From positions 744,001-808,000 of the forward strand of contig NZ_CP035952.1 in the NCBI RefSeq assembly GCF_004214895.1: 64,000 nt of DNA. Direction: 5' to 3'. The DNA comes from Pseudomonas tructae. GTDB taxonomy: Bacteria; Pseudomonadota; Gammaproteobacteria; Pseudomonadales; Pseudomonadaceae. The position numbers and the translations under genes are program-made. Shown here piece by piece: positions 1-64,000 of this stretch (position 1 is the first letter of the stretch; every line of letters starts with the position of its first letter). The notes below the pieces were generated by a model. That model made no database searches, was not told the DNA's origin, and saw only the letters and a program-made list of their open reading frames with translations.

Positions 1-316
1 CGCCGCCCCAGGACACACCGATGGCATTGACCTGGCCATAGTCGAGGTAATCGAGCATGCGCGCGGTGAGCTTGGCCAGGCCCGGGAAGCGATAGGGGTG
101 GCGTGGGGTGGAGGAGCCGCCGACCCCGGGCACATCGAAGGCAATGACCTCGAGGTCCGGGTCCAGAGCCTGAATAAAGGGGAACACCAGCTCCAGGTTG
201 GCGCCGATGCCATTGAAAATCAGCAACGGCGTCAAGTGCGACTTGCCGGGTCGGACGGCGGTGCGGATGGTCTGGCCATCCAGGTCGACGGTCCTGAAGA
301 TATACGGTTGCGGCAT
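1..316 (-). CDS. phaZ: Poly(3-hydroxyalkanoate) depolymerase PhaZ, N-terminal part (runs off left edge)
   Basis: Intracellular medium-chain-length PHA depolymerase, an alpha/beta hydrolase that releases hydroxyalkanoate monomers from storage granules. Only the first 105 codons are in the window. The protein begins MPQPYIFRTVDLDGQ and reaches the nucleophile elbow G-V-S-W-G-G just at the window edge, so the predicted catalytic Ser is visible but the Asp and His are not. The oxyanion region NGIGANLE is present. It lies 60 bp downstream of phaC1 on the same strand, the usual phaC1-phaZ order. A GC-rich hairpin sits in that gap. The start is the first ATG after the phaC1 stop. Family assignment is confident; the rest of the gene is outside the window. 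Confidence 0.95.
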   Translation of the reverse strand, partial: MPQPYIFRTVDLDGQTIRTAVRPGKSHLTPLLIFNGIGANLELVFPFIQALDPDLEVIAFDVPGVGGSSTPRHPYRFPGLAKLTARMLDYLDYGQVNAIGVSWGG

Positions 317-342
317 GCGCGAAGCCCTGTGGTTGGTAAACG

Positions 343-367
343 CCGCCGCCCTTGCGAGCTGCGGCGG
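343..367 (-). terminator. GC-rich hairpin between phaC1 and phaZ
   Basis: Seven-bp arms CCGCCGC (343-349) and GCGGCGG (361-367) with an 11-nt loop lie in the 60-bp gap between phaC1 and phaZ. On the minus strand the hairpin is followed only by GTTTACC, not a real T-run. It is therefore at most a partial terminator or an mRNA-processing structure that could reduce phaZ relative to phaC1. Confidence 0.4.
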
Positions 368-376
368 TGTTCGCTA

Positions 377-2056
377 TCAACGCTCGTGAACGTAGGTCCC
401 TGGCGCTGCGGCACCGGCCGCATGGGCCTTGTTGCCGAGATTGACCGGGGCTTTCTTGAGCTTGCCCGAACGCTCGGCCAGCCAGGTTTGCCAGTACAGC
501 CACCAGGAATCGGTGTGCTTGGTCGAGTTCTCTTGCCAGTCGAGAGCGCTGGCGGGCATTTCGCTGCTGGTCATGTAGCGCGCCTTGGGGTTGCCCGGCG
601 GGTTGAGAATGCTCTGGATGTGGCCGCTGTTGGAGAGCAGGAACTCGACCTTGCCGCCAAACAGTTGCGCCGACTTGTAGCACGACTGCCACGGGGTGAT
701 GTGATCGGCGGTGCCGGCGACGCTGAAGATGTCAGTGGTCACCTGCTTGAGGTCGATCGGCGTGCCGCACACTTCCAGTGCATCGGGGCGCAGCAGTGGA
801 TTGTTTTTGAACATCTCGATCAGGTCGCCGTGGAAGGCGGCCGGCAGGCGCGTTGTGTCGTTGTTCCAGAACAGGATGTCGAACACCGGTGGTTCGTTGC
901 CCAGCAGGTAATTGTTGACCCAGTAGTTCCAGATCAGGTCGTTGGGGCGCATCCAGGCGAACACCTTGGCCATGTCGCGGCCTTCGAGCACCCCGGCCTG
1001 GTAGGAATGGCGCTTGGCTGCTTCCAGGGTCTGCTCGTCGACGAACAGCGCCACCTGAGTGTCGAGAGTGGTGTCGAGCACGCTGACCAGCAAGGTCAGG
1101 GCGTTGACCTTCTTCTCGCCGAGGGCCGCGTAATGGCCCACCAGTGCGGTGCAGGTGATACCGCCGGAACAGGCGCCGAGCATGTTCAGGTCTTTGCTGC
1201 CGGTGATTGCCAGAACCACCTCGACCGCTTCCTTGAGTGCATCGATATAGGTCGACAGGCCCCATTCGCGCTGGGACTTGGTCGGGTTGCGCCAACTGAC
1301 GATGAAGGTCTGCACGTTGGAGCGCAGGCAGAAGCGCGCCAGGCTCTTGTCCGGGCTGAGGTCGAAGACGTAGAACTTGTTGATCTGCGGTGGCACTACC
1401 AGCAGCGGCTTTTCCAGCACCTGCTCGGTGATTGGCCGGTACTGGATCAGCTCCAGCACATCGTTGCGAAACACCACCGCGCCTTCGCTGGTCCCCAGGT
1501 TCTTGCCGACCTCGAAGGCATCCATGTTCACCTGGCTGGGCATGCCGCCATTGTTGACCATGTCCTTGGCCAGGTTCGACAGGCCATCGAGCAGGCTCTT
1601 GCCGCCGGTTTCGAAGAAGCGTTTGACCGCCGCAGGGTTGGCCGCGGTGTTGGTCGGCGCCATGGCCTCGGTCATCAGGTTGATGACAAAGTGGCCGCGG
1701 CTGATGTCCTGGTCACTCAGGTTGCTGGTATCGATCCAGTCGTGCAGTTCCTTGCGCCAGGCCAGGTAAGTCTGCAGGTAGCGGCGATACAGCGGGTTCT
1801 GGCTCCAGGCCGGATCATTGAAGCGACGGTCGTCGTTCTCCGGGTGCAAGCTCGACTTGCCGAAGATCACATCCTTGAGTTCCATGCCGAAATGGGCGAC
1901 ATGCTTGGCACTGTGCAGCGGTTGACGAATGGCCTGGCGCAGCACCATTCGAGCAGAAGTCAGCAAATCCTTGCGGCGCAAGCCGATCACCGGGTTCAGA
2001 CCCAGAGTGTTTTCCGAGGCTTGGCGCTGCAGGTCATCGTTATTCTTGTTACTCAT
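377..2056 (-). CDS. phaC1: Class II poly(3-hydroxyalkanoate) synthase 1
   Basis: 559-aa PHA synthase that polymerises medium-chain (R)-3-hydroxyacyl-CoA at the granule surface. It starts MSNKNNDDLQRQASENTLGLNP, typical of Pseudomonas PhaC1, and has the expected length. The lipase-like box G-A-C-S-G-G places the catalytic Cys at 296. D451 (in GTADHITPW) and H479 (in NSGHIQS) complete the catalytic triad at the positions known for Pseudomonas PhaC1. It is followed by phaZ on the same strand. Upstream is a 350-bp region with a sigma54-type promoter, consistent with nitrogen-responsive expression. PhaC2 and the phaD/F/I genes would be expected to the left, outside the window. Confidence 0.97.
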   Translation of the reverse strand: MSNKNNDDLQRQASENTLGLNPVIGLRRKDLLTSARMVLRQAIRQPLHSAKHVAHFGMELKDVIFGKSSLHPENDDRRFNDPAWSQNPLYRRYLQTYLAWRKELHDWIDTSNLSDQDISRGHFVINLMTEAMAPTNTAANPAAVKRFFETGGKSLLDGLSNLAKDMVNNGGMPSQVNMDAFEVGKNLGTSEGAVVFRNDVLELIQYRPITEQVLEKPLLVVPPQINKFYVFDLSPDKSLARFCLRSNVQTFIVSWRNPTKSQREWGLSTYIDALKEAVEVVLAITGSKDLNMLGACSGGITCTALVGHYAALGEKKVNALTLLVSVLDTTLDTQVALFVDEQTLEAAKRHSYQAGVLEGRDMAKVFAWMRPNDLIWNYWVNNYLLGNEPPVFDILFWNNDTTRLPAAFHGDLIEMFKNNPLLRPDALEVCGTPIDLKQVTTDIFSVAGTADHITPWQSCYKSAQLFGGKVEFLLSNSGHIQSILNPPGNPKARYMTSSEMPASALDWQENSTKHTDSWWLYWQTWLAERSGKLKKAPVNLGNKAHAAGAAAPGTYVHER

Positions 2057-2406
2057 CTACGACGCTCCGTTGTCCTGAGACGAGTACCGGTTTGACTGTG
2101 CGCGTTACACAGACGAACGCCCGGTACTGCTGCTCGGGTGACCAGTGATAACGAACTGCGGTCCTGCGGCCGGATGCAAACGACGATGAGCCCTGCGGGT
2201 TTGTTCTGCGTGAGAAGACTGCCTGCTTTCGCTCGCGACCTCTACATACCGGCCCGACCCTGCATTAAATCCGATGCAGGGACCTTGCCAGATCCATTGG
2301 TTACCCGACTTTTTGGTAATGCGCAAGACGGCCACTCATTGGCCGTGGTGCAGGCATTCAAGCAAATAGAATTAGAAAATGCGCTCTAAACCCTGAAGGG
2401 CCCGGG
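2057..2406. other. Intergenic region upstream of phaC1 (350 bp, no gene)
   Basis: No convincing gene is present. The region holds a sigma54-type promoter (2275-2290) directed at phaC1, giving a predicted leader of about 200 nt, and a perfect 7-bp inverted repeat with a 5-nt loop (2328-2346). The repeat lies about 40-60 bp upstream of the -24 element and about 60 bp past the stop of the DUF971 gene. It has no T-run, so it is not an obvious terminator and could be a regulator site. Confidence 0.6.
2275..2290 (-). promoter_or_regulatory. Sigma54 (RpoN) -24/-12 promoter for phaC1
   Basis: On the minus strand the sequence reads TGGCAAGGTCCCTGCA. It matches the RpoN consensus TGGCACGNNNNTTGCW at all but two positions, with the invariant GG and GC exactly 10 bp apart. 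It points at phaC1 and predicts a start of transcription near 2263-2265. A -24/-12 promoter upstream of phaC1 has been described in P. aeruginosa, so the call agrees with family knowledge. Confidence 0.7.
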
Positions 2407-2784
2407 CTAGAGCATCAGCTTGACGATCGACTCGTCGGGGTCGCGGGATTTTCCGGCCTTGGCCAGTTCGTCGAGATAGTCTGCCCAGAGCGCCTCTTGG
2501 CGCAGGCACAACTGCTCAAGGTATTCCCAGGTGAACAGGCCGCTGTCGTGGCCGTCATCGAAGGTCAGTTTCAGTGCGTACTGGCCGGCAGGCTCCAGCC
2601 CGCTCAGGCCAACGCCAAGCTTGCCGTGCTGCAGGATCGGATTGCCGTGGCCCTGGACCTCGGCGGAGGGGGAGTGCACGCGCAGGAATTCGGCGGGCAG
2701 GTGATACACCTCGTCTGGCCCGTAGGTCAGGGTGAGGGTCTTGGAGGCTTTGTGCAGGTTGATGCCGGTAGGGAGTCTGGCCAT
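2407..2784 (-). CDS. DUF971 family protein (gamma-butyrobetaine hydroxylase-like N-terminal domain)
   Basis: 125-aa protein made almost entirely of a DUF971 domain, a small fold also found at the N-terminus of gamma-butyrobetaine hydroxylases, where it carries a metal site. Recognisable segments are LTYGPDEVYHLPAEFLRVHSP near residue 20 and GLFTWEYLEQLC near residue 83. The function of the stand-alone form is unknown. It follows hslU by 45 bp on the same strand, and that gap holds a strong hairpin. No good Shine-Dalgarno sequence precedes the ATG; the only AGGG nearby lies inside the hairpin. The gene is conserved between hslVU and the pha genes in this group. Confidence 0.88.
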   Translation of the reverse strand: MARLPTGINLHKASKTLTLTYGPDEVYHLPAEFLRVHSPSAEVQGHGNPILQHGKLGVGLSGLEPAGQYALKLTFDDGHDSGLFTWEYLEQLCLRQEALWADYLDELAKAGKSRDPDESIVKLML

Positions 2785-2790
2785 GTGGTT

Positions 2791-2811
2791 CAGGGCCGCT
2801 AGGCGGCCCTG
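2791..2811 (-). promoter_or_regulatory. Hairpin between hslU and the DUF971 gene
   Basis: A perfect 9-bp inverted repeat, CAGGGCCGC and GCGGCCCTG with a 3-nt loop, ends 7 bases before the DUF971 start codon. It lacks a T-run, so it is not a standard terminator. Its closeness to the start codon suggests it could lower translation of the downstream gene or stabilise the hslU 3' end. Confidence 0.4.
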
Positions 2812-2829
2812 CCTGTAAGAGAGAAAGGC

Positions 2830-4167
2830 TTACAGAATATAACGAGAAAGGTCTTCGTTCTGCGCCAATTCGCCCAGGTGGCCATTAACGTAGTCGGCGT
2901 CGATGCGGATCGGCGCTTCGCTGTGGGCGCTGGCCAGGTCACCGGCGCTGAACGACACCTCTTCGAGCAAGCGCTCAAGCAGGGTGTGCAGGCGACGGGC
3001 ACCGATGTTCTCGGTCTTTTCGTTGACCTGCCAGGCAATCTCGGCCAGGCGCTTGATACCGTCGGCGGCGAACTCGATGTTCAGGCCTTCGGTCTTGAGC
3101 AGCTCGCGGTATTGCTCGGTGAGCGAGGCGTGGGGTTCGCTGAGGATGCGCTCGAAGTCTTCCGGGCTCAGGGCCTTGAGTTCGACACGGATCGGCAGAC
3201 GGCCTTGCAGCTCGGGCACCAGGTCGCTCGGCTTGCTCAGGTGGAAGGCGCCGGAGGCGATGAACAGGATGTGGTCGGTCTTGACCATGCCCAGCTTGGT
3301 GTTCACCGTGCAGCCTTCGATCAGCGGCAGCAGGTCGCGCTGCACGCCTTCACGCGAGACATCGGCGCCGCCGACGTTACCACGCTTGGCCACCTTGTCG
3401 ATTTCGTCGATGAACACGATGCCGTGCTGCTCGACTGCTTCCAGGGCCTTGGCCTTGAGTTCATCCTCATTGACCAGGCGCCCGGCTTCTTCGTCGCGCA
3501 CCAGCTTGAGCGCTTCCTTGACCTTGAGCTTGCGGCTCTTGCGTTTGCCCTTGCCCATGTTGGCGAACAGGTTCTGCAATTGGTTGGTCATCTCTTCCAT
3601 GCCCGGTGGCGCGGAAATGTCGACACCCACGGCCTCGGCCACTTCGATCTCGATTTCCTTGTCATCGAGCTGGCCTTCGCGCAGGCGCTTGCGGAACAGC
3701 TGACGGGTGTTGGAGTCCTGGCTGGTGACCTGGTCTTCATTGAAACCGGTGCGCGCCGGCGGCAGCAGGGCATCGAGGATGCGCTCTTCGGCGGCGTCTT
3801 CGGCGCGGTGGCCGACGCGGATGATTTCCTGCTCGCGGAGCATCTTGATCGCGGCATCGGCCAGGTCACGGATGATCGACTCGACGTCACGGCCGACATA
3901 GCCGACTTCGGTGAACTTGGTCGCTTCGACCTTGATGAACGGTGCGTTGGCCAGTTTGGCCAGGCGTCGGGCGATCTCGGTCTTGCCGACGCCGGTCGGG
4001 CCGATCATCAGGATGTTCTTTGGCGTCACTTCAACGCGCAGCTCGGCCGGCAGTTGCATGCGCCGCCAGCGGTTGCGCAGGGCGATGGCGACGGCGCGCT
4101 TGGCGTCGTCCTGGCCGATGATGTGGCGGTTGAGTTCGTGGACGATCTCGCGGGGGGTCATGGACAT
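2830..4167 (-). CDS. hslU: ATP-dependent protease ATPase subunit HslU (ClpY)
   Basis: 445-aa AAA+ unfoldase that feeds substrates to the HslV peptidase in the cytoplasm. Seen: N-terminal [19 protein letters not shown], Walker A G-P-T-G-V-G-K-T at residues 56-63, Walker B in IVFIDEIDK, the pore motif GYVGRD, and a C-terminus ending SRYIL, which is the tail that docks on HslV. The frame is open for 17 more codons upstream, but the ATG at 4167 fits the family N-terminus and has AAGGA about 11 nt ahead of it. It is the second gene of hslVU, 77 bp after hslV. Confidence 0.97.
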
Positions 4168-4244
4168 GATAGTGATGGTCCTTGGGCTCGATGAATCAGC
4201 GTGGAAAAGCCCGGCCACCGGGGCCGGGCGCCAGAACAGCTGAG

Positions 4245-4775
4245 TTACTCGGCCAGGTCCTGCTCCTCGATGGTCAGGTGATGGTTGGTGAACACACAGA
4301 TGTCACCGGCAATGTTCAGCGCGGTCTCGGCGATTTCGCGGGCCGACAGGTCGGTCTTTTGCAGCAGGGCGCGAGCGGCGGCCTGGGCGTAGGCGCCACC
4401 GGAACCCATGGCGATCAGGCCGTCTTCGGGCTCGACCACGTCACCGTTGCCGGTGATGATCAAGGAGGCGTCCTTGTTGGCGACGGCCAGCATGGCCTCC
4501 AGGCGGCTCAGGGAGCGGTCGGTACGCCATTCCTTGGCCAGCTCGACGGCGGCGCGGATCAAATGGCCCTGATGTTTCTCAAGCTGTCCTTCAAAGCGCT
4601 CGAACAGGGTGAAGGCATCGGCGGTGGCCCCGGCAAAACCGGCGATGACCTGGCCGTGGTACAGGCGGCGGACTTTCTTGGCGTTGCCTTTCATCACGGT
4701 GTTGCCGAGGGAAACCTGGCCGTCGCCGCCCATGACGACTTTGCCGTGGCGGCGAACTGAAACGATGGTGGTCAA
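4245..4775 (-). CDS. hslV: ATP-dependent protease proteolytic subunit HslV (ClpQ)
   Basis: 176-aa N-terminal-nucleophile threonine peptidase of the HslVU complex. The mature N-terminus must be Thr immediately after the initiator, and the sequence gives this only if translation starts at the TTG at 4775-4773 (product M-T-T-I-V-S-V-R-R). GGAG lies 8 nt upstream of that TTG. A longer reading frame with an ATG about 72 bp further upstream would bury the catalytic Thr and run into the heat-shock promoter region, so it is rejected. The conserved GGDGQVSLG and [11 protein letters not shown] segments are present. It is the first gene of hslVU. Confidence 0.96.
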
Positions 4776-4820
4776 GGGAGAGTCTCCACGCAGCGGGGCG
4801 AAAATGCCTGATGCAGACTC

Positions 4821-4849
4821 ATATGGGGGTGCAGGGAAGGATTTCAACC
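4821..4849 (-). promoter_or_regulatory. Sigma32 (RpoH) heat-shock promoter for hslVU
   Basis: The minus strand carries GGTTGAAA (-35) and CCCCATAT (-10) separated by 13 bp. This closely matches the RpoH consensus CTTGAAA-N(11-16)-CCCCATNT. Transcription would start near 4814, about 40 nt before the TTG start of hslV. hslVU is a classic sigma32 operon in E. coli, which supports the call. Confidence 0.85.
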
Positions 4850-4872
4850 TTACAGGATGAGCGGTATTGGCT

Positions 4873-4938
4873 ATCGCGGGGCAAGCCCGCTCCTACACAG
4901 ATGGGTGAAATCCTGTGGGAGCGGGCTTGACCCGCGAT
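4873..4938. repeat. REP pair (inverted)
   Basis: Two inverted copies of the P. putida-type REP, ATCGCGGGGCAAGCCCGCTC on the left and GAGCGGGCTTGACCCGCGAT on the right, with a short spacer. It lies between the hslV promoter and the 3' end of pyrC'. Other copies in the window are near 22.8, 26.3, 39.65, 46.5, 53.8, 58.8 and 61.8 kb. Confidence 0.9.
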
Positions 4939-4952
4939 GTGGTAATTCAGAC

Positions 4953-6224
4953 TCAGGCTTCGTGGCTGATATGCCCATCGACCAAGGTATAACGCACTGC
5001 GCCCGGCAGGCAGTGGCCGATGAACGGGCAGTTGTCGCCCTTGGAACGCCACTCTTCGCCAGCGACGGTCGAGGCCTTGGCGTCGAACAACACCAGGTCC
5101 GCCGCTCCGCCAACTTTCAGTTCGCCCGCCGGCAGGCGCAGCGCCGCCGCCGGTCCCGCAGACAAACGTTGCAACAAAGTTGGCAGATCCAGCAGGCCGT
5201 CTTCCACCAGGGTCATGGCCAGCGGCAGCAATACATCGACGCTGCTGATGCCCGGCTCGGTTGCGCCGAACGGTGCCAGCTTGGCATCACGCTCATGGGG
5301 CTGGTGATGGCTGGATATTGCCTGGATCACCCCGGACTTCACCGCCGCGCGCAGGCCGTCGCGGTCGGCGCGGGTGCGCAGCGGCGGTTGCACGTGGTAG
5401 AGGCTTGAGAAGTCGCGCAGCGCTTCATCGGTGAGGATCAGCTGGTACAGAGCCACGTCAGCGGTCACCGGCAGGCCCAGTTCCTGGGCCTGGGCGATCA
5501 GCCGCGCACCGCGGGCACTGGTCAGCTGGCTGAAGTGCGCGCGTACGCCGGTTTGTTCGACCAGCAGCAGATTACGCGCCAGGGCCACGGTTTCGGCGGT
5601 TTCCGGAATGCCCGGCAAGCCGAGGAAGCTGGCCATGGCCCCTTCGTGGGCCAGGCCGTCCTGGGCCAGGTCGCGGTCCTGGGAGTGGAAGATCACCGTC
5701 AGGTCGAAGGTTGCCGCGTATTCCAGGGCGCGGGCCAGGGTGCGGTTGTTGGCAAAGGCATTGAGGCCGTTGCCGAAGGCCACGCAGCCGGCATCGCGCA
5801 GGGCGATCAGCTCGGCCAGTTGCTCGCCTTCCAGGCCTTTGCTCAGGGCGCCGATCGGGTACACCTTGCTGTGCCCGGCTTCGCGGGCGCGGTCCAGGAT
5901 CAGCTCGGCCACTGCCGAGGTGTCCAGCACCGGCTTGGTCTGTGGTGGGCAGCACAGGCTGGTGACGCCACCGGCAGCGGCGGCGCGGGTTTCGCTGGCA
6001 ATGCTGCCTTTGCGGCTGTAGCCGGGCTCGCGCAGGGCGACGTTGAGATCGACCAGGCCGGGGGCGGCCACCAGCCCCTGGGCATCGATGCTGCGCGCGG
6101 GCTTGAAGCCTGCCGGGGCGGCGCCGATGGCGATGATCTTGCCGGCATCGATGTGCAGGTCAGTGGTCTGGTCCAGGCCGCTTAGCGGGTCGATGACCCG
6201 GGCGCCGAGAATACTGAGGGTCAC
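4953..6224 (-). CDS. pyrC': Dihydroorotase-like protein PyrC' (catalytically inactive ATCase partner)
   Basis: 423-aa amidohydrolase-fold protein. Active dihydroorotases have two metal-binding His in a D-x-H-x-H-x-R-E-P-G motif. Here the segment reads [10 protein letters not shown], so both His are missing and the enzyme should be inactive. In P. putida and P. aeruginosa this paralogue is known as a structural partner that assembles with PyrB into a dodecameric aspartate transcarbamoylase, and the context fits exactly: its GTG start overlaps the pyrB stop by 4 nt (GTGA), implying translational coupling. A separate active PyrC is expected elsewhere in the genome. Confidence 0.95.
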
Positions 6225-7225
6225 TGGGCGTTCTCCTGCTCGAATTGACGTTGCGCGGTCTGCCCGCTCATGGCCATGGACAGCACCGCCATGCGCACGG
6301 CGATGCCATAGGTGACCTGGTTGAGGATCACCGAGTGGGCGCCGTCGGCCACTGCCGACTCGATCTCCACGCCGCGGTTGATCGGCCCCGGGTGCATGAC
6401 GATGGCATCCGGCTTGGCGCCGGCCAGGCGTGCGGTGGTCAGGCCGAACAGGCGGTAGAACTCGCCTTCGCTGGGCAGCAGGCCGCCAGCCATGCGCTCA
6501 CGCTGCAGGCGCAGCATGATCACCACGTCGACGTCCTTGAGGCCTTGTTCCAGGTCTGTATAGACCTTCACGCCGTACTGCTCGATACCGATCGGCAGCA
6601 GGGTCTTCGGGCCGATGACGCGGATATCCGGGCAGCCCAGGGTTTTCAGCGCGAGCATGTTCGAGCGCGCCACCCGCGAGTGCAGGATGTCGCCAACGAT
6701 CGCCACCGAGAGGTTCTCGAAACTGCCCTTGTGCCGACGAATGGTGAGCATGTCGAGCATGCCCTGGGTCGGGTGGGCGTGGCGGCCGTCGCCGCCGTTG
6801 ATGATCGCCACCTCCGGGCACACGTGCTCGGCGATGAAGTGCGCCGCGCCCGAGTCGCCGTGACGCACGACGAACATGTCGGCGGCCATGGCTTCGAGGT
6901 TGCGCAGGGTGTCGAACAGGGTTTCGCCCTTGCTGGTCGAGGAGGTCGACACGTTCAGGGTGATGACGTCGGCCGACAGCCGCTGGGCGGCCAGTTCGAA
7001 GGTGGTGCGGGTGCGGGTGGAGTTCTCGAAGAACACGTTGCAGACGGTCTTGCCGCGCAGCAGCGGGACCTTCTTCACGGCCCGGGCGCCGACTTCGAGG
7101 AACGAGTCGGCAGTGTCGAGGATTTCGGTCAGCAGTTCGCGGGGCAAACCGTCGAGCGAGAGAAAGTGGCGCAGCTGGCCCTGATCATTGAGCTGCAGCG
7201 GGCGCTTGGCGTCGATTGGCGTCAT
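6221..7225 (-). CDS. pyrB: Aspartate carbamoyltransferase, catalytic chain
   Basis: 334-aa transcarbamoylase making N-carbamoyl-L-aspartate, the first committed step of pyrimidine synthesis. Seen: the carbamoyl-phosphate loop S-T-R-T-R-T-T-F-E near residue 70, the H-P-T-Q-G motif and H-P-G-P-I-N-R-G near residue 280. The N-terminal extension relative to E. coli PyrB (about 20 residues, [15 protein letters not shown]) is usual for pseudomonads, where it helps bind PyrC' and nucleotides. It starts 12 bp after pyrR and overlaps pyrC'. No pyrI-type regulatory chain is present. Confidence 0.97.
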
Positions 7226-7237
7226 CGCGGGGGACTC

Positions 7238-7756
7238 TTAAAGGGCGGATGCGGAGGCGAGGTCCTGGCGCTCGAGGGCGAGCGGTGCGGGTCCGGTCAA
7301 TTTTACCCGTTCATGGGCGGCCAGCGACAGGGTGGCGCCGACCACATTCGGCCGGATCGGCAATTCACCGGCATCCAGGTCCAGCAGGCAGACCAGGGTC
7401 ACGCTGGCCGGGCGGCCATAGTCGAACAGTTCGTTGAGGGCGGCGCGGATGGTGCGCCCGCTCATCAGTACGTCGTCGATCAGCACCAGGTGCTGGCCTT
7501 CGATCTCGAAGGGCAGCTCGGACGGGCGCACCTGCGGGTGCAGGCCGTTCTGGCTGAAGTCGTCGCGGTAGAAGGAAACGTCGAGGGTGCCCAGGGCGGT
7601 GTCGCTGCCCAGCTCTTTCAGCAATGCCTGGGCAACCCAGACACCACCGGTGCGGATGCCGATGAAACGCGGTTCGGCAATGGCGCGCCGGGCCAGATGG
7701 GCGCGAAGGTCGACAGCCATCTGCCGGATCAGATCGGCGGGATTGGGTAGGCTCAT
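7238..7756 (-). CDS. pyrR: PyrR bifunctional pyrimidine regulator / uracil phosphoribosyltransferase
   Basis: 172-aa type I phosphoribosyltransferase with the PRPP-binding signature [17 protein letters not shown] at about residues 90-106. In Gram-positives PyrR attenuates pyr operons by RNA binding. In Pseudomonas the homologue in front of pyrB has been linked to pyrimidine regulation, but the mechanism is less clear. GAGGAG lies 5 nt before the ATG. It is the first of pyrR-pyrB-pyrC' and is 62 bp downstream of ruvX, so it may also be read from the yqgE-ruvX transcript. I see no convincing anti-terminator upstream. Confidence 0.94.
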
Positions 7757-7818
7757 GCTTGCTCCTCAATAGGCCGGGGAGCGGTAGGCTGGCCCGGCTT
7801 GAATGCGATGATCGGGTC

Positions 7819-8250
7819 TCAGGCCCCGGTATTGGCCTCCAGCCAGCCCTGCAGCAGCAAGGCGGCGGCAATCGCGTCCACCGGGTTGTCGCGATAGCTG
7901 CCACGCTGGCCGCCACGGGCCATGCGCTCGCCCTTGGCCTCGAAGGTGGTCAGGCGTTCGTCGTGGGTGTGTACCGGCAGGTTGAAGCGGCCATTGAGGC
8001 GGCGGGCGAATTTTTCTGCGCGCTCGCTCATTTCGCTGGGGCTGCCGTCCATGTTCAATGGCAGGCCGACCACCAGGGCATCGGGTTTCCATTCCTTGAT
8101 CAGTTTTTCCACCTGGGCCCAGTCCGGTGTGCCGTTCTGCGCCTTGAGGGTGCACAGCTCGCGGGCCTGGCCGGTGATCACCTGGCCGACCGCGACGCCG
8201 ATCTGGCGGCTGCCGTAATCAAAGCCCAGCAGCAGGCGTACTTCGGCCAT
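7819..8250 (-). CDS. ruvX: Holliday junction resolvase-like protein RuvX (YqgF)
   Basis: 143-aa RNase H-fold nuclease of the YqgF/RuvX family, implicated in 16S rRNA 5'-end maturation. The first acidic residue sits in LLGFDYGSRQIGVAVG; the HDERLTTFEA and DNPVDAIAAALLLQ segments supply the other acidic positions. Its ATG overlaps the yqgE stop by one base (TGATG), so the two are translationally coupled, the normal yqgE-ruvX arrangement. Confidence 0.95.
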   Translation of the reverse strand: MAEVRLLLGFDYGSRQIGVAVGQVITGQARELCTLKAQNGTPDWAQVEKLIKEWKPDALVVGLPLNMDGSPSEMSERAEKFARRLNGRFNLPVHTHDERLTTFEAKGERMARGGQRGSYRDNPVDAIAAALLLQGWLEANTGA

Positions 8251-8819
8251 CAGGCGTGCCCCGCCTGGCTGGTCAGCAGGCTGAGGTTGATCCCCAGGCT
8301 TGCGGCGGCGGCGGCCAGGCGCTGTTCGCAGGCCATGCCGAAGATGATCTGGGGGTCGAATTTGCAGTTCAGCCAGGCGTTGTCGGCCAGCTCCGCTTCC
8401 AGTTGCCCGGCCTCCCAGCCGGCATAACCGAGGGTGATCAGGCTCTTTTTCGGCCCAAGGCCGTCGGCAATGGCGAACAGCACGTCCTGGGACGTGGTCA
8501 GCGACAGGCCGTCGAGCTCGACGGTGGCCTGGAAGGTGCGGTCACTGGTGTGCAGGACGAAGCCGCGGTCGGTTTGCACCGGGCCGCCGGTGTAGATCGG
8601 GACGTGAATGCTGCTGGCGGGCGGCTCGACGTCCGCGCGCAGCTGTTCGAGGATATCAGCCAGGTTGAGCTCCAGCGGCCGGTTGACCACCAGCCCCATC
8701 GCCCCATTGGCGTTGTGCTCGACGATGTAGGTCAAGGTCTGCGCGAAGTTCGGGTCGGCCATGTGCGGCATGGCAATCAGGAACTGATGCTTGAGGTAAT
8801 CCGGGCTGAGGTTCTTCAT
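8250..8819 (-). CDS. yqgE: YqgE/AlgH family protein
   Basis: 189-aa protein of the UPF0301 (YqgE/AlgH) family, called AlgH in P. aeruginosa, where it was first linked to alginate control. The biochemical function is still unclear. The start MKNLSPDYLKHQFLIAMPH is the family N-terminus and gives the P. aeruginosa length. The frame is open 12 codons further up but that extension is not conserved. GLVVNRPLEL, TGGPVQTDRGFVLH and the C-terminal IIFGMACEQRL segment are recognisable. It is coupled to ruvX by a one-base overlap. Confidence 0.95.
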   Translation of the reverse strand: MKNLSPDYLKHQFLIAMPHMADPNFAQTLTYIVEHNANGAMGLVVNRPLELNLADILEQLRADVEPPASSIHVPIYTGGPVQTDRGFVLHTSDRTFQATVELDGLSLTTSQDVLFAIADGLGPKKSLITLGYAGWEAGQLEAELADNAWLNCKFDPQIIFGMACEQRLAAAAASLGINLSLLTSQAGHA

Positions 8820-8889
8820 GGCTGATAGTGTGGCGGTGAGCGGCCACGCTGACAAGGTGCTGCGATCACCTTGTCAGCTTTACTGCGGG

Positions 8890-9870
8890 TTACTTGAACT
8901 GTTTGACCACTTCTTCGGTGTACAGGGTTGGCGACTCTTCAGCGGCCGACAGCACGTACTCCTGGACGGTCTTCTGCTTGGCCTGCGGGTACTTGGCCAG
9001 GTAGCTCTCGGGGAACGCCGGTGCCTGCAGGCTTGCGCCGGCCTTGATCAGCGCGGCGACGCAGTCCGGGTTGTCCATGCGGGCGGCTTCTTGCAGCGGT
9101 GTACCGACCGGGAAGGTGCCTTGCTGCTCGTGGTAGGCATCGATCGAGCTGCCTTGTTTCAGCAGCAGGGCGATGCGCTGGGCGGCTTGCGGGTCGGGCT
9201 GGCCGTTCATTTCAAAGGCGCGTTCACAGACGTGATGCAGCGGCGTCGTGCCGGTCAGGGTTACCTGATACGGATTGGCGCCGGCCGCGACCAGCAGCTT
9301 GATCACTTCCAGGTTCGAGGCGCCCGGGCCGGTCAATGGGGTAAAACCGTTCGGCCGCACGGCCTTGGCATCGGCGCCAGAAGCCAGCAGCAGTTTGATC
9401 AGTTCGGGTGAGCCCTTGCGTGCCGCAGTGTTCAGCGGTGTGGCGGAATCGCCCTGGGCCACCACGTTGACGTCGGCGCCAGCCTTGATCAGGCCCTTGA
9501 CCATGCGCAGGTCGGCCTCGGAAGCCTTGGACTGTTCGGCCTGGTTGAGGACGAACAGCAGCAGGGTTTCGCCGTTCTCCTGGATCGGGGCTTTGGCGTC
9601 GATCTTCGGCAGGAACAACTCGAACGGCGCGACGATCTTGTAGGAGGCTGCCAGGAACATCGGCTGGCCTTTGGGATCGGCACCCTGGTCGAGCAGGGCC
9701 TGGATCTTGGCCAGGCGCGCCGGCGTTTCGTCGTAATTGTATTCGCCAACTTCGTTGTAAAGCTTCTGTGAAAGTGCGGCAGCGTCAGCGAAGGCGGCAG
9801 CAGGCAGAGCGCAGGCGGCCAGGGCCAGGCCCAGGGCAGCAGTTTTGCGGGCGAAATTGATGCGCGACAT
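8890..9870 (-). CDS. Exported ankyrin-repeat protein
   Basis: 326-aa protein with a Sec signal peptide (about 28 residues, KTAALGLALAACALPAAAFA) followed by at least five ankyrin repeats. Typical repeat pieces are LLDQGADPKG, GLIKAGADVNVV, ATPLNTAARKGSPELIKLLL, LLVAAGANPYQ and PLQEAARMDNPDCVAALIKAGA. Ankyrin repeats bind proteins; no catalytic domain is visible. The ATG at 9870 has AAAGGA 8 nt ahead and is preferred to the TTG just upstream. It sits between a tonB-like gene and yqgE, genes usually adjacent in pseudomonads as I recall, so it may be a lineage-specific insertion. The periplasmic partner is unknown. Confidence 0.9.
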   Translation of the reverse strand: MSRINFARKTAALGLALAACALPAAAFADAAALSQKLYNEVGEYNYDETPARLAKIQALLDQGADPKGQPMFLAASYKIVAPFELFLPKIDAKAPIQENGETLLLFVLNQAEQSKASEADLRMVKGLIKAGADVNVVAQGDSATPLNTAARKGSPELIKLLLASGADAKAVRPNGFTPLTGPGASNLEVIKLLVAAGANPYQVTLTGTTPLHHVCERAFEMNGQPDPQAAQRIALLLKQGSSIDAYHEQQGTFPVGTPLQEAARMDNPDCVAALIKAGASLQAPAFPESYLAKYPQAKQKTVQEYVLSAAEESPTLYTEEVVKQFK

Positions 9871-9952
9871 CAACAGAATCCTTTCTTGGGGGGGATACGG
9901 GCGCGCATCATCGCAGTATGGCTATTGTTTTGCCATCAGGCGGAGCCTTAGA

Positions 9953-10858
9953 TCAGTTGCTTTGCAGCCGATCGCCGCGGGCGAAACGCCAGGTACGGAT
10001 GATCTCCAGCCGGTCGATATCGGCAAGGTCGCCGGTAAACGGCGCGAACGGAGCGGCCAGGCGCACGATGCGTTGCGCAGCCTGGTCGAGCAGGGGCTGG
10101 CCGGAGGATTCGAGCACCAGCACTTCATACAACGAGCCGTCGCGGTTGATCGACACCATCAGCCGCAAGCTGCCGTAGATCTGCTGGCGCCGGGCTTCGT
10201 CGGGGTAATTGAGGTTGCCGATGCGCTCGACCTTCTTGCGCCACTCATCCTTGTACCAGGCACCCTTGTCGCGCATGGTCGAGGCGGCATTGAGGCGGTG
10301 GATACGCGGACGCTTGGCATACAACTGCTGCTCATTGGACAGCTCGGCTTCGAGGCTGGCGATCTGGCTGGACAACTGCGAGCTGTCGAAATCCGGGGTT
10401 GCGGCCTTGGGCGTGGGCTGCGGCTTGGCTTCCTTGGGCCGGGTTTCGACTTTTTCCGGTTTTGGCGCCTTGGTTGCGACCACCGCCTTGGGTGGCGTCG
10501 GTTGCGGCTGCACCTCGGGCTTGGCGGCCGGGGGCGGGGTGACCTTGTTGATCTTGCTGTCCTGGAAAGGCGCCACTTCGGTGGTTTTCGGCACCGCTTT
10601 CTTGTCCAGGGTGCCGCTGCCTTGCTGGTTGTCCTGGGCCAGGTAGTCAGCTTTGCTTGGCGCCTTCTCGCTCTTGAAGGTAGCCAGGGTGATTTCCATG
10701 GTCCGGCGAATTTCTTCGGGCTTGGCGAAGGTGAAACCGACGCCGAGGATCAGCGCCAGGTGCAGCAGCGCCGCCAGGAACAGGGTAAAGCCCAGGCGGT
10801 CCACCGGGCGTACGCGGGGTGGAGAGAAGTCGGCAGGGATGTCAGCAAGAAGCGTCAT
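9953..10858 (-). CDS. TonB-family energy transducer
   Basis: 301-aa protein with one N-terminal membrane anchor (about residues 22-45, LGFTLFLAALLHLALILGVG), a long Pro/Lys/Ala-rich periplasmic linker (about 90-170) and a C-terminal TonB domain with YPDEARRQQIYGSLRLMV and a hydrophobic end. It lies between gshB and the pil chemosensory genes, the location of tonB3 of P. aeruginosa, which is needed for twitching motility. By context it is more likely linked to pilus function or envelope energy transfer than to siderophore uptake, and no exbB/exbD genes are nearby. Confidence 0.88.
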   Translation of the reverse strand: MTLLADIPADFSPPRVRPVDRLGFTLFLAALLHLALILGVGFTFAKPEEIRRTMEITLATFKSEKAPSKADYLAQDNQQGSGTLDKKAVPKTTEVAPFQDSKINKVTPPPAAKPEVQPQPTPPKAVVATKAPKPEKVETRPKEAKPQPTPKAATPDFDSSQLSSQIASLEAELSNEQQLYAKRPRIHRLNAASTMRDKGAWYKDEWRKKVERIGNLNYPDEARRQQIYGSLRLMVSINRDGSLYEVLVLESSGQPLLDQAAQRIVRLAAPFAPFTGDLADIDRLEIIRTWRFARGDRLQSN

Positions 10859-10967
10859 CAGGTATCCAGCAGCTGCAAAAACCGGGGGAAACCGGCAGAA
10901 CAGGAGCCCAGGTCATAAAAACGACCGGCATGATACCCCACTCTGCGCGGTTGCTCCGCGTCGGTTG

Positions 10968-11921
10968 TCAGCGCGCCTTGAGCTTGCGATCAATGGCATC
11001 CATCAACAGTACGCCAATACGGGTGCCGAAGGCGTTGTCGATTTCGCGGATGCAGGTCGGGCTGGTGACGTTGATTTCGGTCAGGTGTTCGCCGATCACA
11101 TCCAGGCCAACGAACAGCAGGCCCTTCTCGCGCAGGGTCGGGCCGACCTGCTCGGCGATCCAGCGGTCGCGATCGGTCAGTGGCCGGGCTTCGCCACGGC
11201 CACCGGCGGCCAGGTTGCCACGGGTTTCGCCAGAGGCCGGAATGCGTGCCAGGCAGTAAGGCACCGGCTCACCGTCGATCATCAGGATGCGCTTGTCGCC
11301 GTCCTTGATGGCCGGCAGATAGCCTTGCGCCATGATTTGTTGGGCGCCATTGGCGGTCAGGGTTTCGAGAATCACCGAAAGGTTCGGATCGCCCGGGCGA
11401 TGGCGGAAGATCGAGGTGCCGCCCATGCCGTCCAGGGGCTTGAGGATGGTGTCGCCTTGCTGGTTGACGAACTCGCGCAGGATATCGGCGCGGCGGCTGA
11501 CCAGGGTCGGTGGCGTGCACTGCGGGAACAGCGTGGCGAACAGTTTTTCGTTGCAGTCGCGCAGGCTTTGCGGGCGGTTGACCACCAGCACCCCGGCGGC
11601 TTCGGCCTGCTCCAGCAGGTAGGTGCTGTAGACGAACTCCATGTCGAACGGCGGATCCTTGCGCATCAGGATCACGTCCAGCTCGCTCAGGGCGCTGTCT
11701 TGTTCGGCATCGAGCTCGAACCAGCGCTCAGGGTCGGCGAAGACTTTCAGCGGGCGCATGCGCGCACGGGCTTCACCGGCGCCCTGGTAGAGGTCCTGCT
11801 GTTCCATGTAGAACAGCGACCAGCCGCGCTCCTGGGCGGCCAGCAACATGGCCAGCGAGCTGTCCTTTTTATAGGAAATGCGCGCAATGGGGTCCATGAC
11901 AATCCCGAGGCGAACGCTCAT
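10968..11921 (-). CDS. gshB: Glutathione synthetase
   Basis: 317-aa ATP-grasp ligase joining gamma-glutamylcysteine and glycine in the cytoplasm. It begins MSVRLGIVMDPIARISYKKDSS, the family N-terminus. The ATP-grasp pieces LKPLDGMGGTSIF and the C-terminal GLLFVGLDVIGEHLTEINVTSPTC with metal ligands are visible. It is the first gene of the minus-strand run toward tonB. It is divergent from pilG with a 218-bp gap. Confidence 0.97.
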   Translation of the reverse strand: MSVRLGIVMDPIARISYKKDSSLAMLLAAQERGWSLFYMEQQDLYQGAGEARARMRPLKVFADPERWFELDAEQDSALSELDVILMRKDPPFDMEFVYSTYLLEQAEAAGVLVVNRPQSLRDCNEKLFATLFPQCTPPTLVSRRADILREFVNQQGDTILKPLDGMGGTSIFRHRPGDPNLSVILETLTANGAQQIMAQGYLPAIKDGDKRILMIDGEPVPYCLARIPASGETRGNLAAGGRGEARPLTDRDRWIAEQVGPTLREKGLLFVGLDVIGEHLTEINVTSPTCIREIDNAFGTRIGVLLMDAIDRKLKAR

Positions 11922-12082
11922 GGGCTAAATCCTCTCAGCGGCAATGGGCCGCATTGGCTCGAATGAAAAGTGGCGTCAGGGTGGCGCTCGCAGCGCTGGC
12001 GGTCAAGGGGCAGAGCCTGATGGAATGCCTCTGCGGAGTGTGCTAAAAAGGCCAGACAGGTGGCCGCACGGCCCTTTTCAGT

Positions 12083-12113
12083 TTCAAGCTGCCAGCTTGT
12101 AGCTTGCCGCTCA
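12083..12113. repeat. AGCTTG-type intergenic repeat, copy 1
   Basis: TTCAAGCTGCCAGCTTGTAGCTTG resembles sequences near 35.2 and 42.0 kb (AGCTTGTAACTTGAAGCTTG-like). It sits in the gshB-pilG divergent gap, directly upstream of pilG. Small internal inverted repeats are visible; no function is assigned. Confidence 0.5.
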
Positions 12114-12139
12114 TAGCGAGTAGCGATGGTAGAGCAATT

Positions 12140-12550
12140 ATGGAACAGCCCGGCGCGGCATTGAAGGTAATGGTGATCGACGACTCCAAGACGATTCGCC
12201 GCACCGCCCAGATGTTGCTCACTGAAGCAGGATGTGAGGTCATTACGGCCATCGACGGTTTCGATGCCCTGGCCAAGATCATCGACCACCAGCCACAGGT
12301 CATCTTCGTCGACGTGCTGATGCCGCGTCTGGACGGTTACCAGACCTGCGCCCTGATCAAGCAGAACAGCAGCTTCAAGGACACGCCGGTGATACTCCTG
12401 TCGTCCCGCGATGGCTTGTTCGACAAGGCTCGCGGTCGTGTCGTTGGATCTGATCAATTTTTGACCAAGCCTTTCAGCAAGGAAGAACTGCTGGATGCAA
12501 TCCGCACCCATGTGCCCGGATTCGCCGCAGAAGAACAACACGCACCCTGA
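12140..12550 (+). CDS. pilG: Twitching-motility response regulator PilG
   Basis: 136-aa single-domain CheY-like receiver. The acidic pair is in VMVIDDSKT, the phosphoacceptor is D58 in VIFVDVLMP, and the conserved Lys is in FLTKPF. In P. aeruginosa PilG is phosphorylated by ChpA and promotes pilus extension and cAMP signalling. The start MEQPGAALKV was chosen by family alignment over an in-frame ATG 36 bp upstream. It is the first gene of pilG-pilH-pilI-pilJ-chpA-chpC. Confidence 0.96.
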   Translation: MEQPGAALKVMVIDDSKTIRRTAQMLLTEAGCEVITAIDGFDALAKIIDHQPQVIFVDVLMPRLDGYQTCALIKQNSSFKDTPVILLSSRDGLFDKARGRVVGSDQFLTKPFSKEELLDAIRTHVPGFAAEEQHAP

Positions 12551-12592
12551 CACTGCGCCTGCGCAGGCGTCTATTCCTTCATGGGGAACAGC

Positions 12593-12958
12593 ATGGCCCG
12601 AGTTTTGATCGTCGACGATTCGCCGACCGAAATGTACAAACTGACCGGTATGCTCGAAAAACACGGGCATCAGGTGCTCAAGGCCGAAAACGGCGCCGAC
12701 GGTGTGGCCCTGGCCCGGCACGAAAAACCCGATGCGGTGCTGATGGACATCGTCATGCCCGGGGTCAATGGCTTCCAGGCTACCCGCCAGCTGAGCAAAG
12801 ACCCTGAAACCGCGCATATCCCGGTGATTATCGTCACCACCAAGGATCAGGAGACCGACAAGGTCTGGGGCCAGCGCCAGGGCGCCAAGGATTACCTGAC
12901 CAAGCCGGTGGACGAAGACACCCTGATCAAGAAGCTCAACGACGTGCTCAAAGGTTGA
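12593..12958 (+). CDS. pilH: Twitching-motility response regulator PilH
   Basis: 121-aa CheY-like receiver with DD at residues 8-9, phosphoacceptor D52 (VLMDIVMPG) and Lys in YLTKPV. In P. aeruginosa it opposes PilG by drawing phosphate from ChpA and favouring retraction. The ATG at 12593 gives exactly the P. aeruginosa length. An ATG four codons upstream is possible but not conserved. It is 42 bp after pilG and 11 bp before the chosen pilI start. Confidence 0.96.
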   Translation: MARVLIVDDSPTEMYKLTGMLEKHGHQVLKAENGADGVALARHEKPDAVLMDIVMPGVNGFQATRQLSKDPETAHIPVIIVTTKDQETDKVWGQRQGAKDYLTKPVDEDTLIKKLNDVLKG

Positions 12959-12969
12959 CGACCCGGCCC

Positions 12970-13509
12970 ATGGGCGAGTCGCTGACGGCCTTCGAGCTGC
13001 TGCTGGACATCGACCGGCGCTGCCGGCTGTTGGCCGCCGACCTGCCGTTGCAGGAAACCCGCCTGCAGAGCTGGAGCGGCATCGGCTTTCGCATCGCCGA
13101 GCAGTGGTTTGTCGCGCCCATGGGCGAAGTCGCCGAGGTCCTGCATGAGCCGCGCCTGAGCCGCATCCCCGGGGTCAAACCGTGGGTCAGCGGCGTGGCC
13201 AATGTGCGTGGCCGGCTGCTGCCGGTGATGGACCTGCGTGGCTTCTTTGGCCTGGGCCTGTCGGCGCCGCGCAAGCAACGGCGGGTGCTGGTGCTTGATC
13301 ATGACGAGCTGTTCACCGGGTTGCTGGTCGATGAAGTGCTGGGCCTGCAGCATTTTCCACTGCACAGCCTCGACCTGTCGCCGCCAACCCCACTGCTCAG
13401 CGCTGCTGCGCCCTTTGTTCAAGGGCATTTTCAGCGCGAGCGCAGTTGGGCGATCTTCAGCCCCTTCGCCCTGGCCCAGGCGCCGGGTTTTCTTGATGTC
13501 GCGCTGTAA
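12970..13509 (+). CDS. pilI: CheW-like coupling protein PilI
   Basis: 179-aa CheW-domain protein that links the PilJ receptor to the ChpA kinase. The signature segment GVANVRGRLLPVMDLRGFFG is at about residues 76-95. The start MGESLTAFELLLDIDRRCR matches the family N-terminus. A TTG at 12955 overlapping the pilH stop is a possible alternative. Neither start has a well-spaced Shine-Dalgarno sequence; AAAGG lies 15 nt before the ATG. Translation may therefore depend on coupling to pilH. Confidence 0.93.
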   Translation: MGESLTAFELLLDIDRRCRLLAADLPLQETRLQSWSGIGFRIAEQWFVAPMGEVAEVLHEPRLSRIPGVKPWVSGVANVRGRLLPVMDLRGFFGLGLSAPRKQRRVLVLDHDELFTGLLVDEVLGLQHFPLHSLDLSPPTPLLSAAAPFVQGHFQRERSWAIFSPFALAQAPGFLDVAL

Positions 13510-13524
13510 AGGAATGCCTCTCCC

Positions 13525-15570
13525 GTGACCACCACCAAGACGGCTCCATCGCCCCAGGGTTCCCGCAGCAGCGCGCAGATCGCGGCGTTGTTCGTGGTGC
13601 TGATCCTGTCGATCATCCTGCTGTTCGCCAACTTCGCCTACCTCAACACCCAGGCCAACTACGACAAACAGTACATCGGCCATGCCGGTGAGCTGCGCGT
13701 GCTGTCCCAGCGCATCGCCAAGAACGCCACCGAAGCCGCTGCCGGCAAGGCCGTGGCTTTCCGCTTGCTGAGCGAGGCGCGCAACGATTTCGAGCAGCGC
13801 TGGGGCTACCTGAAAAAGGGCGATGCCAGCACCGGACTGCCCGCTGCGCCTGCGGCGGTGCGCAAGGAAATGGACGCCGTGCTGCGCGACTGGGAGAACC
13901 TGCGCAAAAACACCGATACGATTCTGGCCAGCGAGCAGACCGTGCTGTCGTTGCATCAGGTTGCCGCGACCCTGGCTGAAACCGTGCCGCAGTTGCAGAT
14001 CGAATACGAAAAGGTCGTGGAAATCCTCCTGCAGAGCGGTGCACCGGCCAGCCAGGTGGCCGTGGCTCAGCGCCAGTCGCTGCTGGCCGAACGCATTCTG
14101 GGCTCGGTCAACACCGTGCTGGCCGGCGACGACACTGCGGTGCAGGCCGCTGATGCCTTTGGCCGCGACGCCAGCCGTTTTGGCCAGGTGCTTGAAGCCA
14201 TGCTGGGTGGCAACGAATCGATCCAGGTTACCCGGGTGCAGGACCCGGACGCCCGCGCGCGGTTGGCAGAGATCGCCGAGTTGTTCCAGTTCGTCGCAGG
14301 TTCCGTGGACGAAATCCTCGAAACTTCGCCAGAGTTGTTCCGCGTCCGTGAGGCTGCCGGCAGTATCTTCGGTCTGTCGCAAACCTTGCTCGATGAAGCT
14401 TCGCGGCTGGCCACCGGCTTTGAAAACCTGGCCGGCGGGCGCACCCTGGATACGGTTGGCGGTTACGTCCTGGGCTTGCTGGCGCTGGCCTCGGTCATCC
14501 TTATCGGCCTGGTGATGGTGCGTACCACTCACCGCCAGTTGCGCGAAACTGCCGAGAAGAACGAACGCAACCAGCAGGCGATCATGCGCCTGCTCGATGA
14601 GATCGAAGACCTCGCCGATGGCGACCTGACCGTGACGGTCTCGGTGACTGAAGACTTTACCGGGGCCATCGCCGATTCGATCAATTACTCCATCGACCAG
14701 CTGCGCGATCTGGTGGCGACCATCAACCTGAGTGCCGAAGAAGTTGCCGCCGCCGTGCAGGACACCCAGAACACTGCACGTCAGTTGGCCAAGGCCTCCG
14801 AGCACCAGGCCCAACAGATCAGCGATGCCTCGGTGGCGGTCGGTGATATGGCCGAATCCATCGACCGGGTGTCCACCCACGCCTACGAGTCGGCGAAAGT
14901 GGCCGAGCGTTCGGTGGCCATCGCCAACAAGGGCAACGAAGTGGTGCACAACACCATCAATGGCATGGACAACATCCGCGAACAGATCCAGGACACCGCT
15001 AAACGGATCAAGCGCCTGGGCGAGTCGTCCCAGGAGATCGGCGATATCGTCAGCCTGATCGACGACATTGCCGATCAGACCAACATCCTCGCGCTCAATG
15101 CAGCGATCCAGGCTTCGCTGGCCGGGGAAGCCGGTCGCGGCTTTGCCGTGGTGGCCGACGAAGTACAACGCCTGGCCGAACGCTCGTCGTCGGCCACACG
15201 GCAGATCGAAGCCTTGGTGCGCACCATTCAGGCCGACACCAACGAAGCGGTGATTTCCATGGAGCAAACCACCGCTGAAGTGGTACGCGGTGCGCGCCTG
15301 GCCCAGGATGCCGGGGTGGCCCTGGCGGAAATCGAAGGCGTGTCGCAGACCCTTGCCGACCTGATCCACAGCATCTCCGATGCCGCCCAGCTGCAGACCT
15401 CTTCGGCCGGGCAGATCTCGCATACCATGTCGGTGATCCAGCAGATCACCTCGCAAACCTCGGCTGGCTCAACTGCTACCGCCGAGAGCATCGGCAACCT
15501 GGCGCGCATGGCCAGTGAAATGCGCCGCTCGGTGTCCGGCTTTACCCTACCACCGGCGCCGCCGCGTTGA
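13525..15570 (+). CDS. pilJ: Methyl-accepting chemotaxis protein PilJ
   Basis: 681-aa membrane receptor of the pilus chemosensory system. Order: cytoplasmic N-terminus, transmembrane helix about 20-40, long periplasmic helical region (PilJ sensor), second transmembrane helix about 315-335, HAMP, then the coiled-coil signalling domain with the hairpin tip [20 protein letters not shown] near residue 515-535. The start is GTG at 13525. The length equals P. aeruginosa PilJ within one residue. In P. aeruginosa it binds the major pilin and reports surface contact. No methyltransferase gene follows. Confidence 0.96.
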
Positions 15571-15595
15571 GGGCATCATGGTGATGGGAGCAGTT

Positions 15596-18500
15596 ATGGC
15601 TGATCGGCACGATACGGTGGCGCTGGCCTGGGTCAAAGGCTCGATTGCCGACTGCCTGGGGCAAGCACGCCAGACCCTTGAACACTTCGCTGCCGAGCCC
15701 GGGGACGAAGCGGTGCTCGACGGCTTCGTCGAGCATTTGCATCAAGTGCGCGGTTGCCTGCTGATGCTTGAGCTCAACGGTGCAGCGCTGCTCGCCGAGG
15801 AAATGGAGCAACTGGGTCTGGCCTTGCGCCAGGGCCGCGCCAATCAGCGCGGCGAGGCCCTGGGGGCACTGTTTCGCGGCCTGGAGCAGTTGCCGCTGTA
15901 CCTTGAGCGTCTGCGCAGTGCCCGCCGCGACTTGCCGCTGGTGGTGTTGCCGGTGCTCAATCAATTGCGTGCAGAGCGCGGCGCAGGGGCCTTGGCCCAG
16001 GACAGCCTGCTCGCCAGCAGCCCTGCCGACGCCGAACAGCTGGCCAACCTCGACCTGTACCTGGGCACCTGGCGCGACCGCCTGCAGGCCGGCCCCGATC
16101 GTGATGCCTTGCGTTCGGTCGTTGCGGCGTTGTGCGAGGACCTCAAGCGGGTCAAGGAGCGCCTCGACCAGTTCGTGCGTGGTGATCGCCAGCATCTGGA
16201 CGAGCTGGAGCCACTGCTGGCGCCGCTGCGACAGATCGCCGACACCTTGGCCGTGCTAGGCTTCGGTCAGCCACGGCGGGTGATCATCGACCAGGTGCTG
16301 GTGTTGCAAAGCCTGGCCCAGGGCCAGCGTGAACCTGCCGACGCCTTGCTGATGGATATCGCTGGGGCGCTGTTGTATGTCGAGGCGACGCTGGCAGGCA
16401 TGGTCGGGCCGCTTGAGCAGAACAGCCAGAGCCCGCTGCCCGGCACGGACCTTGCCGAAATTCGCCAGTTGGTGCTCGAAGAAGCCTACGCAGTGTTGCA
16501 GCAGGTCAAGGACCAGATCGGCGATTGCCTGGATGCCGGTTGGCAAACCCAGCGCCTGCAAGCGCTGCCAGGCTTGCTGCAGCAGATCCGTGGTGCCCTG
16601 GCGATGCTGATGCTGCCACGGGCCGCGGCGTTGATCGGGCACTGTGGTGACTATGTGCAGCAGCGGCTTTTGAGCAGTGCAGCGTTAACCGATCCGGCTG
16701 CCCTGGGGCATCTGGCCGAGGCCCTGAGTGCATGCGAATGCTACCTGCAATGGCTGATCGCCGACCCTCAGGCCAATCCCTCGCGCTTCCTTGAGGTGGC
16801 CCAGAACAGCCTCGGTATGCTCGGCTATCGGCTGGAGCCTGAACCAGTGGTGGTCCAAGCACCGCCGCTTGCGGTGCTTGAGGATCCGCCGGTTGATGAT
16901 GAGTTGCGCGAGATCTTTCTTGAAGAAGCCAACGAGTTGCTACCCCTGCTCAATGCCATGTGGACCCGCTGGCAAGCCGATGGCACCGACCGCGAAGCCT
17001 TGATCGAGCTGCGCCGTGGCCTGCATACCCTCAAGGGCAGCGGGCGCATGGTGCGCGCGCAGGTGCTGGCGGAGCTGGCCTGGGCGGCAGAGCATTTTCT
17101 CAACCGTGTGCTTGAAGGCCGGGTGGAGATTGGCCAGGCGCCGCTGGCGGCATTGCAGCAAGCGCTGGATCAGTTGCCGGTGCTACTCGGTGAGTTTGCC
17201 AGGGCCCAGGCGCTGGCCCACGCCGACATCGAACAGCTGGCCGCCCACCTGCATGCCCTGGCAATGAATGACCCGCACAGCCAGATCGAGGCCAATGAGG
17301 CCATCGACCCGCAGTTGCTGGAGATTTTCCGTAACGAAGCGCTGGGGCACCTGGACAGCCTGGAAGTCTTTTTGCGCGAGGCCGACCGGCAACTGCCATT
17401 GGCGGTCAGCGACAGCCTGCAACGTGCTTTGCACACCCTCAAAGGCAGCGCGGCGATGGCCGGTGTGCTGCCGATTGCCGAGCTGGCCGGTGGCCTGGAT
17501 TTGCTGGCCCGTGAGTTCAAGGCCCATCAACTGGCGTTCGACCTCGAAGAAATCTACCTGCTGGAAACCGCAGAGCCCTTGTTGCGGCGTGGTTTGCAGC
17601 AGCTGTTCAGCACACCGTTGGCGCCGATTGCCGGGGCCGCGACGTTGATCGCCGATATCCATCAGGTGGTCGATGCGCGCCTGCAGGCCTTACTCGATAC
17701 GCCAAGCCAGGGCTTACGGGTCAAGCGTGACCCGCAACTGATCGCCAGCTTCCTGGCCCAGGGCATGGACATCCTGCTGGATGCCGAGTCGCTGCTGTTG
17801 CGCTGGCAGGAGCATCCGGGTGAGCGCCAGGAACTCAACGCCCTGCTCGACGAATTGACTACCCTGGGGCAGAGCGCGCACCTGGCCGATTTGTGGCAAG
17901 TGGACGAACTGTGCGAAGCCCTGCTCGACCTGTATGGCGCCGTGGAGGAAAGCAGCCTGGCGGTCAGTGCGCGGTTCTTCAGCGAGGCCCAGGGCGCCCA
18001 TGAGGCGTTGATCGACATGCTCGATCAGATTGCCGCCGGCCAGGAAGTCGACCCGCGTCCCGAACGTCTGCAGGCCTTGCGTGACCTGTTGGCCGAAGGT
18101 CTGGATCCCTCAGCCATGGGGCTGGTCAGCAGCCAGGGCGGGGCAGTCACCGAACTTGCCAGTGCCACCGCTGAACTTGCGGCTCAGGCGCCTGATCCCG
18201 CCGTGCTGGAGCTGTTTCTCGACGAGGCCAATGACATCCTCGACAGTGCCGACCAGGCCCTGGCGCGCTGGTTGCTGGATGCCGACAATGCTTCGGCGTT
18301 GTCATCGTTGTCGCGCGATTTGCAAACCCTCAAGGGTGGCGCGCAGATGGCTGCTCTAGGGGCATTCGAAGTACTGGCGCAAGAGCTGGAGCTATTGTAC
18401 GAAGGCTTGGTAGATCGCCGCTTCAGCCCCGGCGCCGAGCTATTCGCCTTGCTCAAGCTTAGCCACCAGCAACTGGCGCACATGCTCGAGCAGTTGCAGC

Positions 18501-20905
18501 AAGGCCAGTTACCCGCCGCTCAGGTCGAACTGCTGGCGGCGCTGCGCGAGTTTCGCCATGACGCACCGCCGCCGACTCCGATGGAAAAGCCGGTCGAAGC
18601 ACAGCAGGATGCGGGCGACAAAGAGCTGCTGGAAATCTTCCTCGAAGAAAGCCTCGACCTGGTCGAAAGCTCCAGCGCAGCGCTGCTGCGCTGGCAGGCC
18701 GAGCCGCGCAATGGTGTCGAGGTCGAGAACCTGCTGCGTGACCTGCACACCCTCAAAGGGGGCGCGCGGATGGTCGAGATCGCACCGATCGGCGACCTGG
18801 CCCACGAGCTGGAATTTCTCTACGAGTTGCTCGCTGCCGGCCAGCTACAGCCCAGTGCAGCGCTGTTCAGCCTGTTGCAGAACTGCCATGACCGCCTGGC
18901 CCATATGCTCGACGCCGTGCGCCTGCAACAGCCGCTGCATGCGGCCACGGCACTGATCGACTATATCCGCAACTTCAGCAGCGCGGCCCTGGCTGATGCC
19001 GGCGCCAGCCAGGCGCCAGCGGACACGGCACCGCCGGAACTGCCGGTGACCGCGCCCGAGCGTGGCGCCGGCGACATGGTCAAGGTGGCTTCGGAACTGC
19101 TGGATGACCTTGGCAATCTGGCTGGGGAAAATTCGATCATCCGTGGCCGGATCGAGCAGCAGGTCAACGATGCGCAAGTGGCCCTGAGCGAGATGGAAAC
19201 CACGCTGGAGCGCATGCGCGATCAGCTCAGGCGCCTGGACACTGAAACCCAGGGGCGCATTCTCAGCCGCCAGGCCGATGGCGATGGCCAGGCTTATGAG
19301 GATTTCGACCCGCTGGAAATGGACCGCCATTCGCAGCTGCAGCAGTTGTCCCGGGCCCTGTTCGAATCGGCCTCCGACCTGCTGGACCTGAAGGAAACCC
19401 TGAGCGTGCGCGCCCATGACGCGCAGAGCCTGTTGCAGCAACAGGCACGGGTCAACAGTGAGCTGCAAGAAGGCCTGATGCGCACGCGCATGGTGCCGTT
19501 CGAGCGTCTGGTGCCGCGCTTGCAGCGGGTGGTGCGGCAGGTGTCCAGTGAGCTTGGCAAGCAGGTCGAGCTGGTGGTCGGCAATGCTGAAGGGGAAATG
19601 GACCGCAGCGTGTTGGAGCGCATGATGGCGCCCCTGGAGCATATGCTGCGCAACGCCGTCGACCATGGCCTGGAATCGCGCGAGGCGCGCCTGGCGGCGG
19701 GCAAGTCGGAGCAGGGGCTGATCTCCCTGAACCTGCTGCACGAAGGGGCCGATATCGTCATCGAAATGAGCGATGACGGCGCAGGGGTGCCATTGGAGGC
19801 CGTGCGGCGCAAGGCGATCAAGCGCGGGTTGCTCGACCCTGCCGCTGTGCTTAGCGACCACGAGATCATGCAGTTCATTCTGCAGCCGGGGTTCTCCACT
19901 GCCGAGAAGATCACCCAGATTTCCGGACGGGGCCTGGGCATGGACGTGGTGCATGAAGAGGTCAAGCAGCTCGGTGGTTCGATGGTGATCGAGTCGAAGC
20001 CGGGCAAGGGCGCGCGCTTTTTGATTCGTCTGCCGTTCACCGTGTCGATCAATCGCGGCTTGATGGTCCACCATGGGGAAGAGCAGTACGCGATTCCGCT
20101 GAACACCATCGAAGGTATTGTCCGCGTACCGCCGGCCGAGCTTGAAGCCTGTTACCAGCTCGATCCGCCGTATTACCAGTACGCCGGGCATCGCTATGAA
20201 CTGCGCTACCTGGGTGAGTTGCTGCAGGGGGCGCCGCAACCAAAACTTCTGGGCCAGAGCCTGCCGCTGCCGGTGCTGCTGGTGCATTCCCATGATCAGC
20301 AATATGCAGTGCAGGTCGATGGCCTGGCCGCCAGCCGTGAAATCGTGGTCAAGAGCCTCGGGCCGCAGTTTGCGGCGGTCCAGGGCTTGTCCGGGGCGAC
20401 GTTGCTGGGTGATGGGCGGGTGGTGCTGATTCTCGATCTGCCTGGCCAGTTGCGCGGTTTGCAGCAGATGGCCCGGCACCATTTGGGCAGTGACGGTCAG
20501 CGCCGAGAGAGCCTCGGCAGCTTGCCGGCAAGGCCGTTGCTGGTCATGGTGGTGGACGATTCGGTCACCGTGCGCAAGGTCACCGGGCGCCTGCTCGAGC
20601 GCCATGGCATGAATGTGCTGACGGCCAAGGACGGTGTCGACGCCATGGCCCTGTTGCAGGAGCATCGTCCGGATATTCTTCTGCTGGATATCGAGATGCC
20701 GCGCATGGACGGCTTTGAAGTCGCCACGCAGATTCGCCATGATCCCCAGCTCAAGGACCTGCCGATTATCATGATCACCTCGCGCACCGGCCAGAAGCAC
20801 CGCGATCGGGCCATGGCCATTGGTGTCAACGACTACCTGGGCAAGCCCTATCAGGAATCGGTGCTGTTGCAGAGCATCGCCCAATGGAGTCACCGCGATG
20901 CTTGA
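15596..20905 (+). CDS. chpA: Hybrid CheA-type histidine kinase ChpA
   Basis: 1769-aa multi-phosphotransfer kinase of the pilus chemosensory system. HPt-type motifs (L-H-T-L-K-G-S/G) centre on H477, H613 and H1051. A fourth copy has Q910 in place of His. A diverged N-terminal copy has H49. The kinase core follows: dimerisation around 1165-1300, N-box NAVDHG, G1 DDGAG, F-box FSTAEK, G2 GRGLGMDVV. A CheW domain comes next, and a C-terminal receiver (VVDDSVT, LLLDIEMP, GKPY) ends the protein. P. aeruginosa ChpA is much longer (about 2470 aa, eight Xpt domains), so this is a shortened version. The ATG at 15596 has GGGAG 5 nt ahead and is chosen over two upstream ATGs. Confidence 0.95.
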   Translation: MADRHDTVALAWVKGSIADCLGQARQTLEHFAAEPGDEAVLDGFVEHLHQVRGCLLMLELNGAALLAEEMEQLGLALRQGRANQRGEALGALFRGLEQLPLYLERLRSARRDLPLVVLPVLNQLRAERGAGALAQDSLLASSPADAEQLANLDLYLGTWRDRLQAGPDRDALRSVVAALCEDLKRVKERLDQFVRGDRQHLDELEPLLAPLRQIADTLAVLGFGQPRRVIIDQVLVLQSLAQGQREPADALLMDIAGALLYVEATLAGMVGPLEQNSQSPLPGTDLAEIRQLVLEEAYAVLQQVKDQIGDCLDAGWQTQRLQALPGLLQQIRGALAMLMLPRAAALIGHCGDYVQQRLLSSAALTDPAALGHLAEALSACECYLQWLIADPQANPSRFLEVAQNSLGMLGYRLEPEPVVVQAPPLAVLEDPPVDDELREIFLEEANELLPLLNAMWTRWQADGTDREALIELRRGLHTLKGSGRMVRAQVLAELAWAAEHFLNRVLEGRVEIGQAPLAALQQALDQLPVLLGEFARAQALAHADIEQLAAHLHALAMNDPHSQIEANEAIDPQLLEIFRNEALGHLDSLEVFLREADRQLPLAVSDSLQRALHTLKGSAAMAGVLPIAELAGGLDLLAREFKAHQLAFDLEEIYLLETAEPLLRRGLQQLFSTPLAPIAGAATLIADIHQVVDARLQALLDTPSQGLRVKRDPQLIASFLAQGMDILLDAESLLLRWQEHPGERQELNALLDELTTLGQSAHLADLWQVDELCEALLDLYGAVEESSLAVSARFFSEAQGAHEALIDMLDQIAAGQEVDPRPERLQALRDLLAEGLDPSAMGLVSSQGGAVTELASATAELAAQAPDPAVLELFLDEANDILDSADQALARWLLDADNASALSSLSRDLQTLKGGAQMAALGAFEVLAQELELLYEGLVDRRFSPGAELFALLKLSHQQLAHMLEQLQQGQLPAAQVELLAALREFRHDAPPPTPMEKPVEAQQDAGDKELLEIFLEESLDLVESSSAALLRWQAEPRNGVEVENLLRDLHTLKGGARMVEIAPIGDLAHELEFLYELLAAGQLQPSAALFSLLQNCHDRLAHMLDAVRLQQPLHAATALIDYIRNFSSAALADAGASQAPADTAPPELPVTAPERGAGDMVKVASELLDDLGNLAGENSIIRGRIEQQVNDAQVALSEMETTLERMRDQLRRLDTETQGRILSRQADGDGQAYEDFDPLEMDRHSQLQQLSRALFESASDLLDLKETLSVRAHDAQSLLQQQARVNSELQEGLMRTRMVPFERLVPRLQRVVRQVSSELGKQVELVVGNAEGEMDRSVLERMMAPLEHMLRNAVDHGLESREARLAAGKSEQGLISLNLLHEGADIVIEMSDDGAGVPLEAVRRKAIKRGLLDPAAVLSDHEIMQFILQPGFSTAEKITQISGRGLGMDVVHEEVKQLGGSMVIESKPGKGARFLIRLPFTVSINRGLMVHHGEEQYAIPLNTIEGIVRVPPAELEACYQLDPPYYQYAGHRYELRYLGELLQGAPQPKLLGQSLPLPVLLVHSHDQQYAVQVDGLAASREIVVKSLGPQFAAVQGLSGATLLGDGRVVLILDLPGQLRGLQQMARHHLGSDGQRRESLGSLPARPLLVMVVDDSVTVRKVTGRLLERHGMNVLTAKDGVDAMALLQEHRPDILLLDIEMPRMDGFEVATQIRHDPQLKDLPIIMITSRTGQKHRDRAMAIGVNDYLGKPYQESVLLQSIAQWSHRDA

Positions 20906-21365
20906 ACAAAACGCCCGGCATAACCGGCGCAGCAGCCTGACCGGCTTGCTGCTGCCCTTGAGCGATCGCTGCCTGGTGCTGCCCAACGTTGCCGTGGCCG
21001 AGTTGATCGGCTTTCAAGCCGGTAGTCCGACCCTGGAGCCGCCCGAATGGTTGCTCGGCTGGATCGACTGGCGTGGCCAGCGCCTGCCCCTGCTGAGCTT
21101 CGAGGCGGCGTGTGGTGGTCAGCTGCAGGTGGGCGAGCGGGCGCGCATCGTGGTGCTCAATGCCTTGGGCAGCAGCCCGTTGCGCTTTGTCGCCTTGCTG
21201 GTGCAGGGTATCCCGCGCTCGTGCAAGCTCGATAGCCAGCTCAACTTCGTCGATGTGCCGCTGGCCGCCCTGGAGCTGGCGGCGGTGCAGGTGGGTGAGC
21301 AGGTGGCGCGAGTCCCGGACTTGCCCGCACTGGAGCAACTGATGGTGGACGCAGGGGTGGTTTGA
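20898..21365 (+). CDS. chpC: CheW-like adaptor ChpC
   Basis: 155-aa CheW-domain protein with ELIGFQAGSPTLEPPEWLLGWIDWRGQRLPLLSFE-type core near residues 38-70. In P. aeruginosa ChpC is a second adaptor that may join additional receptors to ChpA. Its ATG lies inside the chpA 3' end (8-nt overlap), so it is translationally coupled. It ends the pil-chp operon. ChpB (methylesterase), which separates chpA and chpC in P. aeruginosa, is absent. Confidence 0.9.
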   Translation: MLEQNARHNRRSSLTGLLLPLSDRCLVLPNVAVAELIGFQAGSPTLEPPEWLLGWIDWRGQRLPLLSFEAACGGQLQVGERARIVVLNALGSSPLRFVALLVQGIPRSCKLDSQLNFVDVPLAALELAAVQVGEQVARVPDLPALEQLMVDAGVV

Positions 21366-21420
21366 AACATTTGCCTGTGTAGGATGGGAGTCCTGTTTCA
21401 CGTCAGGAGGACCCTGTTGC

Positions 21421-22038
21421 ATGTATCACGGTGAACGTTTCAACGCCTGGACCCATCTGGTCGGCGCCGTTCTGGCCTGTATCGGCGCCATCTGGTTGCT
21501 GGTGGTGGCAAGCCTGCAGGGGGATCCCTGGAAAATCGTCAGCCTGGCGATCTATGGCTTTACCCTGCTGTTGCTCTACAGCACCTCGACGCTGTATCAC
21601 AGCGTGCGCGGCAGGGCCAAAGTGATCATGCGCAAGCTCGATCACCTGTCGATCTACCTGTTGATTGCCGGCAGCTATACCCCGTTCTGCCTGGTCAGCC
21701 TGCGTGGGCCCTGGGGCTGGAGCCTGTTCGGAGTGGTCTGGGGGCTGGCGCTGATCGGCATGTTGCAAGAGATCAAACCGCGCTCGGAAGCGCGGGTCAT
21801 GTCGATCATCATCTACGCGTTGATGGGCTGGATCGTCCTGGTTGCGGTCAAGCCGCTCCTGGCCAGCCTCGGCACTGCAGGCTTTGCCTGGCTCGCAGGT
21901 GGCGGGGCGTTTTACACCATCGGCATCATCTTCTTTGCCTACGACAGCCGCTTTCGCCATTGGCATGGCATCTGGCACCTGTTCGTGATCGCCGGCAGCC
22001 TGCTGCACTTCATCGCGGTGTTCTTCTACGTCCTTTAA
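21421..22038 (+). CDS. Hemolysin III family (PAQR-like) membrane protein
   Basis: 205-aa integral membrane protein with about seven transmembrane helices. Family motifs: H-x3-G near the start (NAWTHLVGAVLA), Y-S-x-S-T-L-Y-H-S, KLDHLSIYLLIAGSYTPF and a C-terminal HxxxH-type HWHGIWHLFV, giving the His/Asp set of the PAQR/HlyIII metal site. Bacterial members have been linked to membrane homeostasis; hemolysis is not generally shown. AGGAGG lies 10 nt before the ATG. Its stop overlaps the rsmE stop by 4 bp on the opposite strand. Confidence 0.92.
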   Translation: MYHGERFNAWTHLVGAVLACIGAIWLLVVASLQGDPWKIVSLAIYGFTLLLLYSTSTLYHSVRGRAKVIMRKLDHLSIYLLIAGSYTPFCLVSLRGPWGWSLFGVVWGLALIGMLQEIKPRSEARVMSIIIYALMGWIVLVAVKPLLASLGTAGFAWLAGGGAFYTIGIIFFAYDSRFRHWHGIWHLFVIAGSLLHFIAVFFYVL

Positions 22039-22754
22039 AAGTCGCCCCACAACTGCTGGGCGACGGCCAGGGCGACCACCGGTGCGGTTTCGGTGCGTAG
22101 CACGCGTGGGCCCAGGCGCGCGGCGTGAAAGCCTGCGCCTTTGGCCTGCTCGACTTCCGCTTCGCTGAGGCCGCCCTCGGGGCCGATCAGAAAGGCCAGG
22201 CTGGCCGGCTGCTGGTGGCTGATCATGGGCTCGGCGACCGGGTGCAGGACCAGCTTGAGGTCCTCGTCGCAAGCCTTGAGCCAGTCGGCTAGCAGCTGCG
22301 GCGGATTTATCACCGGCACGCTTGAGCGCCCGCATTGTTCGCAGGCGCTGATTGCCACCTGACGCCAGTGGGCCAGGCGCTTGTCGGCGCGCTCATCCTT
22401 CAGGCGCACTTCACAGCGCTCACTGACGATCGGGGTGATGGCGTTGACGCCAAGCTCAGTGGCTTTCTGGATCGCCCAGTCCATGCGTTCGCCGCGGGAC
22501 AGGCCCTGGCCGAGGTGGATGTGCAGGCTGGAGTCGGCTTGCCCGGCGAAGGCTTCATCGAGCTGCACGCGGACGGTTTTCTTGCCGACTTCGAGCAACT
22601 GGCCGCGAAATTCCTGGCCGCTGCCGTCGAACAGTTGTACGGCGTCGCCGCCGGCCATGCGCAGCACGCGGCCGATGTAGTGGGCCTGGGCTTCGGGCAG
22701 GTCGTGCTCGCCGAGGCTCAGGGGGGCGTCGATGAAGAAGCGGGACAGTCTCAT
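22035..22754 (-). CDS. rsmE: 16S rRNA m3U1498 methyltransferase RsmE
   Basis: 239-aa SPOUT-fold methyltransferase. An N-terminal PUA-like domain (MRLSRFFIDAPL, HYIGRVLRMAGGD) precedes the C-terminal knotted domain with FLIGPEGGLSEAE and LGPRVLRTETAP. The length is typical. It lies downstream of bioA on the same strand, separated from it by a REP pair. It converges on the hemolysin III gene with overlapping stops. Confidence 0.95.
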   Translation of the reverse strand: MRLSRFFIDAPLSLGEHDLPEAQAHYIGRVLRMAGGDAVQLFDGSGQEFRGQLLEVGKKTVRVQLDEAFAGQADSSLHIHLGQGLSRGERMDWAIQKATELGVNAITPIVSERCEVRLKDERADKRLAHWRQVAISACEQCGRSSVPVINPPQLLADWLKACDEDLKLVLHPVAEPMISHQQPASLAFLIGPEGGLSEAEVEQAKGAGFHAARLGPRVLRTETAPVVALAVAQQLWGDF

Positions 22755-22790
22755 GGGTCAACTCTAAAAAATGTTGGCAGTTCGGGCCTC

Positions 22791-22848
22791 ATCGCGGGTC
22801 AAGCCCGCTCCTACAGGGATCTCTGTGGGAGCGGGCTTGACCCGCGAT
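22791..22848. repeat. REP pair (inverted)
   Basis: Inverted REP copies ATCGCGGGTCAAGCCCGCTC and GAGCGGGCTTGACCCGCGAT. The element fills the gap between the 3' end of bioA and the 5' end of rsmE, both on the minus strand, ending 5 bp before the bioA stop region. Confidence 0.9.
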
Positions 22849-22852
22849 GGGG

Positions 22853-24259
22853 TTAGCCCGGATCGCGAAAGTCAGGGTGGAAATCAGCCGGCACAGCCAC
22901 GCTGACGCTGCTGCGGGTGGCAATGTCGATACCTTCGGTGGCCACTTGGGCAAGGAAGTCGATCTGCTCCGGGGTGATCACGTAGGGCGGCAGGAAGTAC
23001 ACCACACTGCCCAAGGGACGCAGCAGCGCGCCGCGGCTCAGGGCGTGCTCAAAGACCTTCAAGCCGCGGCGTTCCTGCCACGGGTAGGCGCTCTTGCTGG
23101 CCTTGTCCTGGACCATCTCGATGGCCAGGGCCATGCCGGTCTGGCGCACTTCGGCGACATGCCGGTGGTCGACCAGGTGCGCAGTCGCCGTTGCCATGCG
23201 CTGGGCCAGCGCCTTGTTCGCTTCGATGACGTTGTCTTGCTCGAAGATATCCAGGGTCGCCAGCGCTGCGGCACAAGCCAGCGGGTTGCCGGTGTAACTG
23301 TGTGAATGAAGAAAGGCGCGCAGGGTCGGGTAATCGTCGTAGAAGGCGCTGTACACCTCGTTGGTGGTCAGGCAAGCGGCCAGCGGCAGGTAACCACCGG
23401 TGAGGGCCTTGGACAGGCACAGGAAATCCGGACGGATGCCGGCCTGCTCGCAGGCGAACATCGTCCCGGTACGGCCAAAGCCCACGGCGATTTCGTCGTG
23501 GATCAGGTGTACGCCGTAGCGGTCGCAGGCTTCGCGCAACAGCTTGAGGTACACCGGGTGGTACATGCGCATGCCACCGGCGCCCTGGATCAATGGCTCG
23601 ACAATCACCGCAGCGACACTGGCATGGTGCTCTGCCAGGGTCTGCTCCATGGCCGCGAACAGGTTGCGCGAATGTTCTTCCCAGCCCATGCCTTCAGGGC
23701 GCAGGTAGCAATCCGGGCTGGGTACCTTGATGGTGTCGAGCAGCAATGCCTTGTAGGTTTCGGTGAACAACGGCACATCGCCAACCGACATCGCCGCAAT
23801 GGTCTCGCCGTGATAGCTGTTGCTCAGGGTGACGAAACGCTTTTTCTCTGGCTGGCCCTTGTTCAGCCAGTAGTGAAAACTCATTTTCAGCGCCACTTCG
23901 ATGCAGGACGAACCATTATCGGAGTAGAACACCCGGTCCAGGCCTGCAGGAGTGATCTGTACCAGACGCTCGGACAGCTCGATCACCGGTTGGTGACTGA
24001 AACCGGCGAGGATCACATGCTCAAGCTGGTCGACCTGGTCCTTGATGCGCTGGTTGATACGCGGATTGGCATGGCCGAAGGCGTTGACCCACCAGGAACT
24101 GACGGCGTCGAGGTAGCGTTTGCCTTCGAAGTCTTCCAGCCACACGCCTTCACCGCGCTTGATCGGAATCAGCGGCAGTTGTTCGTGGTCTTTCATCTGG
24201 GTGCAGGGGTGCCACAGGACCTTGAGGTCACGTTGCATCCACTGTTGGTTTAGGCCCAT
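22853..24259 (-). CDS. bioA: Adenosylmethionine-8-amino-7-oxononanoate aminotransferase
   Basis: 468-aa class III PLP aminotransferase that makes 7,8-diaminopelargonate in biotin synthesis using SAM as amino donor. Seen: LWHPCTQMKDHE near the start, SSWWVNAFGHANPRI, the DEIAVGFGRTG segment with the PLP Asp, and SKALTGGYLPLA with the Schiff-base Lys. The ATG at 24259 has AGGAG 7 nt ahead; a much longer upstream extension of the frame is not conserved. It is divergent from the oxidase gene. The rest of the bio cluster is not in the window. Confidence 0.96.
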   Translation of the reverse strand: MGLNQQWMQRDLKVLWHPCTQMKDHEQLPLIPIKRGEGVWLEDFEGKRYLDAVSSWWVNAFGHANPRINQRIKDQVDQLEHVILAGFSHQPVIELSERLVQITPAGLDRVFYSDNGSSCIEVALKMSFHYWLNKGQPEKKRFVTLSNSYHGETIAAMSVGDVPLFTETYKALLLDTIKVPSPDCYLRPEGMGWEEHSRNLFAAMEQTLAEHHASVAAVIVEPLIQGAGGMRMYHPVYLKLLREACDRYGVHLIHDEIAVGFGRTGTMFACEQAGIRPDFLCLSKALTGGYLPLAACLTTNEVYSAFYDDYPTLRAFLHSHSYTGNPLACAAALATLDIFEQDNVIEANKALAQRMATATAHLVDHRHVAEVRQTGMALAIEMVQDKASKSAYPWQERRGLKVFEHALSRGALLRPLGSVVYFLPPYVITPEQIDFLAQVATEGIDIATRSSVSVAVPADFHPDFRDPG

Positions 24260-24403
24260 TGCGATTCTCCTGACGACGGCGGCTTGGACATGCCGCGCAA
24301 GCCTATGCAAAGCGCCGGTCGAGAACAACCCGTACGCTGCAATCAGGGTGCTGGCGTTGCTGGCGGGGGCGCTTGGCGTGGCGTATCCTTCGGCTACTCT
24401 TTC

Positions 24404-24417
24404 TGGGGGATCCCCCA
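24404..24417. promoter_or_regulatory. 14-bp perfect palindrome upstream of the FAD oxidase gene
   Basis: TGGGGGATCCCCCA is a perfect palindrome 35 bp before the oxidase ATG, in the divergent bioA/oxidase gap. It lies just downstream of a possible sigma70 pair (TTGGCG, 16 bp, TACTCT), so it could be an operator. No regulator is assigned. Confidence 0.4.
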
Positions 24418-24451
24418 AAAACACTTCTGCTTTTTATCCGGAGTTCGCCAA

Positions 24452-26311
24452 ATGTCTGCTGGTTGGCTGCGCGCCTGTGCGCTGGTAATGATAGGACTGT
24501 TCAGCGGCGCTGCGCTGGCCAAAGACAAAGCCCCGACGGCAATCGTCGTCGGGGGCGGTCTGGCTGGCCTGACAGCCGCTTATGAATTGCAGAACAAGGG
24601 CTGGCAGGTGACCCTGCTTGAAGCCAAAACCGGCATGGGCGGGCGCTCGGGCCTGGCCACCAGTGAGTGGATTGGCAACAGCAAGGCCCAGCCGGTGCTC
24701 AACCAGTACCTGGACGCCTTCAAGCTCAGCACCCTGCCGGCACCGGAGTTCGTGCGGACCCCGGGCTACCTGATCGACGGCGAGTACTTCAGCGCGGCTG
24801 ACCTTGCCACCAAGCAACCGGCCACTGCCGAGGCACTCAAGCGCTATGAGAAGACCCTCGACGATCTGGCCCGTTCGATCGATGACCCGTTGAACCCGGC
24901 GGCCAACAGCACCCTGTTCGCGTTGGACCAGCTCAACGTTTCCGGCTGGCTCGACAAGCTGCAACTGCCAACCACCGCGCGCCAGTTGGTCAACCAGCAG
25001 ATCCGTACCCGCTACGACGAGCCGTCGCGCCTGTCGCTGCTCTATTTCGCCCAGCAGACCCGCGTCTACCGTGGCGTCAGCGACCGTGACCTGCGCGCCG
25101 CCCGCCTGCCTGGCGGCAGCCCGGTACTGGCCCAGGCCTTCGTCAAGCAACTGAAGACCATCAAGACCCAGTCGCCGGTCAGCGCCATCATCCAGGACAA
25201 GGACGGCGTTACCGTCAAGGTGGGTAGCGTCGGTTACCAGGCCGACTATGTCGTACTGGCCGTACCGCTGCGCGCGCTGTCGAAAATCCAGATGACCCCG
25301 GGCCTGGACACCCAGCACCTGGCCGCCCTCAAGGGCACCAACTACGGCTGGCGCGACCAGCTGATGCTCAAGTTCAAGACGCCGGTGTGGGAAAGCCGCG
25401 CGCGGATGTCTGGCGAAATCTACAGCAACACCGGCCTGGGCATGCTCTGGATCGAGCCTGCGCTCAAGGGCGGTGCCAACGTCGTGATCAACCTCTCCGG
25501 TGACAACGCCCGCCTGCTCCAGGCTTTTGGCGACAAGCAGATGGTCGATCAGGTACTGATCCGCCTGCATGCGTTCTACCCGCAAGCCCGTGGTGCCTTC
25601 ACCGGTTACGAAGTACGCCGTTACAGCACCGACGCCGGTACCGGTGGTGCCTACCTGGCCTACGGTCCGGGTCAGATCAGCAAGTACTGGCGCCTGTGGG
25701 AGCGGCCGGTGCAGCGCATTAGCTTTGCTGGCGAGCACACCGATGCAATGTACCCGGGCACCCTCGAAGGCGCACTGCGCAGTGGCCAGCGTGCTGCCAG
25801 CCAGGTCCAGGACCTGGCCGCCGGCAAGTCGTTCGAACCGGTCAAGGCGGTCGCCGCTACCGCCGCTGCAGGCACCGCTGCTGCGGCGGCGGCGAGCAAG
25901 GGCAACTTCTTCAGCAACCTGTTCGGCGGCTCGTCCGATAAGGCGGCCAAGGCCGAGGCGCCGGTGAAGCAGGAAGAGGGCAAGCCAGGGTTCTTCAAGC
26001 GTCTGTTCGGTGCTGCTGACAAGCCTGCAGAGCAACCAGCGGCCAAGCCGGTCGAGGTAGCTCCGGCCCCGACACCGGCCCCGGCGGCTGCACCTGCGGT
26101 GGCACCAGTGGCCAAGGAAGAGCCAGCCAAGGCGCCGGTGAAAGCAGCCCCGGCCAAACCTGCGGCCAAGCAGGCACCGGCGAAGAAGCCGGTAGCCAAG
26201 ACGCAACAGCAGCAAAAGACCGCAGCCAAGGCGGCACCGGCCAAGAAAGCCGCCGCCAAGGCGGAGCCTGCGAAAAAGCCGCTGGCCAATACCCAGGCCA
26301 AGGCGCAGTGA
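24452..26311 (+). CDS. Exported FAD-dependent amine oxidase-like protein with Ala/Lys/Pro-rich tail
   Basis: 619-aa protein. A signal peptide (about 25 residues, ending in GAALAK) precedes an amine-oxidase flavoprotein domain with the dinucleotide fold V-V-G-G-G-L-A-G-L near residue 33 and EAKTGMGGRSG. The C-terminal FAD motif FAGEHTDAMYPGTLEGALRSG is near residues 430-450. After about residue 470 comes a ~150-aa tail rich in Ala, Lys and Pro, like AlgP/PhaF or histone H1. It contains two related patches, GNFFSNLFGG and GFFKRLFGAA. The substrate is unknown. The ATG has GGAG 8 nt ahead. Confidence 0.88.
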   Translation: MSAGWLRACALVMIGLFSGAALAKDKAPTAIVVGGGLAGLTAAYELQNKGWQVTLLEAKTGMGGRSGLATSEWIGNSKAQPVLNQYLDAFKLSTLPAPEFVRTPGYLIDGEYFSAADLATKQPATAEALKRYEKTLDDLARSIDDPLNPAANSTLFALDQLNVSGWLDKLQLPTTARQLVNQQIRTRYDEPSRLSLLYFAQQTRVYRGVSDRDLRAARLPGGSPVLAQAFVKQLKTIKTQSPVSAIIQDKDGVTVKVGSVGYQADYVVLAVPLRALSKIQMTPGLDTQHLAALKGTNYGWRDQLMLKFKTPVWESRARMSGEIYSNTGLGMLWIEPALKGGANVVINLSGDNARLLQAFGDKQMVDQVLIRLHAFYPQARGAFTGYEVRRYSTDAGTGGAYLAYGPGQISKYWRLWERPVQRISFAGEHTDAMYPGTLEGALRSGQRAASQVQDLAAGKSFEPVKAVAATAAAGTAAAAAASKGNFFSNLFGGSSDKAAKAEAPVKQEEGKPGFFKRLFGAADKPAEQPAAKPVEVAPAPTPAPAAAPAVAPVAKEEPAKAPVKAAPAKPAAKQAPAKKPVAKTQQQQKTAAKAAPAKKAAAKAEPAKKPLANTQAKAQ

Positions 26312-26323
26312 TGCGCTGAATCC

Positions 26324-26418
26324 ATCGCGGGGCAAGTCGAGTCGTCGCACCGCCGCTCCCACAGTGTTCATCTTGCTCTGTGGGAGCGGCGGTGCGACGA
26401 CTCGACTTGCCCCGCGAT
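26324..26418. repeat. Long REP-type inverted repeat
   Basis: The outer ends are REP-like (ATCGCGGGGCAAG and CTTGCCCCGCGAT). The arms extend through TCGAGTCGTCGCACCGCCGCTCCCACAG-type sequence, forming a near-perfect hairpin of about 41 bp with a 13-nt loop. It follows the oxidase stop by 12 bp and could block transcription readthrough or protect the mRNA 3' end. Confidence 0.88.
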
Positions 26419-26438
26419 AGGGCTTCCCTTCCCACGTA

Positions 26439-26455
26439 GTTAATGTTTCCTTAAT
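26439..26455 (+). promoter_or_regulatory. PmrA/QseB-type direct-repeat box upstream of the cytochrome b561-yceI operon
   Basis: GTTAAT-GTTTC-CTTAAT matches the PmrA box CTTAAT-N5-CTTAAT at 11 of 12 positions with the correct 11-bp period. A possible -10 (CATACT) lies 10 bp downstream. It is 116 bp before the cytochrome b561 ATG in an AT-rich stretch unlike the rest of the window. OmpR-family regulators of the PmrA type bind such repeats; which one acts here is inference. Confidence 0.5.
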
Positions 26456-26570
26456 AGCTTCGCCACATACTAAAGATCATATTTCTCGATATTTCACAGC
26501 AAGTTTTTCTGCTTTTAATCGATAGATAACTCGTTAGTCTTGAGCACAGTTTTTACAGGGAAACACGGCA

Positions 26571-27122
26571 ATGCAACTGCGCAACTCACCTTCTCGTTAC
26601 GGCTTTGTCAGCATCGTCCTGCACTGGGGTGTTGCTCTGGCTGTATTCGGCCTGTTCGGCCTGGGCCTGTGGATGATGGGCCTGGACTACTACAGCCCCT
26701 GGCGCAAAGACGCCCCCGACCTGCACAAAAGCATTGGCCTGGTCCTGCTGGGGGTAATGCTGCTGCGTGTGCTCTGGCGCTTTGTCAGCCCGCCACCGCC
26801 AGCCCCGGACAGCCACGGCAAGTTCACCCGCATCGCCTCCAAGCTCGGCCATGGCCTGCTGTACCTGGGCCTGTTCGCGGTGATGAGCGCCGGTTACCTG
26901 ATTTCTACCGCTGATGGCGTCGGCATCCCGGTGTTCGGCTTGTTCGAAGTACCGGCATTGATCAGCAGCATTCCTGATCAGGCCGATGTTGCCGGCGAGG
27001 TCCATTTCTACCTGGCCTGGGGCCTGGTGATCTTTGCCGGGCTGCACGGCCTGGCAGCCCTGAAGCACCACTTTATCGACCGTGACGCGACCCTGATCCG
27101 CATGCTGGGCCGCAAAGCTTGA
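26571..27122 (+). CDS. Cytochrome b561 family protein
   Basis: 183-aa four-helix membrane cytochrome b. Haem-ligating His candidates are in SIVLHWGVAL (helix 1), DLHKSIGLVLLG (helix 2), GEVHFYLAWG and FAGLHGLAALKHHF. It likely moves electrons from quinol toward a periplasmic partner. It is followed 33 bp later by a YceI-like protein on the same strand, the same pairing as yceJ-yceI in E. coli. A PmrA-type box lies upstream. AGGGA precedes the ATG. Confidence 0.93.
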   Translation: MQLRNSPSRYGFVSIVLHWGVALAVFGLFGLGLWMMGLDYYSPWRKDAPDLHKSIGLVLLGVMLLRVLWRFVSPPPPAPDSHGKFTRIASKLGHGLLYLGLFAVMSAGYLISTADGVGIPVFGLFEVPALISSIPDQADVAGEVHFYLAWGLVIFAGLHGLAALKHHFIDRDATLIRMLGRKA

Positions 27123-27155
27123 TGTTCAACCTCAACTCCAAAGGGATATAGACGC

Positions 27156-27734
27156 ATGTTGAAAAAGACTTTTGCCGCTCTGGCGCTCGGTACCGCACTG
27201 TTCTCGGCCGGTCAGGCAATGGCAGCAGACTACAAGATCGACAAGGAAGGCCAGCACGCCTTCGTTGACTGGAAGATCAGCCACCTGGGCTACAGCTTCA
27301 TCCACGGTACCTTCAAGGATTTTGATGGTTCCTTCAGCTGGGATGCCGCCAAGCCTGAAGCCAGCAAGATCGCTGTTGACCTGAAAACTGCCAGCCTGTG
27401 GTCCAACCACGCCGAGCGTGACAAGCACATCGCCAGTAAAGACTTCCTCGATGTGAAGAAGTACCCAGACGCCAAGTTCGTGTCTACTGCCGTTAAAACC
27501 ACCGGCGAGAAAACCGCTGACGTGACTGGCGACCTGACCCTGCACGGCGTGACCAAGCCGGTGATCTTCAAGGCTACCTTCAACGGTGAAGGCAAGGATC
27601 CATGGGGTGGCGAGCGTGCTGGCTTCAACGCTACCACCACGCTGAACCTGAACGACTTCGGCATCAAGGGCCCAGGTGCTTCTTCGCAGACCCTGGATCT
27701 GGATATCTCGATCGAAGGCGTCAAACAGAAGTAA
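27156..27734 (+). CDS. Periplasmic YceI family protein
   Basis: 192-aa protein with a signal peptide (cleavage after AMA, mature start ADYKID) and a complete YceI lipocalin-like domain. Typical pieces are [33 protein letters not shown] and [16 protein letters not shown]. Family members bind long isoprenoids such as ubiquinone-8, which suits the membrane cytochrome upstream. The homologue in P. aeruginosa has been reported as a secreted protein (PasP). A strong terminator follows 16 bp after the stop. Confidence 0.94.
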
Positions 27735-27750
27735 TTGTTGCTGGACACAC

Positions 27751-27780
27751 AAAAACGCCGCCCTTGAGGGCGGCGTTTTT
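27751..27780. terminator. Bidirectional rho-independent terminator
   Basis: AAAAACGCCGCCC and GGGCGGCGTTTTT with a 4-nt loop (TTGA). A-run and T-run flank a 9-bp GC stem, so it works for yceI on the plus strand and rhlE on the minus strand, which converge here. Confidence 0.95.
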
Positions 27781-27798
27781 GTTGGCGCGGTCGCTAAC

Positions 27799-29676
27799 TC
27801 AGCGGTTGCGCGTCAGCAGTGCGGGCTTCTCGCCACGTGGACGGCTTGGCAGCTGTTCGAGCTGTTCGGCAGTCGGGAAGCGGTCGACTTTCGACTCTTT
27901 GTGCATGATCTTTGGCTGCGGCTGGCCTTCACGCGGATTGCGTACGGCCGGCTCCTTGCTCGATTGCTCATCGCGAGCCGGGCGGCGATTGCGACCGCCA
28001 CCGTCACGGTTGCCACCCCCATTACGGGCACCGCCACCGCGCTTCTCGCCGTTGGCAGTAGCACCGCCACCGCTGCGCGGGCCGTTGTTGCTGCGCGGCT
28101 GGCCGCCACGTGGCGGGTTGCCAGCGCCGGAACCGTTCTGTGCAGGTGCGCCCGGACGGCGATTGCGGCCCTGGTTGCTCTTGCCCTGGTAGGGGCTGAC
28201 GTAGTCGGCGCGGTTGCCGAAGTTGTCCACGTCGTCATCCAGGAACTCTTCCGGATCACGGTTGGCCGATGCCGGCGGTGTACCTGGCTGGGCCGACTGG
28301 CTTTGACGCGGCTTGTTGTCGCGCGGCTTGCGCTCCTGTCGGCCACCGGCGGATTTCTCCGCGGTTTTTTCCTTGTCCTTGTCGCGGCCTTTGTCTTTGC
28401 CCTGATCCTTGCCCTTGTCCTTGCGGCCGCCGCTGCCGGCATTGCTGCCATCGGCGCGCTGGCCACGGCCACCGCGCGGATTGTTTTGCGGACGTTCACG
28501 CACTTCAGGTTTTTCGGCTTCGACCTTGGAGGCATCAAAGCCCATCAGGTCGCCATCCGGGATCTTCTGGCGGGTCACGCGCTCGATGCTCTTGAGCAGC
28601 TTTTCTTCATCCGGAGCGACCAGCGAGATGGCCTCGCCCGAACGACCGGCACGGCCGGTACGGCCGATGCGGTGGACGTAGTCTTCCTCGACGTTGGGCA
28701 GCTCGAAGTTGACCACGTGCGGCAGCTGGTCGATGTCCAGGCCACGGGCGGCGATGTCGGTGGCGACCATGATGCGCACGCTGCCGGCCTTGAAGTCGGC
28801 CAGGGCCTTGGTGCGCGCGTTCTGGCTCTTGTTGCCGTGGATCGCAGCGGCGGTCAGGCCGTGCTTTTCCAGGTACTCGGCCAGGCGGTTGGCGCCGTGC
28901 TTGGTACGCGTGAAGACCAGGACCTGTTCCCAGGCACCCATGGTGATCAGGTGAGCCAGCAGGGCGCGCTTGTGGCTGGCCGGCAGGCGGTAGACACGTT
29001 GCTCGATACGCTCGACCGTGGTGTTCGGCGGCGTGACTTCGATGCGCTCGGGGTTGTGCAGCAGCTTGTCGGCAAGGTCGGTGATGTCCTTGGAGAACGT
29101 CGCCGAGAACAGCAGGTTCTGACGCTTGGCCGGCAAGCGGGCGAGGACCTTCTTCACGTCGTGAATGAAGCCCATGTCGAGCATGCGGTCGGCTTCGTCC
29201 AGCACCAGGGTTTCGACGTGGGACAGATCAACACTGCCCTGGCCGGCCAGGTCGAGCAAGCGACCCGGGCAAGCCACCAGCACGTCAACACCTTTGGCCA
29301 TGGCCTGAACCTGGGGGTTCATGCCGACACCGCCGAAGATGCAGGCGCTGACAAACTTGAGTTCACGGGCGTAGACCTTGAAGCTGTCATGAACCTGGGC
29401 GGCCAGTTCGCGTGTCGGGGTCAACACCAGTACCCGCGGCTGGCGTGGGCCGTGACGCTGGGATTTGTCCGGGTGACCACCGGGGAACAGGCGTTCAAGG
29501 ATCGGCAGGGCGAAACCGCCGGTTTTACCAGTACCTGTCTGGGCGGCAACCATCAGGTCGCGGCCTTGCAACACGGCGGGAATGGCCCGCTGTTGCACCG
29601 GAGTGGGCTGGGTGTAGCCCGCAGCCTCGATGGCGCGGACTAGAGCCTCGGAGAGACCGAGGGAAGCAAAGGACAT
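27799..29676 (-). CDS. rhlE: DEAD-box RNA helicase RhlE
   Basis: 625-aa ATP-dependent RNA helicase. Motifs: Q-motif near [10 protein letters not shown], motif [22 protein letters not shown] box [15 protein letters not shown] in LLFSATF, and [11 protein letters not shown]. After about residue 400 a long low-complexity basic tail rich in Gly, Arg, Asn, Lys and Asp is typical of pseudomonad RhlE and probably binds RNA or drives condensation. The ATG at 29676 has AGGA 6 nt ahead; a longer upstream frame is not conserved. A 221-bp gap upstream holds no gene. RhlE acts in ribosome biogenesis, RNA decay and cold adaptation. Confidence 0.95.
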
Positions 29677-29897
29677 GAGTAATCCTGTTCTAATGGGGGC
29701 TGAGCCCGATGGGATAATCTTGCCTGGCGCGACGGGCATCAGTTGACGCTATCGCGTCCGGTCCAGCAGGGTCTTCAATGCACATCCGGGGCGGCGGGCG
29801 GGCTCTTGGCCGCGCTGTCCTGCCGGTCGGGATGCCTTTTGCAAGGCCGAGCGTCCGGGCGTAAGCCTGGCGGGAAGGCCCGAGTATAACAGAGCAT

Positions 29898-30683
29898 TCA
29901 GCGTGTGCTGCTTTCCTGCTGCTCAACGGCGGGTTGAAAGTTATCCCCGGCTTTGGCGTAGCGGGCATGCAAGTCGGCATAGGCCGGTTCACGCTTGAAG
30001 CGGCGCAGCTCGGCGGCAAAGCGCTGAGCCAGCAGGTCCATGCCGACATTGCGGCGTACGGCCAGGTATTGGCTCTGGCGGCTGACCACCAGCGGCAGTT
30101 CGCTGATTTGCTGCCCCAGGCCCAGGTTGCGCACCAGGTAGCGACCCACCCGGCGGTCAGTGATCAGCAGATCGATACGCCCGCGCTCGAGCTTGCCGAA
30201 GTTGGCTTCGTGGGTCGGAGCAGGCTCACGGGTGAACAACGGCGACTCGATGAACGCCGCGCCGTAGCTGTAGCCAGGCGACGTTCCGACCGTCAGGCCG
30301 CGCAGATCTTCCAGGCGCTTGACCTTGTGCGGGCGGTCGTTGGCATAGAACAGGGTGAACTCAACGTCGGACAGCGGTTCGCTGGGGTAGAACAGCTGGC
30401 TGTCACGTTGCTCGGTCTGGAAGATGTCCAGCACACCGTCAGCCAGGCCTTGCTCGATCATGGCCAGGCAACGCTTCCAGGGCAGGAACTGCCATTCCAC
30501 CTCGATCCCAAGGCGCTTGAAAACCTCAGCGGTGACTTCGTAGTCGATGCCTTTGGCCTGGCCGTTCTCCAGATACACATAGGGAGCCCAGGGTTCGGTG
30601 ACGATACGCAGCTTCTCGCCGTAAGCAAAGGCACTTAGGCAAGTGAGAAACAGCGCGGTCAACAGGCGGGTGAAGTCGGGCAT
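29898..30683 (-). CDS. Periplasmic solute-binding protein (amino-acid-type, SBP_bac_3)
   Basis: 261-aa protein with a signal peptide (cleavage near AYG-EKLRI) and a type II periplasmic binding fold: KLRIVTEPWAPYVYLENGQAKGIDYEVTAEVFKRLG near the start and LRGLTVGTSPGYSYG in the middle. No ABC permease or ATPase gene is next to it, so it may serve a distant transporter, a signalling protein, or act alone. The ligand is unknown. Confidence 0.88.
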   Translation of the reverse strand: MPDFTRLLTALFLTCLSAFAYGEKLRIVTEPWAPYVYLENGQAKGIDYEVTAEVFKRLGIEVEWQFLPWKRCLAMIEQGLADGVLDIFQTEQRDSQLFYPSEPLSDVEFTLFYANDRPHKVKRLEDLRGLTVGTSPGYSYGAAFIESPLFTREPAPTHEANFGKLERGRIDLLITDRRVGRYLVRNLGLGQQISELPLVVSRQSQYLAVRRNVGMDLLAQRFAAELRRFKREPAYADLHARYAKAGDNFQPAVEQQESSTR

Positions 30684-30749
30684 GGCTGGAGATTACGACG
30701 TGCGCACGGCTATGGCTAGTAGCCGTGCATGTCGATCCAGGCAGGACGA

Positions 30750-31595
30750 TCAGCGGGGCAACTTGAGGTTGCTCCAGATCGCCAGGCTTGGTTCGGCCTG
30801 GTTCAGGGTGTAGAAGTGCAACCCTGGAGCGCCGCCTTGCAGCAGTTGCTCGCACATGCGGGTGATGACCTCTTCACCGAACTGCTGGATGCTTTTGACG
30901 TCATCGCCATAGGCTTCCAGCTGTTTGCGGATCCAGCGCGGGATCTCGGCGCCGCAGGCGTCGGAGAAGCGCGCCAGTTTGCTGTAGTTGGTGATCGGCA
31001 TGATCCCCGGCACTACAGGAATATCCACGCCCATCTGCTGCACGCGCTCGACGAAGTAGAAGTAGCTGTCAGCGTTGAAGAAGTACTGGGTGATGGCGCT
31101 GTTGGCACCGGCCTTGGCCTTGCGCACGAAGTTGTTCAGGTCATCTTCGAAGTTGCGCGCCTGGGGGTGCATCTCCGGGTAAGCGGCAACTTCGATGTGG
31201 AAGTGCTCACCGCTTTCCTGGCGGATGAACTCCACCAGTTCGTTGGCGTAGCGCAGCTCGCCGCTGGCCATGCCCATGCCTGATGGCAGGTCGCCGCGCA
31301 GGGCGACGATGCGCTGGATGCCGGCGGCCTTGTACTGGGTCAGCAGCGAGCGCAGGTCATCCTTGCTGTCGCCGACGCACGACAGGTGCGGGGCCGCCGG
31401 TACTTTCACTTCGTTTTCCAGCTGCAGCACGGTGTTGAGCGTGCGGTCGCGGGTCGAGCCACCGGCACCGTAGGTGCAGGAGAAAAAATCAGGGTTGTAG
31501 CTGGCCAGCTGACGGGCAGTGGCGAGCAGTTTTTCATGTCCAGCATCGGTCTTGGTCGGGAAGAACTCGAAGCTGTAACGACGTTCTTGAGACAT
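30750..31595 (-). CDS. metF: 5,10-methylenetetrahydrofolate reductase
   Basis: 281-aa FAD-dependent reductase that produces 5-methyl-THF for methionine synthesis. It begins MSQERRYSFEFFPTKTDAG, and GAGGSTRDRTL, HLSCVG, LRGD and ITQYFFNAD segments are clear. AGGA lies 7 nt before the ATG. It is downstream of ahcY on the same strand but a strong terminator hairpin lies between them, so it may be partly expressed by readthrough or from its own promoter. It is functionally linked with ahcY and metK in the SAM cycle. Confidence 0.96.
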   Translation of the reverse strand: MSQERRYSFEFFPTKTDAGHEKLLATARQLASYNPDFFSCTYGAGGSTRDRTLNTVLQLENEVKVPAAPHLSCVGDSKDDLRSLLTQYKAAGIQRIVALRGDLPSGMGMASGELRYANELVEFIRQESGEHFHIEVAAYPEMHPQARNFEDDLNNFVRKAKAGANSAITQYFFNADSYFYFVERVQQMGVDIPVVPGIMPITNYSKLARFSDACGAEIPRWIRKQLEAYGDDVKSIQQFGEEVITRMCEQLLQGGAPGLHFYTLNQAEPSLAIWSNLKLPR

Positions 31596-31648
31596 GGCGA
31601 AATCCTGGTAAACCGATCAAGCAGGCCAGTCTTGTGGCTGGCTCACAG

Positions 31649-31685
31649 AAAAAAGCCGGTGGCGCTTGGTAGCGTCACCGGCTTT
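31649..31685 (-). terminator. Rho-independent terminator between ahcY and metF
   Basis: On the minus strand AAAGCCGGTGACGC and GCGCCACCGGCTTT form a 14-bp stem (one G-U pair) with a 6-nt loop, followed by a run of six T. It starts 6 bp after the ahcY stop, so most ahcY transcripts should end before metF. Confidence 0.9.
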
Positions 31686-31691
31686 GGCCCA

Positions 31692-33326
<1,635 letters not shown>

Positions 33327-33836
33327 TCAGTCGGTCGGCTCCGTCACTACCAGGTCCAGGCGCAGGCTCAGGTGGGCAAGTGGCTCGCAGTCCTGAGCCA
33401 GTACCACGACCTGCCAGGTTAGGTTGAAATTGCCAGGTTGATCGCTGCGCAGTTGCCAGTGGTAGTCGTCGACCTCGCGGCTCGACGGTTGCAGGGGGGC
33501 TGAAGCTTCGGGAAGTGCCAGGCGCAGGTTGCGCTGCTCGTTAAGCTCGATAGCCAGTGGGGGTGTGCTGGCTGGGCTGTGGCTAAAGAGAATTTCCTCG
33601 CCGAGCAGTGCCACCGGGACCATGCGTAGCAGCAGCGTTTTCCCTGCCTCGACCGTCAGTCGGGGCGACTCGACACGCAGGGATGCGTCCGAATCGGGAT
33701 GGGTGTGCAGGATGCAGAGGTGGCGGGGGGCGAGATCGGCGGGTGAATCGGGGTCAGTGGGCAGCGGGTCGAGATCTGCAAGCAGGCCCTTGGTATCGAC
33801 GATCAGCAACACGTGTCCGGGTTTCTCCGTGGTCAT
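33327..33836 (-). CDS. Diverged PixA/AidA-like protein, second of a tandem pair
   Basis: 169-aa protein with no confident single-sequence family hit, but it aligns along its length with the upstream PixA/AidA protein. Shared landmarks are DT at residues 14-15, DPDxP around 28-32, RHL/EHI near 38-40, Y-x-W at 125-127, DC at 149-150, and DLVV at the end matching DPFI. Spacing is nearly identical. No signal peptide or membrane segment is visible. The start at 33836 has GGAG 6 nt ahead. It lies 79 bp after its relative and is probably in the same operon. The role is unknown; an inclusion-forming or sugar-binding-like partner is a guess. Confidence 0.8.
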   Translation of the reverse strand: MTTEKPGHVLLIVDTKGLLADLDPLPTDPDSPADLAPRHLCILHTHPDSDASLRVESPRLTVEAGKTLLLRMVPVALLGEEILFSHSPASTPPLAIELNEQRNLRLALPEASAPLQPSSREVDDYHWQLRSDQPGNFNLTWQVVVLAQDCEPLAHLSLRLDLVVTEPTD

Positions 33837-33915
33837 GATGAGCTCCTTCCATGAGCACCAATTGGGGCGGGTTCTGATGTGCGCCGCCGGCTGGCCGGCG
33901 GCGCTTTGCCCTGGG

Positions 33916-34422
33916 TCAGTTGGTGATGGTGATGAACGGATCCCATTCGAAATAGCCACAGCACTTGCAATCACGATCGACGATCATGAACTTGAAGTGG
34001 TAGGTGACCTGGCCTTGCGCGAGCAGGTCGCCGCGCCAGTAGTAGTTATCGTTGATCTGGCAAGTCGGCACAGTCTTGTTGTTGGCGTTAGGCACGGCCG
34101 ATTGCACTTTGGCCTTCAGTGCGCGAGGGTCTTCCAGCAACTGGTGATTCGGATCGGTGGACACGAACCCATAAAGGATCACCGACTGCTCGAAACCAAA
34201 CGAAATGCTCGTTTCACGCCAGCGGATAACGTCACCCACGCGGCCCTTGAGGTGCAGCTCGCCACCGGCCTGGCCGGCGATGACATTGTCCTGGTAGGTG
34301 ACCATGTAGATATGTTCCGGCGGGATGAACGTGGGCTTGTTCGGGTCCTTGCTCGGATTGGGGAATTTCTTGAGGATGGTTTCAGTATCGAAGTTGATGC
34401 TGACGTCGATGACTCTGGACAT
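33916..34422 (-). CDS. PixA/AidA inclusion body family protein
   Basis: 168-aa protein of the PixA/AidA family (Xenorhabdus PixA forms crystalline inclusions; Ralstonia and Burkholderia AidA are quorum-sensing-controlled). Diagnostic segments are VIDVSINFDTETIL, DPNKPTFIPPEHIYMV, AGQAGGELHLKGRVGDVIRWRE and YYWRGDLLAQG with C-terminal WDPFITITN. The start MSRVIDVS has AAAGGAA about 8 nt ahead and is chosen over an ATG six codons upstream. It is cytoplasmic by appearance. It is first of the two-gene unit and has a predicted promoter with a palindrome upstream. Confidence 0.87.
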   Translation of the reverse strand: MSRVIDVSINFDTETILKKFPNPSKDPNKPTFIPPEHIYMVTYQDNVIAGQAGGELHLKGRVGDVIRWRETSISFGFEQSVILYGFVSTDPNHQLLEDPRALKAKVQSAVPNANNKTVPTCQINDNYYWRGDLLAQGQVTYHFKFMIVDRDCKCCGYFEWDPFITITN

Positions 34423-34561
34423 GAGTGGATTCCTTTTCACTGTTCGAGTAGGTCAATGGTGAGCCTCAGTCGCTCTCCACTGGCACTGCCCGGAGCTCCG
34501 CTTCCCGCGATGTCGGTGCTGCCACGCCGTATGCCAAGTTCCGGTTGTCCGACTACCTGGA

Positions 34562-34611
34562 GTGATCTGTGGATCACATGCTCAGGCTAGACGCAGCAAT
34601 CGGGGTGTCAA
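34562..34611 (-). promoter_or_regulatory. Predicted promoter and operator-like palindrome for the PixA-like pair
   Basis: On the minus strand TTGACA (34611-34606) is followed after 16 bp by TAGCCT (34589-34584). About 7 bp downstream is the perfect inverted repeat GTGATC-TGTG-GATCAC (34577-34562), which would cover the transcription start. That placement suits a repressor. The predicted leader is about 150 nt. Confidence 0.5.
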
Positions 34612-34697
34612 AGCGTATCGAGCGGAATTGTCGTGGCTACTGACCAATGGTCTTAATGGTCGACTCCCCCCGAATGGGACTACCATGTAGAGCAACG

Positions 34698-34723
34698 GCC
34701 GAAGGGCTGAGTTGCCCTTCGGC
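34698..34723 (+). promoter_or_regulatory. Hairpin upstream of the thioesterase gene
   Basis: A 9-bp perfect stem, GCCGAAGGG and CCCTTCGGC with an 8-nt loop, ends 34 bp before the thioesterase ATG. No T-run follows, so a leader structure is more likely than a terminator. Confidence 0.4.
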
Positions 34724-34757
34724 GCTCGTTATTCAGAGGCCAAGGTCAGGAGTACAG

Positions 34758-35156
34758 ATGAATTTCCACACCCGCAAATGGGTAAAACCCGAAGACCTCA
34801 ACCCCAATGGCACCCTGTTCGGCGGCAGCCTTTTACGCTGGATCGACGAAGAGGCGGCGATCTATGCGATCGTCCAGTTGGGCAACCAGCGTGTAGTGAC
34901 CAAGTACATCTCGGAGATCAATTTCGTCAGTGCCTCGCGCCAGGGCGACATCATCGAGCTGGGCATTACTGCCACCGAATTCGGTCGGACCTCGATCACC
35001 CTCAAGTGCGAAGTGCGCAACAAGATCACCCGCAAGAGCATCCTCACGGTCGACCGCATGGTCTTCGTCAACCTCGGAGAAGACGGCCTGCCAGCGCCGC
35101 ACGGGCGGACCGAGATCAAGTACATCAAGGATCAGTTCGATACCGCCGTCGAGTGA
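34758..35156 (+). CDS. Acyl-CoA thioesterase, hotdog fold (YciA-like)
   Basis: 132-aa hotdog-fold thioesterase. N-PNGTLFGGSLLRWIDEEAA near residues 17-35 carries the catalytic acidic residue and central helix typical of the YciA/acyl-CoA hydrolase group, and FVSASRQGDIIELG follows. It hydrolyses acyl-CoA to free acid and CoA in the cytoplasm; chain-length preference cannot be read. The start MNFHTRKWVKPED fits the family. It converges on the Na+/H+ antiporter gene with an inverted repeat between them. Confidence 0.92.
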   Translation: MNFHTRKWVKPEDLNPNGTLFGGSLLRWIDEEAAIYAIVQLGNQRVVTKYISEINFVSASRQGDIIELGITATEFGRTSITLKCEVRNKITRKSILTVDRMVFVNLGEDGLPAPHGRTEIKYIKDQFDTAVE

Positions 35157-35168
35157 TCGCTGGGGGCT

Positions 35169-35249
35169 GAGCCGCAAGCTTCAAGCTGCAAGCAGAATCA
35201 AGAGCAGTACACGTACGGCTTTTGCTTGCAGCTTGCAGCTTGGGGCTTA
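35169..35249. repeat. AGCTTG-type intergenic inverted repeat, copy 2
   Basis: A perfect 12-bp pair, AAGCTGCAAGCA (35183-35194) and TGCTTGCAGCTT (35223-35234), is embedded in longer AGCTTG-rich arms. It lies between the convergent thioesterase and antiporter genes and could end transcription in both directions. It is similar to repeats near 12.1 and 42.0 kb. Confidence 0.65.
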
Positions 35250-36479
35250 CTGCTCGGTAACCCCGCGTACCACCCGCCCGATCGTCAGGCCCTGCAACAG
35301 GATCGATGACAGCACCACGATGTAGGTGATGCTCAGCAGCAGGTCACGCTCAGGGCCGGTTGGCAGCGACAGGGCCAGCGCCACCGATACGCCGCCGCGC
35401 AAGCCGCCCCAGGTCAGTACCCGTACGGTGCCGCGCGGTACCGGGCGCCAGCGGCGCAGCATGACGATGGCCGGAGCCACGGTCAGCAGGCGCGATAGCA
35501 GGATCGCCACTGCCAGTACGCCGGCCGCCGCCAGGTGCATCCACGAGAACGGCAGCAGCAACAACTCCAGGCCGATCAGGGCGAACAGCAGGGCGTTGAG
35601 CATGTCGTCGATCAGTTCCCAGAAACCGTCCATGTAGCGACGGGTCATGTCGTTCATGGCCAGGTTGCGGCCCAGGTTGCCAATGATCAGGCCGGCCACG
35701 ACCATGGCGATCGGCGCCGAAACGTGCAGTTCATAGGCCATGGCCGAACCGCCGATGACCAGCGCCAGGGTCAGCATGACCTCGACCTGGTACTGCTCGA
35801 TGCTCTTGATCATACGGTAGGTGATGTAGCCCACCAGGCCGCCGAACACGATGCCGCCAATGGCTTCGCGGGCGAACAGGATCGCGGTGTCGGCCACTGT
35901 TGGCGTTTCGCCTAGCTGGGCGATGCCCAGCAGCACGGTGAACACCACGACCGCGGTGCCATCGTTGAACAGCGACTCGCCGACGATGGTGGTCTTCAGC
36001 GGTTTGGAGGCATTGGCGGTACGCAGCGCGCCAAGTACTGCGATCGGGTCGGTGGGTGAAATCAGCGCACCGAACAATAGGCAGTAGAGCAGGCTCACGT
36101 GCCAGCCGAACAGGGCAAAGATCCAGTGGGCCAGAAAGCCGATGACCACGGTTGCGATCAGCACGCCGACGGTGGCCAGCAGGCCGATTGGCCAGCGGTA
36201 GCTACGCAGGTCGGCAAGGTTGACATGCAAGGCGCCGGCGAACAGCAGGAACGACAGCATCCAGTGCATCAGCAGATCGTTGAAATCGATCTGGTTCATC
36301 AAGCCTTGCACGCGCTCTTCCAGGCCGGGGTAGCCGATCACGCTCAGGCCTTGTAGCAGCAGCGAGAACAGCAAGGCGGTGACCATCACGCCGATGGTCG
36401 GGGGCAGGCCGATGAAACGGTAATTTACATAGGTGAGGAGGGTGGTCAAACAGATAAACGCAGCAACGAGCTCAAGCAT
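35247..36479 (-). CDS. CPA1-family Na+/H+ antiporter
   Basis: 410-aa membrane protein with about 12 transmembrane helices, a monovalent cation:proton antiporter of the CPA1/NhaP type. The ion-site signature is LLFGALISPTDPIAVLGALR near residue 140, and VGESLFNDGTAVVVF near 170 carries the conserved ND. The start MLELVAAFICLTT has AGGA 6 nt ahead; a 28-codon upstream extension is not conserved. It is divergent from the EamA transporter with a 182-bp gap. Likely role is pH and sodium homeostasis. Confidence 0.92.
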   Translation of the reverse strand: MLELVAAFICLTTLLTYVNYRFIGLPPTIGVMVTALLFSLLLQGLSVIGYPGLEERVQGLMNQIDFNDLLMHWMLSFLLFAGALHVNLADLRSYRWPIGLLATVGVLIATVVIGFLAHWIFALFGWHVSLLYCLLFGALISPTDPIAVLGALRTANASKPLKTTIVGESLFNDGTAVVVFTVLLGIAQLGETPTVADTAILFAREAIGGIVFGGLVGYITYRMIKSIEQYQVEVMLTLALVIGGSAMAYELHVSAPIAMVVAGLIIGNLGRNLAMNDMTRRYMDGFWELIDDMLNALLFALIGLELLLLPFSWMHLAAAGVLAVAILLSRLLTVAPAIVMLRRWRPVPRGTVRVLTWGGLRGGVSVALALSLPTGPERDLLLSITYIVVLSSILLQGLTIGRVVRGVTEQ

Positions 36480-36661
36480 CCTAGGTCCTGTAGTGGCTTC
36501 CAAGTCGACACCCGATAGCCTCGGGCATTTCTTTGATGACCTGCCGAGGGCTTCGGGACACACTTTTGACTGGATCCGTTGACCGCGTTTCTTCGATTTC
36601 GTTTCCAGCAGCCTGCGCTGAAGTGGTTATATAACGGCTGGCCATTGCCAAGGACCGTTGC

Positions 36662-37495
36662 GTGTTAGCCACTTCATTGGTACTGGTCGCGGCGTTGCTG
36701 CACGCGACCTGGAACACCCTGATCAAATTCAGCGGCGAACGCTTGCTGGTGATTGCCAGCATGGACGTGGTGGCGCTGGTGTTTGCCATTATCATGGTCG
36801 CGTTCGTTGAAGTGCCGCCGGCAGAAGTCTGGCCCTGGATGTTGGCGTCGGCCGTGTTTGAACTGTTCTATCGTTTCCTGTTGATTCAGGCCTATCGGGT
36901 TGGCGACCTGGGGCTGGTCTACCCGCTTATGCGCGGTATGTCGCCGCTGGTGGTATTGGCGCTGACCCTGACCTTTGCCGGCGAAGCCTTGAGCAGCCAG
37001 CAGATCATCGGCATCCTGCTCATTCCCTGCGGCATGGCCTGCCTGCTCTGGCACGGTGGTGGCGGCGACCGGCTGCCCTGGTCGATGCTGCCGGTGGTGG
37101 CCCTGATCGGCTTGTGCATCGGTTGCTACACCTGGCTCGATGGCCAGGCGATCCGGCTATGGTCGCAGCCGCTGGACTATCTTGTATGGCTGACCCTGGT
37201 CAGTGCCTGGCCGTTTCCGTTACTGGCTGGGCTGGCCCGGCGCGCGCCGTTCATACTGTTCTGGCGCCTGCAGTGGCGCTTGGGGCTGGCGGTGGGTTTT
37301 TGCGTGTTGTTCAGCTATGCCCTGGTGCTCTGGGCCATGCAGCTGGGTTCGGTGGCTGAGACTGCAGCGCTGCGTGAGGTCAGCGTGATTCTGGTGGTGC
37401 TGTTCGGTATGCGCTACCTCAAAGAACCTTTTGGCGGACCGAGGCTCTTAGCCTGTGCGCTGGTGCTGATCGGTATGCTGATCATGAAACTCTGA
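36662..37495 (+). CDS. EamA/DMT-family transporter
   Basis: 277-aa membrane protein with about ten helices in two EamA repeats (LVYPLMRGMSPLVVLALT in the first half; ETAALREVSVILVVLFGMRYLKEPFG in the second). The start is GTG at 36662 with AAGGA 7 nt ahead. The substrate is unknown; family members export amino acids and other small metabolites. It is followed 25 bp later by the MAPEG gene, probably the same transcript. Confidence 0.9.
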   Translation: MLATSLVLVAALLHATWNTLIKFSGERLLVIASMDVVALVFAIIMVAFVEVPPAEVWPWMLASAVFELFYRFLLIQAYRVGDLGLVYPLMRGMSPLVVLALTLTFAGEALSSQQIIGILLIPCGMACLLWHGGGGDRLPWSMLPVVALIGLCIGCYTWLDGQAIRLWSQPLDYLVWLTLVSAWPFPLLAGLARRAPFILFWRLQWRLGLAVGFCVLFSYALVLWAMQLGSVAETAALREVSVILVVLFGMRYLKEPFGGPRLLACALVLIGMLIMKL

Positions 37496-37520
37496 AAACT
37501 CGACTGACAAGGATTTGGCC

Positions 37521-37907
37521 ATGACCGTTGCCTTCTGGTGTGTACTGATTGCGTTGTTCCTACCGATTGTGTGTACCAGCATTGCCAAGGTTGGCAGCGG
37601 GCGTTTCAACCTGCGCCAAAACCATGACCCGCGGGCCTTCCTCGACAAGCTGGAGGGCTTGCCGCGTCGGGCCCACGCGGCGCAGTTGAACAGCTTCGAA
37701 GCGTTCCCGGCGTTTGCCGCCGCAGTGATCATTGCCGATATCGTCGGCAACGCCGAGCAGGTGACCCAGGACGTGCTGGCGGTGCTCTACATCACCAGCC
37801 GCCTGCTGTACATCATCTGCTACCTGGCCGACTGGGCCGCTCTGCGTTCGCTGGTCTGGTTCGTCGGGCTGGGCCTGATCGCCTCGTTCTTCTTCGTCTC
37901 GATCTGA
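37521..37907 (+). CDS. MAPEG family membrane protein
   Basis: 128-aa four-helix membrane protein. NHDPRAFLDKLEGLPRRAHAAQLNSFEAFPAFAAAV near residues 35-70 contains the R-x-x-A-x-x-N-x-x-E pattern of MAPEG proteins (membrane-associated proteins in eicosanoid and glutathione metabolism). AAGGA lies 7 nt before the ATG. Bacterial members may have glutathione-dependent activity; the substrate is unknown. It converges on mltA. Confidence 0.88.
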   Translation: MTVAFWCVLIALFLPIVCTSIAKVGSGRFNLRQNHDPRAFLDKLEGLPRRAHAAQLNSFEAFPAFAAAVIIADIVGNAEQVTQDVLAVLYITSRLLYIICYLADWAALRSLVWFVGLGLIASFFFVSI

Positions 37908-37913
37908 GCCGCG

Positions 37914-39065
37914 TCAGGGCACCTGGGGCACGGCCGGCAAGGCGGCGCCCTTGGGCCACAGCAGCCAGATCTGGCCCTGCTGCTTCATGTCGCCGGCCAG
38001 TTTGCCGGCTTCACTGCCGGTGCCCCAGAACAGGTCCGCGCGTACCTCTCCGGTGATCGCGCCACCGGTGTCCTGGGCCGCGACCGGGCGTACCACCGGG
38101 GTACCATCAGGCCGGGTGGTGGAAAGCCACAGCAGGCTGCCCAGCGGGATCACCTTGCGGTCGATGGCCACGCTGTAGCCGGCCGTCAACGGAACGTTGA
38201 GCGAGCCACGCGGGCCTTCATTGCTGTCCGGGCGGGTGCTGAAGAATACATAGCTGGGGTTGCTCGCCAGCAGTTCCGGTACCCGCGTCGGATTGCTCTG
38301 GGCCCAGGCATGGATGCTGCCCATGGTTACGTCTTCTTTCTTCAATTGCTCCTGTTCCACCAGCCAGCGGCCGATCGGCCGGTAAGGGTGGCCGTTCTGG
38401 TCGGCGTAGCCGATCCGCAGCTGGCGGCCGTTTTCCAGTTGAATGCGGCCCGAGCCCTGGATTTGCAGGAACTGCAGGTCCATCGGGTCGGTCAGCCAGG
38501 CCAGAACCGGGGCCTTGGCGCCTTGGGCATTGATGGTTTCAGCCGTGTCGTAGGGCTTGAGCACGCGGCCTTCGAGGCGGCCGCGCAGGCGCTTGCCCTT
38601 GAGCTCGGGATAGATGCTGTCGAGCGCCACCACGATCATGTCGTCCGGCACGCCATAGACCGGCACGTTGGCGCTGTCGGTCTGGGTCAGGCTGCCGGGG
38701 TAGACCGGTTCGTAATAGCCGGTGATCAGGCCGTTGGCGTTGTTCTGGGCCGAACGCATGCTGTAGACCTCCAGCTGCGCATGAAGAAAGCTGCGTACTT
38801 CAGCCGGGCTTGAAGGAACGGCCGCCGCAGCGGTGCAAGTGTTGGCCCAGATCGCATCGCGCTTGAGCCGTTCGCAGGCGCTGCGCCAGGACTCGAAGCC
38901 CGCCACCAGGTCGCTGTCGCTGACCGTTGGCAGGTCTTTCCAGGTGGCACCGACGTAAGTGGCCAGCGGGTGTGGCTTGGGTTTTTCTGGTGCGCTGCCG
39001 TTGCAGCCGGCCAGCAGGGCCAACACCGACAGGGTCCAGCCAAGGTGGCGCAAAGGAAGTTTCAT
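37914..39065 (-). CDS. mltA: Membrane-bound lytic murein transglycosylase A
   Basis: 383-aa lipoprotein transglycosylase that cleaves peptidoglycan glycan strands to 1,6-anhydromuropeptides at the outer membrane. It has a signal peptide with lipobox L-L-A-G-C (Cys about residue 21), then MltA domain segments ITGYYEPVYPGS, QIQGSGRIQL and the 3D domain with the catalytic Asp in AAQDTGGAITGE. AGGA lies 9 nt before the ATG. A very long upstream extension of the frame is rejected because it lacks the signal peptide start. Confidence 0.95.
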   Translation of the reverse strand: MKLPLRHLGWTLSVLALLAGCNGSAPEKPKPHPLATYVGATWKDLPTVSDSDLVAGFESWRSACERLKRDAIWANTCTAAAAVPSSPAEVRSFLHAQLEVYSMRSAQNNANGLITGYYEPVYPGSLTQTDSANVPVYGVPDDMIVVALDSIYPELKGKRLRGRLEGRVLKPYDTAETINAQGAKAPVLAWLTDPMDLQFLQIQGSGRIQLENGRQLRIGYADQNGHPYRPIGRWLVEQEQLKKEDVTMGSIHAWAQSNPTRVPELLASNPSYVFFSTRPDSNEGPRGSLNVPLTAGYSVAIDRKVIPLGSLLWLSTTRPDGTPVVRPVAAQDTGGAITGEVRADLFWGTGSEAGKLAGDMKQQGQIWLLWPKGAALPAVPQVP

Positions 39066-39195
39066 CAACGGTTTTCCTCGACGGTTGACGGGGCTTGCAG
39101 CCTGATTCGCTAACCGTAGTTTTAATAAGGGTATTGGTCTTTGCCGGTGAGGCGAGGATACTGGCCGCCTTTTTCCCTGAGCCGAAGTGATCAAG

Positions 39196-39642
39196 ATGCT
39201 CAAGCGACTTTCTGTTGTACTGCTGGCGTGTTTGACCCTGAGTGCCTGTGGCGGGGTTGACCCCAACTCGCCACTGGGCCAGCGCAAGACAATCTTCAAG
39301 CAAATGCTCAAGACCAGCGAAGACCTGGGTGGCATGCTGCGCGGGCGCCTGGCCTTCGATGGACAGAGGTTCGCCGACGGTGCAGTCAAACTCGATAACC
39401 TGTCTCGAGAACCGTGGAAGCACTTTGCGCAGGTTCGTGAGGAGGATGATACCAGCGCTCGAGCCGATGTCTGGGAGAAGCAGGCGCGCTTTCAGGACCT
39501 GGCCCGGCAGATGGAAGCCAGTACCGCCGAGCTGGTGGCGGTAACCCGTGGCCAGCCACTCAAGGCTGCGGACCTGGCTGCACCGATGGACAAGGTCGAG
39601 GCGGCGTGCAAGGCCTGTCATACCGAGTTTCGTAATCACTGA
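39196..39642 (+). CDS. Cytochrome c'-like lipoprotein
   Basis: 148-aa protein with a lipoprotein signal (LTLSAC-G, Cys about residue 18) and a four-helix cytochrome c' style domain ending in the haem site C-K-A-C-H close to the C-terminus (CKACHTEFRNH). One c-type haem, probably anchored to a membrane facing the periplasm. An in-frame GTG at 39187 is an alternative start; neither has a strong Shine-Dalgarno sequence. It is divergent from mltA. Function is unknown; cytochromes c' bind NO or act in electron transfer. Confidence 0.85.
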   Translation: MLKRLSVVLLACLTLSACGGVDPNSPLGQRKTIFKQMLKTSEDLGGMLRGRLAFDGQRFADGAVKLDNLSREPWKHFAQVREEDDTSARADVWEKQARFQDLARQMEASTAELVAVTRGQPLKAADLAAPMDKVEAACKACHTEFRNH

Positions 39643-39648
39643 TTCACT

Positions 39649-39672
39649 GTAGGTGCGGGCTTGACCCGCGAT
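39649..39672. repeat. Single REP element
   Basis: One REP unit, GTAGGTGCGGGCTTGACCCGCGAT, without its inverted partner. It sits between the stop of the cytochrome c' gene and the convergent DUF1090 gene. Confidence 0.75.
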
Positions 39673-39701
39673 GAGGCCAGTCCAGCCGCCGCTCCTATCG
39701 A

Positions 39702-40097
39702 TTACTTCTCCAGCTCATCCACGGCTTCTTGTAACTCCTTCTTGGCCTCGGCCAGCTTGTCCTTGCGCTTGTTGATCTTCTCGGCATCGCCTTTTTTCAT
39801 GGCTTTGTCCAGGTCCTTGGTGCGCTGGTTCACTTCGTGGCGGGCGTCGAGGACTTTCTGTTCGCGCTCTTTGCGCAGGCTGGTATCGGTGCAGTGCTCG
39901 TTCACTTCGCTCAGGGCCTTTTCCAGGCCGGCTAGCTGGTCGCTGTTGCCATGGGCCCGAGCCTGTTCGATCTGTTCGCTGATGGCTTGCTTCTTGGCTG
40001 CGCAACCGGTCAGGCCAGGCTGCTGTTCAGCGGCCAGCAAGGGCGTGGCCAGAAGTGAGCAGGCAGTGATCAGGGCAAGCGGGGAAAGCAGTTTCAT
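39702..40097 (-). CDS. DUF1090 periplasmic protein
   Basis: 131-aa exported protein with a signal peptide (cleavage after LLA, mature AEQQPG) followed by an all-helical, charged region typical of DUF1090: GCAAKKQAISEQIEQAR, a conserved Cys in NEHCTD, then heptad-like Lys/Glu-rich helices that probably form a coiled coil. The two Cys may make a disulfide. Function is unknown. The start MKLLSPLALI was chosen for the signal peptide; the frame is open 12 codons further upstream. Confidence 0.88.
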   Translation of the reverse strand: MKLLSPLALITACSLLATPLLAAEQQPGLTGCAAKKQAISEQIEQARAHGNSDQLAGLEKALSEVNEHCTDTSLRKEREQKVLDARHEVNQRTKDLDKAMKKGDAEKINKRKDKLAEAKKELQEAVDELEK

Positions 40098-40156
40098 TAG
40101 GGGCTCCGTTGTCGCGGGCTTGGCAGAATCCATGATGCTGCCCTGAACCGAACAAA

Positions 40157-41911
<1,755 letters not shown>

Positions 41912-41956
41912 TCATGTGTCGAGGTGAGTGCTTCGCCCCCGAGCGCGGGCCAAATG

Positions 41957-41990
41957 AAAAGCCCCGGCCAGTTACCCGGCCAGGGCTTTT
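41957..41990 (-). terminator. Terminator downstream of metK
   Basis: AAAAGCCC-CGGCC and GGCC-A-GGGCTTTT form an interrupted GC-rich stem ending in a T4 run on the minus strand, 38 bp after the metK stop. The symmetric A/T ends would allow some function in both directions. Confidence 0.7.
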
Positions 41991-42022
41991 ACTTGCAGCT
42001 TGTAACTTGAAGCTTGTGGCTC
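41991..42022. repeat. AGCTTG-type intergenic repeat, copy 3
   Basis: ACTTGCAGCTTGTAACTTGAAGCTTG, next to the metK stop and terminator, resembles the repeats near 12.1 and 35.2 kb. Function is unknown. Confidence 0.5.
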
Positions 42023-42027
42023 AGCCC

Positions 42028-43218
<1,191 letters not shown>

Positions 43219-43230
43219 CTCGACGGGTTC

Positions 43231-44232
43231 CTAAAATTTACCGATGGTGGTGTCGCCAGCCGGTCGCTGAAAATGGCGGACCTGAATCTGGAAACCATTA
43301 CGTAAGCCCACATAGAGGCTGTCCCCGGGAGCCAGTCCCGCAGCGCTGGCCCAACGGGCCAGGTCGTCCTGCTCAAAGCCCAGCCAGATATCGCCACAGG
43401 CCTCTCTGGCCCAGTTCTGGTCGTGGCTGCACAACTCTGTTACCAACAGGCTGCCGCCTGGTTTCACACGGTTGGCCAGCTGCCGCAGGGCTTCGGCCGG
43501 GGCGCTGAAATGGTGCAGGACCATGTTCAGCACTACGCAGTCGGCTTCCACATCCGTTGCACTGAGTGCATCGGCCAACTGCAGGTTCACATTAGCCAGA
43601 CCTTCGCGCTCGCAGACCTGGCGGGCCAGGTCGAGCATGGTCGGACTGTTGTCCAGAGCCGTGACCCGGGTAAAACGCCGGGCCAGCTCGGGAAGAAACT
43701 CACCATCGCCGGGGCCCACTTCAAGGGCGTCGGCGTTGGCTTCGAAGCTGAGTTTGTCGAGCAGCGCGAGCAGGCTTTCGCGGTACTGCGGCAAGCCGGC
43801 GATCAGGTCCTGCTGGGCGCGGAATTTTTCTTCGACACGCAGGAAAAAGTCCTGGCTGGTGGCCGCGCGCCGCTGTTGCACCTGGGCGATACGCGCCTGC
43901 ACTTCATCGGCCAGGCTCAAGCTGTCGACCTCGTCGAGCAGTGCGGCATGCAGCTTGCCGCCGAGGCTGAGGCCATCGGGCAGGGCGCGGCGGTAGAAGA
44001 TCGCATTGCCTTCGCGGCGGGTCGCCACCAGGCCAGCCTGGGCCAGCACCTTGAGGTGATGGCTCATGCCCGACTGGCCGATGGCGAAGATCTGCGCCAG
44101 CTCCAGTACCCCGAACGAATCGCTGGCCAATGCGCGCAATACGTTCAGGCGCAACGGATCGCCGCCGGCCTTGCACAGGGCGGCCAGCGCATCGCTTTGC
44201 TCTTGACGGATCGACGGTACGGGCAGGTTCAT
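43231..44232 (-). CDS. ArsR-family HTH / SAM-dependent methyltransferase fusion regulator
   Basis: 333-aa two-domain protein. Residues about 15-85 form an ArsR-type winged helix (PLRLNVLRALASDSFGVLELAQIF, SGMSHHLKVLAQAGLV, GNAIFYRRA) with no Cys metal-site motif of the CxC type. Residues about 165-300 are a class I methyltransferase fold with SAM motif EVGPGDGEF (171-179) and VLNMVLHHF (234-242). It is upstream of metK with a 12-bp gap. A SAM- or SAH-sensing repressor of metK is the natural inference, by analogy with the ArsR-family SahR. No Shine-Dalgarno sequence precedes the ATG and the predicted start of transcription lies very close, so the mRNA may be leaderless. Confidence 0.9.
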   Translation of the reverse strand: MNLPVPSIRQEQSDALAALCKAGGDPLRLNVLRALASDSFGVLELAQIFAIGQSGMSHHLKVLAQAGLVATRREGNAIFYRRALPDGLSLGGKLHAALLDEVDSLSLADEVQARIAQVQQRRAATSQDFFLRVEEKFRAQQDLIAGLPQYRESLLALLDKLSFEANADALEVGPGDGEFLPELARRFTRVTALDNSPTMLDLARQVCEREGLANVNLQLADALSATDVEADCVVLNMVLHHFSAPAEALRQLANRVKPGGSLLVTELCSHDQNWAREACGDIWLGFEQDDLARWASAAGLAPGDSLYVGLRNGFQIQVRHFQRPAGDTTIGKF

Positions 44233-44240
44233 GGAGCGGC

Positions 44241-44269
44241 AGTCTAGTCAGGCAGCGAAAAGGTCGCAA
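44241..44269 (-). promoter_or_regulatory. Weak sigma70-like promoter for the ArsR-MTase/metK unit
   Basis: On the minus strand TTGCGA (44269-44264) and TAGACT (44246-44241) are 17 bp apart, four of six matches each. The 26-bp palindrome lies 2 bp upstream of the -35. Transcription would start within a few bases of the ATG at 44232. Confidence 0.4.
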
Positions 44270-44271
44270 GG

Positions 44272-44297
44272 GCAATATCAAAAAGTTTTGATATTGC
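44272..44297. promoter_or_regulatory. 26-bp palindromic operator candidate upstream of the ArsR-MTase/metK unit
   Basis: Perfect 12-bp arms, GCAATATCAAAA and TTTTGATATTGC, around a 2-bp centre. It is 40-65 bp upstream of the ArsR-MTase start, in the divergent gap to tktA. ArsR proteins bind such AT-rich inverted repeats, and ATATCAA/TTGATAT-type sites are used by SAH-responsive ArsR regulators in other bacteria (recalled, not checked). Autoregulation with metK is inferred. Confidence 0.75.
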
Positions 44298-44491
44298 GCG
44301 ATGGGCGGGGCAATTCGTCGCAGGCTGCGCAACCGATCCGGCTGTTTGCCCGGCTTTACGCCTGATTCTTCTCTCAATCACAGGAAAATCATGCTGCATC
44401 GACCATCCGTCATTGCCCCCGGGCACGTGCCTGGGCGAAAATGGCCGCCTTTTTTCGTTTCGTAACTAATTCAACACCCAGGAGATAAGCG

Positions 44492-46489
44492 ATGCCCAGC
44501 CGTCGTGAGCGTGCCAACGCCATTCGTGCCCTCAGCATGGATGCCGTGCAAAAGGCCAACAGCGGCCACCCCGGTGCCCCTATGGGCATGGCGGATATCG
44601 CCGAGGTTCTTTGGCGTGACTACCTGAAGCACAACCCGACCAACCCGAACTTCGCTGACCGTGACCGCTTCGTGCTGTCCAACGGCCACGGCTCGATGCT
44701 GATCTACTCGCTGTTGCACCTGACCGGCTACGATCTGTCGATCGACGATCTGAAGAGCTTCCGTCAGCTGCACAGCCGTACCCCGGGTCACCCGGAGTTC
44801 GGTTATACCCCGGGCGTCGAGACCACCACTGGCCCGTTGGGTCAGGGCCTGGCCAATGCCGTTGGTTTCGCCTTGGCGGAAAAAGTCCTGGCGAGTCAGT
44901 TCAACCGCAAGGACCACAACATCGTCGACCACCACACCTATGTGTTCCTGGGTGATGGTTGCATGATGGAAGGCATTTCCCACGAAGTCGCTTCCCTGGC
45001 CGGTACCCTGGGCCTGGGCAAACTGATTGCCTTCTATGATGACAACGGCATCTCCATCGACGGCGAAGTCGAAGGCTGGTTCACCGATGACACCCCTAAG
45101 CGTTTTGAAGCCTACAACTGGCAGGTGATCCGCAATGTCGACGGCCACGATCCGGAAGAGATCAAGACTGCCATCGACACCGCTCGCAAGAGCGCGCAGC
45201 CGACGCTGATCTGCTGCAAGACCACCATCGGTTTCGGCTCGCCGAACAAAGGTGGCAAGGAAGACTGCCACGGCGCTCCATTGGGTGACGCGGAAATCGC
45301 CCTGACCCGCGAAGCGTTGAAGTGGAACCACGGCCCGTTCGAAATCCCGGCTGACATCTACGCCGAGTGGGACGCAAAGGAAGCTGGCAAGGCCGTTGAG
45401 GCCGAGTGGGAGCAGCGTTTCGATGCCTACGCCGCTGAGTTCCCCGAGTTGGCCATCGAGTTTGGTGCACGCATGAACGGCGACCTGCCGTTGGACTTCG
45501 CCCGTTGTGCCGACGAATACATCGCTGAAGTCGCGGCCAAAGGTGAAACCATCGCCAGCCGTAAAGCCAGCCAGAACACCCTGAATGCCTTCGGCCCGCT
45601 GTTGCCGGAACTGTTCGGCGGTTCGGCTGACCTGGCCGGTTCCAACCTGACCCTGTGGAAAGGTTGCAAGGGCGTCAGCGCCGAAGACGCCAGCGGCAAC
45701 TACATGTACTACGGCGTGCGCGAGTTCGGCATGACCGCGATCATGAACGGCGTTGCCCTGCACGGCGGCCTGGTGCCTTACGGCGCAACCTTCCTGATGT
45801 TCATGGAATATGCGCGTAACGCAGTACGCATGTCGGCGCTGATGAAACAGCGCGTCATTCACGTCTACACCCACGACTCCATCGGTCTGGGCGAAGACGG
45901 CCCGACCCACCAGCCGATCGAGCAACTGACCTGCCTGCGCAGCACGCCGAACTTGGACACCTGGCGCCCAGCCGATGCCGTCGAGTCGGCGGTTTCCTGG
46001 AAGTTCGCCCTGGAGCGTAAAGACGGCCCTTCGGCGCTGATCTTCTCGCGTCAGAACCTGCAGCACCAAACCCGTGACGCCGGTCAGATCGCTGACATCA
46101 GCCGTGGCGGCTACGTGTTGAAAGACTGCGCAGGCGAGCCTGAGCTGATCCTCATCGCTACCGGTTCCGAAGTGGGCCTGGCCGTTCAGGCATACGACAA
46201 ACTGACCGAGCAAGGCCGCAAGGCCCGCGTCGTTTCGATGCCGTGCACCAGTGTGTTCGATGCCCAGGACGCTTCGTACAAGCAGTCGGTGCTGCCGCTG
46301 GAAGTCGGTGCGCGTATTGCCATCGAAGCGGCCCATGCCGACTTCTGGTACAAGTACGTCGGCCTCGAAGGCCGCGTCATCGGCATGACCACCTACGGCG
46401 AGTCGGCACCTGCGTCGGCCCTGTTCGAAGAGTTCGGTTTCACCCTGGAAAACATCCTGGGTACTGCTGAAGAGCTGCTAGAAGACTGA
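44492..46489 (+). CDS. tktA: Transketolase
   Basis: 665-aa thiamine-diphosphate enzyme of the pentose phosphate pathway. Motifs: [18 protein letters not shown] near residue 22, the ThDP segment [18 protein letters not shown] near residue 155, and [20 protein letters not shown] near residue 470. AGGAG lies 7 nt before the ATG. It heads the tktA-epd-pgk-fba run, a common arrangement in pseudomonads that links erythrose-4-phosphate formation to its oxidation by Epd. A REP pair separates it from epd. Confidence 0.97.
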
Positions 46490-46506
46490 TCGATCGTGCT
46501 GGATTC

Positions 46507-46560
46507 ATCGCGGGGCAAGCCCGCTCCTACAGTTCTGTAGGAGCGGGCTTGCCCCGCGAT
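46507..46560. repeat. REP pair, perfect palindrome
   Basis: Perfect 26-bp arms (ATCGCGGGGCAAGCCCGCTC and GAGCGGGCTTGCCCCGCGAT at the outer ends) with a 2-bp centre. It lies 17 bp after the tktA stop and 32 bp before epd. As a 26-bp RNA hairpin it could protect the tktA mRNA end and lower readthrough into epd. Confidence 0.95.
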
Positions 46561-46592
46561 TGCAGATAACGCTTCTGTTCCGTGAGCATCCC

Positions 46593-47660
46593 ATGCCCCA
46601 ATCGCGTCCTTACAAAGTTGCACTCAACGGCTACGGCCGTATTGGTCGTTGCGTTTTGCGCGCACTCTTTGAACGGGGGGCGAAGGCGGGCTTTGAGATC
46701 GTTGCACTGAACGACCTGGCCGATCAGGCCAGCATCGAATACCTGACACGCTTCGACTCCACCCACGGGCGTTTCCCCGGTGAGGTGAAGGTCGACGGCG
46801 ATTGTCTGCATATCAATGGCGACTGCGTGAAAGTCTTGCGCAGTGCCACCCCCGAAGGGGTCGACTGGGCGGCGCTTGGCGTCGACCTGGTGCTGGAGTG
46901 TTCCGGTGCCTACAACACCCGCGCCGATGCCCAGCGCTTTCTCGACGCTGGTGCGCCACGGGTGCTGTTCTCCCAGCCCATGGCCAGCGAGGCGGATGTC
47001 GACGCCACCATCGTTTATGGCATTAACCAGGATTGCCTGGACGGCAGCGAGAAGCTGGTCTCCAACGCTTCCTGCACCACCAACTGCGGCGTGCCGCTGT
47101 TGCGGGTGCTGGACCAGGCCTTTGGCCTGGAGTACGTGTCGATTACCACTATTCACTCGGCGATGAACGACCAGCCGGTGATCGACGCCTACCACCACGA
47201 AGACCTGCGCCGGACCCGTTCGGCGTTCCAGTCGGTGATCCCGGTGTCCACGGGCCTGGCCCGCGGCATCGAGCGGCTGCTGCCGGAACTTGCCGGACGA
47301 ATTCAGGCCAAAGCCGTACGCGTGCCGACCGTCAACGTGTCGTGCCTGGACATCACCTTGCAAACCGCCCGCGACACCACCGCGGCCGAGGTCAACCGGG
47401 TGCTGCGCGAAGCCGCCCTGAGCGGACCGCTGCAGGGGCTGCTGGCCTACACTGAACTGCCGCACGCCAGTTGTGATTTCAACCATGACCCGCATTCGGC
47501 GATTGTCGATGCCAGCCAGACCCGCGTTTCCGGCCCCCGGCTGGTCAACCTGCTGGCCTGGTTCGATAACGAATGGGGTTTTGCCAACCGTATGCTCGAC
47601 GTTGCCGATCACTTTCTGCACGTCGTCAATCAAACCCGCTCCACTTGTAAACAGCCCTGA
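46593..47660 (+). CDS. epd: Erythrose-4-phosphate dehydrogenase
   Basis: 355-aa GAPDH-family enzyme that oxidises D-erythrose 4-phosphate to 4-phosphoerythronate for pyridoxal phosphate synthesis. The NAD fold is VALNGYGRIGRCVLRAL and the catalytic Cys is in SNASCTTNC. The position between tktA and pgk favours Epd over a glycolytic GAPDH. The start MPQSRPYK fits the family; the frame continues 11 codons up into the REP element, which is rejected. Confidence 0.92.
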   Translation: MPQSRPYKVALNGYGRIGRCVLRALFERGAKAGFEIVALNDLADQASIEYLTRFDSTHGRFPGEVKVDGDCLHINGDCVKVLRSATPEGVDWAALGVDLVLECSGAYNTRADAQRFLDAGAPRVLFSQPMASEADVDATIVYGINQDCLDGSEKLVSNASCTTNCGVPLLRVLDQAFGLEYVSITTIHSAMNDQPVIDAYHHEDLRRTRSAFQSVIPVSTGLARGIERLLPELAGRIQAKAVRVPTVNVSCLDITLQTARDTTAAEVNRVLREAALSGPLQGLLAYTELPHASCDFNHDPHSAIVDASQTRVSGPRLVNLLAWFDNEWGFANRMLDVADHFLHVVNQTRSTCKQP

Positions 47661-47672
47661 AGGACTGCATTC

Positions 47673-48836
47673 ATGACCGTGTTGAAGATGACCGACCTCG
47701 ATCTGCAAGGTAAGCGCGTACTGATCCGCGAAGACCTCAACGTACCTGTGAAGGACGGTGTGGTTGCCAGCGATGCGCGCATCCTCGCTTCGCTGCCGAC
47801 CATCAAGCTGGCCCTGGAAAAGGGCGCGGCCGTGATGGTCTGCTCGCACCTGGGCCGTCCGACCGAAGGCGAGTTTTCTGCCGAGAACAGCCTCAAGCCG
47901 GTCGCTGAGTACCTGGGCAAGGCCCTGGGCCGGGACGTGCCGCTGGTCGCCGATTACCTCGACGGCGTCGACGTCAAGGCCGGTGACATCGTCCTGTTCG
48001 AGAACGTGCGCTTCAACAAGGGCGAGAAGAAGAACGCCGACGACCTGGCGCAGAAGTACGCCGCACTGTGCGACGTGTTCGTGATGGACGCTTTCGGCAC
48101 CGCTCACCGCGCCGAAGGTTCGACCCACGGCGTGGCCAAGTTCGCCAAGGTGGCCGCTGCTGGCCCGCTGCTGGCTGCCGAGCTGGACGCCCTGGGCAAG
48201 GCCCTGAAAGCCCCGGCCAAGCCGATGGCAGCCATCGTTGCCGGCTCCAAGGTCTCGACCAAGCTGGACGTGCTCAACAGCCTGAGCCAGATCTGCGACC
48301 TGCTGATCGTCGGCGGCGGCATCGCCAACACCTTCCTGGCGGCGGCCGGTCACCCGGTGGGCAAGTCGCTGTACGAGCCTGACCTGATCGACACCGCCAA
48401 GGCCATCGCCGCCAAGGTCAACGTGCCGCTGCCGGTGGACGTCGTGGTTGCCAAGGAATTTGCCGAAAGCGCCGAAGCGACCGTAAAACTGGTGGCTGAC
48501 GTTGCCGCAGACGACATGATCCTCGACATCGGCCCGCAAACTGCGGCCAACTTTGCCGAGCTGCTGAAGTCGTCGAAGACCATTCTGTGGAACGGCCCGG
48601 TCGGCGTGTTCGAGTTCGACCAGTTCGGCAACGGTACCAAGGTGCTGGCCAAGGCCATCGCCCAGAGCGCCGCGTTCTCCATCGCCGGTGGTGGCGATAC
48701 CCTGGCGGCCATCGACAAGTATGGCGTTGCCGAGCAAATCTCCTACATTTCTACCGGTGGTGGTGCCTTCCTCGAGTTCGTCGAAGGTAAAGTGCTGCCG
48801 GCCGTTGAAATACTGGAACAGCGGGCCAAGGCCTGA
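47673..48836 (+). CDS. pgk: Phosphoglycerate kinase
   Basis: 387-aa glycolytic and gluconeogenic kinase. Seen: [15 protein letters not shown] near the start, [10 protein letters not shown] near residue 52, [10 protein letters not shown] near 111, and the C-terminal nucleotide loop [21 protein letters not shown] is 8-9 nt before the ATG. It is 12 bp after epd, so co-transcribed. A small lipoprotein gene follows at 32 bp. Confidence 0.97.
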
Positions 48837-48868
48837 TTCACTCAGTGCCTGGCAAAGGGAGCGACCTG

Positions 48869-49087
48869 ATGGTCAAGCAATTGCCTGTGATTATCCTGGC
48901 CGGGCTGCTCGGCGCTTGCTCCAGCAATCCGGAGCAAGCGGCGCAAAAGCCCGGCGCGCCGAAAGGCGGTTGCTATCAGTCGCAATGGCAGGCTGAAACA
49001 GCCCCGGTGATCAACAAAAGGCTGGGCCCGGATGGCCTGGAAAAATACGACGACGAACATCAACGTCGTGCCCAGGGTTGCCCTTGA
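48869..49087 (+). CDS. Small lipoprotein, function unknown
   Basis: 72-aa protein with a lipoprotein signal (MVKQLPVIILAGLLGAC-S, Cys 17) and a short polar mature part with one further Cys pair (GGCYQSQ and QGCP), possibly a disulfide. GGGAG is 7 nt before the ATG. It lies in the pgk-fba interval with a second lipoprotein gene. I do not recognise a family. Confidence 0.8.
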   Translation: MVKQLPVIILAGLLGACSSNPEQAAQKPGAPKGGCYQSQWQAETAPVINKRLGPDGLEKYDDEHQRRAQGCP

Positions 49088-49138
49088 TCGGTTTGCGGCA
49101 ACCTACCGGCCGGTTTGTGGTCTGCTAGAGGATATTGG

Positions 49139-49465
49139 ATGAAAGCGGTACTGGCCTTGATGGCCCTGGCAGTGCTTGGTGGTTGCGCAAGCTTCAAGCC
49201 TGCGCCTGCACCCACCGACAACTGGACCCGCTGGGTCTGTGACAGCCAGGCTGAAGTGCTCTGGCGCTTTGCCGATAGCAGCCAGCAGGACGTGGACGTG
49301 CGCCTGGGTGGCGGTGACCAGGTCTACCGGCTCAAGCCTGAGCCCAGTGGCTCGGGTGCGTTGTACAGCGATGGAGTGCTGGCGTTCCACAGCAAGGGTG
49401 AAGAAGGCCTGGTGTACTGGGTCGCCACCAACGATTTGATAGGGCGGGGCTGCAAGGCGCCGTGA
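49139..49465 (+). CDS. MliC-like lipoprotein (membrane-bound lysozyme inhibitor family)
   Basis: 108-aa protein with a lipoprotein signal (LAVLGGC-A, Cys about residue 16) and a compact domain WVCDSQAEVLWRF to GRGC that matches the MliC/PliC C-type lysozyme inhibitor fold, including the paired Cys at both ends. MliC proteins block host lysozyme at the cell surface. Family assignment is by pattern only. It sits 51 bp after the other lipoprotein and upstream of fba. Confidence 0.75.
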   Translation: MKAVLALMALAVLGGCASFKPAPAPTDNWTRWVCDSQAEVLWRFADSSQQDVDVRLGGGDQVYRLKPEPSGSGALYSDGVLAFHSKGEEGLVYWVATNDLIGRGCKAP

Positions 49466-49562
49466 CTGGCCGGGCCGCTCGAAGGCCCACACTACTTGAA
49501 TAGCAACCGCCGCTGCGGCAGGCTTGCACGAAAAACGACGCTTGTCGGGAGAGAGATACACA

Positions 49563-50627
49563 ATGGCACTCATTAGCATGCGCCAGATGCTGGACCACGC
49601 CGCTGAATTCGGCTACGGCGTTCCAGCTTTCAACGTCAACAACCTTGAGCAGATGCGCGCCATCATGGAAGCCGCCGACAAGACCGACTCCCCGGTGATT
49701 GTCCAGGCCTCGGCCGGTGCTCGCAAATACGCTGGCGCGCCGTTCCTGCGCCACCTGATCCTGGCGGCCATCGAAGAGTTCCCGCACATCCCGGTGTGCA
49801 TGCACCAGGACCACGGCACCAGCCCTGACGTTTGCCAGCGCTCGATCCAGCTGGGCTTCAGCTCGGTGATGATGGACGGCTCGCTGGGCGAAGACGGCAA
49901 GACCCCGACCGACTACGACTACAACGTGCGCGTTACCCAGCAAACCGTTGCCATGGCGCATGCCTGTGGCGTTTCGGTTGAAGGCGAACTGGGCTGTCTG
50001 GGTTCGCTGGAAACCGGCATGGCCGGTGAAGAAGACGGTATCGGCGCCGAAGGCGTGCTGGATCACAGCCAGATGCTGACCGACCCGGAAGAAGCTGCCG
50101 ACTTCGTCAAAAGAACCCAGGTCGATGCCCTGGCGATTGCCATCGGTACCAGCCACGGTGCCTACAAGTTCACCAAGCCACCTACCGGTGACGTGCTGGC
50201 AATCGACCGCATCAAGGAAATCCACAAGCGCATCCCCAACACCCACCTGGTGATGCACGGTTCGTCCTCGGTACCGCAAGAGTGGTTGGCGATCATCAAC
50301 CAGTACGGCGGCGACATCAAGGAAACCTACGGCGTACCGGTTGAAGAAATCGTCGAAGGCATCAAGTACGGTGTACGCAAGGTCAACATCGACACCGACC
50401 TGCGCCTGGCCTCCACCGGTGCCATGCGTCGCCTGATGGCTACCAACCCGAGCGAGTTCGACCCACGCAAGTTCTTTGGCGAAACCGTCAAGGCCATGCG
50501 TGACGTGTGCATCGCGCGTTATGAAGCTTTCGGCACCGCAGGCAACGCTTCGAAGATCAAGCCGATCTCCCTGGAAGCGATGTTCCAGCGTTACGCCAAG
50601 GGTGAGCTGGCCGCCAAGGTCAACTGA
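49563..50627 (+). CDS. fba: Class II fructose-1,6-bisphosphate aldolase
   Basis: 354-aa zinc-dependent aldolase. Zinc-binding and catalytic segments: [16 protein letters not shown] near residue 80, VEGELGCLG near 140, [10 protein letters not shown] near 195, and VMHGSSSVP near 230. It completes the tktA-epd-pgk-fba set. In pseudomonads, which lack phosphofructokinase, it mainly serves gluconeogenesis and the upper EDEMP cycle. A strong terminator follows. Confidence 0.97.
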
Positions 50628-50635
50628 GCCTGAAC

Positions 50636-50668
50636 AGAAAAAGCCCGCAGCGATGCGGGTTTTTTTTT
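50636..50668 (+). terminator. Rho-independent terminator after fba
   Basis: The stem CCCGCA/TGCGGG with loop GCGA is followed by a run of nine T and preceded by a run of A. It starts 9-16 bp after the fba stop. Confidence 0.95.
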
Positions 50669-50841
50669 GCCCGCGTGCCAGGGAGGCGGCGGGCATGGCC
50701 CGAACAGACAGACCGTTAGTCGGCTAACAGGCCATTCCTCCCACGATGGCAATGTGCTGACTTCAGATTTTTGGCCGCCGGGTCTAGAGTTACGCTCAGA
50801 TTTCAGCCGACGTCCGGCATGGGTGTCCAAAGAGAAGCAGC

Positions 50842-52962
50842 ATGGATTGCGCGCAACCTCAGTCACACGATAGCGGCTCAGTGCTGCTGGTCGTGGATGA
50901 CTACCCGGAAAACCTGATCAGTATGCGGGCCTTGCTGGCTCGCCAGGATTGGCAAGTACTTACCGCGAGCTCGGGGACCGAAGCCCTGAGCGCGCTGCTC
51001 GAACATGAAGTGGACCTGGTCCTGCTGGATGTGCAGATGCCGGGCATGGACGGTTTCGAAGTTGCCCGCCTGATGCGCGGCAGTCAGCGCACGCGCCTGA
51101 CCCCGATCATCTTCCTGACCGCCAACGAGCAGTCCCAGGCCGCCGTGCTCAAGGGCTATGCCAGTGGCGCGGTGGACTACCTGTTCAAGCCCTTCGACCC
51201 GCAGATCCTCAAGCCCAAGGTCCAGGCGCTGCTCGAACAGCAGCGCAACCGTCGCTCGTTGCAGCGCCTGAGTCGTGACCTGGAAGCCGCACGGGCATTC
51301 AGTGCCTCGGTGCTCAACAATGCCGCCGAAGGTATTCTGGTGGTGGCTGAGGATGGTCAGATCACCTTTGCCAACCCGGCCATTTCACACTTGCTCAAGG
51401 CGCCCGTCGAGGCGTTGCAGGGCACTCGTCTGCTGGACTTCGTGCAAGCGCCGGGGATGACCCTGTGGCGTGAGTCGGCCTTTTATCAGGCCTACCTGGA
51501 TCGGCAGATCTTCCGCATTCACGATGCCCTGCTGCGCACGGCAAGCGGTGAGCCGGTGCCGGTGGCACTGTCGTGTTCGCCCCTGAGCGATGGTCAGCGA
51601 GCCATGGTCGTCACCGTGCTGGACATGTCGGTGGTACGCAGCCTGCACCAGCAACTTGAGTTTCAGGCCGTCACCGACCCCTTGACCGGCCTGCTCAATC
51701 GCCGCGGCTTCTATCAGGCGGCCGAAAGCGCGTTGGTGCGCAACGAGCGTAGCGACAAGAGCCAGGCCCTGATGTACCTGGACCTGGATGGCTTCAAGCA
51801 CATCAATGACTTTCTTGGTCATGAAGCTGGTGACCGGGTGCTGCACTGGGTCGCCGAGCAGCTCAAGGATTGCCTGGGGGCCAAAGCGATCCTTGCGCGG
51901 ATGGGCGGTGATGAGTTCACCGCGCTGTTCGATGCCCTGGAGTACCCCGAGCAGGCCGCACGCTTTGCCGAGCGGGTGATCGAGCGGATGTCCATCTGTC
52001 AGCAGGTCGAGGGCATGGACGTCACTTTGGGCGTGAGTATCGGCATTGCCACCTACCCCGACTGTGGCGCCAACCTCGACGGCCTGCTGCGCGCGGCCGA
52101 TGCCGCGATGTACGCGGCCAAGCAGGCCGGGCGCCAGCAATACCGCTATTACGACCAGGACCTCAACGGCCGGGCGCGCTCACGCCTGATGCTCGAGGAT
52201 TCGGTGCGCGGGGCCATTGAGCACCAGGACTTCAGCCTGGTCTATCAGCCCCAGGTGGCCTTCGCCGATGGCCGCCTGCGTGGCTTCGAGGCGTTGCTGC
52301 GCTGGCAGCACCCAAGTGTCGGCGATGTCCCGCCGGGGTTATTCCTGCCCTTGCTGGAGGAGGCGCGGCTGATTTCGCAGCTGGCCAGCTGGATCTATGC
52401 CCAAGGTGTGGCCCAGCGCCGCGACTGGCGCGAATGCTTCGACCCGGCCCTGGTGCTGGGTATCAGCCTTAGCCGGGTGCAATTCGCCATGCCAAACCTT
52501 GCCGAGGAGCTTGGGCGGGTGATCGCCAGCCAGGGCCTGGACCCGACGCAGCTCGAGGTCGAGGTTGCCGAAACCTCGTTGATGGTCAACAACGATGTGG
52601 CCTTGAAGCAACTGCGCAAGCTGCGCGAACTGGGTGTGCGTATCGCCCTGGACGATTTCGGTGCCGGCGATTGTTCTTTACGTATGTTGCGCGACCTGCC
52701 GATCGATACGCTCAAGCTCGATCGGCATCTGGTCGCCCGTTTGCCTGACTCGCAGGCTGACGCGGCGCTGGTGTGCTGTGTTATCGAATTGTGCAAGCAA
52801 TACGCTATCAGCGTGATTGCCGAAGGTGTCGAAACCCTTGCGCAGGCAGACTGGCTGCGGGCCAATGGCTGCGAGTACGTGCAGGGCTTTCTGGTGGCAC
52901 GGCCGATGACCGCGCGTGATGCCGGCGTGTTTCCGGGCTTTTTTGACTGGCAGCGGGTGTAG
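50842..52962 (+). CDS. REC-PAS-GGDEF-EAL cyclic-di-GMP protein
   Basis: 706-aa signalling protein. Receiver about 13-130 (phosphoacceptor D63 in VLLDVQMPG), PAS about 155-270, GGDEF about 280-440 with intact G355-G356-D357-E358-F359 but no RxxD inhibitory site upstream, and EAL about 455-700 with E483-A-L, DDFGAG, LKLD and AEGVET. The metal-binding Asn of active EAL domains (V-N-x-S) is replaced by S542 (G-I-S-L-S), so phosphodiesterase activity may be weak or lost. Its net role could be c-di-GMP synthesis under receiver control. No sensor kinase is adjacent. Confidence 0.93.
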   Translation: MDCAQPQSHDSGSVLLVVDDYPENLISMRALLARQDWQVLTASSGTEALSALLEHEVDLVLLDVQMPGMDGFEVARLMRGSQRTRLTPIIFLTANEQSQAAVLKGYASGAVDYLFKPFDPQILKPKVQALLEQQRNRRSLQRLSRDLEAARAFSASVLNNAAEGILVVAEDGQITFANPAISHLLKAPVEALQGTRLLDFVQAPGMTLWRESAFYQAYLDRQIFRIHDALLRTASGEPVPVALSCSPLSDGQRAMVVTVLDMSVVRSLHQQLEFQAVTDPLTGLLNRRGFYQAAESALVRNERSDKSQALMYLDLDGFKHINDFLGHEAGDRVLHWVAEQLKDCLGAKAILARMGGDEFTALFDALEYPEQAARFAERVIERMSICQQVEGMDVTLGVSIGIATYPDCGANLDGLLRAADAAMYAAKQAGRQQYRYYDQDLNGRARSRLMLEDSVRGAIEHQDFSLVYQPQVAFADGRLRGFEALLRWQHPSVGDVPPGLFLPLLEEARLISQLASWIYAQGVAQRRDWRECFDPALVLGISLSRVQFAMPNLAEELGRVIASQGLDPTQLEVEVAETSLMVNNDVALKQLRKLRELGVRIALDDFGAGDCSLRMLRDLPIDTLKLDRHLVARLPDSQADAALVCCVIELCKQYAISVIAEGVETLAQADWLRANGCEYVQGFLVARPMTARDAGVFPGFFDWQRV

Positions 52963-53002
52963 TTGGGTACACTGGGCGTTTTCTCGCCCGTCGTTTTTGA
53001 TC

Positions 53003-53503
53003 ATGACCGTGCTCAAGTACCTGCAAGCCTACCCGCCCGCCCTGCAAGATCAGGTGCGTCAGTTGATTGCCAGCAATCGCCTGGGCGACTACCTGCTGCA
53101 GCGCTATCCGGACAAGCATGCGGTGCAGAGCGACAAAGCGCTTTACACCTATGCCCAGGCGCTCAAACAGGAGCACCTGCGCAACGCGCCGAACCTTGAC
53201 AAGGTGCTGTTCGACAATCGACTTGACCTCACCCATCGCGCGCTCGGCCTGCACACGGCGGTATCGCGGGTACAGGGCGGCAAGCTCAAGGCCAAGAAGG
53301 AAATCCGCATTGCCTCATTGTTCAAGGAGGCGGCGCCGCAGTTCCTGAAGATGATCGTGGTGCACGAACTGGCGCACCTCAAAGAGTCCGATCACAACAA
53401 GGCGTTCTACCAGCTCTGCGAATACATGCAGCCGGGCTACCATCAACTGGAATTCGACCTGCGGGTTTACCTGACCTACCGTGAGCTGCCCGCCAGCCTG
53501 TAG
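53003..53503 (+). CDS. YgjP-like (WLM/DUF45) metalloprotease-fold protein
   Basis: 166-aa protein with a C-terminal zinc-metalloprotease motif, H-E-L-A-H near residue 121, followed by HNKAFYQLCEYM; the third ligand is likely the His in this segment. This is the YgjP/DUF45 (M48-like) group of putative metal-dependent hydrolases. No signal peptide. Its target is unknown. The ATG at 53003 is chosen; the frame overlaps the end of the upstream gene if extended. A small HTH gene follows at 17 bp. Confidence 0.85.
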   Translation: MTVLKYLQAYPPALQDQVRQLIASNRLGDYLLQRYPDKHAVQSDKALYTYAQALKQEHLRNAPNLDKVLFDNRLDLTHRALGLHTAVSRVQGGKLKAKKEIRIASLFKEAAPQFLKMIVVHELAHLKESDHNKAFYQLCEYMQPGYHQLEFDLRVYLTYRELPASL

Positions 53504-53520
53504 GCCCTGAGGATGTGCCA

Positions 53521-53817
53521 ATGGAAGTGAGCAAGACCAAGAGCAGTTTCTACCGCCGGCTGTATGTGGCCTGGCTGATCGACAGCCAGACCGCCAGTAC
53601 GGTCCCGGCCCTGATGGAGGCCACCGGGATGCCGCGGCGCACCGCCCAGGACACCATTGCCGCCCTGGCGGACCTGGACATCGTCTGTGAGTTCGAGCAA
53701 CAGGCCGGGGCACGCAACCATGCTGGCCACTACCGGATTCGCGATTGGGGAGCGATCGACAAGCAGTGGATCATCCAGCATTTGCGCAGTGTGCGAGAGG
53801 TGTTGGGGTATCCTTGA
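53521..53817 (+). CDS. Small winged-helix protein
   Basis: 98-aa protein with a helix-turn-helix-like core at about residues 20-50 (VPALMEATGMPRRTAQDTIAALADLDIV) and a likely wing after it (GHYRIRDWG). It is a probable DNA-binding protein of unknown target. GAGGA is 7 nt before the ATG. It is 17 bp after the YgjP-like gene and likely in the same transcript. Confidence 0.82.
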   Translation: MEVSKTKSSFYRRLYVAWLIDSQTASTVPALMEATGMPRRTAQDTIAALADLDIVCEFEQQAGARNHAGHYRIRDWGAIDKQWIIQHLRSVREVLGYP

Positions 53818-53823
53818 GGCCCT

Positions 53824-53875
53824 CATCGCGGGGCAATGTGGGAGCGGCGGTGCGGCGGCCGACTTGCCCCGCGAT
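53824..53875. repeat. Degenerate REP pair
   Basis: The outer ends ATCGCGGGGCAA and TTGCCCCGCGAT are REP-like; the inner part (GTGGGAGCGGCGGTGCGGCGG) is the variant seen in the long repeat at 26.3 kb and is not symmetrical. It lies between the convergent HTH and ElaA genes. Confidence 0.8.
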
Positions 53876-53879
53876 GCTT

Positions 53880-54332
53880 TTAGCCCCGCCGCATCCCGAT
53901 ATGCGGAATATCGTCTTCCAGGTACTCTTCTCCCGCCACCTTGAAGCCATGGCGCCCATAGTAATCCTGCAAATGCGCCTGAGCTGAAAGGTACACCGGC
54001 ACCTCGGGCCAGAATTCCTCTGCATATTTGAGCCCCTGCTCCATCAGCTCATGCCCCAACCCGCGACCGCGTGCGTCAGCGGCAATCAGCACCCGGCCAA
54101 TGACCACGTCACCGCCCTGGGACTGCGGATCGAGCAAGCGCAGGTAAGCCAGCAGGTTGTCACCCTCCCACGCCATCAGGTGGCAAGTATCGCCGTCCAG
54201 GTCCTGGCCATCGACGTCCTGGTAGGCGCATTTCTGTTCGACCACGAAGACTTCGGTGCGCAGTCGCAGAATGGCATAGAGTTGTTCCTTGCCAAGGTCA
54301 CTGTGGTGTTTGCAAATCCAGTCGATGATCAT
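53880..54332 (-). CDS. ElaA-type GNAT acetyltransferase
   Basis: 150-aa GCN5-related N-acetyltransferase of the ElaA group. Seen: LYAILRLRTEVFVVEQKCAYQDVDGQD near residue 18 (ElaA hallmark), the acetyl-CoA loop RVLIAADARGRGLGHELM near residue 80, and the C-terminal YYGRHGF. Substrate is unknown. It is divergent from the solute-binding protein gene with a 232-bp gap. Confidence 0.92.
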   Translation of the reverse strand: MIIDWICKHHSDLGKEQLYAILRLRTEVFVVEQKCAYQDVDGQDLDGDTCHLMAWEGDNLLAYLRLLDPQSQGGDVVIGRVLIAADARGRGLGHELMEQGLKYAEEFWPEVPVYLSAQAHLQDYYGRHGFKVAGEEYLEDDIPHIGMRRG

Positions 54333-54564
54333 GGGCGTCCCTCAAGCGGCTAATACCCTTGATCATGGCAGACAGCGAGACGAGGGTCTAATTGCTACAG
54401 GTCAACACAGGCTCGAAGTCGACCAGAATAGAGGCCATTTGATATCATTTGCCTCTGCCCGATTACTTCTTCTTTGTGTAACCTGCGATGGCTGATAGGC
54501 ACTGAACATTCTCAAGCAGTTGAAATCAACGGTGCGAACCAGGGGTTCGCTAAAGGATTTGAGC

Positions 54565-55305
54565 ATGCGGCCATTGCTTCGGGTCTTGGCTTTGCTGGGA
54601 ATACTGCTACTGATGAGCACGGCGGCGCAGGCCAACAAACTGCGCCTGGTTGCCGACAGCTGGCCACCCTTCACGGATGCCAACATGGCCAACGGTGGCC
54701 TGGCCACGGCCATCGTCACCACCGCCCTGACCCGTGCCGGCTATGCCAGCCAGTATGAGCAGGTGCCTTGGGCGCGGGCGCTGCTGGGGGTGGGGGACGG
54801 CCGCTACGATGTGCTGGTCAATGCCTGGTACAACGATTCGCGCACCCAGATTGGCCAGTTTTCCGCCGGCTACCTGACCAACCGTATCCGCCTGCTCAAG
54901 CGCAAAGGTGACGCGGTGCGCTTCAATGCCTTGAGCGACCTGTACCCGTTCCCCGTCGCCGTGGTGCGCGACTATGCCTACTCACCCGAGTTCGACAACG
55001 ACGCTAACTTGCAGAAGATTCCGGTGCGCAGTTTTTCCGTCGCCGTCGGCATGTTGGCTGCTGGGCGGGTGCGTTTGGCGCTGGAAGACGAGTTCGTTGC
55101 CGGTTACTACCTCAAACGCGAGCCCAAAGCGGTGCGTGAGGCGGTGGAGTTCTTCGACAAGCCCGTCAGCGAGAACAGCCTGCATATCCTGGTCAGCCTG
55201 AAGAACCCCGAGCACCAGCAGATAGTCGCCGGCTTCGACCGCGCCATTGCCCAGATGAAAGCCGACGGCAGCTATGCCAGGCTGCTCAAGCAGCACGGCC
55301 TGTAG
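54565..55305 (+). CDS. Periplasmic solute-binding protein (SBP_bac_3 type)
   Basis: 246-aa protein with a signal peptide (LALLGILLLMSTAAQA-N) and an extracellular solute-binding fold (KLRLVADSWPPFTDAN, YEQVPWARALLGVGDGRYDVLVNAWY, EPEFxxD-like middle, ENSLHILVSLKNPEHQQIV). AAGGA lies 7 nt before the ATG. No transporter genes are next to it. It resembles the other orphan binding protein at 29.9-30.7 kb in type. Ligand is unknown. It abuts the convergent YccS-like gene. Confidence 0.88.
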   Translation: MRPLLRVLALLGILLLMSTAAQANKLRLVADSWPPFTDANMANGGLATAIVTTALTRAGYASQYEQVPWARALLGVGDGRYDVLVNAWYNDSRTQIGQFSAGYLTNRIRLLKRKGDAVRFNALSDLYPFPVAVVRDYAYSPEFDNDANLQKIPVRSFSVAVGMLAAGRVRLALEDEFVAGYYLKREPKAVREAVEFFDKPVSENSLHILVSLKNPEHQQIVAGFDRAIAQMKADGSYARLLKQHGL

Positions 55306-57489
55306 TCAGGCCGGGGCGTTGTCCTTGATCAGGTGTGCGGCGAGCGTGCGCAACGGCGCCAGTTGCCGGCAGATCAGCGCCAGCTGAGTCTGGACCAGGC
55401 GCTGGTTTTCATCGAGTTCTTCGGGCATTTGCTCAAGGTCATTGGCCAGGGCCTCCTCGACATCGCTATGGATCGCCACGGGCAGCTTGCTGGCCAGGCC
55501 TTCGGCGATCTCATCCAGGCTGTTGGCCAGGCTCGCCCCGGCGCCATCGATCAGTTGTTCGCGAACCTCGCCGGCAAGGGCTGTGTCGCGATGTGCGCCC
55601 AGGCCCGAGAGATAGCTGAGCAGGGTGTGCGACAACACCAGGAAGCGGAAGCCGACGTCTGCCTCTTTGCGAAAGTGTCCGGGCTCCATGAGCATGTTGG
55701 CCAGGGTGGTCGACAGCGCCGCATCGGCGTTGTGGGCGTTGCGCCGAGCCAGGCGGTAGGCCAGGTCATCGCTCTTGCCCTGGGCATATTGCTGCATGAT
55801 CTGGCGCAGGTAGGTGCTGTTGCAGCTCAGGGTGTTGGCCAGCACCTTGTTCAGGCGCCGGCCCTGCCAGTCCGGAAGGAACAGGAACACTGCAAGGATG
55901 GCAATCAGGCTGCCCACCAGGGTATCGAACAGCCTTGGCAGGAACAGCCCGTAGCCATCGCCGATCTGGTTGAAGCAGAACAGCACCATCAGGGTGATCG
56001 CCGCTGTGGCCAGGGTGTAGCGGGTGGTGCGGTTGACGAAGAACACCACTCCGGCGGCGACGGCGAACAGCGACTGGATGATGGGGCTTGGGAACAGGTC
56101 GAACAGCGCCCAGCCTACGGTCAGGCCAATGGCGGTGCCGATGATCCGCTGTACCAGCTTGCGCCGCGTGGCGCCGTAGTTGGGTTGGCAGACGAAGAGG
56201 GTGGTGAGGATGATCCAGTAGCCCTGGGTCGGGTGGATCAGGTGCACCATGCCATAGCCGATCGACAGTGCCAGGGGCAGGCGCAGGGCGTGGCGAAACA
56301 ACAGCGAGGTGGGGGTCAGTTGCTGGCGCAGACGGCTCCAGACGTCCTTGAAGTTGCGCGGCGAACGGTCGAGCAGGCTGCTGTCGCTGGCATCGGCGAG
56401 GTTGTCGGGGTTGCTGGCGTCGCTGAGCAGCCGGTCGAGGGTCGCAAGGTTGGCCGCCAGCGCCCGTAGCGAACGCAACAAGCCGCGCCAGGCCGGATTG
56501 CTCTGAATGCGCAGGTGCTCGAGCGATGCGTTCAAATCTTCCAGGGCCTGGGCGAAGCCGGTGTCGTAGATGAACGGCTGGCGTAGCTGGATCGACTCGG
56601 ACAGCTGCTGACAGGCCACGCCCTGCTGGCGCAGCAGGCGCTGGCAGCGGAACAGCACATCGCTGTGGAAGAAGGCTTCGGTCAGGGCGTTGTATGGGTA
56701 GTGTGAAGAGCTGGCGCGCTCATGGATGTCCTGGGCAAGGAAGTACAGTTTCAAGTAGCGGCTGACTTTCGAGCCCGGACGGCCATTGCCGACCCGGTGC
56801 AGGATGATCTCCTTGGCCGCATTGAGCGCAGCCACTACCCGGCCATTCTGCTGCGCCAGCTCCAGGCGGCGGGCTTCGACATCCAGCTGGCGGATCGGTT
56901 CGAACAGGGTGGCCTTGAGCTTGAGATAGCGGCCCAGCTCACGGAACAGCCGGGCCAGGCTCTGCTGTACCGGCTGGTTGGAAAACAGTGCCTGCCACAG
57001 TACTGAAAGCAGGCCGTACCAGGCAGCGCCGGCCACCAGCAGCAGCGGTTCGTGCCAGAAGTCAGTGACTTCGCCGCCGCGCTGGTCGACGCCGATCATG
57101 GTATAGACCGACAGGATCAACGTCGCCGAGGCGATTGCACCGTAGCGCTCACCGAGGGCCCCGAGCATGGTCAGGGCGAAGCTGGCCAGGGCCAGGGCGC
57201 AGCCGAAGATAATCGGGTAGGGGAACAACAACTCCACCGACAGCGCGGCGACAGTGAAACACACCAAGGTGACGGCCAGGGCATTCAGGCGGCCCTGCCA
57301 GCTGTCGTCGGTCTCGGCCAGGGCGCTGGCGATAATCCCCAGGAACAGCGGAATCAGCAGGCCCATCTCGTCCTTGTACCAGCACAGCAGCATGCTGCCG
57401 GTCAGGGCGATGAGAACGCGGATGGCATAGCTGAACTTGTCCAGGGCCCAGAGGCGGCGCAACGATTGGCTGAACGAGGAGGATGACAT
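55306..57489 (-). CDS. YccS/YhfK-family inner-membrane protein (FUSC domain)
   Basis: 727-aa protein with two blocks of about six transmembrane helices (residues about 20-175 and 400-525) and large cytoplasmic regions between and after them, the layout of YccS and of aromatic-acid exporter AaeB-like FUSC proteins. Segments HPTQGYWIILTTLFVCQPNYGATRRKLVQRIIGTAIG near residue 425 are typical. Substrate is unknown. Its stop directly abuts the stop of the solute-binding protein gene. It is not part of an aaeA-type operon here. Confidence 0.9.
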   Translation of the reverse strand: MSSSSFSQSLRRLWALDKFSYAIRVLIALTGSMLLCWYKDEMGLLIPLFLGIIASALAETDDSWQGRLNALAVTLVCFTVAALSVELLFPYPIIFGCALALASFALTMLGALGERYGAIASATLILSVYTMIGVDQRGGEVTDFWHEPLLLVAGAAWYGLLSVLWQALFSNQPVQQSLARLFRELGRYLKLKATLFEPIRQLDVEARRLELAQQNGRVVAALNAAKEIILHRVGNGRPGSKVSRYLKLYFLAQDIHERASSSHYPYNALTEAFFHSDVLFRCQRLLRQQGVACQQLSESIQLRQPFIYDTGFAQALEDLNASLEHLRIQSNPAWRGLLRSLRALAANLATLDRLLSDASNPDNLADASDSSLLDRSPRNFKDVWSRLRQQLTPTSLLFRHALRLPLALSIGYGMVHLIHPTQGYWIILTTLFVCQPNYGATRRKLVQRIIGTAIGLTVGWALFDLFPSPIIQSLFAVAAGVVFFVNRTTRYTLATAAITLMVLFCFNQIGDGYGLFLPRLFDTLVGSLIAILAVFLFLPDWQGRRLNKVLANTLSCNSTYLRQIMQQYAQGKSDDLAYRLARRNAHNADAALSTTLANMLMEPGHFRKEADVGFRFLVLSHTLLSYLSGLGAHRDTALAGEVREQLIDGAGASLANSLDEIAEGLASKLPVAIHSDVEEALANDLEQMPEELDENQRLVQTQLALICRQLAPLRTLAAHLIKDNAPA

Positions 57490-57606
57490 GTCGGGTGGGC
57501 AAGCCTTGGGCGATGATCGAAATTGAGCCAGTCAAATGGCAGTCGTGTTACCACTGCCCTTGACCAGCAAAATTTGTTCCTTGATGCGCTGATTCTACCG
57601 CGAAGG

Positions 57607-58788
57607 TTAGACGAACTGCGCGGCCGCGTACGCCGAGGCCCAGGCCCACTGGAAGTTGAAGCCACCCAGGTGGCCGCTGACATCGAGCACTTCGCCGATA
57701 AAGTACAGGCCCGGGCTTTTCAGCGATTCCATGGTTTTCGACGAAACTTCGCGGGTATCGACGCCGCCCAGGGTGACTTCCGCGGTGCGGTAGCCTTCGG
57801 TGCCGGCCGGCACCACCTGCCAGGCCCCGAGCTTGTCGCTGACCTGGGCCAGTTCCGCCGGGGTGTACTGCTTCATCGGTTTGGAGACGAACCAGTGTTC
57901 GGCCAGCAGGTTGGCCATCTTCTTGGTGAAGATCTCCCCGAGCAGGGTCTTGAGCTCGCTGTTGGGGCGCTCGGCCTGCTGCTGTTGCAGCCAGCTCAGG
58001 GCGTCGTACTCCGGCAGCAGGTTGATCTCTACCGTATCCCCGGCCTGCCAGAACGAGGAAATCTGCAGGATCGCCGGGCCGCTCAGGCCGCGGTGGGTGA
58101 ACAGCAGGTTCTCGCGAAAGCTGCTGCCGTTGCAGTTGGCCACGCAATCCACCGAAGTTCCCGACAGTTCAGTGCAGATTGCCTTGAGTTGCGGTTCGGT
58201 GATGGTGAATGGCACCAGGCCTGCGCGGGTCGGCAGCAGGCTGTGGCCGAACTGGCGAGCAACCTGGTAGCCGAAGCCGGTGGCGCCCAGGGTCGGGATC
58301 GACAGGCCTCCGGTGGCGATCACCAATGACTGGCAACGGAACTGGCCGGCGCTGGTTTCCAGCAGGTAACCGCTGTCTAGTTTTTCGATCTGTTCGATGC
58401 GGGTGTCCATGCGCAGTTCGGCGCCAGCGCCGGTGCATTCGTCCAGGAGCATGCCGAGGATGTCGCTGGATTTGTTATCGCAGAACAGCTGGCCGAGCTT
58501 TTTCTCGTGATAGGGCACGCCGTGCTTGCCGACCATCTCGATGAAGTCCCATTGGGTGTAACGGGCCAGGGCCGACTTGCAGAAGTGCGGGTTGTGCGAG
58601 AGGAAGTTGCCAGGCTCGGTGTACATGTTGGTGAAATTGCAGCGGCCACCACCGGACATGAGGATCTTTTTGCCCGGCTTGTTGGCATGGTCGAGTAACA
58701 GCACCTGACGGCCGCGTTTGGCGGCGCTCAAGGCGCACATCAGGCCGGCGGCGCCAGCGCCGATGATGATCACTTCGGTGGAACGCAC
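57607..58788 (-). CDS. HI0933/YhiN-family NAD(P)/FAD-dependent oxidoreductase
   Basis: 393-aa flavoprotein. FAD-binding fold EVIIIGAGAAGLMCALSAAKRG at the N-terminus, then PGKKILMSGGGRCNFTN (family hallmark), THRGLSGPAILQIS and the C-terminal FIGEVLDVSGHLGGFNFQWAWASAYAA. The start is GTG at 58788 with GAGGA 7 nt ahead; the longer frame upstream runs through the REP element and is rejected. The reaction is unknown; no dedicated partner is nearby. Confidence 0.92.
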   Translation of the reverse strand: MRSTEVIIIGAGAAGLMCALSAAKRGRQVLLLDHANKPGKKILMSGGGRCNFTNMYTEPGNFLSHNPHFCKSALARYTQWDFIEMVGKHGVPYHEKKLGQLFCDNKSSDILGMLLDECTGAGAELRMDTRIEQIEKLDSGYLLETSAGQFRCQSLVIATGGLSIPTLGATGFGYQVARQFGHSLLPTRAGLVPFTITEPQLKAICTELSGTSVDCVANCNGSSFRENLLFTHRGLSGPAILQISSFWQAGDTVEINLLPEYDALSWLQQQQAERPNSELKTLLGEIFTKKMANLLAEHWFVSKPMKQYTPAELAQVSDKLGAWQVVPAGTEGYRTAEVTLGGVDTREVSSKTMESLKSPGLYFIGEVLDVSGHLGGFNFQWAWASAYAAAQFV

Positions 58789-58820
58789 TGCAAAATCCTC
58801 GAGAATTCGGTGGTGATGCG

Positions 58821-58857
58821 ATCGCGGGGCCCTGTGGGAGCGGGCTTGCCCCGCGAT
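58821..58857. repeat. Short REP palindrome
   Basis: ATCGCGGGGC and GCCCCGCGAT ends around CCTGTGGGAGCGGGCTT. One full REP with a truncated partner. It lies between dbpA and the flavoprotein gene, upstream of the latter's GTG start. Confidence 0.8.
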
Positions 58858-58882
58858 GAGGCCAGCAAAATCAACAAAACAC

Positions 58883-60268
58883 TCAGACGATCCGCACCCG
58901 CAATGACCGCCCCTTGATCTTGCCGCTGTTGAGCCGCTGCAGTGCCTGTTTGGCCACTGCCCGCTCAACGGCGACGAACGCCTGGAAGTCGAAAATGGCA
59001 ATCTTGCCAACCTGGGTGCCCGGCAATCCGGCATCGCCGGTCAGGGCGCCAAGAATGTCGCCCGGACGCAGTTTGTCCTTGCGTCCGGCCGCGATGCACA
59101 GGGTGCTCATGGTCGGCAGCAGCGGTGCACCATTCTGGGCCTTTAGGCTGTCCAGTTGCTCCCAGCGCAAGTCGGCTTTCTGCATCTCTTCAATGGCCTT
59201 GGCGCGATGGCCTTCGGCCGGAGCCACCAGGCTCACCGCCAGGCCTTTCTCGCCAGCCCGACCGGTACGGCCGACACGGTGCACGTGGATCTCGGCATCG
59301 CGGGCGAGCTCGACGTTGATGACCATGTCCAGAGCATCGATGTCGAGGCCGCGGGCGGCGACGTCGGTGGCGACCAGTACCGACAGGCTGCGGTTGGCGA
59401 ACAAGGTCAGGACCTGGTCGCGGTCCCGCTGCTCCAGGTCACCATGCAGGGCCTGGGCGGCAATGCCCTTGGCCTGCAGGTGCTCGACCAGCTCTTGGCA
59501 CTGCTGCTTGGTGAAGCAGAAGGCCACGCATGACTGCGGACGGAAGTGGCCGAGCAATTTGCTCACGGCATCCATGCGCTGATCGGGATTGATCTCGTAG
59601 AAGCGCTGTTCGATCTGGCTGTCGGCGTGCTGCGAATCGACTTTGACGGTTTGCGGGTCGCGCATGAACGTCGAAGCCAGTTGCTTGATGCCCGCCGGGT
59701 AAGTGGCCGAGAACAGCAGGGTCTGACGACGCTTGGGGGTCTGCTCGATGATGTCGGCGATGGCGTCGTAAAAGCCCATGTCGAGCATGCGGTCAGCTTC
59801 GTCGAGGATCAGCTTGTTCAGACCATCGAGTACCAGGGTGCCCTTGCTCAAGTGCTGCTGCACACGGCCAGGGGTGCCGACGATGATGTGCGCGCCATGC
59901 TCGAGCGATGCGATCTGTGGGCCGAGGGATACGCCGCCACACAGGGTCAGGATCTTGATGTTGTCTTCAGCGCGGGCCAGGCGACGCAGCTCCTTGGCCA
60001 CTTGGTCAGCCAGCTCGCGAGTCGGGCACAGGACCAGGGCCTGGCAGCCAAAGAAACGCGGGTTGATCGGGTTGAGCAGGCCGATGCCGAAGGCGGCGGT
60101 CTTGCCGCTACCGGTCTTGGCCTGGGCGATCAGGTCCATGCCCTTGAGGATTACCGGCAGGCTCTGGGCCTGGATCGGGGTCATCTGGGCGTAGCCGAGG
60201 GCGTCCAGGTTGGCCAGCATGGCGGCGGACAGCGGCAAAGTGGCGAAGGCGGTGGCAATGGTGGTCAC
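58883..60268 (-). CDS. dbpA: DEAD-box RNA helicase DbpA
   Basis: 461-aa RNA helicase acting on 23S rRNA during large-subunit assembly. Motifs: MTPIQAQSLP (Q motif), AKTGSGKT (I), PTRELADQ (Ia), [12 protein letters not shown] (II), SATY (III), HRVGRTGRAG (VI). A C-terminal DbpA RNA-binding domain (about residues 385-461) recognises helix 92. Start is uncertain: the GTG at 60268 (product V-T-T-I-A-T-A-F) has AGG 8 nt ahead; a TTG five codons upstream is possible. Confidence 0.94.
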   Translation of the reverse strand: MTTIATAFATLPLSAAMLANLDALGYAQMTPIQAQSLPVILKGMDLIAQAKTGSGKTAAFGIGLLNPINPRFFGCQALVLCPTRELADQVAKELRRLARAEDNIKILTLCGGVSLGPQIASLEHGAHIIVGTPGRVQQHLSKGTLVLDGLNKLILDEADRMLDMGFYDAIADIIEQTPKRRQTLLFSATYPAGIKQLASTFMRDPQTVKVDSQHADSQIEQRFYEINPDQRMDAVSKLLGHFRPQSCVAFCFTKQQCQELVEHLQAKGIAAQALHGDLEQRDRDQVLTLFANRSLSVLVATDVAARGLDIDALDMVINVELARDAEIHVHRVGRTGRAGEKGLAVSLVAPAEGHRAKAIEEMQKADLRWEQLDSLKAQNGAPLLPTMSTLCIAAGRKDKLRPGDILGALTGDAGLPGTQVGKIAIFDFQAFVAVERAVAKQALQRLNSGKIKGRSLRVRIV

Positions 60269-60325
60269 GAGACGGGCCTGCAAAACAAAATGTCGCGCAG
60301 TGTACCAGCCTCGTGGCCTTTAGCC

Positions 60326-61753
60326 CTAAGGCTCGATCTCCGGTTCCGGACGAGGGGCACGCCTTCCGTCCGCCCTGGACAGCTGCATGAAGATCGCCGC
60401 CGCCAGCATGGCCATCAGGCCGATGGTTACAAAGGTCAGCTGGAACGCCCCAAGGGTGCTCTCCACGCCCTCGGCACTGCCTGCGGCGGTAAAGCCGCCA
60501 AGCAGTGCGCCGGCGCAGGCCACGCCCAGGCTCAGCGACAGTTGCGCGACCACCGACAGCAGGCTGTTACCACTGCTGGCGCTACTGTCGTCGAGATCGA
60601 TCAGAGTCACGGTATTCATCGCCGTGAACTGCATCGAGTTGACCGCGCCCAGCAGGGCGAGCTGGAACAACAGCAGGGCGTAAGGCGTCTGCTCGTCGAC
60701 CAGGCCCAGGCTGGCCAGCAGCAGGCCCAGCAGCAGGGTGTTGCCGGTAAGGATGGTGCGGTAACCGAAGCGCTCGATCAGCGGCCGGGCAATCGACTTG
60801 GCAACCATCGCCGCTGCGGCCAGCGGGATCATGCTCATGCCCGCTTGGGACGGTGAGTAGCCCAGCGCCACCTGCAACAGCAGCGGTACCAGAAACGGCA
60901 GGGCGCCGCTGCCCAGGCGGGCGAACAGGTTACCGAGGATGCCCACCGAAAAGGTCCGGGTGCGGAACAGTTTCGGCGAGAACAGCGGGTTGTCGATGCT
61001 GCCAGCGCGCAGCCAGTAGGCGGCCAGACAGGCCATGCCGGCGAACAGCAGCAACATTACCCGCAGGTGCGGTAGATGCAGTTCACCCAGGCCTTCCATG
61101 GCAATGGTGATCAGCACCATGGCAGCGCCGAACAGCACGAAGCCGATACCGTCGAAGCGGGTACGTTCTGAGCCGCGCAGGTCGGGGATGAACTTCCACA
61201 CCGCATAGCAACCGATGGCGCCAACCGGCAGGTTGAGCAGGAAGATCCAGTGCCAGCTGAGAATCTCCACCAGCCAGCCACCCAGGGTCGGGCCCAGCAA
61301 CGGGCCGAGCAGGCCGGGAATGGTGATGAAGCTCATGATCCGCACCAGCTCCGAGCGCGGGTAGGCACGCAGCACTACCAAGCGGCCCACTGGCAGCATC
61401 AGTGCTCCGCCCAGGCCCTGGACCACACGCGCCGCCACCAGCATGCCGAGGCTGCTGGCCAGGGCACAGAGCAGCGAGCCAAGGCTGAACAACAAGATGG
61501 CGCCGAAGAAGATGCGCTTGGTGCCGAAGCGGTCGGCAATCCAGCCCGAGGCCGGAATCAGCAAGGCCACGGTGAGCATGTAGGCGATGATCACCGACTG
61601 CATGCGCAGGGGGTCTTCGGCCAGATCGCGGGCCATGGCGGGCAGGGCTGTATTGAGGATGGTGCCGTCAAGCGACTGCATGAAGAAGGCGATGGCCACC
61701 ACCCAGGGGATCCAGCGGGCGGTGGTCGGGTCCAGCGGGGGGCGGTTGGGCAT
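60326..61753 (-). CDS. MFS drug/proton antiporter, DHA2 family (MdtD-like)
   Basis: 475-aa transporter with 14 predicted transmembrane helices. The N-terminal ALDGTILNTALP-type motif (QSLDGTILNTALPAMARDL), motif A GWIADRFGTKRIF and motif C GLLGPLLGPTLGGWL mark the EmrB/DHA2 group; MdtD is the nearest familiar relative. No membrane-fusion protein or outer-membrane channel gene is adjacent. Substrates are unknown. A REP pair lies upstream. Confidence 0.92.
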   Translation of the reverse strand: MPNRPPLDPTTARWIPWVVAIAFFMQSLDGTILNTALPAMARDLAEDPLRMQSVIIAYMLTVALLIPASGWIADRFGTKRIFFGAILLFSLGSLLCALASSLGMLVAARVVQGLGGALMLPVGRLVVLRAYPRSELVRIMSFITIPGLLGPLLGPTLGGWLVEILSWHWIFLLNLPVGAIGCYAVWKFIPDLRGSERTRFDGIGFVLFGAAMVLITIAMEGLGELHLPHLRVMLLLFAGMACLAAYWLRAGSIDNPLFSPKLFRTRTFSVGILGNLFARLGSGALPFLVPLLLQVALGYSPSQAGMSMIPLAAAAMVAKSIARPLIERFGYRTILTGNTLLLGLLLASLGLVDEQTPYALLLFQLALLGAVNSMQFTAMNTVTLIDLDDSSASSGNSLLSVVAQLSLSLGVACAGALLGGFTAAGSAEGVESTLGAFQLTFVTIGLMAMLAAAIFMQLSRADGRRAPRPEPEIEP

Positions 61754-61781
61754 GGGCTTTTGTGCAGTCCTTTAGGGCCTC

Positions 61782-61836
61782 ATCGCGGGGCAAGCCCGCT
61801 CCCACAAAACCGGTGGGAGCGGGCTTGCCCCGCGAT
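61782..61836. repeat. REP pair (inverted)
   Basis: Inverted REP copies ATCGCGGGGCAAGCCCGCTC and GAGCGGGCTTGCCCCGCGAT with a 15-bp spacer that includes GGTTTT-like sequence. It lies between the PmbA-like gene's stop and the MFS gene's start. Confidence 0.93.
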
Positions 61837-61844
61837 GAGGCTAA

Positions 61845-63176
61845 TCACAATGTCAACGTCAGGCGCTTGACCAGCGCTCCCGGCAAATGGCTCGAACTGG
61901 TCTGGCGCTGGCCATAGGTGCTGGTCGACAGAATCAGCTCACGCTCGGCCGTCAACGCTTCCAATTGCGAACCCAGCAGACTGTAGACGCTGTCATCGAA
62001 ACGCATGGTGCTCACCGGTGCCTGGATTTCGCCGTTCTCGACCCAGAAGGTGGCAAAGCGGGTCAGGCCGGTCATGCGTGCCGCAGGCAGGTCCGAGTAG
62101 TTCAGGTACCAGAGGTTGCTGATGTACAGGCCAGTGCCCAGGCGGGCGAGGATTTCGCTGTGTGCAAGCTCACCTGACGCCATGCTCAAGGCGCAAGGCG
62201 CTTCATGACTGTCGGCACCGTTGGCGGCCAGTTCGAACTCGGCGGCGCTGCGGGCGCAGACCAGGCGATCCAGGGACTGGCCCTTGTCGATCAGACACAG
62301 GTCGCTGCGCAGCAAGCCCTCGTCGGAGAATGACGGGCTCAGCGAGCCACTGACCTGCTCGACGATGCTGGTCAACGGGCTCAGGCTGGCATCGCCGCTG
62401 TACAGGCGTTGCAACGGGCTGTTCTTGGTGGCGATGGCCTGGGCCGAGAAGCCGCCCCAGCACAGCATGCCCATGATTTCGTCCAGCGCCGCCGGGGCCA
62501 GGTAGGCGCGGTACTGGCCGGGGGCAAGCTTTTTCAGTGGGCGGCCAAGGTAATCAAGCTGTTCGCGGGACTGCTGCAGGCGTTCGACGAATGCGTCGCG
62601 GTCCCAGGATTGGCCAGCATAGTTGGCTTTGACGGCCTCGCCGTTGCTGTGGAACAGGCTCCAGTCGAAGTTGAAGCTGTTGGCCTGGTGCCAGCCAAAA
62701 GCGCCGAATGAGCTGGCAAAGCCCCGGCAGATCGGGCCGGCGGCATAGATACCGACCAGGTCCAGATCACCCGCGCCTTGCTCGATCTGCGCCAGCACCG
62801 CAGCGCTGTCAGGCAGCGGATGATCTTGCACGCTATGGCTCTGCCAGGCGCTGTCGTTGAGTTGCAGGTAAGGGTCGGGCTCGAGCAGCGGCAGGGTCTC
62901 GCGCAATTGTTCCAGCGCCTGCTGCAAACGCAGGTGGTCGACTTCGGCGTCGTTACCGAGAGTGAACTGCAACTCGGCCTGGCGCCCGTCGGCGACCAGC
63001 TTGAGCACGCAACTGGCCTGCTGCACTTCACCGGCCTGGCGCACCTTGGCGTGATTGAAACGGATGAACTGCGAGTGTTCGCCGGCGTAGCTGAGGGTGA
63101 AATGCTCAGGGGCACGCACCGTGTCGCGCAGGTTGGCGACCAGGTCCTGGAAGCTTTGCAGTGGGGTGGCAGCCAT
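61845..63176 (-). CDS. PmbA/TldE-like metalloprotease-related subunit
   Basis: 443-aa protein of the TldD/PmbA superfamily, PmbA-like by the absence of the HExxxH motif. Family-like segments are GMLCWGGFSAQAIATKNSPLQRLY near residue 225, the C-terminal WYLNYSDLPAARMTGLTRFATFWVENGEI and the end ALVKRLTLTL. Its ATG overlaps the stop of the TldD-like gene by one base (TGATG), so the two are coupled and likely form a heterodimer. This appears to be an additional pair besides the usual tldD and pmbA of pseudomonads. The substrate is unknown. Confidence 0.88.
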   Translation of the reverse strand: MAATPLQSFQDLVANLRDTVRAPEHFTLSYAGEHSQFIRFNHAKVRQAGEVQQASCVLKLVADGRQAELQFTLGNDAEVDHLRLQQALEQLRETLPLLEPDPYLQLNDSAWQSHSVQDHPLPDSAAVLAQIEQGAGDLDLVGIYAAGPICRGFASSFGAFGWHQANSFNFDWSLFHSNGEAVKANYAGQSWDRDAFVERLQQSREQLDYLGRPLKKLAPGQYRAYLAPAALDEIMGMLCWGGFSAQAIATKNSPLQRLYSGDASLSPLTSIVEQVSGSLSPSFSDEGLLRSDLCLIDKGQSLDRLVCARSAAEFELAANGADSHEAPCALSMASGELAHSEILARLGTGLYISNLWYLNYSDLPAARMTGLTRFATFWVENGEIQAPVSTMRFDDSVYSLLGSQLEALTAERELILSTSTYGQRQTSSSHLPGALVKRLTLTL

Positions 63177-64000
63177 CAGGCGTCTCCTCCGAATACGTCG
63201 ATCTGGCTGAATACGCAGGCGGGGGAGGCGTGGCCCACCCGTACCACCTGGTTGGGTTCGCCTTTGCCGCAGTTCGGCGTGCCCAGCACCTGCAAGGTAC
63301 TGGCGTCGCCAACGGCGCTGAGGTTGCCCCAGAACTGCGCGGAGATGCCGCGGTAATTGGGGTTCTTGACCACGCCCTTGAGCTCGCCGTTCTCGATCAA
63401 CTGGCCCCATTCGCAGCCGAACTGGAACTTGTTGCGCGCATCGTCGATCGACCACGAGCGGTTGGTGCGCATCAGGATGCCCTGTTCGATGCCGCCGATC
63501 AGTTGCGCCAGGGTCTTGTCCCCCGGTTCGATGTTGAGGTTGGCCATGCGGTCGATCGGGGCGCGATTCCAGCCGCAGGCGCGGCTGTTGGCCACGCCAT
63601 CAAGGCCTGAGCGGAACTGCGACAGAGCGCCACCCAGCGGGCGGATCAGCAAACCGTCCTTGATCAGGAACTGCTTGAGTGCGGGGCTGCCGTCATCGTC
63701 GTGGCTGTAGCTGGCCAGCTCCTCGCGGATCGAGGGATCGAAGGTCACATTGAGCAGGTTCGAGCCGTATTGCAGGTTGCCAAAGTCGCTGGCCTTGACG
63801 AAGCTGGTGCCGGCGTAATTGCGCTCGTCTCCAAGGATGCGGTCCATTTCCAGTGGATGGCCGATGGACTCGTGGATCTGCAGCATCATCTGGTCGGGCA
63901 TCAGCAGCAGGTCGCGCACACCGCTCGGGGTGTTTGGCGCGAGCAACAGTTGCAGGGCCTGGTCCGCGACCTTGGCCCCGGCACCGACCAGGCCGCAGCG
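63176..64000 (-). CDS. TldD-like zinc metallopeptidase, C-terminal part (runs off right edge)
   Basis: 275 codons are in the window, with the reading frame open through the edge, so the N-terminus is missing. The zinc motif H-E-x-x-x-H (QIHESIGHPLEMDR) is clear, followed by NYAGTSFVKASDFG and PNCGKGEPNQVV. In TldD/TldE the active site lies in the TldD-like chain, which degrades unstructured peptides (microcin B17 maturation and CcdA turnover in E. coli). Its stop is coupled to the PmbA-like gene. Confidence 0.92.
   Translation of the reverse strand, partial: RCGLVGAGAKVADQALQLLLAPNTPSGVRDLLLMPDQMMLQIHESIGHPLEMDRILGDERNYAGTSFVKASDFGNLQYGSNLLNVTFDPSIREELASYSHDDDGSPALKQFLIKDGLLIRPLGGALSQFRSGLDGVANSRACGWNRAPIDRMANLNIEPGDKTLAQLIGGIEQGILMRTNRSWSIDDARNKFQFGCEWGQLIENGELKGVVKNPNYRGISAQFWGNLSAVGDASTLQVLGTPNCGKGEPNQVVRVGHASPACVFSQIDVFGGDA

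Follow-up and report, generated by a model that had tools for sequence, protein, structure and literature searches.

A probable SahR-metK unit in Pseudomonas tructae and the placing of its predicted operator at the promoter

Background

SahR is an ArsR-family regulator responsive to S-adenosylhomocysteine (SAH) that was described in Desulfovibrio alaskensis, with regulons in the alpha-, gamma- and deltaproteobacteria (PMC4239095), and it is listed in all eight Pseudomonadaceae of that reconstruction (Leyn et al. 2014, PMC4239095). Its core targets are sahR itself, ahcY, metH, metH2, metF and metK, and its site is a 20-bp palindrome with the common consensus ATC-10nt-GAT (PMC4239095). The reported effector is SAH (PMC4239095, PMC8877191), the protein is described or predicted as a repressor, and a sahR mutant of Ensifer aridi supports autoregulation (PMC8877191).

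Two further systems are close to it. SamR is a distant SahR homologue (~30%) known from the Xanthomonadales only, where it lies beside metH genes; that it responds to S-adenosylmethionine (SAM) is a proposal, made from a regulon that contains metK without other SAM-cycle genes (PMC4239095). The SAH riboswitch shares the ligand logic of SahR but is an RNA device; such riboswitches are reported in seven of eight Pseudomonadaceae, with metK not under their control (PMC4239095).

The sahR-metK locus

The window analysed here is a stretch of 64,000 nt from Pseudomonas tructae (contig NZ_CP035952.1). A first-pass annotation made from the letters alone had singled out 43231-44297 as the head of a candidate SAM-sensing unit, and this range corresponds to the sahR gene, its leader and the palindrome before it (Table 1).

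Table 1. Features of the sahR-metK region and of the ahcY-metF region in the window
Feature	Position in window	Strand	Basis
metF, methylenetetrahydrofolate reductase, 279 aa, after ahcY	30756..31595	-	NCBIfam above cut-off
ahcY, adenosylhomocysteinase, 468 aa, behind SAH riboswitch	31695..33101	-	NCBIfam above cut-off
SAH riboswitch RF01057, 66.7 bits (gathering score 37)	33123..33227 (genome 777123-777227)	-	Rfam
metK, methionine adenosyltransferase, 396 aa	42028..43218	-	NCBIfam above cut-off
sahR, 333 aa, ArsR winged helix joined to a class I methyltransferase-fold domain of SAM/SAH-binding type	43231..44232	-	ORF, Pfam
Predicted -10 TAGACT, 17-nt spacer, 8 nt before sahR ATG	44241..44246	-	Conserved pattern
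Predicted -35 TTGCGA, 5 nt past operator core	44264..44269	-	Conserved pattern
Predicted palindromic operator, 26 bp, GCAATATCAAAA-AG-TTTTGATATTGC	44272..44297	.	Sequence, conservation
tktA, transketolase, divergent neighbour of sahR	44492..46489	+	NCBIfam above cut-off

The ORF call and the Pfam domains agree with the earlier view of the sahR product as an ArsR-methyltransferase fusion. HTH_20/HTH_5 occupy residues 24-71 (PF12840 at 39.9 bits, cut-off 27; PF01022 at 34.7 bits, cut-off 22), and five methyltransferase families match residues ~151-297, all above cut-off. The class I fold is complete with motif I intact. Its glycines, like the Asp of motif II, do not vary among the 24 sequences aligned, the farthest of which have 23-30% identity to the first row of the alignment. 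The suggestion that the domain is too small for an enzyme could be dismissed, as the top structural match is NodS (3ofk_B, 196 residues, an N-methyltransferase by the title of the structure), which is of similar size.

Both genes lie on the minus strand and are separated by the 12 nt previously noted, with an AGGA that overlaps the sahR stop codon ahead of metK. As this metK is the sole match in the genome at E <= 1e-5, the SahR unit heads the only SAM synthetase gene found here and so probably sets the supply of methyl donor. The divergent tktA and the SAH riboswitch before ahcY-metF were both missing from the first-pass annotation.

Motif, targets, domain type and taxon make it likely that this locus represents SahR-metK in its Pseudomonas form, a unit that would then be already described, since the published regulon reconstruction covers the Pseudomonadaceae (8/8 genomes); for the same reason SahR, rightly named at first pass as a precedent, is more than that. 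This unit is like SahR in having an ArsR regulator, in its taxon, in its 20-bp ATC-N10-GAT palindrome and in its targets, its own gene and metK; site position and gene order point to SahR targets both here (sahR-metK) and in relatives (ahcY/metF/metH). It is unlike the published SahR in that there is one site in the genome, with ahcY and metF not behind it but behind a SAH riboswitch, and in that the operator lies outside the -35 of a probably leaderless gene; the words "leaderless" and "promoter" are absent from the main text of PMC4239095. SamR, as a distant SahR homologue, has metK as a target and the ATC-10nt-GAT pattern in common with this unit, but in Xanthomonas it lies beside metH1/metH2, with a 24-bp motif and a larger methionine regulon (PMC4239095); the neighbours here are metK and tktA. 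What stands of the SAM-sensing proposal is a regulator of SAM/SAH-binding type placed to control its own gene and metK; SAM as the signal is less likely, the reported effector being SAH. Among the literature listed, no experimental work treats the protein of Pseudomonas as SahR, and no binding, ligand or expression data for it were found.

The palindromic operator

The palindrome lies 39 nt upstream of sahR and consists of two arms of 12 nt that are 100% complementary about a 2-nt centre, just as first described. Its 20-bp core, ATATCAAAAAGTTTTGATAT at 44275-44294, has the form ATC-N10-GAT and, spelled AT-ATC-AAAAAGTTTT-GAT-AT, fits the 20-bp gamma/delta-type SahR palindrome. When up to 3 mismatches are allowed there is one match in the window and none in 100 shuffles, and the 5.69-Mb genome has a single exact copy of the core; together with its recurrence at the same place in relatives and the joint changes of its arms, this rules out a chance palindrome.

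A core with <=2 mismatches is present somewhere in 135 of 148 Pseudomonadaceae genomes, the pattern search returning none in the other 13. At the 52 Pseudomonadaceae loci that were inspected (30 best matches, 2 from the pattern search and 20 spread over genera) the site closest to the core sits 26-46 nt ahead of the expected sahR start, with <=2 mismatches in 49; the operators of the other three (L040-L042) have 3-4 mismatches to the core, and that of L041 is still palindromic. Conservation in relatives, proposed earlier as a check, is therefore borne out as to place, and the arms co-vary: positions -1, -3 and -5 are complementary in 99, 72 and 55 of 112 distinct sites, compared with shuffled maxima of 73, 47 and 40, although the sites include related sequences and these counts are thus not a probability.

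Distribution and gene order

At E <= 1e-30 the SahR protein has a match in 144 of the 148 genomes of Pseudomonadaceae, and at E <= 1e-50 in 141 of 194 genomes of the order of the host. In every one of the 52 Pseudomonadaceae loci metK directly follows sahR, and the pair is kept with a palindrome-like site in all seven relatives examined from other families of the order, six of which also have the divergent tktA. A wider scan of genome contigs, of which the best 80 of 591 loci were considered, gave metK next to sahR and a core with <=2 mismatches in 80/80 and a divergent tktA within 600 nt in 58/80. Among the same best 80, ahcY comes after metK in 58, that is in 58 of the 64 loci that are not named Pseudomonas, often with metF present too; in the six others the sequence ends inside metK or 279-541 nt past it. 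None of the 16 loci in this set that are named Pseudomonas has ahcY after metK.

The promoter and the position of the operator

The predicted promoter, TTGCGA-N17-TAGACT, scores 8/12 and falls under the threshold of a consensus scan (9/12), which found none where 0.5 was expected in shuffles; it was read from the alignment and so rests on conservation. In the 52 Pseudomonadaceae loci the core is followed at a distance of 1-6 nt by TTG, the distance being 5 nt in 44; the spacer is 17 nt in 47 and TAGACT is found in 47. The predicted -10 ends 6-10 nt before the sahR ATG (at 44232 in the window), and between the two none of the 52 loci has a Shine-Dalgarno word (AGGA, GGAG, GAGG or AAGG), from which the sahR message is probably leaderless or nearly so. 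A riboswitch within the sahR-metK region was rejected, as 41800-44600 gave no Rfam match with E up to 1.

The orthologue of sahR beside metK in Pseudomonas aeruginosa is presumably PA0547. RNA-seq in that species gave 43 transcripts with leaders under 10 nt (PMC3272035); PA0547, PA0546 and metK are unnamed in the main text of that paper. PA0547 has appeared as a "probable transcriptional regulator" on one insert of a two-insert clone from an aminoglycoside screen (PMC2771283).

The distance between core and -10 falls into two classes, with no locus between them among 68 Pseudomonadaceae loci and 71 from other families, which are related and not all from distinct genomes (L065 and L085 share a contig, as do L030 and L147). 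It is 27-29 nt in 68/68 Pseudomonadaceae loci, where the -35 matches the consensus at 3-4 of 6 positions in 66/68, and 15-16 nt in 67/71 of the others. In those 67 loci TTGATA (TTGATG in one) lies inside the palindrome, and with this short gap it serves as the -35. The 67 comprise 64 found by script, L065 and L085 on a pattern re-check and L095, which has two overlapping palindromes, by eye; the script had first given all three a 32-nt gap, and L065 and L085 then fitted TTGATA-N17-TANNNT. The remaining four (L067, L068, L069 and L141) have a 28-nt gap; these, L095 and L071 are the six of 71 that do not fit that pattern, L071 having a core that departs from the pattern used yet being placed in the 16-nt class by script.

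The classes differ by 12 bp, about one helical turn, the palindrome of Pseudomonadaceae being the farther upstream, and as the 28-nt class is not confined to that family it may have arisen more than once. Where the gap is 15-16 nt SahR should cover the -35, which is the usual layout for a repressor. The Pseudomonadaceae operator sits just outside a weak predicted -35; if the predicted promoter is right its core spans about -60 to -41 and overlaps neither the -35 nor the -10, which would be unusual for a simple blocking repressor. This placing of the operator at the promoter looks to be the new part of the system, and an operator at two discrete helical positions in related lineages offers a clean, testable case.

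The SAH riboswitch and ahcY-metF

The window holds a protein device and an RNA device of the same pathway, sahR and the riboswitch, 10 kb apart on the same strand. A survey of the order found the riboswitch in 19 of 194 genomes, including all eight Pseudomonadaceae in the draw, under stricter filters with which weak matches may be lost. SahR is also carried by 16 of the 19 (the exceptions are G150, G192 and G590), and 13 of these genomes have the two on a single contig, where the riboswitch invariably lies downstream of sahR and on its strand; the other three have them on different contigs. The distance from sahR is 1.2-1.5 kb in five genomes of one family (f7), 4.9-18.2 kb in seven Pseudomonadaceae and 7.7 kb in another genome (G221). 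An Rfam scan of 16 sahR loci found the riboswitch in one, L066 of family f7, where it lies between metK and ahcY, and gave no match in the other 15; from the distance, the other four f7 genomes would have it in the same position.

A plausible path is that a riboswitch was acquired before ahcY in a sahR-metK-ahcY-metF operon, which would later have been split, and the arrangement in family f7 may represent an intermediate stage. The sharing of one cycle between two sensors of the same metabolite, one a protein and the other an RNA, is likewise a clean case for testing.

Proposed mechanism and alternatives

In the mechanism that we propose as the most likely, a SahR dimer would bind the palindrome through its winged helices, with the methyltransferase-like domain acting as a sensor of SAH, or possibly of the SAH:SAM ratio. 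Without SAH, SahR would hold down the adjoining promoter; when SAH builds up it would be released, and a bicistronic sahR-metK message with a leaderless sahR start would rise, restoring SAM against the inhibitory SAH. In parallel SAH would switch on ahcY-metF via the riboswitch and so be removed. With SAH as the effector of SahR, metK would follow the balance between SAM and SAH.

Feedback on metK by its end product in the classical manner, with SAM rather than SAH as the co-effector of a SamR-like variant, is possible but second best to a response to SAH, and we regard it as rather unlikely. It would agree with the sole site in this genome being at sahR-metK, a metK-containing regulon without other SAM-cycle genes being the very argument published for SamR and SAM (PMC4239095); indeed, with ahcY-metF behind a riboswitch, the case for SAH from regulon content is weaker here. 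Against this, other families whose protein is of the same type, and whose motif is the same, have ahcY in the gene row (the 58 of the best 80 loci above), which fits SAH, and SamR itself is distant, confined to the Xanthomonadales and found beside metH genes (PMC4239095). Whether SAH is bound or not, SahR of Pseudomonadaceae might instead activate, helping to recruit RNA polymerase from an operator just upstream of a weak -35. Such a role, which seems improbable, would suit the 27-29 nt gap and poor -35 of that family, set beside the 15-16 nt gap and embedded TTGATA/TTGATG of 67/71 other loci, with a shift of about one helical turn; but a site centred near -50 does not match the positions classically known for activators, and masking an AT-rich upstream element would repress too. 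SahR is, besides, described or predicted as a repressor (PMC8877191).

The remaining alternatives concern the protein. The class I fold is complete, close to NodS in size and intact in motif I, which would allow a catalytically active domain that modifies a target, regulation being secondary; the conserved link with an operator and a gene row of the methionine cycle, the precedent of SahR as a ligand-responsive DNA-binding protein and the lack of a recognised likely substrate gene among the immediate neighbours make this very unlikely. Many database records label the product "metalloregulator", and HTH_metalloreg (NCBIfam) matches it at 72 bits against a cut-off of 55. The metal motif ELCVCDL, however, is missing from the helix that seems to correspond (GVLELAQIF), all loci of the order that were inspected have metK next, and the fused domain is of SAM-binding type; an ordinary metal- or arsenic-sensing ArsR that lies beside metK by chance is thus scarcely credible.

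Within the preferred reading of the locus as a SahR-metK unit, it is conceivable, though only tentatively proposed, that the circuit of Pseudomonadaceae has been rewired, with the operator moved one DNA turn upstream and out of the -35, the regulon shrunk to one site, that of the leaderless sahR-metK transcript, and control of ahcY-metF handed to the SAH riboswitch. SahR may then have a new sign, as an activator or as a masker of an upstream element, or may respond to a new effector, either SAM or its ratio to SAH. What deserves experiment is the geometry of the promoter, together with the way in which SahR and the riboswitch divide the work.

Weak sites and divergent loci

A search for further palindromes near methionine-cycle genes of this genome, raised at first pass, gave none: the core pattern has no second site with <=2 mismatches, and besides the one exact copy at sahR-metK there are three sites with 3 mismatches, compared with two for a reversed control pattern. 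These three were not accepted as SahR sites, given that control and the nature of their neighbours: two chemotaxis-receptor-like ORFs and a permease-like ORF for which NCBIfam gave no match, none of them a gene of the methionine cycle. Two of the weak SahR-like sites, L003:1501-1520 and L004:1501-1520 (genome 2181610-2181629 and 4067897-4067916), are within ~120 nt upstream of ORFs with a relationship to methyl-accepting chemotaxis receptors that scores below the family cut-offs. That of L004 is kept in only the nearest of 12 matched relatives, and that of L003 is partly kept (ATATCAAAAGGCCTT-like) in three, although in two of these the ATC-N10-GAT spacing is no longer exact.

One genome of the Pseudomonadaceae gave its sahR match as two overlapping pieces (G108:C1:2715897-2716876), so that the gene is probably broken there. 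Another of the family, a complete genome, carries an exact SahR core (G029:C1:642745-642764) and yet has no match to the protein at E <= 1e-30.

Among the matches listed, three genomes of one genus have a second exact palindrome directly before metH, which was assigned by NCBIfam in one genome and by similarity to that metH in the other two. Eleven distant loci with 29-35% identity belong to the same phylum and another class, probably the alphaproteobacteria; metF follows the fusion gene in ten of them, and most have, by eye, a different palindrome near the start, ATAAAGATATCTTTAT or close to it. In several loci of this other class (L073-L082) the ATAAAGATATCTTTAT palindrome runs into or adjoins the probable sahR start codon, a geometry that differs from the Pseudomonas type.
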